A DNA stretch of 40,768 nt from a virus. The notes beneath the pieces were generated by a model. It was not told the origin of the DNA. It worked only from the letters and a program-made list of their open reading frames with translations, and ran no database searches. The position numbers and the translations under genes are program-made. The stretch lies in the IMG/VR virus record IMGVR_UViG_3300025684_000028, positions 1 through 40,768 of that record; one strand, given 5' to 3'. Below, in pieces: positions 1 through 40,768 of the stretch (its first letter is position 1; the number at the start of each line of letters is the position of its first letter).

Positions 1-690
1 TATTGGGACCATGGATTCAAAGGACCAACCGGTCTTTGGTATATCGAAAACAGCCTTACATCTATTGGTCAACCTGATCCAGTTGGTGAACTCAACTCAC
101 GGCTCTGGAATTCTGGTATCGAATCAGATAAAGACAAAGCACGAGACCAAAAGCGTCGACTACACTACGTAGCAAACGTATTAGTAGTATCAGATCCATC
201 AAATCCAGATAATGAAGGTAAAGTATTCCTTTATAAGTTTGGTAAGAAAATCTTTGATAAGATTATGGATCTAATGCAACCATCATTTGCTGATGAAAAA
301 GCTGTTAATCCTTTTGATTTTTGGGAAGGTGCAGACTTTAAACTTAAAATTCGTAATGTAGAAGGTTATCGTAACTACGATAAGTCTGAATTTGGTTCTC
401 CTGAAGCACTATATGGCGCTGATGAACCTAAACTCGAGCAAGTGTATAATAACCTACACAATCTTTCTGAGTTTACTGATCCTAAGAACTATAAGACATA
501 TGATGAGCTTAAGACTAAATTGTCTCGTGTCTTAGGTGAAGAAATGGCTGGTGGTGCACCAACTGTACAACAAATGGTTCAAGTAAATGAACCAGCACCA
601 GCACCAGTAATGCCATCGGCTGAACAAGTAGTTGCAGACGATGATGACGACACTATGTCGTACTTTGCAAAGTTAGCTAATGAGTCTTAA
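1..690 (+). CDS. 32: Single-stranded DNA-binding protein gp32, 3' part
   Basis: The frame is open from base 1 and ends in TAA at 690, giving the last 229 residues of a T4 gp32-type protein that coats ssDNA during replication, recombination and repair. The blocks VLVVSDPSNPDNEGKVF and YKFGKKIFDKI match the gp32 core, followed by FWEGADFKLKI and NLSEFTDPKNYKTYDEL. The C-terminus has the expected acidic tail (DDDDD near the end), used in T4 to recruit replication proteins. The segment aligning with the T4 zinc-binding CPVC reads DPVGE, and no cysteine occurs in the visible part. The true start lies upstream of the window. The 3' end overlaps the convergent minus-strand gene by 4 nt. Identification is by recalled similarity and is firm. 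Confidence 0.93.
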   Translation, partial: YWDHGFKGPTGLWYIENSLTSIGQPDPVGELNSRLWNSGIESDKDKARDQKRRLHYVANVLVVSDPSNPDNEGKVFLYKFGKKIFDKIMDLMQPSFADEKAVNPFDFWEGADFKLKIRNVEGYRNYDKSEFGSPEALYGADEPKLEQVYNNLHNLSEFTDPKNYKTYDELKTKLSRVLGEEMAGGAPTVQQMVQVNEPAPAPVMPSAEQVVADDDDDTMSYFAKLANES

Positions 691-2279
691 GCTCCAGCTA
701 ACATAGGATCACTATAATCCATAGCTGAAGGGGTGGTACTTATCAATGGTGTAGAGCTCGAACTAGAACTAGTATTAGTTGTTGGAGCCACCACCATGGT
801 ATTACCACCCTTTCCACTATCTAAAGCTGCTCTTTCGGCTTTTAATTCTTCTAATCTTCTACTTGCATCTTGAGATTTTGAAGCAGCTGCAAGTTGCTTA
901 TCTCTAAGATAATTATCTTTTTCAGCCCCGGTTAATTCTTTACCATCTACTATTACTTTACCACTACCCATGCGTCTTACTTGAGCAGCTGATTGTCTAG
1001 CATTTGTGTCATCAGCTCGAGCTTGCTCAATTTCAGCATCTAAAGCTTTTCTTTCTTGGACGTTAGTATCAAATTTAAAGCTTCGGATCTTATCTCCAAT
1101 GCCGCCACCAACCAATGGAATGTTTTCAATAGCTGTTGCAGCTAATTCAATAATACCATTAATAACATTTTTAAATATATCAAAAATTGAATCAATTGCT
1201 CTTGAAATAAAGTCTTGTACACTAAATCCTTTTAATGCATCTGCTGTGTCGTCAAATCCGAACTTTTTAAGTACCCAAGCCATAACGTCTTTGAGGAGAT
1301 CTAATGGAGCACCGATGACACCATTGATTAATCCCGTAATGGCACCTTGAATTGCACCAATGAAACCTTCATCTTCAAATCCACTAATAGCACCTTTAAC
1401 TGTATCCCACACGGTCATGATTAGAGTAATTGGATAGAATAATCTACCAATGATTCTACCAATTGAGCTAAGAGATTTCATAAGAGCTGAGCCTTCATCA
1501 AAGACTGAAAAGGCGGTTTTAATCATATCACCGGCTTTACCAGCGGCATCCATCACAAAATCAAATGGTGCTCTAACTTTAGCTATAATTTTGGATAATA
1601 AAGATCCACCATCTTCGCCACCCTGGAAGATAGATTTAAACGGCTTGATAGCGTCATCAATTAATCCTTCAAATGGGAATCTAAATGGAGCAGTAATCAT
1701 TCTAAAAAATTTAGCAATTCTACCGTCAGGATTTGTAAATAAATCTTTTACTGGTTTTAATAAATCATCCATAAATTTAAGAGCATCATCAAAAATAACA
1801 AATGATCTAACTTTAAGATCTTCAATAATTAAAGCAAGAGTTCCGGCTTTCGAAGAAAAGAATGCACGAATTGGTTTAAACAAATCTGTAAGAGCTTCAG
1901 CTACTCTTGTTTTGAGATTAGAAGTCATACCTCTAATATTTTTGAGAAGATCATCTAGTCTAAATAACTTAGCATATGCTTTTAAGGAATCGGAAATACC
2001 AGCCAAGATCCCACCAGCCAAAGCAGCGATGCCGGCAATGATTTTTCCATAACCAATATCTCCCTTTGGAGCTGATGCAGGAGCACCGGCCGCGGCAGTT
2101 TCATCTTTCCTTTCGCGCATCATTTCCAGCATATCCATTTGCTGGTTTTTAAGCATATCTAAGAAAGACTTAAATTTTATATTTAGCTTTTCGAGTTCAA
2201 GCGCAACTAGGACGTGACCCTCCATATTTTGCTTATTATTCTCTTTTAGCTGCTCAGCTACTTGTACTAAATTTGACAT
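687..2279 (-). CDS. Probable tail tape-measure protein (gp29-position)
   Basis: A 530-aa protein rich in Ala, Lys and Ile and predicted largely helical. An N-terminal coiled-coil-like stretch (about residues 10-60) is followed by a glycine/alanine hydrophobic segment (about 77-98, IIAGIAALAGGILAGI) and further hydrophobic helices, a pattern typical of tape-measure proteins. The tail is Ser/Thr-rich and flexible. It is the last gene of the minus-strand operon and starts at a TAATG overlap with the gp51-like frame, directly after a putative frameshifted tail-assembly chaperone. That is the classic position of a tape-measure gene. T4 gp29 is 590 aa. At about 1.5 angstrom per residue, 530 aa would correspond to a tail tube of roughly 80 nm. 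I do not recognise a direct gp29 sequence match, so the call rests on position and character. Confidence 0.6.
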   Translation of the reverse strand: MSNLVQVAEQLKENNKQNMEGHVLVALELEKLNIKFKSFLDMLKNQQMDMLEMMRERKDETAAAGAPASAPKGDIGYGKIIAGIAALAGGILAGISDSLKAYAKLFRLDDLLKNIRGMTSNLKTRVAEALTDLFKPIRAFFSSKAGTLALIIEDLKVRSFVIFDDALKFMDDLLKPVKDLFTNPDGRIAKFFRMITAPFRFPFEGLIDDAIKPFKSIFQGGEDGGSLLSKIIAKVRAPFDFVMDAAGKAGDMIKTAFSVFDEGSALMKSLSSIGRIIGRLFYPITLIMTVWDTVKGAISGFEDEGFIGAIQGAITGLINGVIGAPLDLLKDVMAWVLKKFGFDDTADALKGFSVQDFISRAIDSIFDIFKNVINGIIELAATAIENIPLVGGGIGDKIRSFKFDTNVQERKALDAEIEQARADDTNARQSAAQVRRMGSGKVIVDGKELTGAEKDNYLRDKQLAAASKSQDASRRLEELKAERAALDSGKGGNTMVVAPTTNTSSSSSSTPLISTTPSAMDYSDPMLAGA

Positions 2280-2461
2280 TACCTATTTTGCTCTTGTCTC
2301 TGTTTTTCTTCCTTTAAGTAGTTCATTAAGAGAGTAATATAGATCTCTCTTTCCCATGGTATCATTCCCTCTATCTCAGTCAGTCCCCAGTGCCAATGTG
2401 TTATCAAATTAAAATTCATTTGATAATAATTTTCAAGACTCTCATGAGATAGAGCTATGAT
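2279..2461 (-). CDS. 51: gp51-like domain, probably made by -1 frameshift from gp26
   Basis: This frame is open from just inside the end of the gp26-like gene (ATC ATA GCT CTA...) to a TAA at 2281-2279 that overlaps the next ATG. It has no ATG, GTG or TTG near its beginning. The first ATG is at 2419 and would give only 46 aa, starting inside the ENYYQMNFNLI block. Read from the frameshift site it adds 60 residues to gp26, for a fusion of about 293 aa. The sequence WGLTEIEGMIPWEREIYITL followed by a charged helix resembles cyanophage gp51 proteins and also the second domain of frameshifted tail-assembly chaperones. Whether it is made only as a fusion, only from ATG 2419, or both cannot be settled from sequence. 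Confidence 0.72.
   Translation of the reverse strand: MIALSHESLENYYQMNFNLITHWHWGLTEIEGMIPWEREIYITLLMNYLKEEKQRQEQNR
2401..2426 (-). other. Hairpin over the only ATG of the gp51-like frame
   Basis: On the minus strand TTATCAAAT (2426-2418) and ATTTGATAA (2409-2401) form a perfect 9-bp inverted repeat with an 8-nt loop. The ATG at 2419-2417 lies across the 5' arm and loop, so the structure would hide this start. It is AT-rich and therefore modest in stability. Confidence 0.5.
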
Positions 2462-3159
2462 AAAAAATTTGCTACTCCCTCAACATGAATATTATTTTCT
2501 TGACTGCATGAGCTACAGTTGAATTTAACATCATGTTCTAGTTTTGGAATACTATCAATAAAAGTTTTAATATGCTCGAATTGTTCGGTGCTCATTGATT
2601 CTAAAAAGTTTTGTAATTCTTCTTCACTTGTATCTTTTACATCAATACGTTCTTCTTCGGTATTAATAGATTTAATGCAGGCTCTTACTAAAGCAAAAGC
2701 TGCGTCAGCACTACCATCAGTTAAATCTGTTTCTAATATTTTACTAAATGCCGGATAGTCTACTGAAATTGTAATATCATCTGTTAAGGTAATTACCTTA
2801 TTCACTTCTGGCATTTCAATTTTAATCTCATCTAAATTGATATATACATCATTGCGCTCTTCACAATTTGAGCATGGTAAAATAATTTTAGATGATTCAC
2901 CAACAGATTTAGATCTTAATTGTAAAAACATATATTCAACATCAAATGTCGTAAGTTTATTTGCATCAAAGTCATCATCAACGCATGACTTAATAGTATC
3001 AACCAATGCTTTAAAAACGATTTTATTATCACCGCTCTCAGCCGCAATCATTAGGTTCTTTTCTTCCTTTACAAGGAAAGGTCTATAACGCACGCTTTTA
3101 CCGATTGATGGAATTACCATCTCATATTTTGGTGCATTATTTAGTTTTGGTAAAGCCAT
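2455..3159 (-). CDS. 26: gp26-like baseplate hub / tail-assembly chaperone protein
   Basis: A 234-aa protein of the T4 gp26 / 'T4 baseplate' family (T4 gp26 is 208 aa). The N-terminal block YRPFLVKEEKNLMIAAESGD is characteristic. Two CxxC pairs, C96/C99 and C215/C218, flank the centre and look like the two halves of a zinc ribbon. The gene follows the tube-family gene after a 15-nt gap. It ends in TTT TTA TCA TAG, where a -1 shift would fuse it to the gp51-like domain, so two products are likely: 234 aa and about 293 aa. By analogy with lambda G/GT, such pairs bind the tape-measure protein before tube polymerisation. The family call is strong and the chaperone role is inference. Confidence 0.82.
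   Translation of the reverse strand: MALPKLNNAPKYEMVIPSIGKSVRYRPFLVKEEKNLMIAAESGDNKIVFKALVDTIKSCVDDDFDANKLTTFDVEYMFLQLRSKSVGESSKIILPCSNCEERNDVYINLDEIKIEMPEVNKVITLTDDITISVDYPAFSKILETDLTDGSADAAFALVRACIKSINTEEERIDVKDTSEEELQNFLESMSTEQFEHIKTFIDSIPKLEHDVKFNCSSCSQENNIHVEGVANFLS
2461..2467 (-). promoter_or_regulatory. Putative -1 ribosomal frameshift site T TTT TTA
   Basis: In the gp26 reading frame the codons run GCA AAT TTT TTA TCA TAG. The heptamer T TTT TTA (2467-2461) has the X XXY YYZ form in the zero frame and is one of the best known -1 slippery sequences. The gp26 stop lies one codon later, and the -1 frame stays open to the next gene. The same run also gives an overlapping weaker heptamer A AAT TTT. 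Confidence 0.65.
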
Positions 3160-3174
3160 TTAGTATATACTCCA

Positions 3175-3786
3175 TTAAAAATTAAAAGAAACTGAAAGTT
3201 GACCCGCGGGTATTTTTTTCCAGTTAGTATAAGATAGTTGTACAGAAGTCTCTACAAATCCATCTTGTTCATTATTAAACTCAATTGAATTAATAGTTGT
3301 TGGGAATGCATTCGTCAATTCAACAGAATACATTGATAGTCCTAGATTTAAAAATGGTACTCGTTGTGTAGGTAACGGAATTGGCGAACCCAATTGATGG
3401 ATAATAATTCTTTTCTGATATTCACTTTTATATCCAGCAGTTTGTCCATCTTCATCTAAAATAAGTTCACGCCATTTATCAAAATAGTTTCGAATAGGAT
3501 ATACAGCAGTTTCCATAAATGTTAAAGTAACATCATCAACTGCGTATCCATATGCAATCTTTTCGAGTTCCATACCAACACGACGTTCATGCGTAAGAAT
3601 TTGTTTTCCAGGCAATGAAGCTGTGCGACATAGAATATTTTGGTTCCTTGATCCTAAGGCTCCACCAATTGCTCCTAAAATCCCGCGGCCCTGTTCAAGT
3701 TGTGGAAGTTGGACCATAAAATTATTAGGTCTAGCTAAACCACCGCCGAATGTTATTGAAGCTTTTAGTTCTGAAATTGTACTCAT
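3175..3786 (-). CDS. Tail-tube-family protein, gp54/gp19-like
   Basis: A 203-aa protein resembling the T4 gp19/gp54 tube fold. It has an N-terminal strand FMVQLPQ after a Gly-rich start, a LCRTASLPGK block typical of tube proteins (probable P-G-K loop), then DDVTLTFMET and YPIRNYFDKWRELI, and ends in amphipathic strands (ETSVQLSYTNWKKI). The major tube gp19 normally sits beside the sheath gene, and this one sits among baseplate genes, so the tube initiator gp54 is the better assignment. T4 gp54 is longer (320 aa). The start overlaps the upstream stop as ATGA. Its partners would be the gp48 cap and the hub. Confidence 0.62.
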   Translation of the reverse strand: MSTISELKASITFGGGLARPNNFMVQLPQLEQGRGILGAIGGALGSRNQNILCRTASLPGKQILTHERRVGMELEKIAYGYAVDDVTLTFMETAVYPIRNYFDKWRELILDEDGQTAGYKSEYQKRIIIHQLGSPIPLPTQRVPFLNLGLSMYSVELTNAFPTTINSIEFNNEQDGFVETSVQLSYTNWKKIPAGQLSVSFNF

Positions 3787-4349
3787 TTCATTTTCTTCCT
3801 AGAATCTCTATATACTGTTGATGATCCAGCTTTATTCCAATCTGCCATCGGTAAGAATGTAGCAATTTCCCATTCTGGTTTTTCTACTTCAGCAAATCTA
3901 CTTTTAACATGTGAAAACAAATATCTTTTCATAGCTGGAGCAACGAATCTTTGTGGCACCTTTCCACCAGAACCAAGTACAGCATCTAACACCTTCGCTC
4001 GTGCAGCTGGTGGAAGATAGTGTAGGTTAATACCATAGAATCCACCAGGAGCAGGACCCATCATTATAATCAAAGGAAACCCATCGTAATATGGTAATGT
4101 TTTCTTTCCCTTTGGATCATAGAAGAACATATACATTCTTCCAACTGGACCACTTATATTTGTTTTTGGTGTTCTAACTGGTTTTAATAATTCATCCTCA
4201 AATACTTTGTTTCTGTTTTTCATGACTCTTCCACGAAACATTTGTCTCGCTTTGTCTTGAAACCAGCGTATAGATTCTTTAGTCCGTGGGGTAATACCCG
4301 CACGAAATGCTTCGAATTCTAATTCTTTAAATAAACTTTCTTGTGCCAT
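3783..4349 (-). CDS. Conserved T4-like phage protein; possibly gp2-type DNA end protector
   Basis: A 188-aa basic protein. The visible hallmark is GRMYMFFYDPKGKKTLPYYD, then FPLIIMM and GFYGINLHYLPPAARAKVL. I recall similar blocks in T4-like marine phages but cannot attach a firm function. In T4, gene 2 (DNA end protector) lies beside gene 4, and here gp4 is two genes upstream, so gp2 is a tentative possibility. An exact TATAAATA lies 5 nt before the ATG, which would make a transcript with no leader. The next methionine is residue 37, after conserved-looking sequence, so this start is preferred. It overlaps the tube-family gene by ATGA. Confidence 0.55.
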   Translation of the reverse strand: MAQESLFKELEFEAFRAGITPRTKESIRWFQDKARQMFRGRVMKNRNKVFEDELLKPVRTPKTNISGPVGRMYMFFYDPKGKKTLPYYDGFPLIIMMGPAPGGFYGINLHYLPPAARAKVLDAVLGSGGKVPQRFVAPAMKRYLFSHVKSRFAEVEKPEWEIATFLPMADWNKAGSSTVYRDSRKKMK

Positions 4350-4353
4350 AATG

Positions 4354-5073
4354 TTATTTATATGTATTCAGCTGTAATTTATTCCAAGTATCTTCCCAAC
4401 CTTCTACCGATATTGCCCATCCGAGATCATTGTCCATAATAGCCTTTTTTAATGTATGATCATTGCCACCTGGTTCCATTTTATCTCCAAAGAACCATAA
4501 TACATCTGAGTGCTCAAAGTCGTCAATAATTTGTGCTTTATCTTTTCCCACAGGATAGATATCCAATCCTGTTTCACCAGCAACAGTAGCATTTAACTCT
4601 GGAAATAATATATTAAATTTTTCAGAGATCCATTGCCGCTCAAGTTTATGTTCATCCCATTCAACATACATTGCTCGTTCTTCGATTGAAGCTTTACGAC
4701 CAACAATACTATAATTTAGCATTCCGGTTCTTTGTTCGAAATGATTTCCAGTTTTTTTATAAAATTTACTTGAAATAAGTTGTAGGTCTAACCAGTTATA
4801 CGCTGCTTCTGCTTTTGGCAATGCCCAGTTACTTTCTCGTATGCATACATTTTTTTTAAATACTTGATTACCACTACATTGATAAGCTGTTTCAAAACAG
4901 TCATATAAGTCTTCACCTATTTGTTCTACAGTTTTAGGTTTATCGCTTCCAGTTACCAAATAACATTTATTATTCTTGGCAAAATCCATCAACCATTCTT
5001 TAAACGCATTATTAATAATTCCTCTACTAGGAGTAAGAGTTCCATCAACATCAAATACGTAACAGTTTCTCAT
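4354..5073 (-). CDS. Phosphomannomutase, eukaryotic-type HAD superfamily
   Basis: A 239-aa protein matching the eukaryotic PMM family (usually about 246 aa), which interconverts mannose-6-phosphate and mannose-1-phosphate. HAD motif I is FDVDGTLTPSRG, with the D8 nucleophile and D10 acid. Motif II is VTGSD (40-44). The cap domain carries QRTGMLNYSIVGRK (114-127), the sugar-phosphate-binding signature. IYPVGKDKAQI supplies K177, and FFGDKMEPGGND (194-205) is motif IV. All key residues appear intact, so it should be active. It sits between gp4 and virion genes with an ATGA overlap at its start, so it is co-transcribed with structural genes. The product feeds GDP-mannose and hence glycan or lipid synthesis. 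It is an auxiliary metabolic gene absent from T4. Confidence 0.88.
   Translation of the reverse strand: MRNCYVFDVDGTLTPSRGIINNAFKEWLMDFAKNNKCYLVTGSDKPKTVEQIGEDLYDCFETAYQCSGNQVFKKNVCIRESNWALPKAEAAYNWLDLQLISSKFYKKTGNHFEQRTGMLNYSIVGRKASIEERAMYVEWDEHKLERQWISEKFNILFPELNATVAGETGLDIYPVGKDKAQIIDDFEHSDVLWFFGDKMEPGGNDHTLKKAIMDNDLGWAISVEGWEDTWNKLQLNTYK
4355..4362 (-). promoter_or_regulatory. Late promoter TATAAATA abutting a start codon
   Basis: Exact T4 late box on the minus strand, followed by 5 nt and then ATG at 4349. With the usual T4 geometry (box at -13 to -6) the start site falls on the A of the ATG. Confidence 0.65.
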
Positions 5074-5567
5074 TTGGGTTTCTTCCTTTTATATGGCTTA
5101 AGTGGTTTAAGTTTACCAGGGATTTTTTTCAAAGGTTTGGTCATAATACCCATTGAGTATAAAGTTTCTTCTGTCCAAATTTGAAATTCCCACTTTCTAT
5201 CTTTACAAAACGAAGCGGCCGCTTCCCATTTATTCATGTTTTTCACATAAGTTAACGCTTCGGTGATATATTTTTTTGTTCGTCTTTCTCCGGTTGGAGG
5301 TTTGGTTTCTTTATTGGGTTTGATTTCGACGAGGATTGTTTGGTTTTCCAAGATGATTTTGAGATCTGGGAAATAGCGGTGATAGCGTTTGTCAGCTTCA
5401 TAATAATACGGTATTACAATTTCTTCGGATGACCATTTTTTTACCTTTGGATTCATATCACACCATTTAAAGGTGTCTCGTTCCCAAAGAGATCTATATA
5501 TCACGTTAGTGTGATCTCCTTGGTACTTCTTAGGATTTAGTACTTGATAACGTCCAGAATATGCCAT
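5070..5567 (-). CDS. 4: Head completion protein gp4
   Basis: A 165-aa protein matching the T4 gp4/gp50 head completion family (T4 gp4 is about 150 aa), which acts on filled heads before tail joining. The blocks NPKKYQGD, IYRSLWERDTFKWCDMNP and VKKWSSEEIVIPY are typical. HRYFPDLK with D68 and LVEIK with E81 and K83 form a PD-(D/E)xK-like nuclease signature of the TnsA/resolvase type. The C-terminus is strongly basic (lysine- and proline-rich), suggesting DNA contact. It is the first gene of the minus-strand operon, with a near-consensus late box AATAAATA upstream. No clear Shine-Dalgarno precedes the ATG. Confidence 0.85.
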   Translation of the reverse strand: MAYSGRYQVLNPKKYQGDHTNVIYRSLWERDTFKWCDMNPKVKKWSSEEIVIPYYYEADKRYHRYFPDLKIILENQTILVEIKPNKETKPPTGERRTKKYITEALTYVKNMNKWEAAASFCKDRKWEFQIWTEETLYSMGIMTKPLKKIPGKLKPLKPYKRKKPK

Positions 5568-5575
5568 TTTTATCG

Positions 5576-5583
5576 TATAAATA
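5576..5583 (+). promoter_or_regulatory. Late promoter TATAAATA for the gp48 operon
   Basis: Exact T4 late -10 box, 37 nt before the gp48 ATG, inside the only divergent gap between the two baseplate operons. Recognition would need the phage gp55-type sigma factor. Confidence 0.75.
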
Positions 5584-5597
5584 TTGTTAGATTCTTT

Positions 5598-5605
5598 TAT
5601 TTATT
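5598..5605 (-). promoter_or_regulatory. Near-consensus late promoter AATAAATA for the gp4 operon
   Basis: One mismatch to TATAAATA on the minus strand, about 30 nt upstream of the gp4 ATG. It lies back to back with the + strand promoter in the same 53-nt gap. Confidence 0.45.
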
Positions 5606-5620
5606 ACAGGTTTAAAACAC

Positions 5621-6586
5621 ATGTCTAACAGCGGAGCTAACACCAATAAGCTTGGTAAGAAGTCGTCTGGTATTGCTCCGGGTAACTTCAAGTACCCAAT
5701 TAACAAAGATAATCAATATCAATCGAAGATTAGCTTTCAAGCAATTAAGGTATTACCGCCACAAATTGCGGTAAGATTTTCATCGTCAGAAACAGCATCT
5801 GAAGGAAGCGTTGGAAGAACACCAACACCAACAAGTGGAAAAGTAAATGGATTAAGAATCTACGAAATTTCAGGACAAAAGTGTGATTTGCACTTACCAG
5901 TTGCTTATCAGGTAAATGATGGGTTTGATTATTCAACAGCATCTCTTGGACTAGCTGGCGCTGGTTTAATGGCAGGTGCGAATGCCGGGCAATCAATTGC
6001 TGGCAGTGTTTTTGAATCATTGAAAGAAGGTGCGCAATCTGTATTTGATCTATTTGGATCTGGAGCAGTTTCGAGAGTGGCCGCTGTTCGTGGATCTCAG
6101 TCTATGCCAATTGGTGAAGGACTTAAGTCTGCAGTAAGTATTACTGCGCGTGCAACTATGAATCCAAATATTCGTACACAGTTTAATGGGCCATCAATTC
6201 GCGAATTTAACTTTGTATTTAAGTTTATTCCAAAGTCTCCAGAAGAATCTGTTGAAGTAAAAAATATTATTAAGTTTTTTAGATTCCATTCATATCCAGA
6301 CGAGATTGCTCCAAATATTGCATATGATTATCCAAACATGTTTAAGATTCGTTTATTATCAGAAGTTGGTGGTACCTTTAAAAATATTGGTACACCAATT
6401 AAACTATCTTATCTTAAAACAGTTTCAACATCATATAATAGCACATCAACAGTATTACATCGTGATGGTTCCCCAACAGAAATCGATTTAACTCTTACCT
6501 TTGCTGAGTATAAGCCACTCAATCGTGATGATGTTAGAAATGAAGACAATGACATCTTCTATAATTACGAAGGATATAAGGTATGA
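5621..6586 (+). CDS. 48: Baseplate tail tube cap gp48
   Basis: A 321-aa protein of the T4 tail-cap family (T4 gp48 is 364 aa), which sits on the hub and starts tube assembly with gp54. The N-terminal FKYPINKDNQYQSKISFQAI and the C-terminal half FNFVFKFIPKSPEESVEVKNI, then FFRFHSYPDEI, KLSYLKTVSTSYN and DGSPTEIDLTLTFAEY, are typical of marine homologues. The middle contains a Gly/Ala-rich hydrophobic stretch (about residues 108-130). It is the first gene of the + strand baseplate operon and overlaps the gp53 start by 4 nt. Only a weak Shine-Dalgarno (AGG) precedes the ATG. Confidence 0.85.
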   Translation: MSNSGANTNKLGKKSSGIAPGNFKYPINKDNQYQSKISFQAIKVLPPQIAVRFSSSETASEGSVGRTPTPTSGKVNGLRIYEISGQKCDLHLPVAYQVNDGFDYSTASLGLAGAGLMAGANAGQSIAGSVFESLKEGAQSVFDLFGSGAVSRVAAVRGSQSMPIGEGLKSAVSITARATMNPNIRTQFNGPSIREFNFVFKFIPKSPEESVEVKNIIKFFRFHSYPDEIAPNIAYDYPNMFKIRLLSEVGGTFKNIGTPIKLSYLKTVSTSYNSTSTVLHRDGSPTEIDLTLTFAEYKPLNRDDVRNEDNDIFYNYEGYKV

Positions 6587-7308
6587 ATTATTTTAGACAT
6601 TTTCCTGTAGTCAATTATAAATTTGGTGATACTAATATAGAAGCAACTATTGAAAATATTGCGATATATGCTGATGTCTTAGACCAAATTGCAAATGCCA
6701 CTACAGCGTATGAAGATTATTATATTCAAAATGGGCAAAGAATGGATCAAGTTACTCTAGATCTATATGATGCTCCAGACTATATGTTTACTATACTTTT
6801 ATTAAATCCAACTTTAAGAGAATGCGGTTGGCCTGTATCAGAAGATACAGCTTATAATGATGCTATTTCAAAATATACACATAAAGTAATTACTGTAAGA
6901 AATACTTTAACAGATAAAATGGCAGTAGGACAAACAATTTCTGGATTGAATTCTGGTGCTTCTGATGTGATTACTCATAGACGTTTAGATCTTGGTCAGA
7001 TTTGGGTTGAAGGCGGATCAGTATCATTTGTTAATGGTGAAACTATTACATCACAAAATGCTCAAAACCAATTTGAGACTGCAACCATTGTTAGTGCGCA
7101 GAATCAATACAACGCAGTTCATCATTATGAAAATGCAGATAAAGAATGGGTTGATATTGATCCAAGAGTAGGACCTGGCGCGCAGGTGACACCAATTACT
7201 TATTTAGATTTTTATATGAGTAAAAATGAAGAATTAAAAAATATTCGAGTCATAAAAGCATCAATAATTAACGATGTTGTTGAGTCATTTTTTGAGGCTA
7301 TTAAATAA
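6583..7308 (+). CDS. 53: Baseplate wedge protein gp53
   Basis: A 241-aa protein of the gp53 wedge family (T4 gp53 is 196 aa), which links wedges to the hub. The N-terminus YFRHFPVVNYKFGD, then NIAIYADVLDQIANATTAYEDYYI and DAPDYMFTILLLNP, is the family signature. It overlaps gp48 by ATGA and the next gene by 1 nt (TAATG). The region after residue 110 (TDKMAVGQTISGLNSG...) looks like a small beta insertion absent from T4. Confidence 0.85.
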   Translation: MNYFRHFPVVNYKFGDTNIEATIENIAIYADVLDQIANATTAYEDYYIQNGQRMDQVTLDLYDAPDYMFTILLLNPTLRECGWPVSEDTAYNDAISKYTHKVITVRNTLTDKMAVGQTISGLNSGASDVITHRRLDLGQIWVEGGSVSFVNGETITSQNAQNQFETATIVSAQNQYNAVHHYENADKEWVDIDPRVGPGAQVTPITYLDFYMSKNEELKNIRVIKASIINDVVESFFEAIK

Positions 7309-8618
7309 TGGCAGCGCCACAGAATAAATCTGAATATATTCTAGAATCAGTATTACTTGAATCTGAGAGATTAAGTGAACCAGTTGAACTGAAAGAAGTT
7401 GTAACTGACATTGACATATTTGAATCTTTAGATAAACCATATTTGACTGGTCAAGTGCTAATTCTTGATAATGAAAGACTATATGAAAATGCAGATTTAC
7501 TTGGTGCTGAAAAAATTACAATTAAGATTAAAAGTATAAGAGATAATACTACAACAATAACAAACAATTTTTATATTAGTAAAATTATTAATACTGAAAA
7601 AGTAAATAATAATATGCAAATTTTAGCTTTACATTTAGTAGAAGATATTGCGTATTACTCAAATTTGATTAATATTAATAAAGTATATCGTGGAAAATGC
7701 TCTTCAATTATTTCTAAAATTATTGAGCAGTATTTAAATCATGAGCTTGGAGGAACAACAAATGATAAACAAAATTTAAAACTTATTGTTCCAAATTTAA
7801 GTCCAATAGAAGCTATTAAATGGATTACTTCTAGAGCTACTTCTTTAAAAGGTTATCCATTCTATTGTTATTCTACATTTGCACTTAGTAAATTATATTT
7901 TAATGATCTTGGAGGTATGTTATCAACTCCAGTAATTAACCAAGACCTATCGTACAAATATAATACTGTTACACAATCTGCAGATGATCCTGAAGTAAGA
8001 AGACGTACTATTAAAAGTCATAAATTTAGTACAGAAATGGAAAACCTTACAAAATTAATTGTGAAAGGTCTTATTGGTGCTAAATACGAATATATTGATA
8101 CAAATAAAGAATATATGAAAACACTTCATTTTGATATTAAAAAAGATTTATTTAATGAGTTAATTGATGACGGTATATTAAATTCACAAGCTAACATTCC
8201 ATTTTCTGAAAAATATTTACTTAATGAAAAATCATTCAACAAATTAGTTAATAGATCAATAACACAACTACGTAGTAATGGTGCGTTTGAATATTATAAA
8301 TCATATGGTGAAGAAGATACTATAGCTGGATACAAATTAGAAATTATTTCTAGAGCAATGGATAATGTTCTTAAGAAAAATCCAATGACAATTGTTGTTC
8401 CTGGTGTTGACTTTATTGATGGTGATAAACATTCAACAATTGGTAATAATATTAGAGTAGAATTTCAAAATACTAAGCCAGATGTCAAACCTGGTGAGAA
8501 AAGAATAGATACTAAAAAGTCTGGTGACTATTTAATTTACCAAACACGGCACATGTTTAAAAAAGAAACATATGAAGTTGCTCTTACTTGTGTTAAAATA
8601 GGAAATTATAGAAGATGA
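7308..8618 (+). CDS. 27: Baseplate hub protein gp27
   Basis: A 436-aa protein matching gp27-type hubs of marine T4-like phages (T4 gp27 is 391 aa). This protein trimerises into the torus that holds the spike. The N-terminal half (LKEVVTDIDIFESLDKPYLTGQVLILDN) has the tube-like hub fold also seen in VgrG and gpD proteins. LSPIEAIKWITSRA and SLKGYPFYCYSTF follow, and a C-terminal strand pair ends in YLIYQTRHMFKKETYEVAL. The gene immediately precedes the gp5 spike and overlaps it by 4 nt, as expected for obligate partners. It is more AT-rich than neighbouring genes by eye. Confidence 0.78.
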   Translation: MAAPQNKSEYILESVLLESERLSEPVELKEVVTDIDIFESLDKPYLTGQVLILDNERLYENADLLGAEKITIKIKSIRDNTTTITNNFYISKIINTEKVNNNMQILALHLVEDIAYYSNLININKVYRGKCSSIISKIIEQYLNHELGGTTNDKQNLKLIVPNLSPIEAIKWITSRATSLKGYPFYCYSTFALSKLYFNDLGGMLSTPVINQDLSYKYNTVTQSADDPEVRRRTIKSHKFSTEMENLTKLIVKGLIGAKYEYIDTNKEYMKTLHFDIKKDLFNELIDDGILNSQANIPFSEKYLLNEKSFNKLVNRSITQLRSNGAFEYYKSYGEEDTIAGYKLEIISRAMDNVLKKNPMTIVVPGVDFIDGDKHSTIGNNIRVEFQNTKPDVKPGEKRIDTKKSGDYLIYQTRHMFKKETYEVALTCVKIGNYRR

Positions 8619-9370
8619 TACCAGAAAGATACAACGATTATTACGGTGATACTACACGTTGGTTTGTTGGTAGAGTTGTTAGCATTGATGATCCAAAACA
8701 ATTAGGACGCATTCAAGTTAGAATCTATGGTATACACTCAACAAACACTCTTGATATTCCTGATGAAGATCTACCATGGGCTCAGGTTGTTGTTCCAATT
8801 AATGAAGGTGGGACAGCCGGAATAGGAAATAATCTTGGTATTCAAGTGTATGCTCAAGCTTTTGGTATTTTTCTTGATGGTAAAAATTCACAATTACCTC
8901 TAGTTTTAGGATCAATCCCAAAGCCTGAAGAAGAATCTGAAGGTGAGATATCAACCAATCAGTTAGCACGAGGTGTAAATACACTCACAAAAACAGCAGA
9001 TGTATCAGGTGCACCAACTGATCCTTATGCTGCAGAATACCCAAACAATGCGGTTCATGCAACTAAGTCTGGCCACATAATTGAAATTGATGATACCGAT
9101 GGAGCCGAAAGAATTCATGTTAGACATAAGTCTGGATCGTTCATTGAATTTCATCCAGATGGTGCAATTGTAATTAAAGGTAATGGTGTCTATATTGATG
9201 GTGGATCAGCGTTAAATATAAAAGCAAACGGTACTATACAAGAATATTCAAATGGTACTGTTGAAATTGGTAGCGGTGAAATTACTGTTAGTGGTATTAC
9301 ACATACTAAACATACTCATACTGATAATCCAGGATTGGCGGGAGCAGAAACAACGGGGCCTCATAACTAA
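8615..9370 (+). CDS. 5: Baseplate central spike gp5, lysozyme-less, with gpV-like tip
   Basis: A 251-aa spike protein. Residues about 12-110 form the gp5 OB-fold (WFVGRVVSIDDPKQLGRIQV, then LPWAQVVVPI and LPLVLGSIP). A linker follows, then beta-helix repeats (HATKSGHIIEIDDTDG, HVRHKSGSFIEFHPDGA, VIKGNGVYIDGGSALNI). The end HTKHTHTDNPG with TTGPHN resembles the metal-binding HxH apex of P2 gpV and Mu gp45. T4 gp5 (575 aa) carries a lysozyme domain between the OB-fold and helix, and it is absent here. In T4 a separate PAAR protein caps the spike, while here the tip seems built in. It overlaps gp27 by 4 nt and the next ATG by 1 nt. Confidence 0.84.
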   Translation: MIPERYNDYYGDTTRWFVGRVVSIDDPKQLGRIQVRIYGIHSTNTLDIPDEDLPWAQVVVPINEGGTAGIGNNLGIQVYAQAFGIFLDGKNSQLPLVLGSIPKPEEESEGEISTNQLARGVNTLTKTADVSGAPTDPYAAEYPNNAVHATKSGHIIEIDDTDGAERIHVRHKSGSFIEFHPDGAIVIKGNGVYIDGGSALNIKANGTIQEYSNGTVEIGSGEITVSGITHTKHTHTDNPGLAGAETTGPHN

Positions 9371-9579
9371 TGGCAGATTTACTAGTACAAAACGGACAAA
9401 TCGTCTATGTGAATAATAGCGGCAAGGTTGTGTATTCCTTACCAGATTCTGATGGTGTTGCTGGTCAAGCACTAGTGACAGATGGCAATGGTAAGCTTTC
9501 ATTTGTTACGGATCAAACCATATCAATTAAAACAGCAGATGGTGTTATAGTCGCTCAATTGAATGGTAGAACCATATAA
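9370..9579 (+). CDS. Small baseplate/fibre-like protein, function unknown
   Basis: A 69-aa protein starting in a TAATG overlap with the gp5 spike gene. The segment SLPDSDGVAGQALVTDGNGK resembles the short motif found in many phage fibre proteins, and the rest is short beta-prone strands. No membrane segment or cysteine is present. It could be a minor spike or fibre-associated virion protein. The stop codon lies inside the late promoter that serves gp25. Confidence 0.5.
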   Translation: MADLLVQNGQIVYVNNSGKVVYSLPDSDGVAGQALVTDGNGKLSFVTDQTISIKTADGVIVAQLNGRTI

Positions 9580-9582
9580 ATA
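9575..9582 (+). promoter_or_regulatory. Late promoter TATAAATA for gp25-gp6
   Basis: Exact box, 18 nt before the gp25 ATG. It contains the TAA stop of the preceding gene (9577-9579). A good AAGGA ribosome site follows at about 9588-9592. Confidence 0.72.
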
Positions 9583-9600
9583 GGTTAAAAGGAATTACAA

Positions 9601-10041
9601 ATGTCTCGAGTATTCGCGCAAGAAGATGGTAACTTAAGCAATAGATCTATTATTACATCTAGATCTAAGCAGTATACTGATATCGATCTAACTTTTGCCG
9701 CAAAAACTACTGGAGATGTTTATAAAAAAACAGATGCTGCGGCAGTTAAACAAGCTATTCGAAATCTATTATTAACTAATTATGGTGAAAAGCCATTTGA
9801 TCCATATTATGGTGGAGACTTAAATAGATTTTTATTTCAGAATGACGCAGAATTTGATGAAATAGAAATTCAAGATAGAGTTGCCAATGCAATTGTAATG
9901 TATGAACCCAGAGCAATTTTAAGAGAGGTAATTGCTACAGTTAGATCAGAGCAAAATTCTGTAGATGTAGAAATTAAATTTCAAGTAACTAATACATTAG
10001 AAGAAGTTGTTCTAACCGTATCTCTTACGAGGTTAAGATAA
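9601..10041 (+). CDS. 25: Baseplate wedge protein gp25
   Basis: A 146-aa protein of the gp25 / gpW family (T4 gp25 is 132 aa), a sheath initiator at the wedge core. YTDIDLTFAAKTTGDVYKK, VKQAIRNLLLTNYGEKPFDP and MYEPRAILREV are diagnostic, including the conserved EPR of contractile systems. It is preceded by a late promoter and AAGGA, and ends directly before the gp6 ATG, so it is translated with gp6. In T4, gp25, gp6 and gp53 assemble together around the hub. Confidence 0.9.
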   Translation: MSRVFAQEDGNLSNRSIITSRSKQYTDIDLTFAAKTTGDVYKKTDAAAVKQAIRNLLLTNYGEKPFDPYYGGDLNRFLFQNDAEFDEIEIQDRVANAIVMYEPRAILREVIATVRSEQNSVDVEIKFQVTNTLEEVVLTVSLTRLR

Positions 10042-11880
10042 ATGTCATTAATTAAATCATCAGAATTAGATTTTGATCAAATCAAATCTAGCTTAAAAAA
10101 TTACTTAAAGTCAAAATCAGAGTTTGCTGATTATGATTTTGAAGCTTCTGGTCTATCAAACATTTTAGATGTTTTAGCGTATAATACCCATATCAATGCA
10201 TTAACTGCTAATGTAGGATTGAATGAATCTTTTTTGACATCTGCTCAATTAAGATCATCGGTTGTATCACACGCAGAAACATTAGGATATTACCCAAGAT
10301 CAAGATCAGGCTCTCAAGCAGTTGTTAATATTTCTGCTTCAGCCCCAAGTGAAAGCGCTTCGGTTGTTTCACTTCCAGCCTTATTTACCTTTTCAACATC
10401 TATCGACGATGTTAATTATTCGTTTCAAACTACTGAAGCGTTAGCTGCCACAAATGATGGTAGTGGTAATTTCTTATTTAAAAATTCTTCTGGTATTTCA
10501 AATATTAATATTAAAGAAGGTACACAAAAAACTAAAACATTTATTGTTGGTAATATATCTGATGAACAGGTATTTGTTATTCCAGATAAAACAATAGATA
10601 CAACAACTATACAAGTTAAAATTTATGATACCGTAGGATCATCAACATACACCGAATATTCAAATATCAATGATACTGTAAGAATTAATAATAATTCTAC
10701 GGTTTATATTGTTCGCGAAGTGCCAAGTGGATATTACGAAGTAACTTTCTCTGATGGAAATGTTTTAGGCAAATCACCAGAACCTGGAAATAAAGTTGTA
10801 ATTACATATCTTTCAACTAGAGGTGAATTGGCTAATGGTGCTAGTATTTTTACGGCTGATGCTGATGTTACAATTGGTCTTAATTCATATGCTCTTACTA
10901 CAACACTAGTCTCAAAATCTGCAGGTGGTTCTGATAAAGAAAGCATAACATCAGTTAAAGCAAATGCTCCTATTGTTTTTGCTACTCAACAACGATTGGT
11001 AACGGCTGAAGATTATAAAGCTTTGATTAGCCAAAGATATTCATCTACTGTTTCAGATGTTATTGCTTGGGGAGGTGCTGATAACGTTCCACCAATTTAT
11101 GGTCGTGTTTATGTCTCATTGAATTTTAAAGATGGTATTAACACAGATACACAAAATACAGTAAAAGATTCTATTCGCACGCAGCTTGGTGATAACCTAG
11201 GTATTATGTCTATTGACACAGTATTTACAGATCCAGTTTATACATATTTAGAATGTATTACTCGTTTTAATTTTGATCCAGATTTAACTGGTGATACTGT
11301 TGAAACAATTCAATCAAATGTTCAAGCTTCAATCAATCAATATTTTACTGATAATTTAAGTACTTTTGATGCAGTATTCAGAAGATCACAACTATTGTCT
11401 GTTGTAGATAATATTTCATCAGCTATTTTGAACTCTAGAATGGATATTAAAGTTCAACAAAGGTGGACACCAGATTTAAATATTCTATCTAACTTTGTAA
11501 TTGCTTTTCCAGTACAATTAGCATCTCCTGATGATGTTGAATATATAATTCGTAGTACAGTATTTAAAGATGAAACTGGCACGAGTGTATTTTTTAGAAA
11601 TAAATTAGAAGAAACTAAATTAGAGTTAATTAATAATATTACGGGTGAAGTTAGAAAAGATAATATTGGAACATATAATCAAAGCACTGGCACAGTATCA
11701 ATTACTGGGCTTGAAATTTCTTCTTATAACGGTAGTGCTGAAATTAAAATTTCAGCTAAACCAGCAAATCAATCAACTATTGCACCACTTAGAAATTATA
11801 TTTTAACAATTGATACAAATAAATCATCATCTAGTGCTGTTGTAGATTTTCAGAACACGGCGGTTTCACTTAGTCTATGA
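10042..11880 (+). CDS. 6: Baseplate wedge protein gp6
   Basis: A 612-aa protein matching gp6 (T4 660 aa, related to gpJ), the dimeric wedge component that forms the ring around the hub. The N-terminus LDFDQIKSSLKNYLKSKSEF, then DYDFEASGLSNILDVLAYNT and ETLGYYPRSRSGSQA, is strongly conserved in marine homologues. TQQRLVTAEDYKALI near residue 315 is the gpJ-like core. It starts one base after the gp25 stop and overlaps the next gene by 4 nt. Confidence 0.9.
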   Translation: MSLIKSSELDFDQIKSSLKNYLKSKSEFADYDFEASGLSNILDVLAYNTHINALTANVGLNESFLTSAQLRSSVVSHAETLGYYPRSRSGSQAVVNISASAPSESASVVSLPALFTFSTSIDDVNYSFQTTEALAATNDGSGNFLFKNSSGISNINIKEGTQKTKTFIVGNISDEQVFVIPDKTIDTTTIQVKIYDTVGSSTYTEYSNINDTVRINNNSTVYIVREVPSGYYEVTFSDGNVLGKSPEPGNKVVITYLSTRGELANGASIFTADADVTIGLNSYALTTTLVSKSAGGSDKESITSVKANAPIVFATQQRLVTAEDYKALISQRYSSTVSDVIAWGGADNVPPIYGRVYVSLNFKDGINTDTQNTVKDSIRTQLGDNLGIMSIDTVFTDPVYTYLECITRFNFDPDLTGDTVETIQSNVQASINQYFTDNLSTFDAVFRRSQLLSVVDNISSAILNSRMDIKVQQRWTPDLNILSNFVIAFPVQLASPDDVEYIIRSTVFKDETGTSVFFRNKLEETKLELINNITGEVRKDNIGTYNQSTGTVSITGLEISSYNGSAEIKISAKPANQSTIAPLRNYILTIDTNKSSSSAVVDFQNTAVSLSL

Positions 11881-12851
11881 TCAATAGAGGCGAAGACACA
11901 CTTAGAAGGCAGATAACCTTTGGTGCAGATCAGGTTAAGACTCTTTTGCCTGCGTGGTATCAAGAAGATAATAGTAAACTAATTGAATTATTAGATGCTT
12001 ACTATCAATTTATGGATAGTGATGAAGACCACGGATTTTCTCATGCTATTAAACAATTACATCATATACGAGATATTGATACAACAGATGAAAAATATCT
12101 AGATGAAATAGTAAAAGAAATTGGTAACGGTCTTCAATCTTCGTCTTTCTTCCAACAACCTAGATTAATGACATCATTACTTTCTAAGTTTTATCAAGTA
12201 AAGGGAACATTAGTTTCTGTTGAAGGATTCTTCAAAGGATTTTTTGGCGAAGAAGTTTCAATTGAATATCCAAAAGATCAGATCTTTATTGTTGGCGAGT
12301 CAAATATTGGATTTGATTCTCAAAAGTTTATTCAAGATAATAAATTATATCAGATTTTTTCTATTCTTATTAAAGTTGGTCTATCAACTCAAGACTATGA
12401 AATTTTATATAAAAGATTTGTTCATCCTGCGGGATTTTATTTTGCCGGCCAGGTTATATCCGAAGGAACCGCAACATTAACTCCAACTGGATTTTTTGGC
12501 GCAGATTCAAATGAAATTTATGGTATTGCTGAACAAATCTCTTATATCAGTGTTGGTACATTAACTGCATCTGCTGGTATTGTAGAATTAACTGGCTTAA
12601 TCGAGTCTAATGGTGTTGAACTTAGATTTGGCATTAACGAATTGGTTGAAAGATATACCTCTGATTCTAATCTTACTGTTAGTGGATTGGCAAATTATTA
12701 TAATACGATTATGGAATTAATTACACCAAACTCATTTACATTCGATGATAGTTCTAATACTATTAGACCAGACATGGCAATGACAATTGAAACAATGGAT
12801 AATGACATGTTTACTCGATATAACATAAATATCCTTGAATCTTCGATATAA
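11877..12851 (+). CDS. Baseplate wedge protein in the gp7 position
   Basis: A 324-aa protein starting at an ATGA overlap with gp6. The N-terminus has VKTLLPAWYQEDNSKLIELL and AYYQFMDS, the pattern of tail-protein-I/gp7-type wedge proteins, and then VKGTLVSVEGFFKGFFGEEV with a C-terminal beta region. In T4 the order is 6-7-8, and gp8 is two genes downstream here, so this occupies the gp7 slot. T4 gp7 is 1032 aa, so if homologous this is a minimal version. The stop lies inside the next late promoter. The assignment comes from position and a recalled pattern, not a clear alignment. Confidence 0.55.
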   Translation: MINRGEDTLRRQITFGADQVKTLLPAWYQEDNSKLIELLDAYYQFMDSDEDHGFSHAIKQLHHIRDIDTTDEKYLDEIVKEIGNGLQSSSFFQQPRLMTSLLSKFYQVKGTLVSVEGFFKGFFGEEVSIEYPKDQIFIVGESNIGFDSQKFIQDNKLYQIFSILIKVGLSTQDYEILYKRFVHPAGFYFAGQVISEGTATLTPTGFFGADSNEIYGIAEQISYISVGTLTASAGIVELTGLIESNGVELRFGINELVERYTSDSNLTVSGLANYYNTIMELITPNSFTFDDSSNTIRPDMAMTIETMDNDMFTRYNINILESSI

Positions 12852-12854
12852 ATA
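12847..12854 (+). promoter_or_regulatory. Late promoter TATAAATA
   Basis: Exact box 23 nt before the next ATG. It contains the TAA stop of the preceding gene (12849-12851), the same arrangement as before gp25. Confidence 0.72.
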
Positions 12855-12877
12855 ACTTAAACAATAAAGAGTAAATT

Positions 12878-13696
12878 ATGACAAGACAAGTAATATCAAC
12901 AGGCACAACTGCTAATGATGGAACTGGCGATACTCTTCGTAGCGCTGGGATCAAAATTAATGCAAATTTTGTCGAGCTATTTAAAGCACTAGGTGGAGAT
13001 AGCGATTATCTTTCCACGCAAGTATCGCTTGAGGATAGTGCTGTCGTTTTTGAAGGTGCTACAAATAACTTATATGAAACAAGATTAACTGCTGTAGATC
13101 CTACTGCTGACCGTCAAGCAAGATTGCCGAATGCTGATGGAATTGTTATCCTTGATACGGCTACTCAAACACTAACAAATAAAACATTTACATCACCAAC
13201 TATTAGTTCTCCAAAAATCACAACTGCGATTAATGATACTAATAGTAATGAATTAATTAAATTTACAGCTACTGCCAGCGCGGTTAATGAAATTACAGTA
13301 ACAAACGCTGCTAGCGGTAACTCTCCAATTATTTCAGCATCTGGTACCGGAACAAATATTAATATTGATATTACTGCAAAAGGTTCTGGATCAATAAAGC
13401 CAAGCAAACTAGCCTATGGCAATAATGAAATTACTGCTGATGGTGCAGCTAGCCCATCATTTACGTATATCATTTGTAATAAAGCAACAGCACTTGCTGT
13501 CTCTTTAGCAAATGGTACTACAATTGGCGAATATAAGATTTTTACTAATAAGGGAGCAGGCACTGCAACAATCACTCCGGCTAGCTTTGCCAATGGTACT
13601 AGCTTTGCTATTGCTCAAAATGAGGGTGCCCAATGTATTTGGGACGGTTTAAAATGGTTCCTTGTTGGTAACCAAAGCATAACAACGGTGGCGTAA
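12878..13696 (+). CDS. Fibre-like virion structural protein
   Basis: A 272-aa protein. The N-terminus VISTGTTANDGTGDTLRSAG followed by KINANFVELF is a module common in structural and short-fibre proteins of marine T4-like phages. LDTATQTLTNKTFTSPTIS is a classic fibre repeat motif. The C-terminal half is beta-rich with a receptor-tip-like end (GAQCIWDGLKWFLVG). It lies between the gp7-position gene and gp8, where T4 has no gene, and is headed by its own late promoter. It is likely a baseplate-attached trimeric spike or fibre. Confidence 0.65.
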   Translation: MTRQVISTGTTANDGTGDTLRSAGIKINANFVELFKALGGDSDYLSTQVSLEDSAVVFEGATNNLYETRLTAVDPTADRQARLPNADGIVILDTATQTLTNKTFTSPTISSPKITTAINDTNSNELIKFTATASAVNEITVTNAASGNSPIISASGTGTNINIDITAKGSGSIKPSKLAYGNNEITADGAASPSFTYIICNKATALAVSLANGTTIGEYKIFTNKGAGTATITPASFANGTSFAIAQNEGAQCIWDGLKWFLVGNQSITTVA

Positions 13697-13697
13697 C

Positions 13698-15068
13698 ATG
13701 GTAGCAATAGTAACAGATTCATTTAAACAACAATTCGCAAAATACATATATGACGAAGTAAATAACTCAACTGATAGTAATGAGTTCTTTATCGGCATTG
13801 GTAAGTCTGATGCATATGATTCATCAGATGCTGTTATTGCGCCAATTAGAACTCTTGAAATTGAAAGAGAAGCAAGAAATAACTTACAGTCAATTAAAAA
13901 AGTTACTGCACAATCTTTTGTAATTCCAAGATCAAACTGGACAGCTGGTGGTATTTACTCTTCTTGGAGAGATGATTATGTTGGTGTTCCTACTAACTCA
14001 TATTACATATTAACAGAAGATAATGAAGTTTATATGTGTTTGCAAGCAGGTAAAAACGCTGCAGGGCAAGCAAATACTTCTATCGTAAAACCAAGCTATA
14101 TTGATGCCGGTGTTTCAGAACATAGCGCATTTAGAACATCTGATGGATATGTTTGGAAGCTATGTTATGGTATTTCTGCTGCAAGAGCAAACTCATTCTT
14201 ATCATCAACATATATGCCAGTACAAGATATAGAAATTGATTCTTCTGGAGCAAACGCTTTTGAATTACAACAATTGAATATCCAAAATACTGCTAAAAAG
14301 GGTCAAATTCTTGGATTTGATATTGTTTCAGGCGGAACCGGTTATACAACAGCACCAACAATAACTATTTCTGGAAATGGATCTGGTGCAACTGCTACGG
14401 CATACGTATCTGGTGGCGCAATTATTAAAGTTGAAATGAATAATGAATCTGCTGGATTAGGATCGGGTTATACATTTGCTAGAGCTAATCTTTCAGCTGG
14501 AAATGGTATTATTAGACCTATCATCGGCCCATATGATGGGATCGGAAAAAGCGTTATTGGTGATCTAAAATCATCTTCAGTTATGTTTAATATTAAACCA
14601 GAAGGTGCTGAAGGTGGATCATTTAATACTACTAATGATTTTAGACAAATTCTATTGTTTAAGAATTTAGAAACTACAGACTCTGCAGCAGATGGTACTA
14701 GATATACAAGTAACGTTGACAGAGCACAAAGATATTTAACGATTACTTCAACAATTGCAGCATCTGGATTTGCTGTAGATGAAGTAATTACAGGAGCAAC
14801 ATCTGGTTCCACTGCATATATTGATGAACTTGATAGTTCAACTGGTAATATAATTTGGTTCCATCAAAACAGTAATAATAAAGCTGGTATATTTGCTGAT
14901 GGTGAAACACTTTCAGGGTCATTAAGTGGTTCTGCCACGGTAGATAGTGGTGATAAATACTCATTAGTAGATGCTCATACAGGTAAACTATTGTATATTG
15001 AAAATAGAGCTCGAGTAATTAGATCTACTGTGCAAACAGAAGACATTAAAGTTATTGTAACGGTGTAA
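13698..15068 (+). CDS. 8: Baseplate wedge protein gp8
   Basis: A 456-aa protein related to gp8 (T4 334 aa). It begins AIVTDSFKQQFAKYIYDEV and FFIGIGKSDAYDSSDAV, like the T4 'TSKFRTEKML..ITFGRSEPW' region. DGYVWKLCYGI near residue 150 matches T4 DGYVWEYLFEI, and the C-terminus GKLLYIENRARVIRSTVQTE matches T4 GEMIYMENRPPIIMAMDQTE. An inserted beta-rich stretch (about residues 205-420, with GGTGYTTAPTITISGNGSGA) explains the extra length. gp8 dimers sit at the wedge periphery near gp7 and gp10. It starts 1 nt after the preceding stop. Confidence 0.82.
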   Translation: MVAIVTDSFKQQFAKYIYDEVNNSTDSNEFFIGIGKSDAYDSSDAVIAPIRTLEIEREARNNLQSIKKVTAQSFVIPRSNWTAGGIYSSWRDDYVGVPTNSYYILTEDNEVYMCLQAGKNAAGQANTSIVKPSYIDAGVSEHSAFRTSDGYVWKLCYGISAARANSFLSSTYMPVQDIEIDSSGANAFELQQLNIQNTAKKGQILGFDIVSGGTGYTTAPTITISGNGSGATATAYVSGGAIIKVEMNNESAGLGSGYTFARANLSAGNGIIRPIIGPYDGIGKSVIGDLKSSSVMFNIKPEGAEGGSFNTTNDFRQILLFKNLETTDSAADGTRYTSNVDRAQRYLTITSTIAASGFAVDEVITGATSGSTAYIDELDSSTGNIIWFHQNSNNKAGIFADGETLSGSLSGSATVDSGDKYSLVDAHTGKLLYIENRARVIRSTVQTEDIKVIVTV

Positions 15069-15071
15069 TAA

Positions 15072-18000
15072 ATGGCAACTAATCTTACCACTACCACATT
15101 CTCAACCACGTATAAGGATGACTTCCGAGATAGTGATAACTATCATAGAGTTCTCTTTAACGCTGGTAAAGCACTGCAAGCCCGTGAGCTTACGCAGATG
15201 CAAACAATCATTCAAAGAGAAATTGAAAGATTTGGATCAAATATTTTTAGAGAAGGTGGTATTGTTCAACCTGGTGGAGTTGCAATAGTTGAATATGAGT
15301 ATGTTAAATTAGCGTCTGGTCAATTGCCGGCAAATACTGCTACTATTCTAAATAAAGTATTTACAGTAGCAGCACCAAATCCTGCTTTACAAGTAAAAAT
15401 TGTACAAGTAATTGCAGCATCTGGATCAGATCCAGATACTTTAGTTATTGAATATCAATCAACTTCTGCTGGCACATCAGGATCTCAGCCTGTGCGAGTT
15501 ATTAACGGCGTAACTCTTGAAAATAGCGTTCTAGGACCAAGCTATGATATGGTAGTAGCATCATCTGCTGCGTCCGGCCGTGGAATGAAATTTGAAGTTG
15601 CTCAGGGTGTATTCTTTGCGCAAGGACATTTTGTATTCTGTGAAAAGCAAGAAATTATTCTTTCTAAGTATGGTGTAACACCAACAAACGACATTGGTTT
15701 TAGAATTATTCAAGATGTTGTTACTGTATCTGATACTAACGATCTTTATGATAATCAGGGCGCTGCTCCAAACTTAGCTGCTCCAGGCGCAGACAGATAT
15801 AGAATTCGTCTAGTACTTACCACAAGAGATCAAATTGCTTCTGGCCAGAACTTTGTATTTCTTACAAGAGTAACAGATGGCCAGATCTCAGATACTACAA
15901 CAGCTAATAATTCTTATAATGTTCTAAATGATGTATTAGCTCTTAGAACAAAAGAAGAGTCCGGTGATTATATTGTAAAGCCATTTAATGCTAAATTTAA
16001 TGATTTAAACGATTCAAATCTTGAATTAGAAGTTACTGATGGTATTGTCTATATCGATGGTTATCGATTAGAAATGAAAAACAAAAAGATTGTAGTACCA
16101 AAAGCTCAACAAACAGTTACACTAGAAAATCAAGCTGTAGTTATTCAATATGGTAACTATGTTATTGGTTCGGGCGGGGCTGGCTTACCAAATATTAATA
16201 CACTCCAAAGACAAAATATTAGATCTGTCACAGGTCATGGTGGATCTACAATTGGTACTTGTAGAGTAAGAGCTATTGAAGAAGATGGTGCTAATTGGAG
16301 ATACTATCTTTTTGAAATCAATATGAATGCTGGCCAATCTTTTGCTGCTGCAAAGTCTATTGGGTTAGGTTCTTCAGATTATTTTAATATTGTTTTAGAT
16401 GATGGTGCTGCTCAGTTAAAGAACACTGCACAAAATGATCTATTATTTCCATTACCAAAAGTAAGACCTACACAAACAGGAGTTGCTTTTGATGATATAT
16501 CAATACAAGAAAGATATACAGTAACAACAGATGGATCTGGTAATTCTACAACATCAACATCTGTAACTTCTGGTACATTTGAAAATACTGGCCAATGGAT
16601 TGTTGCTCCAACCGATGGAGCAATTGAGTCTCCTACAATTACACTTGATGGCACTCAAACATCATTTACTATTTCTGGAGCAACTCCGAGTAAAACATTA
16701 GAAATTATTGCAAAAGTTAAAAGGTCTTCTCCTACTGCTAGATCTAAAACTTTAACTGATGCAACTAAAACTATCTCTTGGCCAGCTGATGCTAAAACAG
16801 ATGCTGCAGGTCAACAATATATTGATCTAGACAAAACTGATATTTTCTCGGTAAGTGCTGTTAAAATTAATGATTCAGATGGAGCTGCAATTACATCTAA
16901 TTGGACTTTAGATAATGGACAAAGAGATAACTATTATGGTATTGGTAGACTTATTCTAAAAGGTGGATTAAGTGCGCCAACTTCAAATATCTTTATTCGA
17001 TTCAAACATTTTACCCATGGAAATGGTAATTTCTTTGATATTACTTCTTATAACGCAGCTCAGGTTGCTTATGGAGATGTGCCAGCATATCGCCAAAATG
17101 ATGGTACAACAATCGAATTAAGAGATGTTGTAGACTTTAGACCAGTTGCAACTAGAGCTACTGGTGGTATTGGTCTAGGATATGATTCAGATGGTGTTGG
17201 TGGAACTGGTATTATTAACTTATTACCAACAAACACTGATACATTCACTGGTGATATTATTTACTACATGCCACGTAGAGACAAATTGATCGCAATTGCT
17301 GGACCAGTAAGAGGAAAAGCAATTCAGGCTGGGTCAATTCAAGTAATTACTGGTACTTCAGATCTAAATCCACAATATCCAGATGTTTCTACTTCATCTA
17401 TGGCATTGATGAATATTGATTTAAATCCATACACATTAGATGAATCAGATTTATCAACAAGTATGATTCCAAACAAGCGATTCACGATGGCTGATATCGC
17501 TGAACTAGAACAACGAATTGATAAACTTCAAGAGTTAACAACATTAAGTCTTCTTGAGCTAAGTACTTCTTCATTAGGAGTATTTGACTCAGCCGGTAAC
17601 GCTAGAACAAAAGCTGGATTCTTAGTAGATAATTTCTATGATTATGCTTTTTCTGCTACTGATCGTGCTGAATATAGAGCATCTATTGATGATCTAGAAG
17701 GAACTATTACTGCTGAACAAGATGTTCATAACGTTAGATTGGTTTATAATTCAGGTGCGGGCGATACCACGACATCTTTAGTTGGTGACTTAGCTATATT
17801 ACCTATTGCTTCTCATCAAACTCTTGTAAATCAACAATTAGCAACTGAAACAATGAACGTGAATCCATTTGCTGTAATTACACATAATGGCCAATTAAGA
17901 ATTTCACCAGCATCTGATGAGTGGGTTGAAACCCAATACGCTCCAGATGCTATTGTTAATGCGACAGAAACTAGAAGTGGTGGCACTACAAGAGTACAGA

Positions 18001-20192
18001 ATTCATTAGCAGCATGGAGAAATTCGTGGATTGGTAGACCACGTGGTAACCAAGTAACAATTAGAGGTCGTGTAACAAATCGACGCGAAATTATTGCTGA
18101 TAGAGTTATTGATGTTCAAGTTATTCCATTCATGCGGTCTAGAAAAATTTCATTTAAAGCTGAAGGTTTAAGACCTGAAACTCAACATTTCTTATTCTTT
18201 AACGGTGTTGTATTAGCTGATTACGTAAGAGATGAAACATTTGAAAGATTTTCTCAAAGATCTGATGATGTGGGTAATACTTATACCAATAGAACTAGTC
18301 ATCCTGATGGAGCATCTACTATTATTTCAGATGCTACTGGTACTATTACAGGATCGTTTATCATTCCAAGCAACAGCGCGCTTAAGTTTAGAACTGGCAC
18401 AAAAATTGTTAAATTACTAGATATTTCAGTTGATGATGATAATGCAGCATTATCTAAAGCGACGGCTGGATTTACATCTTCAGGTGTTCTAGAAACTAGA
18501 CAAAGAACAATTAGATCTACTCGTGTTGAAGAAAGAATTACTCTTATTCAAGAGCCACAAGATGATGGTGGTGGTGGCGGAGGTGGCGGCGGCGAAGGCG
18601 GTGGCGACGCAGGTGATCCATTAGCGCAAACATTCTTTATTAATGCAAAAGAAAATCCAAATGGTGTATTCATTACTAAAGTTGATGCGTATTTTGCAAG
18701 TAAAGATGCTAACATTCCAGTGCGATGTGAATTAAGAGGTGTTGAAAACGGTATTCCAAATTCTGCTCCAATTGCTGGTGCATATGTATATCTACCACCT
18801 GCCAGCGTAAATATTCCAGCAGACACTGAGAATATGGCATCGGTACAAGCAAGCCCAACAACTTTTGAGTTTGAAGAGCCAATTTACTTACTTCCAGATC
18901 GTGAATATGCTGTTGTTCTAAAAGCAGAAACTATTGGATATACATCTTATGTTGCTGAAACATATGCCTTTATTCTGGGATCAACAGAAGCTCGTGTAAG
19001 TAGACAACCAACATTAGGGTCTTTGTTTACTTCTCAAAATGGATTTACTTGGACTCCAGATCAACAACGAGATCTTATGTTTAAGTTATATAGAGCTGAA
19101 TTTTCTCCTAGTGCGAGTGCTATTTTAGAAAATGCTTCTGCTCCAACCCATTTGATTAGAGGTAATCCAATTTCAACTACAGCTGGAGATGCTACAGTAA
19201 GAGTATACCATAGAGGCCATGGTCTAATTAAAAATGATTATGTGCGGCTTGTTAACTTAGATTCAGATCAAAGCTTTGGTGGAATTAAAGGATATGATTT
19301 AACTGGATCTCGTCAAGTAACTGCGGTTGATTACAGTGGATATACTTTTGAAGCAGACTCAACTGCTAGTGATACTATTATAACTGGCGGCAATGGAATT
19401 ATTGCAAGTCAAAACTATATGTTTGACGTCTATGTTCCTAATATTCAAACATTGATACCAACAGAAACTAATATTAGTGGATCAATTAAATTAACTGAGG
19501 GTGGATCATACGCTGCTAATAGAAACACAGCAATTGGTTATAGTAGAGCTAAAGCTGCATCGTATAGCAATATTACATTAAATGAATTTAACTTTAATAC
19601 AAGTCCAAAGTGTATTTTTAGCGATTCAAATGAAGCAATATCTCCATTAAGTGGTGCTAAGTCAGTAACAATGAAGTTGAATCTTTCAACTAATGATACA
19701 AAAGTATCACCAGTTATTGATCTTCAGAGAGCATCAATGACGATGTTTGAAAATATTATTGACAAGCAAGATTCTGCTGCAACCAATGGATTTAATGTTC
19801 CAATTAGTTTTGTAAATGAGACACACCCAAGTGAAGGATCACATGCAGCTAAACATGTTACTGTTCCAGTAACTTTGGCAGAACAAGCTGTAGGATTAAA
19901 AATCTTATTTGCTGCGCATAGACCATTGACTGGTGGATTTAGAGTTTATTATAAGACTGGTACCGGCGATGATAATTTTGATGAAGTTAATTGGATTGAA
20001 TTGAACGAAGTATCAAATAATCCTGCTGATGAAAATCCAACAATATATAGAGAATATGAGTATTTAGCTGGTGGTCAAGTTGGTAACTTAAATGCATTTT
20101 CAAAATTCCAATTGAAAATTGTAATGACATCAACCAACTCATCGAAGATTCCAGTAATTAAAGATTTAAGAGCAATTGCATTAGTAACGTGA
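15072..20192 (+). CDS. Giant DUF4815-type baseplate/fibre structural protein
   Basis: A 1706-aa virion protein. The N-terminus YKDDFRDSDNYHRVLFNAGK, then LQARELTQMQTIIQREIERF and NIFREGGIVQPGG, is the DUF4815 signature. A long beta-rich body follows. A Gly-rich hinge lies near residues 1166-1180 after EPQDD. The region beyond it (DPLAQTFFINA, GVFITKVDAYFASKD) is a jelly-roll-like domain found in marine phage baseplate proteins, and the tail is further beta sandwich. It follows gp8 in the T4 gp9-gp12 region, so it probably replaces the proximal fibre-attachment proteins, but no T4 counterpart is visible. Start ATG follows the gp8 stop by 3 nt. Confidence 0.72.
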   Translation: MATNLTTTTFSTTYKDDFRDSDNYHRVLFNAGKALQARELTQMQTIIQREIERFGSNIFREGGIVQPGGVAIVEYEYVKLASGQLPANTATILNKVFTVAAPNPALQVKIVQVIAASGSDPDTLVIEYQSTSAGTSGSQPVRVINGVTLENSVLGPSYDMVVASSAASGRGMKFEVAQGVFFAQGHFVFCEKQEIILSKYGVTPTNDIGFRIIQDVVTVSDTNDLYDNQGAAPNLAAPGADRYRIRLVLTTRDQIASGQNFVFLTRVTDGQISDTTTANNSYNVLNDVLALRTKEESGDYIVKPFNAKFNDLNDSNLELEVTDGIVYIDGYRLEMKNKKIVVPKAQQTVTLENQAVVIQYGNYVIGSGGAGLPNINTLQRQNIRSVTGHGGSTIGTCRVRAIEEDGANWRYYLFEINMNAGQSFAAAKSIGLGSSDYFNIVLDDGAAQLKNTAQNDLLFPLPKVRPTQTGVAFDDISIQERYTVTTDGSGNSTTSTSVTSGTFENTGQWIVAPTDGAIESPTITLDGTQTSFTISGATPSKTLEIIAKVKRSSPTARSKTLTDATKTISWPADAKTDAAGQQYIDLDKTDIFSVSAVKINDSDGAAITSNWTLDNGQRDNYYGIGRLILKGGLSAPTSNIFIRFKHFTHGNGNFFDITSYNAAQVAYGDVPAYRQNDGTTIELRDVVDFRPVATRATGGIGLGYDSDGVGGTGIINLLPTNTDTFTGDIIYYMPRRDKLIAIAGPVRGKAIQAGSIQVITGTSDLNPQYPDVSTSSMALMNIDLNPYTLDESDLSTSMIPNKRFTMADIAELEQRIDKLQELTTLSLLELSTSSLGVFDSAGNARTKAGFLVDNFYDYAFSATDRAEYRASIDDLEGTITAEQDVHNVRLVYNSGAGDTTTSLVGDLAILPIASHQTLVNQQLATETMNVNPFAVITHNGQLRISPASDEWVETQYAPDAIVNATETRSGGTTRVQNSLAAWRNSWIGRPRGNQVTIRGRVTNRREIIADRVIDVQVIPFMRSRKISFKAEGLRPETQHFLFFNGVVLADYVRDETFERFSQRSDDVGNTYTNRTSHPDGASTIISDATGTITGSFIIPSNSALKFRTGTKIVKLLDISVDDDNAALSKATAGFTSSGVLETRQRTIRSTRVEERITLIQEPQDDGGGGGGGGGEGGGDAGDPLAQTFFINAKENPNGVFITKVDAYFASKDANIPVRCELRGVENGIPNSAPIAGAYVYLPPASVNIPADTENMASVQASPTTFEFEEPIYLLPDREYAVVLKAETIGYTSYVAETYAFILGSTEARVSRQPTLGSLFTSQNGFTWTPDQQRDLMFKLYRAEFSPSASAILENASAPTHLIRGNPISTTAGDATVRVYHRGHGLIKNDYVRLVNLDSDQSFGGIKGYDLTGSRQVTAVDYSGYTFEADSTASDTIITGGNGIIASQNYMFDVYVPNIQTLIPTETNISGSIKLTEGGSYAANRNTAIGYSRAKAASYSNITLNEFNFNTSPKCIFSDSNEAISPLSGAKSVTMKLNLSTNDTKVSPVIDLQRASMTMFENIIDKQDSAATNGFNVPISFVNETHPSEGSHAAKHVTVPVTLAEQAVGLKILFAAHRPLTGGFRVYYKTGTGDDNFDEVNWIELNEVSNNPADENPTIYREYEYLAGGQVGNLNAFSKFQLKIVMTSTNSSKIPVIKDLRAIALVT

Positions 20193-20416
20193 TGAAAAAA
20201 TATATTCAAGTTGAAGGGCATCCAAATTTAGTTAGAGATATTAACAGTGGAGCTATTATAAATACTAATAGTAAAGAGATTGCTCAAGCTAGAAGAACTA
20301 AAAAAGCTTGGAAAGCGCAACAAGAAGAAATGTTACAGCTTAGACAAGATGTAACTATTATGAAAGAAGCGTTAGCTAAGCTACTAGAGGATAAAAATGG
20401 CAGTAACAACAATTAA
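20192..20416 (+). CDS. Small conserved coiled-coil protein
   Basis: A 74-aa protein. The ATG at 20192 overlaps the preceding TGA (TGATG), and a GTG one codon earlier is less likely. The N-terminus KKYIQVEGHPNLVRDINSGAI recurs in small proteins next to fibre genes in marine T4-like phages. Residues about 35-68 form a charged heptad helix (QEEMLQLRQDVTIMKEALAK). Function unknown; virion-associated or a trimerisation factor is plausible. Its end overlaps the next gene by 20 nt. Confidence 0.6.
   Translation: MKKYIQVEGHPNLVRDINSGAIINTNSKEIAQARRTKKAWKAQQEEMLQLRQDVTIMKEALAKLLEDKNGSNNN
20257..20264 (+). promoter_or_regulatory. Possible internal late promoter TATAAATA
   Basis: Exact box inside the 74-aa gene, about 130 nt before the next fibre-like gene. 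In AT-rich coding sequence this could be chance. Confidence 0.25.
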
Positions 20417-20858
20417 TCTTTCAGATCCAGTATCTACTTGGGTTTCAAAGACAAATATTATTGCAACTAACGTTGGTGATTTGTCGTTAATGTCTATTGG
20501 CGGCTCAAGTATTGTAGTCGCAGTTAATCGTCTAGATTCTAATATAGGCACAATAAGTAATTTAACTACTGTTGATAAATCAGATCTTGTAAATGCAATT
20601 AACGAAACATATGATTTAGCTGTACGTGGTAATGAAGCACTAAATGACTCTGACGAAATTATTGGGTTGTTTTCATCTTCAACTACTATTAGCTTAGATT
20701 CTGCGAGTGGACAATTTGGTGTTATAAATAATAGTATAACCTTTGATCAGCTTGCATCTAATACTATTCAATCAAGTAATTTGAGTAGTACAACTACTCT
20801 TCAAATTAAAAACGCTGCAGGTTCTGTAGTAAAAACAATGTATAGTCCAGGGAATTAA
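20397..20858 (+). CDS. Short fibre-like structural protein
   Basis: A 153-aa protein. The repeat-like region NVGDLSLMSIGGSSIVVAVN and DKSDLVNAINETYDLAVRG resembles fibre-shaft modules. The rest is Ser/Thr/Asn-rich and beta-prone. It overlaps the preceding gene by 20 nt and is separated from the next by only a few bases. It is probably part of the fibre network attached to the DUF4815 protein. Confidence 0.55.
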   Translation: MAVTTINLSDPVSTWVSKTNIIATNVGDLSLMSIGGSSIVVAVNRLDSNIGTISNLTTVDKSDLVNAINETYDLAVRGNEALNDSDEIIGLFSSSTTISLDSASGQFGVINNSITFDQLASNTIQSSNLSSTTTLQIKNAAGSVVKTMYSPGN

Positions 20859-20861
20859 AAA

Positions 20862-21800
20862 ATGGCAGGTCCACTTAAATTAACAGGCGATAATAACTTA
20901 CAAGAAATGACTTCTGCTGAGCAGGATTATATTGAACACGTTATTCTTGCTAATTTTGCTTCTTCTGACGTCGGTGTCGGCACAGTATCAGTAAATCCAG
21001 GTTCAACCGCAGGTTTAACGGCTATTGGAACATTTACTGACACCATTCATCCTAATGCCGTCGGTGCTCATCCAGTAGGTACAAGTTATAACTCAACAGT
21101 TTATACTTTTTATCAAGATAGACAGACTGCATCTGAATCACTTACTCGTCCTCTTGAATGGGATGGTACTGATGTTATTGAGCAAAATGATACTAAATTA
21201 AATTCTGGTGTTATTGATGCCACTCAAGACAATTTTGCGGCTGAGGGTTTAGGTTCTTATGCATTGGGTCCATCTTCTCCTGCCGGCGGTACTTGGGTAT
21301 CAAAGGGAACTATTAATAATACAGTAAATGGTGGCTCTACAAATAGTACATATCTTTGGAGAAAAACCGCTGCAGCTTCAGTACCAACAACTGTCCGTCC
21401 TATGAGATGGGATGGTGTTAATTCTATTCAAGAAATGACTGATGCTCAAATTCAAACATTAACTGCACGTTTTAGAAATCAAATGAAAGCTGGTATTGGA
21501 CAAGTCCAAATTTCAACTTCCTCACCATCCGGTGGTACTTGGGTTACTCGTGGATCAGCTTTTTCTGATACACGTAGACAACTTGCAAACCAAAACTATT
21601 CCAATACGTTCTCTAGAAATTTTGGTCGTAACTTTACTGGATATTTCATTAGATATTATTCTGGCCGAAATTATGGCTCGTATGCACGTAACTTTACCGG
21701 CTACTATACTGGATACTACACAGGTTACTTTACTGGTCTAACTGTACAGTCTGGAACTGAAACTAATGAAACTAAGTCATTGTGGGTTAAAACTGCGTAA
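20862..21800 (+). CDS. Fibre/tip protein with aromatic Asn-Gly repeats
   Basis: A 312-aa protein. Two internal repeats carry SPAGGTWVSKG and SPSGGTWVTRG, each preceded by an RPxxWDG block (RPLEWDGTDVIEQ and RPMRWDGVNSIQEMT), so the body is a tandem of related domains. Residues about 242-292 form an aromatic repeat with NFGRNFTGYF, RNFTGYYTGYYTGYFTG and similar units, so Tyr/Phe alternates with Gly/Thr/Asn. This pattern recurs in marine phage fibre proteins, probably as an aromatic beta-structured shaft or receptor-binding surface. The last residues SLWVKTA echo the domain ends. It follows the short fibre gene by 3 nt. Confidence 0.65.
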   Translation: MAGPLKLTGDNNLQEMTSAEQDYIEHVILANFASSDVGVGTVSVNPGSTAGLTAIGTFTDTIHPNAVGAHPVGTSYNSTVYTFYQDRQTASESLTRPLEWDGTDVIEQNDTKLNSGVIDATQDNFAAEGLGSYALGPSSPAGGTWVSKGTINNTVNGGSTNSTYLWRKTAAASVPTTVRPMRWDGVNSIQEMTDAQIQTLTARFRNQMKAGIGQVQISTSSPSGGTWVTRGSAFSDTRRQLANQNYSNTFSRNFGRNFTGYFIRYYSGRNYGSYARNFTGYYTGYYTGYFTGLTVQSGTETNETKSLWVKTA

Positions 21801-21852
21801 TATATAATATTATCTAAATCATTACTAAAGAATATAAAGGTTGAATTGAAAA

Positions 21853-22344
21853 ATGAAAGTTTCTGAACTAGAAATTCTACGTGCACCAGAAGAAGTTGCA
21901 GTAGTACGAAAAAGAAAAATCTTAGATCCTTATTTTTGTAATAATGCTGAAACTCAAGTTGGGTGTCAATTTGAGTTTGAGGATGGTAGTATCTTTAATG
22001 CTACTGTTTCTGATACAGCCGAAGGTAATCCCGACTGGGCTGAAATCTTTGAACTATTTACAAAAGAAGAAATCCAAAATAATACGAAAATGATGCTTGA
22101 AAAAAATCAAGCTGAGCGCGATGAAGCGCATCGTATGGATATGGAAAATGCTGAAAAGATGAAAGCCGATATTTTGTTCCAGGCTAAACTTGAAGCATTC
22201 GAAGTTGAAGAAATTAAGAATTCCGATAATCGTGAACTTAAGTCAAAGATTAGAAAATCAAAGAATTTGACTGAATTGCAAGCATATGCTGTATTATTAA
22301 TTATGAAGGAATTTGATAAAAGTGAACAGCCCATATCCGAATAA
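21853..22344 (+). CDS. Hypothetical protein with coiled coil near fibre genes
   Basis: A 163-aa acidic protein. An N-terminal beta-type region (CQFEFEDGSIFNATVSD) is followed by a long charged helix, residues about 70-125, rich in Glu, Lys, Met and Ala, and a C-terminal amphipathic helix. It follows the aromatic-repeat fibre gene after 52 nt containing a near-late-promoter AATATAAAGG. The size, position and helical content fit a fibre assembly chaperone, but I do not recognise the family. Confidence 0.5.
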   Translation: MKVSELEILRAPEEVAVVRKRKILDPYFCNNAETQVGCQFEFEDGSIFNATVSDTAEGNPDWAEIFELFTKEEIQNNTKMMLEKNQAERDEAHRMDMENAEKMKADILFQAKLEAFEVEEIKNSDNRELKSKIRKSKNLTELQAYAVLLIMKEFDKSEQPISE

Positions 22345-23053
22345 CGGATTCTTATACGTTGCTAGTTTAAATCATGCATATATTATTAGTGCTAGATACT
22401 CAGCAATTAGTTTAAAAGATAATTATCCAGAAGCTCACTGTACTCTTTTTACTCACGAAGAATGGGTAGAAGAAAGTGACTATAAAATTTTTGACTCAAT
22501 TATTACTCATGATGCAGAGCAAGTTGTACCACACAACAAGCGTGCTAAGATGTGGGCATGCGCTCGATCGCCATATAGATTAACTTGTTATGTTGATGCT
22601 GATTGCGAAATCGTGCATGAAGACGTGAAGGATATTTTTAATTGTCATGATTCAGAAAACAATATTACCATTACTAAAGCAAGACCATATTCAGCATCTA
22701 TTGATCCAAAATGGCCAGGTGGCGAACTCACAGATCATTGCGGATTGTATATTTTTGACGACGAGCCTTGTACTAGAACTTTTATGCAAAAGTGGTTTGA
22801 TTACTACTTAATGCAGCAAGAGCATAAGCTCGATGTTCCTCATGAAGATTTTAGACCTTTTGACATGTATACATATTGGTATCTGATGAACGAAACTGAA
22901 TATGCTATTAAACGTGGATATTTTCCACATCCTGATGCAAGATGGCAGTTTATCTTTAATTATGATCAATCTGAGTTGGATGGGCAAGAAATAGTAATTA
23001 CCCACCGGCCTATTCCTAGGGACATGCAATTATATGGAACAGGTATTAATTAA
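22322..23053 (+). CDS. Putative glycosyltransferase (GT-A, DxD motif)
   Basis: A protein of about 243 aa. The GTG at 22322 is chosen because AAGGA at 22306-22310 has workable spacing, while the TTG at 22313 is only 2 nt from it. Residues FLYVASLNHAYIISARYSA and EAHCTLFTHEEW begin a nucleotide-sugar transferase fold, and YVDADCEIVHED (DAD at about 92-94) is the metal/nucleotide-sugar motif. The C-terminal part with YFPHPDARWQF and VITHRP is helical with acceptor-type loops. It overlaps the previous gene by 23 nt and the next by 20 nt. Donor and acceptor are unknown. The position next to fibre genes suggests fibre or surface glycan work. Confidence 0.6.
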   Translation: MNSPYPNNGFLYVASLNHAYIISARYSAISLKDNYPEAHCTLFTHEEWVEESDYKIFDSIITHDAEQVVPHNKRAKMWACARSPYRLTCYVDADCEIVHEDVKDIFNCHDSENNITITKARPYSASIDPKWPGGELTDHCGLYIFDDEPCTRTFMQKWFDYYLMQQEHKLDVPHEDFRPFDMYTYWYLMNETEYAIKRGYFPHPDARWQFIFNYDQSELDGQEIVITHRPIPRDMQLYGTGIN

Positions 23054-23645
23054 AAATCCCGATCTTATTGAAGTTTTAGATCGGTATAAAAATCTAGTTA
23101 TTCCAGAAAAAGATAATATTAAACTGGGCGGTGAGCCTGATAAAGATGACTATTATACATCTAAAGAATTCTTAGATGTTATGATCGATATGGGTGATGA
23201 CCATATTGGATTTCCATTACATACTTATGGTAATGATTTAATAGATAGAAATATATCACCAATTTATAATGAATGTTGGGATATTAGACAAGAGCTTGGA
23301 GAAGTGCTTGTTTCTCCAATGTGTGCAGTGATGATGTATTACCCTAGTGGTGGATTTATGAGCTGGCATAATAATTGGAACTGTGCAGGGTATAATATTT
23401 TATTATCTTGGTCTGAAACTGGTAACGGTTTCTTTAGTTATAAAGATCCAAAAACTGGTAATATTGTAAAGATTTTAGATTCACCTGGTTGGACCGCTAA
23501 GGTTGGATACTTTGGTAGTAGAGATGAACCGGAATCAATTTTTTGGCATTGCGCAAGATCATATGAACCAAGACTTACTTTAGGATATGTTGTTCCTGAT
23601 GAAAATATGTGGAATATGATGATTGATGATATTGCGTCAGAGTAA
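23034..23645 (+). CDS. 2OG-Fe(II) oxygenase-like protein
   Basis: A 203-aa protein with a probable double-stranded beta-helix: VMMYYPSGGFMSWHNNWNC (about 99-117), GYNILLSWSETGNGFF, GWTAKVGYFG, FWHCARSYEPRLTLGY (170-185). This arrangement (H112, distal H172, R180) matches 2-oxoglutarate/Fe(II) hydroxylases found in marine T4-like phages. The first motif reads HNN, so the usual HxD/E acid seems replaced by Asn at 114. It may be inactive, use a different ligand, or be a divergent cupin. It overlaps the glycosyltransferase gene by 20 nt and ends 9 nt inside the convergent minus-strand operon. Confidence 0.5.
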   Translation: MEQVLIKNPDLIEVLDRYKNLVIPEKDNIKLGGEPDKDDYYTSKEFLDVMIDMGDDHIGFPLHTYGNDLIDRNISPIYNECWDIRQELGEVLVSPMCAVMMYYPSGGFMSWHNNWNCAGYNILLSWSETGNGFFSYKDPKTGNIVKILDSPGWTAKVGYFGSRDEPESIFWHCARSYEPRLTLGYVVPDENMWNMMIDDIASE

Positions 23646-24260
23646 ATCTTTTTTTGGTCCATTAAATAAACAAACTAATCCATTATCAATCCAATAAGGA
23701 TCTGGTGATGGATTATACCAATCTTTTTTATTTCTGCCAAACCCCCTAGAATAAATTAAATCTTCATCCCACACATCATATGAGAATCCTTCATGATAAA
23801 TGAAGTGATCTATACCAAAATATTTTCTCATGTATGTGTCTGGTGTAATAACAAATCTATCATAGATTTCTTTATTTTCATCGCCATGCCATAACATTAC
23901 CGATGAATTAATATTATGGTCCCAGCTTTCTAATTCATCTAATGGCTTCCAATAACATTTAACTAAAGTAAATAATTGCTTATCAAGTAAAGCTGTTAAA
24001 TCATTTTGGATAATTAAATCTAAATCAAAATATAATGTTTTACCTAAATCTAAATTAAATAAAGATAACTTATTCCAAACACCTTCGTATAGTGTTTCGA
24101 TTGGAATAATATTAATTTGTGGATCTATTCCGGCTGGATCGTCTGTGTAACAATAGAATGTAAAGTCTATTGGTAAATATTTTCTTACCATATTATATAA
24201 ATTATTAACATCGAATGAATTATATTTTAATCCAGACTTTACACAGATTACGCTGATCAC
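23637..24260 (-). CDS. Putative glycosyltransferase (GT8-like)
   Basis: A 207-aa protein. MISVICVKSG and FTFYCYTDDP start a GT-A fold, KLSLFNL is typical, and LYFDLDLIIQNDL holds the DxD (D79, D81). DHNINSSVMLWHGD is a likely acceptor-loop motif. The sequence resembles short GT8-like or stand-alone phage glycosyltransferases. It is the last gene of the ten-gene minus operon and overlaps the preceding radical SAM gene by ATGA. Substrates are unknown. Confidence 0.6.
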   Translation of the reverse strand: MISVICVKSGLKYNSFDVNNLYNMVRKYLPIDFTFYCYTDDPAGIDPQINIIPIETLYEGVWNKLSLFNLDLGKTLYFDLDLIIQNDLTALLDKQLFTLVKCYWKPLDELESWDHNINSSVMLWHGDENKEIYDRFVITPDTYMRKYFGIDHFIYHEGFSYDVWDEDLIYSRGFGRNKKDWYNPSPDPYWIDNGLVCLFNGPKKDLL

Positions 24261-24934
24261 GTTCTAAACTCTTTTTTATTTCTACTTGCTTTCCATTCTT
24301 TTGGTGGTTTTACACCATTATAGTCTCTATCAGTTGCAATAATAATCATTTCTAAATCATTATCTTTTGCTATTAATTTTGCTTCTTCAAGCTCATGAAC
24401 GTTATGTTCAAAGACAATATATTGCCATTCAACTGCTAAACCCATCTTTTTGCCTAAAAGCATAGCTTCCCAGATTAATTCTGAATTTTGACCTTTGCGA
24501 TAAATTTCACTGGTTTTACCAATACCATCTAATCCAAATTTCCAAACAACATTTTTAGGACATGTCTTAAAAACTTCTTTATACCATTCAATATTTTTTT
24601 GATGACCAGCAGTTGATATAAACAAAGTCTTAGATGGATAATTCTTCATCATAAGAATAGCATCTTTGATTTGTGGCCAATAAATTGGATCTGATATTTG
24701 ACCACACAAATTTACGCCTTCTGTTGCAAATTTAACAATCTTTTCAAAGTTTTCAATTGAAAGATCTCCACCTTCACTAATTCGTGTTTTTATTTCTTGG
24801 TATCTTGGATGTGTTTTACCAAATCCCAACCATGCCCTTTGGCATTGTGGACATCGTAAAGCGCATCGTACAGATGTTTCAATATTAGATCCAGCACTTC
24901 TTTGATATTGTACAAATTCTAGATGATCTCTCAT
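24257..24934 (-). CDS. Radical SAM core protein, copy 1 of a split pair
   Basis: A 225-aa protein. NIETSVRCALRCPQCQR gives the CxxxCxxC [4Fe-4S] motif (C24, C28, C31) that binds S-adenosylmethionine. LCGQISDPIY replaces the usual GGEP strand motif. KFGLDGIGKTSEIYRKG and WQYIVFEHNVHELEEA continue a partial TIM barrel of the SPASM-associated type. It ends without the auxiliary C-terminal cysteine domain, which is instead encoded by the adjacent upstream gene, overlapping by ATGA. It is clearly paralogous to the protein at 25861-26550. The reaction is unknown; possibilities include sugar or peptide modification. Confidence 0.82.
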   Translation of the reverse strand: MRDHLEFVQYQRSAGSNIETSVRCALRCPQCQRAWLGFGKTHPRYQEIKTRISEGGDLSIENFEKIVKFATEGVNLCGQISDPIYWPQIKDAILMMKNYPSKTLFISTAGHQKNIEWYKEVFKTCPKNVVWKFGLDGIGKTSEIYRKGQNSELIWEAMLLGKKMGLAVEWQYIVFEHNVHELEEAKLIAKDNDLEMIIIATDRDYNGVKPPKEWKASRNKKEFRT

Positions 24935-25254
24935 TTATAGCCGCATTTCTGTTTACAAACTTTTGGAGCATTTTCTACATCGTGTGATATATCATGTAGC
25001 CATTTGGCCCAAGCTTCAGAAGCAAGAATGTCTTCTATAGTATCATTCTCTCCAATGTGTAAGTCTGGGTCAAAGAATCCATACGCGGCAAAGCACGGTC
25101 TCCATGCAACTGAATCACACCAACAACATGGTAATAGATAACCATTAGCATTATGCGCGTATCCCTTTTTTCCGCTTTGTTTTTTATCCTTTTTGTGTTT
25201 AACACCATCTTTATAATAAAATGGTGCACATTCAGGAATAATGTATGAAGTCAT
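24931..25254 (-). CDS. Stand-alone SPASM-like cysteine domain, copy 1
   Basis: A 107-aa protein. GYLLPCCWCD (38-47) corresponds to the G-x4-C pattern of SPASM/twitch domains, and KVCKQKCGYK near the end gives C100 and C104. Cysteines also occur at 9, 44, 46 and 54. DTIEDILASEAWAKWLHDI is the helix typical of such domains ('I..s..w..i'). SPASM domains bind auxiliary [4Fe-4S] clusters and are normally fused C-terminal to the radical SAM core. Here the domain is a separate gene placed before the core, with ATGA overlaps on both sides. A short, separately translated partner protein is the inference. Confidence 0.68.
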   Translation of the reverse strand: MTSYIIPECAPFYYKDGVKHKKDKKQSGKKGYAHNANGYLLPCCWCDSVAWRPCFAAYGFFDPDLHIGENDTIEDILASEAWAKWLHDISHDVENAPKVCKQKCGYK

Positions 25255-25868
25255 TTAGTTTTTCCAATAATTAAAAATCGATCACCGCGTTCATCAGAAA
25301 TAGTATCTTCAAATAAAATATCACACAAAGGCAATTGCATAGCAAAATCATGTATAGTTTCAACACAATTTATATGACCTTCAATATCATACATATTATT
25401 TGAAGTAACGGCGAACTTAATTCCTGGTTTCCAATACTGCCAATCTTTCATTGGTGGCATGTGTTCACATGATGTATTTATTACCACATCAAATCCTTCT
25501 TTAATTATATCACTAAAGACATCACCAGTCTTCCAACGCACTTTGTCTTTTAAATGTGAAAATAATCTATTTTTAGAAAATCTATTTGAAATGTCATCTA
25601 GATCATATGCATCAATAAATTTAACTTTATCAGCTAAACTTGCAATTAATATAGATCCATACCATGAACCTAAAATAGCAACATGGCTTGTTTTATCAAT
25701 TAGATTATATTCTATTAGAGATTTAATTATTTTACTTTTACTATTAAATTGATTTTTACCAAAGGAATCTAGAATATCAGATCTGCAATCATAACTATCA
25801 GTGTATAACTCATGAATAATTAATTTAAAAAAATCTAAATCAACTGTGTTTTTTTCAAAATCAATCAT
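25251..25868 (-). CDS. SAM-dependent methyltransferase-like protein
   Basis: A 205-aa protein if started at ATG 25868, which overlaps the upstream stop by a few bases. An in-frame ATG at 25898 lies further inside the previous gene. HVAILGSWYGSILIASL (62-78) is a Rossmann motif I with LGSWYGS in place of the usual GxGxG. YDLDDISNRF supplies the acidic ribose-binding strand end, TGDVFSD is motif III-like, and FDVVINTSCEHMPPM is motif IV. It lies between the two SPASM/radical SAM cassettes and overlaps the downstream SPASM gene by ATGA. Target unknown, perhaps sugar O- or N-methylation. Confidence 0.62.
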   Translation of the reverse strand: MIDFEKNTVDLDFFKLIIHELYTDSYDCRSDILDSFGKNQFNSKSKIIKSLIEYNLIDKTSHVAILGSWYGSILIASLADKVKFIDAYDLDDISNRFSKNRLFSHLKDKVRWKTGDVFSDIIKEGFDVVINTSCEHMPPMKDWQYWKPGIKFAVTSNNMYDIEGHINCVETIHDFAMQLPLCDILFEDTISDERGDRFLIIGKTK

Positions 25869-26550
25869 TATGTATTTTCCTAAGTAATTGGTACTCAAAA
25901 GCTTCTTTAGCAGCAGGAACTTCTGGAGTATCGCGGGTTGTCCATGTTTCTCTAAATGTTATATTTAAATCTTTAGCAAGTTGTTTTGCTTTTGGTAATT
26001 GGTGTTTATTGTGTTCAAATACAATAAAGTGCCAAACAGACTTAATATCAAACTTTGTAGAATATTCTAATACTTTATAGACATCATCAAAGTTAGATCC
26101 TATACGATATTTATTTAGTGTTTCATTGTCTGTACCATCTAAAGCAAAATGCCAACGATCTTCTCGCCTGTCTTGTAACTTTTCGCATAATGGAAAAATA
26201 TTTTCCCAAAATTCCCATTTTTTACCAGATCCATTTGTATTTACTTCTATTGGAACATGTGGATATTCAATATTTCTTATTTTAAATAATTCAATTAAAT
26301 TTGGATGATATATTGGATCTGATATTTGTCCACAAAGCTTATGCCATCTAGCATTTGTTTTTGAATGGAAGCTTAAAAGTTTTCTCCAATTATCGACTGA
26401 TATATCTTCAAAAACTTTCATCTTCCAATTACCAATTGGCCGATGTCTTTGGCACGCTGGGCATTGTAATCTACACCTAAAAGTTGTTTCAATATTAATA
26501 CCAGTTTCTTTTTTGGCTAAAATAAAGTCTTCGTAATCAAACGTATTCAT
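25861..26550 (-). CDS. Radical SAM core protein, copy 2 of a split pair
   Basis: A protein of about 229 aa from ATG 26550; in-frame ATGs also exist at 26556 and 26565. NIETTFRCRLQCPACQR holds CxxxCxxC. LCGQISDPIYHP is shared with the copy at 24257-24934, as are the FEHNxHxLxxAKxxAKD segment and the LDG...YRxG block. It lacks an auxiliary C-terminal cysteine domain, which is encoded by the preceding gene. Middle sequence VPIEVNTNGSGKKWEFWENI is the barrel strand region. The two cores are divergent, so the duplication is not recent. Confidence 0.82.
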   Translation of the reverse strand: MNTFDYEDFILAKKETGINIETTFRCRLQCPACQRHRPIGNWKMKVFEDISVDNWRKLLSFHSKTNARWHKLCGQISDPIYHPNLIELFKIRNIEYPHVPIEVNTNGSGKKWEFWENIFPLCEKLQDRREDRWHFALDGTDNETLNKYRIGSNFDDVYKVLEYSTKFDIKSVWHFIVFEHNKHQLPKAKQLAKDLNITFRETWTTRDTPEVPAAKEAFEYQLLRKIHND

Positions 26551-26875
26551 AGACATGACATTCACCTGGAGTTATTGAGCATTTGTCTTTGCACGTTTTT
26601 GGGCATTGTTCTGGATTTGTTAATAGATTATTATGAAACTCTTGCCATTCAGAAGATCTTAATATATCATCAATAGAATTATTATTTTCAACTTTTAAAT
26701 TTTCATTAAATAAAGAAATTTCTCTAATTTTTTTGCCACCATCTAACCAACAACATGGAAGCATATAACCATCTCCAGTATATGCTAATTTAAATCCATA
26801 AAGTTTTCCGTATTCTTCGTTAATAACTTTTTTACCATCAATAATCCAATATGGATGGCATCTAGGATATATCAT
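26537..26875 (-). CDS. Stand-alone SPASM-like cysteine domain, copy 2
   Basis: A 112-aa protein. GDGYMLPCCWLDGG (35-48) matches GYLLPCCWCD in copy 1. NSIDDILRSSEWQEFHNNLL gives the same helix, and CPKTCKDKCSITPGEC supplies C91, C95, C99 and C106. That is a fuller CxxxCxxxC set than copy 1. Its end overlaps the radical SAM copy 2 gene and its start overlaps the carbamoyltransferase gene by 14 nt. The identical order (SPASM piece, then core) in both copies indicates cassette duplication. Confidence 0.68.
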   Translation of the reverse strand: MIYPRCHPYWIIDGKKVINEEYGKLYGFKLAYTGDGYMLPCCWLDGGKKIREISLFNENLKVENNNSIDDILRSSEWQEFHNNLLTNPEQCPKTCKDKCSITPGECHVYEYV

Positions 26876-28403
26876 TTTTAAATACCATTACATTATTAAT
26901 TACTAATAAATCTATGCCAACTCTATTAAATGTGTCTAAAGCGTTTTGAGGTGTTTCAACAATTGGCTCTTGGCAATTAAAACTTGTATTAATCACCATT
27001 GGGATTCCAGTAATCTTATAAAACTCAGAAATTAAATCATAATATTTTTCGTTTTGTTCTCGTGTTACTGTTTGAATGCGTGCAGTACCATCAACATGTG
27101 TTACACCTGGAATTTTATCAGAAATTACTGGCATGATTCTAGACATATATGGAGAAGGTTGACTAGTATTAAAATATTCTTGATAATGCTCAATCAATAC
27201 AGATGGCGCAAATGGCCGCCAATCTTCTCTTAATTTAATTTTAGTATTAATAATATCTTTAATATCTGGATTACGGGGATCAGCTAATATAGATCTGTTA
27301 CCTAATGCTCTATTACCACTTTCTGATCTTCCTTGAAACCAACCAACAATCCCACCATCAGCAATTGTTTGAGCAACTACATTTAAATCTAAGTCAATTG
27401 CTTCTTTTATATCAGGAATCCAATCACTATCAATTGACACACCAGAATATAAATTTGGGATATGTTTATTTTTATTTAAAATATAATCTGCATGAATATA
27501 TGTACCCAATGCTTGGCCTTCATCACCAGGAGCTGATGGGATCCATACATTTTCCCAGTGTTTAGTAAACCATTCATTCATATATCCGTTATAAGCTACT
27601 CCACCGGCAATACAAATATTATTACTTGTTTTTAATGGCAATACAAACTCTTCTACTTTATCATACGTATACTGTTGAATTGTTGCAGCAACGTCTGCGT
27701 TTGACACTTTATTTTCACACATTCTTTTTACGTCATTTCTAGTACCCATCCAGAACTTTCTGCCTCGAGTAATTGACTCGGCTAAGTAAATTTCTAATAA
27801 ATTATAATACCAGTCATTAACTTTACCATAACCAGCCAAACCCATCAATTTTCCTTCATCACCAACATTTAATCCAGCGGCAACACAAGATATATTCCAC
27901 AACCAACCCAGACTTAAATCATCTGTTAAATCTACCATCTTATAGTCTTTACTATTGAAGTAACAGCAAGTAAATCCTATTCCACCACCATCAATTGCTA
28001 AGATATCTGACTCTTCGTATTCCGAAGTAATAAAAGCGTTTACGGCGTGAGACTGGTGGTGATTGATATAATAGATCCCATCTTTTAAATAATAATCCCA
28101 AAGACTATCCCATTTCTTATTATATTTTCTAATTTCTTCCCAGTATGGAGTTAAAACACCGTTATGAAATGGATCTCGATTTTCTGACAATAGTCCTTTG
28201 TATCCGCCACCTGTATAAGTGAATGCAAATATATTATTGCCTCTAGATTTTAATTGTGGTTCAAATTGTGTGTCATACCATTGTGCGTAATCGCCAAGAT
28301 CCATATGTTTTTTACGGCGGCTGTGTCTTTCTTCAATGCGATGAGTTATACCATCATATGAATTCGGGTCATGCGCGTTGATATTGGTAGCAAATATTTT
28401 CAT
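26862..28403 (-). CDS. O-carbamoyltransferase, NodU/TobZ/CmcH family
   Basis: A 513-aa protein with the full signature of the family that transfers a carbamoyl group from carbamoyl phosphate, via carbamoyl-AMP, to a hydroxyl. NHHQSHA (114-120) is the metal-binding motif of the YrdC/Kae1-like half, with LAIDGGG and EGKLMGLAGYG. GGVAYNG (267-273) and PGDEGQALG (292-300) follow. GRSESGNRALGNRSI (358-372) and REDWRPFAP (392-400) lie in the C-terminal half, with HVDGTARIQTV and NTSFN near the end. All look intact. Known acceptors in the family include Nod factors, antibiotics and cephems, and I recall reports of phage members acting on hydroxymethylcytosine. The start overlaps the upstream stop as TAATG. 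Confidence 0.92.
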   Translation of the reverse strand: MKIFATNINAHDPNSYDGITHRIEERHSRRKKHMDLGDYAQWYDTQFEPQLKSRGNNIFAFTYTGGGYKGLLSENRDPFHNGVLTPYWEEIRKYNKKWDSLWDYYLKDGIYYINHHQSHAVNAFITSEYEESDILAIDGGGIGFTCCYFNSKDYKMVDLTDDLSLGWLWNISCVAAGLNVGDEGKLMGLAGYGKVNDWYYNLLEIYLAESITRGRKFWMGTRNDVKRMCENKVSNADVAATIQQYTYDKVEEFVLPLKTSNNICIAGGVAYNGYMNEWFTKHWENVWIPSAPGDEGQALGTYIHADYILNKNKHIPNLYSGVSIDSDWIPDIKEAIDLDLNVVAQTIADGGIVGWFQGRSESGNRALGNRSILADPRNPDIKDIINTKIKLREDWRPFAPSVLIEHYQEYFNTSQPSPYMSRIMPVISDKIPGVTHVDGTARIQTVTREQNEKYYDLISEFYKITGIPMVINTSFNCQEPIVETPQNALDTFNRVGIDLLVINNVMVFKNDIS

Positions 28404-29230
28404 TATAAAGTTTTACCTGATTCCATAATTTGCAAAATAAGTTCCTGGGGTTTACCAAGGAGTGAAACAGGTTCTAAACAGTTTTTGCAATAATTTTCAA
28501 ATTCAAATAATTCAAAATTAAACATCTTATCAATATTTTCTTTTGTTACATCATATGCTGTAGAACCATTAATTACTTTTTTACTACAGTGTCTGATCTT
28601 TTTCATTTCAAAATCAACAACTGGTACGCTTGGAAATGCTGCGCATATTCTTCGATCAAATTCTGGTGCTTGATCATATACACCATAAACTGGAGATCTA
28701 GAATTGTATTCTTTTAGTATTGTGTTTGAATTTTTTTCTAAATCAAGAATATCATGTTTTTTTCGATATTCATAATATGCCGGAGTTTTGATAACTACGT
28801 TATAGTTATTATTATTATTTCGTTCAAAAAAATCATAGTTACCAAGCTTTTCAATTCTATCTTCGTGAAAGTCTAGAACTAAGTGTTCAATGTAATGAAT
28901 CTCAGGATCTTCTAAAATCTCAGGATATGCTTTACGCACATATGAATTTGATAGTACCGATGGGATAAGGTTTGGATATTTTTTAATTTCAGAAATGGCT
29001 TCCATTAGATTGTTTGTCAATCCAGGCTCACCACCTAATAACATAACTCTTGCTTTATATGGTGACATCCATTCTAATAATGGTTTAACAAAGTCCATAT
29101 CAATATCTAAGTTTCTCATTTCTTTAGTCCAAGCTGTACAATAGTAACACGACTTGTTACAGCTTTTGGTAAGATAAAAGTCTACACCTAGATAACCTTG
29201 TTGTTTTGCTTCAGAAATTGATAGAGTCAT
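28403..29230 (-). CDS. Radical SAM protein with its own C-terminal cysteines
   Basis: A 275-aa protein from ATG 29230, which overlaps the aminotransferase stop as TAATG. An ATG five codons upstream is less likely. SCNKSCYYC gives C24, C28 and C31 (CxxxCxxC), and LLGGEPGL is the GGEP motif absent from the two split cores. The C-terminal third has RRICAAF, IRHCSKK and YCKNCLEP, so auxiliary cysteines are fused here. It resembles SPASM-type radical SAM enzymes. It is unlike the two split cores outside the core motif, so it probably catalyses a different step. Substrate unknown. Confidence 0.8.
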   Translation of the reverse strand: MTLSISEAKQQGYLGVDFYLTKSCNKSCYYCTAWTKEMRNLDIDMDFVKPLLEWMSPYKARVMLLGGEPGLTNNLMEAISEIKKYPNLIPSVLSNSYVRKAYPEILEDPEIHYIEHLVLDFHEDRIEKLGNYDFFERNNNNNYNVVIKTPAYYEYRKKHDILDLEKNSNTILKEYNSRSPVYGVYDQAPEFDRRICAAFPSVPVVDFEMKKIRHCSKKVINGSTAYDVTKENIDKMFNFELFEFENYCKNCLEPVSLLGKPQELILQIMESGKTL

Positions 29231-30300
29231 TATGCTGATGCCCATATAGTATTAATAATTTGATCTGTTTCTTTTTCAGTTAAGAATGCGTGAATTGGAA
29301 TACTTAAAACTGTATTACACGCTAAATCTGTATTAGGAGTTTTATCACTTTTAAATTCTTCGAATACATTTAATTTGGATAATGGTGTATCATATTTAAT
29401 GTTTGATTCAATTTGTTGACTTTTTAGAATCTGTTGAACATGCGCTCTAGTTTCAATATCTTCAAATCTTAAAGTATATTTGTGATAATTGTGATTTTCG
29501 CTATCGTCCATCCATTGTGTATTTAGACCAACATCTGAAAAAGAATCATTATATTGTTCTGCTATTTTTTGTCTAATAAGAATAAAGTTTTTTTCGTTAG
29601 AAATTCTAAATCTAATAATATTTGCAGCAAATGGATATAGTCTAGAATTCCGTCCTAGAAATTCTCCATTACCGTGTCTTCTTAATTTTGCTACATTTTG
29701 TGCAACTTCAAAATTGTCAGTTAAAACAATGCCACCACCAACTGGACTACAAACTACTTTATTAGTATTAAAACTAAAAGAACTAATATCACCTACAGTA
29801 CCAGCTTTTTTATTTTGATAACTTGATCCCCAAGCTTGAGCAGAGTCTTCAATGAGGATTAGATTTTCTTGTGTACACCATTCTTCTAATTCTGTAGTAT
29901 CTTTCATACTTCCATAAAGTGGTGTATAAATTACAGCTTTAGTTTTATCAGTTTTCATTCTTTTTATACTGTCTAGAGAAATACAATAAGTATCTAAATC
30001 AATATCGCAGAATACTGGATTTGCTCCTACCATTTTTACACAAGAGGCACTTGAAATCCAAGAAAAGTTTGAAACTAATACTTCATCGTTTTGTCCAATA
30101 CCATATGCTTCTAAAGAAAAATGAAGAGCATCTGTTGCCGAATTAACGGCAATGGCATATTTTCTACCAACTTCATGCGCAATATCTTCTTCAAAGTCTT
30201 CAACGCCATCATTTGATTGCATCATAGACTGTTCGAAAATGCGGTTATAGTCTTCTTTAAAAAATTGATAATCACGGGGCCATGGATTAAATGTAATCAT
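29230..30300 (-). CDS. DegT/DnrJ/EryC1/StrS family aminotransferase
   Basis: A 356-aa protein typical in length for PLP-dependent sugar aminotransferases. NSATDALHFSL (53-63) binds the cofactor phosphate, EVLVSNFSWISSASCVKMVG is the conserved core, EDSAQAWGSSY (151-161) holds the Asp that pairs with the pyridine ring, and SFSFNTNKVV gives the Schiff-base Lys181. GGGIVLTDN and KLRRHGNGEF follow. These enzymes aminate nucleotide-bound keto sugars. The gene overlaps its upstream neighbour by ATGA. No matching 4,6-dehydratase is visible in the window, so a host or other phage enzyme would have to supply the keto sugar. Confidence 0.88.
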   Translation of the reverse strand: MITFNPWPRDYQFFKEDYNRIFEQSMMQSNDGVEDFEEDIAHEVGRKYAIAVNSATDALHFSLEAYGIGQNDEVLVSNFSWISSASCVKMVGANPVFCDIDLDTYCISLDSIKRMKTDKTKAVIYTPLYGSMKDTTELEEWCTQENLILIEDSAQAWGSSYQNKKAGTVGDISSFSFNTNKVVCSPVGGGIVLTDNFEVAQNVAKLRRHGNGEFLGRNSRLYPFAANIIRFRISNEKNFILIRQKIAEQYNDSFSDVGLNTQWMDDSENHNYHKYTLRFEDIETRAHVQQILKSQQIESNIKYDTPLSKLNVFEEFKSDKTPNTDLACNTVLSIPIHAFLTEKETDQIINTIWASA

Positions 30301-31133
30301 AATAAACTTTTCACACCTTTTAAAATTGGATTAACGTTTGGTTCTTGAATGTCTCTTTCCCAATAAACTTTTCCACCATCATGTATATCTATACCACGGT
30401 GAAAGATCATGTCTTTTCCTAACCATTTACATTCCTGAACAATTCTAGGAGCAGGATCGAATGTATCTTTTGTGTATACAAATGTATCGAATAGTCCTAA
30501 CAAGTTATCAACAGGAACAAAAAGATTATTCATTTTTTTGTTTACATATGGCGCATTATATGTTATAATAGAGTATGATACCGAGAAGAGGGGAATAACA
30601 TCTTCAATTCTTTTATAATATTGTTCATTTGTCCCATTAAAAATATACTTATATTGTACATCAGGTACTACCGGTTTGTACAGGGAAAAATTAATTCTTT
30701 TTTCAAAATGATCACCAACACCATTCAAATATACCTCATGATCGCAAAGATCGTAAGTTTCAGAAGAAAAAAATCTGATTGCTTTCGGATAAATGTCTGG
30801 ATGATTTTCTGAATAGACTACTACTATTCTTCGATATAATAATTTTAAACAAAATTGCTGATCTGCGTTATATTGATTCCAATTTATATATGGGATTGAT
30901 ACCATTGATCTACCCAGCACGATAGATACACCCTCCATATAATCATTAAAAATAATATTGCTTACTTCAGTGTATTTGCTTTCAATCGCATTTAGATAGT
31001 CTTGTTCTGTGTAACCTGGATACGTGAAGATTATGAGTGGGATTTTAAGACATTTTGCGTATTCATAGCTGTAATATACTAGTCCATCATGTGGTTTACT
31101 TGTCACGACAATATGTTTATCAATTTCTTTCAT
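30297..31133 (-). CDS. Possible glycosyltransferase (GT-B-like), first gene of the operon
   Basis: A 278-aa protein. The N-terminus IVVTSKPHDGLVYYSYEYAK resembles the first strand-helix of GT-B enzymes (substrate loop P-H-D-G), and TFDPAPRIVQECKWLGKDMI resembles the C-terminal donor-binding region where GT4 enzymes carry E-x7-E. The family is not certain. It is the 5'-most gene, with an exact late box 5 nt before the ATG, which would give a leaderless message. It overlaps the aminotransferase gene by ATGA. Confidence 0.42.
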   Translation of the reverse strand: MKEIDKHIVVTSKPHDGLVYYSYEYAKCLKIPLIIFTYPGYTEQDYLNAIESKYTEVSNIIFNDYMEGVSIVLGRSMVSIPYINWNQYNADQQFCLKLLYRRIVVVYSENHPDIYPKAIRFFSSETYDLCDHEVYLNGVGDHFEKRINFSLYKPVVPDVQYKYIFNGTNEQYYKRIEDVIPLFSVSYSIITYNAPYVNKKMNNLFVPVDNLLGLFDTFVYTKDTFDPAPRIVQECKWLGKDMIFHRGIDIHDGGKVYWERDIQEPNVNPILKGVKSLL

Positions 31134-31138
31134 AAGAT

Positions 31139-31146
31139 TATTTATA
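31139..31146 (-). promoter_or_regulatory. Late promoter TATAAATA heading the ten-gene minus operon
   Basis: Exact box on the minus strand with 5 nt to the ATG at 31133, the same spacing as at 4355-4362. The predicted start falls on the A of the ATG. Confidence 0.65.
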
Positions 31147-31147
31147 T

Positions 31148-31155
31148 TATAAATA
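31148..31155 (+). promoter_or_regulatory. Late promoter TATAAATA (upstream copy)
   Basis: Exact box on the + strand, 1 nt beyond the divergent minus-strand box. It is 58 nt before the next ATG. Confidence 0.6.
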
Positions 31156-31173
31156 GAGATGTAGGATTTATCC

Positions 31174-31181
31174 TATAAATA
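31174..31181 (+). promoter_or_regulatory. Late promoter TATAAATA (downstream copy)
   Basis: Second exact box, 26 nt after the first, 32 nt before the ATG. A TTAAGAG ribosome site follows. Confidence 0.65.
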
Positions 31182-31213
31182 TAGTAGAACCCACTAAATT
31201 TTAAGAGTGAATC

Positions 31214-31564
31214 ATGGCACAGTACGAAGAAATTACAGTTGATCAGGGGGCGGATGCTTCTATTGAATTGCATCTAGTCAATACCGATGGGTCAAAAAAG
31301 AATTTGACCAATCATACAATTACTGCTCAACTTAAAAAGAACTTTACTAGTACTGATTCAGATACAACGACTTTTGTCTCAACTGTATCTGATGCTGGAA
31401 ACGGAATTTGTACTATTTCATTAACCAACTCTCAGACCGATGCTCTGAAAGCTGGACGATATGTCTACGATGTAGAATTATCGTTTTCGGATAGTGACGG
31501 TGACACAATAATTGAAAGAATTTTAGAGGGCAAAATAACCGTAACACCATCTGTGACGAGGTAG
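31214..31564 (+). CDS. BppU-like N-terminal domain baseplate protein
   Basis: A 116-aa single-domain protein. ITVDQGADASIELHLVNTDG, NLTNHTITAQLKKN and AGRYVYDVELSFSDSDGDTI, ending in ILEGKITVTPS, match the beta-sandwich found at the N-terminus of BppU-like baseplate or fibre proteins. It lacks the fibre shaft, so it may be an adaptor joining fibres to the baseplate. It begins the second + strand fibre operon under two late promoters. Confidence 0.6.
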   Translation: MAQYEEITVDQGADASIELHLVNTDGSKKNLTNHTITAQLKKNFTSTDSDTTTFVSTVSDAGNGICTISLTNSQTDALKAGRYVYDVELSFSDSDGDTIIERILEGKITVTPSVTR

Positions 31565-31566
31565 TA

Positions 31567-31827
31567 ATGGCAATAAAAGTAAGTACTGGCCAGACTACTA
31601 AAGTCAAAACAGTACGAGGTGTCGGTCAAACAACTCAAGTTAAAAAAGTTGTAGTTGGCCGCCCTGTCAGAAATGTTTCTTCTGGTGCCACTAGCATTAA
31701 TAATTTGCTTGGTGTAGATACTAGTGGAAAGATTGATGGCTCTGTTTTAGTATACAGTGCGTCAAGCGGTAATTTTGAAGCTACTATAGAACTCAAAAAA
31801 CAAGATATAGATGGAGGAGGCTTTTAA
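31567..31827 (+). CDS. Small fibre-associated protein
   Basis: An 86-aa protein. The basic N-terminus (TTKVKTVRGVGQTTQVKKVV) has a repeat of TTKVKTVRGV / TTQVKKVVVG, followed by GATSINNLLGVDTSGKIDGS and VLVYSASSGNFEATIEL, a phage fibre motif. It begins 2 nt after the previous stop and overlaps the giant fibre by 1 nt (TAATG). It is probably an adaptor or fibre base. Confidence 0.55.
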   Translation: MAIKVSTGQTTKVKTVRGVGQTTQVKKVVVGRPVRNVSSGATSINNLLGVDTSGKIDGSVLVYSASSGNFEATIELKKQDIDGGGF

Positions 31828-34800
31828 TGGCCGCTATAATTCGGATAAAACGATCCACGACAGCATCGGCTCCAGGATCGCTAAAATCAGGAGAAATTGC
31901 TTATTCCGCCGGCGTTGGCTCTCAAGGCAATGGGGGCGATCGCCTCTACTTTGGTAAAGGTGATGACGGCAATGGAAATGCCACTACCATTGAAATTATT
32001 GGTGGTGCGTATTTCTCAAACTTATTAGACCACGTTGCAGGAACATTAACCGCATCAAGCGCGCTGATTGTCGATGCTGACTCAAAAATCGACAACTTAA
32101 AAGTTGACAATATTGATATTAATGGTAATACCATTTCAACAACCAATGCCAATGGTAATTTGGTTCTTGATCCAAATGGTACTGGTAATATTGATGTTAG
32201 TGGCGCTAGAATTATTAGTGCTGCTAATCCAACATCAGCACAAGATGTCGCTACTAAAGGTTATGTTGATGCACAGAATGCTGCCAGTTCAATTACAATT
32301 GGTTCAGATTCTGCCGGCGTATACCAATTAGACCTTAATGATTCCACCTTTGAAATTAGAGGTGGTAATGTTCTTTCTACTCGTAGAGATGGACCGACTA
32401 TTACAGTCGACCTTGATAATACTGCGGTAACTGCTGGAAGTTATGGATCAGCTACTACGATCCCAACATTTACTGTTGATGCACAAGGTCGTTTAACAGC
32501 TGCTGATGGTGAAACACTATCATGGAATAATCTTGCTGATATCCCAGATCTTCTTGATTCGGCTGATGCAAATATTCTTATTAACTCTGCTGTTAGTACT
32601 GCAATCAATAATATCATTGATGGAGCTCCAGGTGCGTTAGATACACTTAACGAACTTGCGGCCGCATTAAACGATGATAGTGATGCTTATAATACTTTGC
32701 TTTCGGCAATTGATGCATTACCTGATTCTGCACAAGTACAAGGTATTATTGATCAATCATATATTCGTGCTAGACAAATTACGTATAACACTTCGGACTT
32801 CCTTGATTCTGATACAGTATCATTAGTTGTTGATAATGCGTATGTTCAAGCTAGACAAGATTACTCATATACATCATTAACTGACGTGCCTGATCTTTTT
32901 GATTCTGGCGATGCCACAATCTTAATTGATAGTGCGTATATTAATGCTCGAGTAGATCAAACCGCTTCGCTCGATTCTGCAGAAGCAATTGCTTTAATTG
33001 ATTCAGCGCATGTACAAGCTCGTCAAGACTATGCTTATAGTTCTTTAACTGGTGTACCTACTGCTCTAAGTCAATTTGATAACGATGAGAAATTTGTCGA
33101 TTCAGCCGCAGCTAGAGGATTATTGAGTGGTGGCACTGGTGTTACATATACTTCTGCAACTGGTGTTATTGCAATCGGGCAATCAGTCGAAACAACTGAT
33201 AGCGTAACGTTTGGCAATATTGATGTTACTAATAATGTTGTCATTGGTGGTAATCTACAAGTTAATGGTACAACTACTACAGTTAATGCCGAAAACTTAG
33301 AAGTTACTGACAATATGATCTATATGAATGCTGGAGAATCTGGTGGATCTCCAACATTGCAGGTTGATGTTGGTTGGGCAGCAAACGTTAACGATAATGG
33401 ATCTTATACCCATGTTGGTATGTTCCGGGATGCATCTGACGATACATTCAAAGTATATGGTAATTATGCACCTGAGCCTGATGCATCAGTAGAAATTAAT
33501 ACTGCTCATGCTTCGTTCGAGTTAGCACCATTTGCTGCTAAAACTCTTACTGGTGAATATCTTGGATTTGATTCAGACTTCAATACTAAGACAGTTAGTA
33601 GTCTTGCTAATGATGCAAATTATCTTGATTCTAATACAGTTCAAGGTGTTATTGATCAATCATATATTCAGGGTCTACAAACCACATATAGTAACCTTTC
33701 TGAATTTGCCAATGATACTAATTATCTTGATAGTAGTACTGTTTTAAATGTAATTGATGCAGCTTATATTCAAGCAAATCAGAAATCATATATTGATTCG
33801 GCATTGTCTGATTATCGGTTTATGGATTCTGGTGAAGTAATTACTCTTGTAGATTCAGCATATGTTCAAGCCCGTCAGGATTACGCATATAGTTCATTAA
33901 CTGGTGTACCTACAGCATTAAGTGAATTTAGCAATGATACTAACTTCCTTGATAGTAATACTGTAACTGGAGTTATTGATCAAGCATATGTAAGATCAAA
34001 TCAAATTACTTACAGTACGATTGATTTTACCGATTCAGCCTATGTTAACGCACAAATTACTAGTGCAGTTAATAATTTGATTGATGGTGCTCCTGGATCA
34101 CTCGATACACTTAACGAACTTGCTGCAGCGTTGAATGATGATTCCAATGCGTTTAATACGCTGTTGGGTTACATTACGGATCTTCCAGATTCTGCTCAAG
34201 TACAACAAATCATTGACCAAGCTTATATTAGAGCTCGTCAGATTACCTACAATACCTCCGACTTCCTTGATTCATCAAGCGTCGAATTGGTAGTTGACAA
34301 TACCTATGTACAAGCTCGTCAAACAACTTACAATACGTCTGACTTTGCTGATTCAGCTTATGTACATTCGTACTTCCAAACCAACGTACCACGTTACGGT
34401 ACAGACTACGTTGATAGTGCCTATGTAACTGGATTGCCTGTAAGCACATTCACAAATGATGCTAATTATCTTGACTCTAACACAGTTACTGGCGTAATTG
34501 ACCAGACCTATGTTCAAGCAAATCAAGATTATGCTTATAGCTCATTAAGTGGAGTGCCTACTGCATTAAGTCAATTCAATAATGATACAAATTATCTTGA
34601 CTCTAACACAGTTCAAGATGTTATTGATGCCGCTTATGTTCAAGCAAATCAAACTACATATAATACTTCTGATTTCTTAGATTCAGATACAGTATCATTA
34701 GTAGTTGATAATGCTTATGTTCAGTCTAGACAAATTACTTATAACACATCTGACTTTACGGATTCAGCATATGTTGCAAGTGAAATTACTGCTGCAATTA

Positions 34801-36719
34801 ATAATTTGATTGATGGTGCACCTGGTGCTCTTGATACTTTAAATGAACTTGCTGCAGCTCTTAATGACGACGCAAATGCTTATCAAACTTTACTTTCTCA
34901 GATCAATGCACTTCTAGATTCATCTGAAGTACTTGCCCTGATTGACCAAAATTATATTCGATCAAATCAGATTACCTATAATACTTCTGATTTCCTCGAT
35001 TCAAGTACGGTCGAATTAGTAGTTGATAATGCTTATGTTCAGTCAAGACAGATCACTTATAACACATCTGACTTCCTTGATTCAAGCACTGTTTCGTTAG
35101 TAGTTAATAATAGCTACGTCCAAGCAAGACAAGATTATTCGTATACTTCTTTGACGGATCTTCCTGACTTCTTTGATTCGGCTGATGCAACAATCTTAAT
35201 TGATAGTGCATACATCCAGGCTAGACAAGCACTAGTTGATTCAGGTTCAGTCATTAATATTATTAATGCTACTGCTGATTCAGCATATGTTCAGGCTAGA
35301 CAGGACTATGCTTACTCATCACTAACTGGTGTACCTACAGCATTAAGTGAATTTACAAATGATACTAACTATCTTGACTCAAATACAGTCACTGGAGTTA
35401 TTGATCAAGCGTATATTCAGAGTCTGCAAACCACTTACAATACTAGTGACTTTACAGATTCAGCTTATGTCAATACGCAGATTACTACTGCAGTTAACAA
35501 TCTGATTGATGGAGCACCTGGTGCCCTTGATACTTTGAATGAACTGGCAGCTGCACTCTCTGACGATGCTGATGCATTCAATACATTGCTCGGATATATT
35601 ACTGATCTTCCAGATTCAGCTCAAGTCCAGCAAATTATTGACACCGCTTATATTCAAGCTAGACAGATTACCTATAATACATCTGACTTCTTGGATTCTT
35701 CAAGTGTTGAATTGGTTATTGATTCAGCTTACGTACAAGCAAGACAAACTCTAAGAGATTCATCTTATGTGCGTGGTGTTAAATTCAACGAAGCTGGTGA
35801 TAATGACTTCTTACATGTTGATGACATTAGAACTGAAAATTACTTCCGCGTTAAAGTTCATAATGAAGTAAATGGTACACTTATCTATGGTTCATACGAT
35901 AGTGGTGTATCTCTTTATTATGATGGAAGTTCGGCAAGATTACGTACAACAGCCACAGGTCTTAGTACTTATGGCAGATTGCACGGTGACTCAGCTGAAT
36001 TTAATCGTTTAGTATTGGATAATTCGACTGTTGATTCTTCATGGGTTAACGATCGAGTCAGTCAAACAACGATTGAAGCTCTTCAGACACACTATTTGGA
36101 TAGTGCTCTAACTACACAATTAATTGATAGTGCATATATCCAAGCTAGACAAATTGCTGGTACTGATTCATCTGCTGTAACTAATTTGATCAATCTAACA
36201 GTTGATTCAGATTATATTAGAGCAAGATCAAATGTAAGTGCAAAACAAGAACTTGCTGGTGGAGGAGAAACAGACGTTGATCTGACTCTTAGACTGGTTG
36301 GTCTTGGAAATGGTACAATTGGTCTTCAAGCTGAAGCACCGATTATTGACAGCGTTGGTGCAGTAACTCAGACAATTCTACAATATCGTGGAATTGATTC
36401 TTCAAGTGTTAGTTACTACATTGACTCAGCTTATATTCAAGCAAGACAGGCTGGTGGGGCTACAAATACTGATGGTCTCAGCGAAGGTTCAACAAATCTT
36501 TATTATACCGATGAAAGAGTAGATGATCGAATTAGCCAATTGCTAATGACTGATTCTGCGATTTCAGCGACATATGACGATAGCGCAAATACATTGCTAA
36601 TCTCAGCAGAAAAAGCAACGACTACTACCGCTGGTGTAGCAAGCTTTGACTCAGCTGGATTTAATGTAAGTGCACAAGGTCATGTAACATTGGTTGAAAT
36701 TGATGGTGGAACCTACTAA
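31827..36719 (+). CDS. Giant repetitive tail fibre (1630 aa)
   Basis: The N-terminus IIRIKRSTTASAPGSLKSGE followed by IAYSAGVGSQGN is the attachment module seen in marine T4-like fibres. The shaft is built of short repeats of the form DSxYVQARQ/ITYNTSDFLDS, with four long units containing DGAPGALDTLNELAAAL. A VNGTTTTVNAENLEVTDNMI block lies near residue 475. After about residue 1310 a non-repetitive region follows (RTENYFRVKVHNEVNGTL), then more DSxYIQARQ repeats and a C-terminal TTTTAGVASFDSAGFNVSAQ. It is presumably a trimeric long fibre shaft. A late promoter and hairpin follow the stop. Confidence 0.8.
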   Translation: MAAIIRIKRSTTASAPGSLKSGEIAYSAGVGSQGNGGDRLYFGKGDDGNGNATTIEIIGGAYFSNLLDHVAGTLTASSALIVDADSKIDNLKVDNIDINGNTISTTNANGNLVLDPNGTGNIDVSGARIISAANPTSAQDVATKGYVDAQNAASSITIGSDSAGVYQLDLNDSTFEIRGGNVLSTRRDGPTITVDLDNTAVTAGSYGSATTIPTFTVDAQGRLTAADGETLSWNNLADIPDLLDSADANILINSAVSTAINNIIDGAPGALDTLNELAAALNDDSDAYNTLLSAIDALPDSAQVQGIIDQSYIRARQITYNTSDFLDSDTVSLVVDNAYVQARQDYSYTSLTDVPDLFDSGDATILIDSAYINARVDQTASLDSAEAIALIDSAHVQARQDYAYSSLTGVPTALSQFDNDEKFVDSAAARGLLSGGTGVTYTSATGVIAIGQSVETTDSVTFGNIDVTNNVVIGGNLQVNGTTTTVNAENLEVTDNMIYMNAGESGGSPTLQVDVGWAANVNDNGSYTHVGMFRDASDDTFKVYGNYAPEPDASVEINTAHASFELAPFAAKTLTGEYLGFDSDFNTKTVSSLANDANYLDSNTVQGVIDQSYIQGLQTTYSNLSEFANDTNYLDSSTVLNVIDAAYIQANQKSYIDSALSDYRFMDSGEVITLVDSAYVQARQDYAYSSLTGVPTALSEFSNDTNFLDSNTVTGVIDQAYVRSNQITYSTIDFTDSAYVNAQITSAVNNLIDGAPGSLDTLNELAAALNDDSNAFNTLLGYITDLPDSAQVQQIIDQAYIRARQITYNTSDFLDSSSVELVVDNTYVQARQTTYNTSDFADSAYVHSYFQTNVPRYGTDYVDSAYVTGLPVSTFTNDANYLDSNTVTGVIDQTYVQANQDYAYSSLSGVPTALSQFNNDTNYLDSNTVQDVIDAAYVQANQTTYNTSDFLDSDTVSLVVDNAYVQSRQITYNTSDFTDSAYVASEITAAINNLIDGAPGALDTLNELAAALNDDANAYQTLLSQINALLDSSEVLALIDQNYIRSNQITYNTSDFLDSSTVELVVDNAYVQSRQITYNTSDFLDSSTVSLVVNNSYVQARQDYSYTSLTDLPDFFDSADATILIDSAYIQARQALVDSGSVINIINATADSAYVQARQDYAYSSLTGVPTALSEFTNDTNYLDSNTVTGVIDQAYIQSLQTTYNTSDFTDSAYVNTQITTAVNNLIDGAPGALDTLNELAAALSDDADAFNTLLGYITDLPDSAQVQQIIDTAYIQARQITYNTSDFLDSSSVELVIDSAYVQARQTLRDSSYVRGVKFNEAGDNDFLHVDDIRTENYFRVKVHNEVNGTLIYGSYDSGVSLYYDGSSARLRTTATGLSTYGRLHGDSAEFNRLVLDNSTVDSSWVNDRVSQTTIEALQTHYLDSALTTQLIDSAYIQARQIAGTDSSAVTNLINLTVDSDYIRARSNVSAKQELAGGGETDVDLTLRLVGLGNGTIGLQAEAPIIDSVGAVTQTILQYRGIDSSSVSYYIDSAYIQARQAGGATNTDGLSEGSTNLYYTDERVDDRISQLLMTDSAISATYDDSANTLLISAEKATTTTAGVASFDSAGFNVSAQGHVTLVEIDGGTY
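32601..35690 (+). repeat. Four long in-frame repeats in the giant fibre
   Basis: Copies begin near 32601, 34061, 34791 and 35491. Each runs about 200 nt and encodes (I/V)NN(I/L)IDGAPGxLDTLNELAAAL, then a DSAQVQxIIDxxYI linker and ITYNTSDFLDS. The third copy departs in the linker (DSSEVLALIDQ). Protein identity is high, but codons differ between copies, so the DNA repeats are imperfect. Confidence 0.75.
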
Positions 36720-36727
36720 TAAAAGCA

Positions 36728-36735
36728 TATAAATA
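36728..36735 (+). promoter_or_regulatory. Late promoter TATAAATA before the 589-aa fibre
   Basis: Exact box after the giant fibre stop. The expected start site (about 36741) is just upstream of a strong hairpin. Confidence 0.7.
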
Positions 36736-36744
36736 ACTACTAAA

Positions 36745-36785
36745 GGAGGGGGTTCTTACCCCCTCCGATAGTTATTTTCCTTTTT
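36745..36785 (+). terminator. Strong GC hairpin with T-rich tail
   Basis: GGAGGGGG (36745-36752) and CCCCCTCC (36759-36766) form a perfect 8-bp stem with a TTCTTA loop. AACTA and TAGTT could extend it. A T-rich stretch ATTTTCCTTTTT follows at 36774-36785. It could end the giant-fibre transcript or be a 5' hairpin of the next one, or do both. Confidence 0.7.
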
Positions 36786-36795
36786 AGGGTTCATC

Positions 36796-38565
36796 ATGCC
36801 GACCAAAATTATTCTTAAGAAATCGTCCGTTAGTGGACGTATTCCCGATCCAGGTACGTTAGACTATGGTGAGTTAGCCATTAACTACGCCGATGGTGTT
36901 CTATACTACAAAAATAGCTTAAACACTGTTGAAAGCATTTCAGCTGGATTAGATTCTGATTTAACGTTACAGCTAATAGATTCATCTTATGCAGCGATTT
37001 CTGCAAGTCTAATCCCATCAACAGATTCTACATATGATCTTGGTACCGCTGATAAGAAATGGCGAGAACTTTATCTTTCAGGTAATACCATTCATCTTGG
37101 AGATGCTAAGTTATCTGCAGATGCTAGTGGTAATATCGAAGTACGAGATAATTTAGGCCAATTAAAGAAAATCGTAGTTGATGAAATTGAGGTTGGTACT
37201 GGGGCCAATAAAGTCAAACTAAAAGGAAATAACGGTAAACTTCGAGTTGATACTGTATCTGATATTCAAGTAAAGTTAGACTTTAACCTTAATACAACAA
37301 CAGACTTAATTGAAGGAACTAATAAGTATTATACCGATGCCCGTGTACAAACTTTAGTTAACTCAAGTTATGTTCAAGCTCGTCAGATTCGTGGTGCTGA
37401 CTCGAGCTGGGTAACAGATCAAATTAATGATCTAATTGATGCCGCACCTGGCGCATTAGATACATTAGCAGAATTAGCAAGTGCTATTGGCGATGATGCT
37501 AATTTCTCTACCACAATAACGAATTTAATTGCAACTATGCCAGACTCGGCTTATGTTGCTTCATATGTTTCAAGTCAGTTGCCAAGGTATGGTACTGACT
37601 ATGTAGACTCATCTTACGTATCTTTTGTTCTTCCAAGATACGGTACCGATTATGTAGATTCCTCTTGGGTAACTGGGTACGTTACTGACCAGAACTATAT
37701 TACAGGTTATACTGTAACTCAATCGGATGTCACTAATCATCAAGCAGCATTAAGTATTACAGAATCTCAAATTAGCGATTTTGGAACGTATGCCACTATA
37801 GCAAGTTTAGCAAATATTGCAACTTCTGGTGCATATTCTGATTTATCTGGTACTCCTACTAATGTAAGCACATTCACAAATGATGCTGGATATACTACAT
37901 ATGATTCAACCAATACTGTTGGGATTGTAAATTCTGCGTACATACAAGCTAGACAAATCCGCGGCGCTGATTCTTCTTGGGTTTCAGGCGAAATTACTTC
38001 GGCTGTTGCCGATTTGGTCAATGGTGCAGGAGAAGCAGTTAATACTTTAAATGAACTTGCTACTGCATATGCTGATGCTGATAGTGGTTTACAAACACTT
38101 ATTTCAAACAATAGTATACGTTTAACAACTGCCGAAAGTGAGATTGATACACTACAGAGCTGGGGTAACCATTCATTAGTTGGATATTTAACAGCTAGTA
38201 CAGCTCAATCCACAATTGACTCATCATATGTCAATGATAGAGTAACAATATCAGAAAATCAAATTTCTTCGGTTATAGACTCAGATTATATTCTTTCAAG
38301 ATCTACTTCAGTGGAAATTTATGATGCTTATGATTCATTCATTAGTAGACATCAACTTAAACTTAAAGCTGATACTCAAAATGGTCACGTTGTAGTTGTT
38401 GGTCAAATTTTAGTAGAAGATTCCCAAGGTGCTAATCCAACATTGAGAGATGTTAGTTTCCATAGTTCATTAGAAGAAACAATGATAAACATTAATACGT
38501 TAAAGGCTACTGTAGCATCAAGTACTGATTTTGCTGATTTTCAAGCAAGAATTGCAGCATTATAA
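36796..38565 (+). CDS. Tail fibre protein (589 aa)
   Basis: The N-terminus PTKIILKKSSVSGRIPDPGT, then LDYGELAINYADGVLYYKNS, is the typical fibre attachment module of marine T4-like phages. STDSTYDLGTADKKWRELYL is a fibre repeat motif. The shaft shares DSSYVQARQIRGADSSWV units and an IDAAPGALDTLAELASAIGD block with the giant fibre. A C-terminal helix (LEETMININTLKATV) may trimerise. It is preceded by a late promoter and a 5' hairpin. Confidence 0.78.
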   Translation: MPTKIILKKSSVSGRIPDPGTLDYGELAINYADGVLYYKNSLNTVESISAGLDSDLTLQLIDSSYAAISASLIPSTDSTYDLGTADKKWRELYLSGNTIHLGDAKLSADASGNIEVRDNLGQLKKIVVDEIEVGTGANKVKLKGNNGKLRVDTVSDIQVKLDFNLNTTTDLIEGTNKYYTDARVQTLVNSSYVQARQIRGADSSWVTDQINDLIDAAPGALDTLAELASAIGDDANFSTTITNLIATMPDSAYVASYVSSQLPRYGTDYVDSSYVSFVLPRYGTDYVDSSWVTGYVTDQNYITGYTVTQSDVTNHQAALSITESQISDFGTYATIASLANIATSGAYSDLSGTPTNVSTFTNDAGYTTYDSTNTVGIVNSAYIQARQIRGADSSWVSGEITSAVADLVNGAGEAVNTLNELATAYADADSGLQTLISNNSIRLTTAESEIDTLQSWGNHSLVGYLTASTAQSTIDSSYVNDRVTISENQISSVIDSDYILSRSTSVEIYDAYDSFISRHQLKLKADTQNGHVVVVGQILVEDSQGANPTLRDVSFHSSLEETMININTLKATVASSTDFADFQARIAAL

Positions 38566-38576
38566 AATGAAACTAT

Positions 38577-38584
38577 TATAAATA
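38577..38584 (+). promoter_or_regulatory. Late promoter TATAAATA within a palindrome
   Basis: Exact box. CTATTAT and ATAATAG flank a central AA (38573-38588), so the box sits in a perfect 7-bp inverted repeat. The next start, GTG 38623, is 38 nt downstream. Confidence 0.68.
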
Positions 38585-38622
38585 ATAGTAATATAATAGT
38601 GCCGAACTGGGGATAGTGAACC

Positions 38623-38871
38623 GTGGCAAGTGAGAGTGAAAAAGACTTTAAGATAAAAAATAATCTTAAAGTTGCTGGTAATCTAAGGATTGCTGGTAAT
38701 TTATTAGATTCTAACTGGGTACAGGCTAGACAGAAAATATCCCCTGATTCCGATTTTGTTATAACACAAGTAAATCTTGTAAAACAAGAGTATGATATTA
38801 AGATGAAAGATTTAGAAAATAAGATTTCAGATTTAGTATCATTAATACAACTTATAAATACAAAAGTATAG
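38623..38871 (+). CDS. Small fibre protein with coiled coil, GTG start
   Basis: An 82-aa protein. The GTG start is preceded by GGGGATAG. FKIKNNLKVAGNLRIAGNLL is a fibre-like repeat, and DSNWVQARQKISPDSDF carries the DSxWVQARQ unit seen in the two preceding fibres. The C-terminus (QEYDIKMKDLENKISDLVSL) is a coiled coil. It is probably a short fibre or trimerisation piece. Confidence 0.6.
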   Translation: MASESEKDFKIKNNLKVAGNLRIAGNLLDSNWVQARQKISPDSDFVITQVNLVKQEYDIKMKDLENKISDLVSLIQLINTKV

Positions 38872-38888
38872 GAACGAGGATAAACACC

Positions 38889-40768
38889 ATGGCAGATAGA
38901 ATCCCTCTAGTCATAAGTGATAATAAACTCAGAGAAATATCCGCATCAGATAATTTAAAAGTTTCAGGCGTTGTGCCCGTTACTGGAAGCACTTACGATT
39001 TGGGTAGTTCAGCTGCACGTTTTTCTAAATTATATGTAGATTCACAAGGTATATACACCGGTGGATTATATCTTAAAGATTCAAATGGCACATTGGCCGC
39101 ATTCAACTTAGACGGATCAGCAGCTTCAATTGCTGGTGGTGTAAGTGGTTTGACTTGGACAGCAGCCGATAACGAACTTTCTGCAGCTTCTGCTGATGGT
39201 TCAAGCACAACTGTCGTAATTGACGAAATGCTAGATCTTGACATTACCAATGACTTAATTGTTGGTGGTGACATTAAAACTGGAACTGTGTGGATCAAAG
39301 ACGACGGTTCAAATACTATTAAATTTACGCAATCTGACGGCACTACTGCAGCAACTATTAGTAGCGATAACATTGATGCTACTACAATTGCTAATGGTAC
39401 TTCAAACGTTGCTGTTGCGGCTAGTTCAGACGTAACTATCGATGCTGCTGGTTCAACTATTGTTACTGTTGCTAGCTCAAGAGTTACACTTGATCAGAAC
39501 ACAACTGTTAATGGTACTCTTGATGTTACTGGTAACCTCACAGTTAACGGAACAACTACAACAGTCAATTCAACAAATAGTTTAGTTGCTGATCCTTTAA
39601 TTGAGTTAAATACAGGTGCAACTTCGAACGCTAACGACTTGGGCTTTATTTTCGAGCGTGGTTCAACTGGCGACAATGCTGTGTTTGCTTGGGACGAGAG
39701 TGTAGACAAGTTTGTTGTTGGTACAACAACAGCAACAGGTGCTAGTACAGGCGATCTTACAATCGCTAGTGGAACACTTGTGGCAGCAACATTTGAAGGT
39801 GCTTTAACTGGTGATGTAACTGGTAACGCAGACACAGCAACAGCACTTGAAACTGCAAGAAATATTGGTGGTGTGTCATTTGATGGAACAGCAGCAATTA
39901 ATCTTCCAGGTGTTAATACTGCTGGTAACCAAGACACTAGTGGTAACGCGGCAACAGCAACAGCACTTGCAACAGCAAGAGCAATCGCACTAAGCGGTGA
40001 TGTAACTGGTACAGCTAACTTTGATGGTAGTGCAGGTATTACTATTGCAGCAACAATTGCAGCTAACTCAGTTGCACTAGGTACAGACACAACTGGCAAC
40101 TATGTTGAAAGTTTAGTTGGTGGTAATGGTATTACTGCTGGCGCCGCAGCAGAAGGCGGAACACCGTCTATTGCAGTTGACTTAACTGACAACAGCATCT
40201 TTGCTACTGACGGCACTGTAAGCCGTGCTGTAGTACTAGACGGTAGTGGTGACTTCTCTGCTAACATGATCACATCAGATCTAACTGGCGATGTAACTGG
40301 TAATGCAGATACAGCAACAGCACTTGCAACAGCAAGAGCGATTCAAGTTAGTGGTGCTGTAACTGGTACTGCAAACTTTGATGGAAGTGCAGCAATTAAC
40401 ATTGTTACAACTGCAACAGCAGATCCAACACTAACATTGGCTGGTGATTTGAGTGGTAGTGCTACATTTACTAACCTTGGTAATGCTACACTAACAGCAA
40501 CTATTGCTGCTAACAGTGTTGCACTTGGTACAGACACAACTGGTAACTATGTAAATGCAGCATCAGGTGGTAACGGTATTACTGTTACACATACACCAGC
40601 TGAAGGTTCAAGCATTGGTATTGCAGTTGACCTAACTGACACAGCAATCTTTGCTAGTGATGGTACAGCAAGTCGTGCAGTAGTACTAGATGCAAGTGGT
40701 GACTTTACAGCAACTACAGCAACATTCACTAACATGGATGGTATCCTAGGTGCTAACACAGCGGCAGC
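38889..40768 (+). CDS. Tail fibre protein, 5' part (runs off the window)
   Basis: Open from ATG 38889, preceded by GGAACGAGGA (AGGA about 10 nt upstream), with no stop before the end of the window (more than 626 residues). The N-terminus ADRIPLVISDNKLREISASD and GSTYDLGSSAARFSKLYVD are fibre attachment motifs. VNGTTTTVNSTNSLVADPLI and DLGFIFERGSTGDNAVFAWD are conserved in phage fibres. From about 39800 it contains repeats with TGDVTGNADTATALATARAI, then GTDTTGNYV and SRAVVLDGSGDF. By eye the codon choice is richer in ACA and GCA than in the other fibres. The C-terminus and any tip lie outside the window. Confidence 0.75.
   Translation, partial: MADRIPLVISDNKLREISASDNLKVSGVVPVTGSTYDLGSSAARFSKLYVDSQGIYTGGLYLKDSNGTLAAFNLDGSAASIAGGVSGLTWTAADNELSAASADGSSTTVVIDEMLDLDITNDLIVGGDIKTGTVWIKDDGSNTIKFTQSDGTTAATISSDNIDATTIANGTSNVAVAASSDVTIDAAGSTIVTVASSRVTLDQNTTVNGTLDVTGNLTVNGTTTTVNSTNSLVADPLIELNTGATSNANDLGFIFERGSTGDNAVFAWDESVDKFVVGTTTATGASTGDLTIASGTLVAATFEGALTGDVTGNADTATALETARNIGGVSFDGTAAINLPGVNTAGNQDTSGNAATATALATARAIALSGDVTGTANFDGSAGITIAATIAANSVALGTDTTGNYVESLVGGNGITAGAAAEGGTPSIAVDLTDNSIFATDGTVSRAVVLDGSGDFSANMITSDLTGDVTGNADTATALATARAIQVSGAVTGTANFDGSAAINIVTTATADPTLTLAGDLSGSATFTNLGNATLTATIAANSVALGTDTTGNYVNAASGGNGITVTHTPAEGSSIGIAVDLTDTAIFASDGTASRAVVLDASGDFTATTATFTNMDGILGANTAA
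39808..40553 (+). repeat. Long in-frame repeat in the last fibre gene
   Basis: CTGGTGATGTAACTGG... at 39808-39848 recurs at 40285-40325 (offset 477 nt), and GTTGCACTAGGTACAGACAC at 40071 recurs at 40518 (offset 447 nt). The unit is about 150-160 residues with a small indel between copies. Confidence 0.7.

Follow-up and report, generated by a model that had tools for sequence, protein, structure and literature searches.

Our results indicated that the gp26-like gene of this viral record (40,768 bases, the whole of which we call the window) very probably encodes a frameshifted tail-assembly chaperone of a T4-like marine myovirus, with a short and a long form produced from one gene (probability about 0.93). 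The features of the locus are shown in Table 1. On the minus strand, the gene ends in GTT GAG GGA GTA GCA AAT TTT TTA TCA TAG, and an earlier, sequence-only reading had placed T TTT TTA one codon before the stop correctly to the base. The same reading had counted 60 open codons in the -1 frame, and these lie at 2461-2282 (translation IIALSHESLENYYQMNFNLITHWHWGLTEIEGMIPWEREIYITLLMNYLKEEKQRQEQNR), with a TAA stop at 2281-2279. The predicted fusion has 233 + 60 = 293 aa, and the peptide across its junction is ...VANFLIIALSHESLENYYQ... The ORF listing of the extension contained no ATG, GTG, or TTG upstream of 2419 in the -1 frame; since the first usual start is ATG 2419, ALSHESLENYYQ precedes every start codon, in agreement with the claim that the N-terminal part of the extension lies before any ATG.

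Table 1. Positions of the features discussed; numbers refer to the window unless a locus is named
Feature	Position	Strand	Remarks
gp26-like gene, predicted short form (TAC-N, lambda gpG equivalent)	2455..3159	minus	234 aa; ATG 3159, stop TAG 2457-2455
Slippery heptamer T TTT TTA	2461..2467	minus	in frame, one sense codon 5' of the gp26 stop
-1 frame extension (TAC-C, lambda T equivalent; gp51 in cyanophage annotation)	2279..2461	minus	60 codons + stop
Sole stand-alone ORF of the extension with a usual start codon	2279..2419	minus	ATG 2419, 46 aa; without conserved ALSHESLENYYQ
Shine-Dalgarno-like GAGGGAG, putative frameshift stimulator	2475..2481	minus	7 nt 5' of the heptamer
Probable tape-measure protein, 530 aa	687..2279	minus	phrog_58 tail length tape measure 2.4e-8, and other tape-measure PHROGs
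Tail tube protein (gp19-like), upstream neighbour	3175..3786	minus	phrog_45 tail tube 1.4e-33
Vibrio phage junctions without heptamer (K364, D533, K355)	L016:2556-2590, L188:2060-2095, L189:2060-2095		

The next gene had been taken for a probable tape-measure gene, and its PHROG matches bear this out; its ATG (2279) overlaps the extension stop as TAATG. The window order of tube (phrog_45), gp26 with its extension, and tape measure (phrog_58) is the lambda order of tube, chaperone, and tape measure. The relatives have tube, gp26, extension, and then a tape measure or a large unnamed protein.

The search against protein families revealed that the gp26-like protein matched PF12322 T4_baseplate (6.6e-61, 206 bits; cut-off 24.5) and phrog_150, baseplate hub (3.3e-64). 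The -1 segment matched two models: phrog_634 (baseplate hub assembly catalyst, 2.7e-24) and, at model positions 236-281, phrog_150 (3.4e-4), whose first part is gp26. The AlphaFold model of gp26 was confident (mean pLDDT 89.7) and matched gp26 family models and a gp51 model in BFVD. Foldseek of this model against the PDB gave no significant match; among the matches listed, the HK97 tail-assembly chaperone 2OB9 ranked first by probability, though it is a weak match (0.23 at E 1.9), and the likeness of the predicted fold to 2OB9 is suggestive only. No significant sequence-level relatives of gp26 or of the extension were found in the PDB. As a separate matter, gp28 was considered as a third relative and rejected (E 0.34).

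The sequence-only reading had proposed a comparison of gp26/gp51 junctions for a conserved slippery heptamer and an open -1 frame. Most of the loci compared came from viral contigs searched by likeness to gp26 alone and so were not selected for their junction; the non-redundant set (below 90% identity) had 152 loci. tblastn with gp26 matched 683 phage records, and with the -1 segment 561, the best of which begin at query residue 1-2 and so include the part before the ATG. A scan of the viral contigs with a rhizobial gp26 revealed one locus only. In 150 of the 152 loci, a TTTTTTN stood in frame close to the stop of gp26 (TTTTTTC 80, TTTTTTT 40, TTTTTTA 27, and TTTTTTG 3); it lay zero or one codon 5' of the stop in 145, and the -1 frame was open for 53-67 codons beyond the stop in every one of the 150. 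Elsewhere in these gp26 genes, TTTTTT stood in frame at 20 of 34,712 codon positions. With the amino acids held, the run would arise by synonymous choice alone in ~41% of cases per locus, which indicates that residues and codons are both kept.

The first 16 codons past the slip carried 5242, 3741, and 10759 substitutions at -1 codon positions 1, 2, and 3 (1489 pairs, 70-95% alike; the pairs are non-independent, so that the counts give a direction and not a p-value). At the level of sequence, this third-position bias, ahead of any start codon, is what one sees when the -1 frame is translated. Taken with the conserved heptamer, the open frame, and the PHROG and HMM matches, it supports the earlier claim that gp26 and gp51 are here two forms arising through a -1 frameshift.

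The alternative that survives best, though very improbable, is that gp51 is a separate small protein produced by reinitiation or from an internal start past the gp26 stop, and that the T run is incidental. Such genes are annotated in P-SSM2, C48C1, Melnitz, and P-HM2, and a possible start codon occurs early in the extension in about half of the loci. In the window, however, the first possible start drops ALSHESLENYYQ, a conserved stretch that shows coding constraint, and 71 of the 150 loci that keep the heptamer have no ATG, GTG, or TTG ahead of extension codon 12. The related Vibrio phages K364, D533, and K355 favor the separate protein locally: their junctions read CTT TTT GCG TAA TG or CTT TTC AAG TAA TG, with no heptamer, and an ATG in the -1 frame overlaps the gp26 stop (TAATG) and supplies a start. 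A junction with a normal gp51 start and no slippery run is what the sequence-only reading had named as speaking against it; this arrangement exists in these three phages, and elsewhere the heptamer prevails. We regard them as a side branch that lost the heptamer. Their TAATG start is in itself a possible third route to both chaperone parts.

Upstream of the heptamer, a Shine-Dalgarno (SD)-like 4-mer was present within 24 nt in 80.7% of the loci, against 60.3 +/- 3.7% in synonymous shuffles (z 5.5, a value that is optimistic owing to relatedness), and its 3' end was 7-9 nt from the heptamer in 110 of 150. Among the 71 loci with no start before codon 12, the figures were 81.7% against 58.7% (z 4.3, inflated by relatedness); the persistence of the enrichment in these loci argues against a pure role in initiation. 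A divergent subset of 98 gave z 4.1, likewise inflated by relatedness, and control windows 60-180 nt upstream gave z near 0. Prediction on 21 aligned junctions, with a tool whose scope is structures other than pseudoknots, yielded no consensus RNA structure downstream, a point against the frameshift.

Slippage of RNA polymerase on the T run, rather than of the ribosome, could also join the two frames, and the junctions do hold runs of 6-8 T. This is a highly improbable explanation: the six T of the window compare with about nine in the bacterial slippage runs cited in a 2016 recoding review (PMC5009743), every heptamer is in the phase that a -1 shift by the ribosome requires, and the fixed spacing of the SD-like element agrees with ribosomal slippage. 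An assembly error or pseudogene, in which a homopolymer indel split one gene, would agree with a frame change exactly at a homopolymer, but it is refuted by the recurrence of the junction, which about 150 non-redundant contigs share with isolate genomes of Kyanoviridae, Straboviridae, and rhizobial phages.

For the frameshifted chaperone, we infer the slip, its efficiency, and the roles of the products as follows. Most ribosomes would stop at the gp26 stop and yield the 234-aa short form (TAC-N), and a minority would slip -1 on T TTT TTA and yield the 293-aa long form (TAC-NC) with the "gp51" segment; the upstream GAGGGAG probably helps the slip. On the model of lambda gpG/gpGT, the short form may coat the tape-measure protein, the extension may recruit tube subunits, and both forms would leave before the tail is completed. 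Phage T4 encodes the same pair in two genes, 26 (short) and 51 (long).

The sequences of T4-type phages agree with this pairing. Genes 26 and 51 are on opposite strands in T4T and in Erwinia phage Cronus, and the gp26 end of both lacks a slippery run; in Enterobacter phage HK6 genes 51 and 26 adjoin. Residues 1-201 of Cronus gp51 matched PF12322 (5.5e-56), and residue 3 to the end matched phrog_150 over nearly its full length (1.9e-79). Since both models may include gp51 members, an independent profile check was made: a profile built from frameshift-encoded extensions only matched Cronus gp51 at 200-246 (probability 90, E 1.4e-6), and a gp26-only profile matched its N-terminal part (E 7.8e-5). 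These two matches indicate that T4 gp51 is the long form on its own gene. T4T gp51 aligns along its length with Cronus gp51, and the same extension is visible in its sequence. T4-type gp51 is thus, as judged from these profiles, a gp26-like domain plus the same C-terminal segment, and T4 gp26 and gp51 turn out to belong to a single chaperone family, gp26 as its short form and gp51 as its long form. The sequence-only reading had considered that the frameshift might be general in T4-like phages. It is not: T4 and its close relatives use separate genes, and one Vibrio clade is without the heptamer.

The frameshift was reportedly described in several T4-like groups by Vladimirov et al. in 2022, together with the separate genes 26 and 51 of T4. 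The central idea is published since then, and the locus is a clear new example, not a new principle. The earlier proposal to join the T4 hub-assembly factors with the tail-chaperone family holds as regards gp26 and gp51 as short and long forms, but the link itself is not new. A 2025 paper cites that work (Virology 566:9-15) for the polyT -1 signals that T4-like phages carry in TAC-N genes (PMC12846349), and in the 2016 review T4 was still treated as an exception to the G-T frameshift (PMC5009743).

The frameshift also accounts for earlier reports on gp51. Cyanophage gp51 was described as missing the ~200 residues with which T4 gp51 begins, and Aeromonas phage Aeh1 was reported to be without gp51 (Sullivan et al., 2010; PMC3037559). 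We link both reports to gp26, which would supply the absent part by frameshift; the Aeh1 junction reads GAT TTT TTC GAC TGA and is followed by an open -1 extension. The extension is unannotated, though open and conserved, in L183:3224-3450 (Aeh1), L186, L187, L011, and L019. It is truncated or unannotated in many records, and what is gained here is improved annotation, together with a stimulator that can be put to the test. Two small details, the SD-like stimulator and the Vibrio clade with TAATG, are possibly new. We propose tentatively, as an idea somewhat less probable than even, that there are three exchangeable solutions (the frameshift, the T4 duplication, and the split genes with TAATG restart of Vibrio phages K364, D533, and K355) and that marine T4-like phages rely for their frameshift on a dnaX-like SD stimulator inside conserved gp26 Glu-Gly codons.

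Elsewhere in the window, a Nol-like carbamoyltransferase (26865-28403, minus strand; phrog_1601, 1.2e-106) adjoins a radical-SAM-like protein (28406-29245); the two genes form a cluster for the modification of sugars or metabolites, next to the fragment's tail and baseplate genes. A 239-aa protein (4357-5073, minus strand; phrog_29277, 1.1e-74), encoded between the genes for the DNA end protector and head closure, looks, from its start MRNCYVFDVDGTLTPSRG, like a HAD-type phosphatase.

Three known systems can be compared with the locus. It is like lambda gpG/gpGT in the predicted -1 slip near the stop, the two forms, the tube and tape-measure flanks, and the extension open past the stop; it differs in its 234-aa short form and in slipping, as predicted, on a run of U, and the two are likened by layout, not by sequence similarity. 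A 5' Shine-Dalgarno stimulator is known for dnaX and many insertion elements (PMC5009743). As a point against the frameshift, U UUU UUA and U UUU UUU shift less strongly in E. coli than does A AAA AAG (PMC5009743). The SD-like element near the slip site resembles the stimulator of the E. coli dnaX -1 signal, whereas dnaX has an A-run in place of the T-run found here, where no downstream structure was predicted. The T4 hub-assembly factors gp26 and gp51 share the gp26 domain, and gp51 bears the same C-terminal segment; T4T and Cronus use two independent genes for what would be one frameshifted gene in the window.
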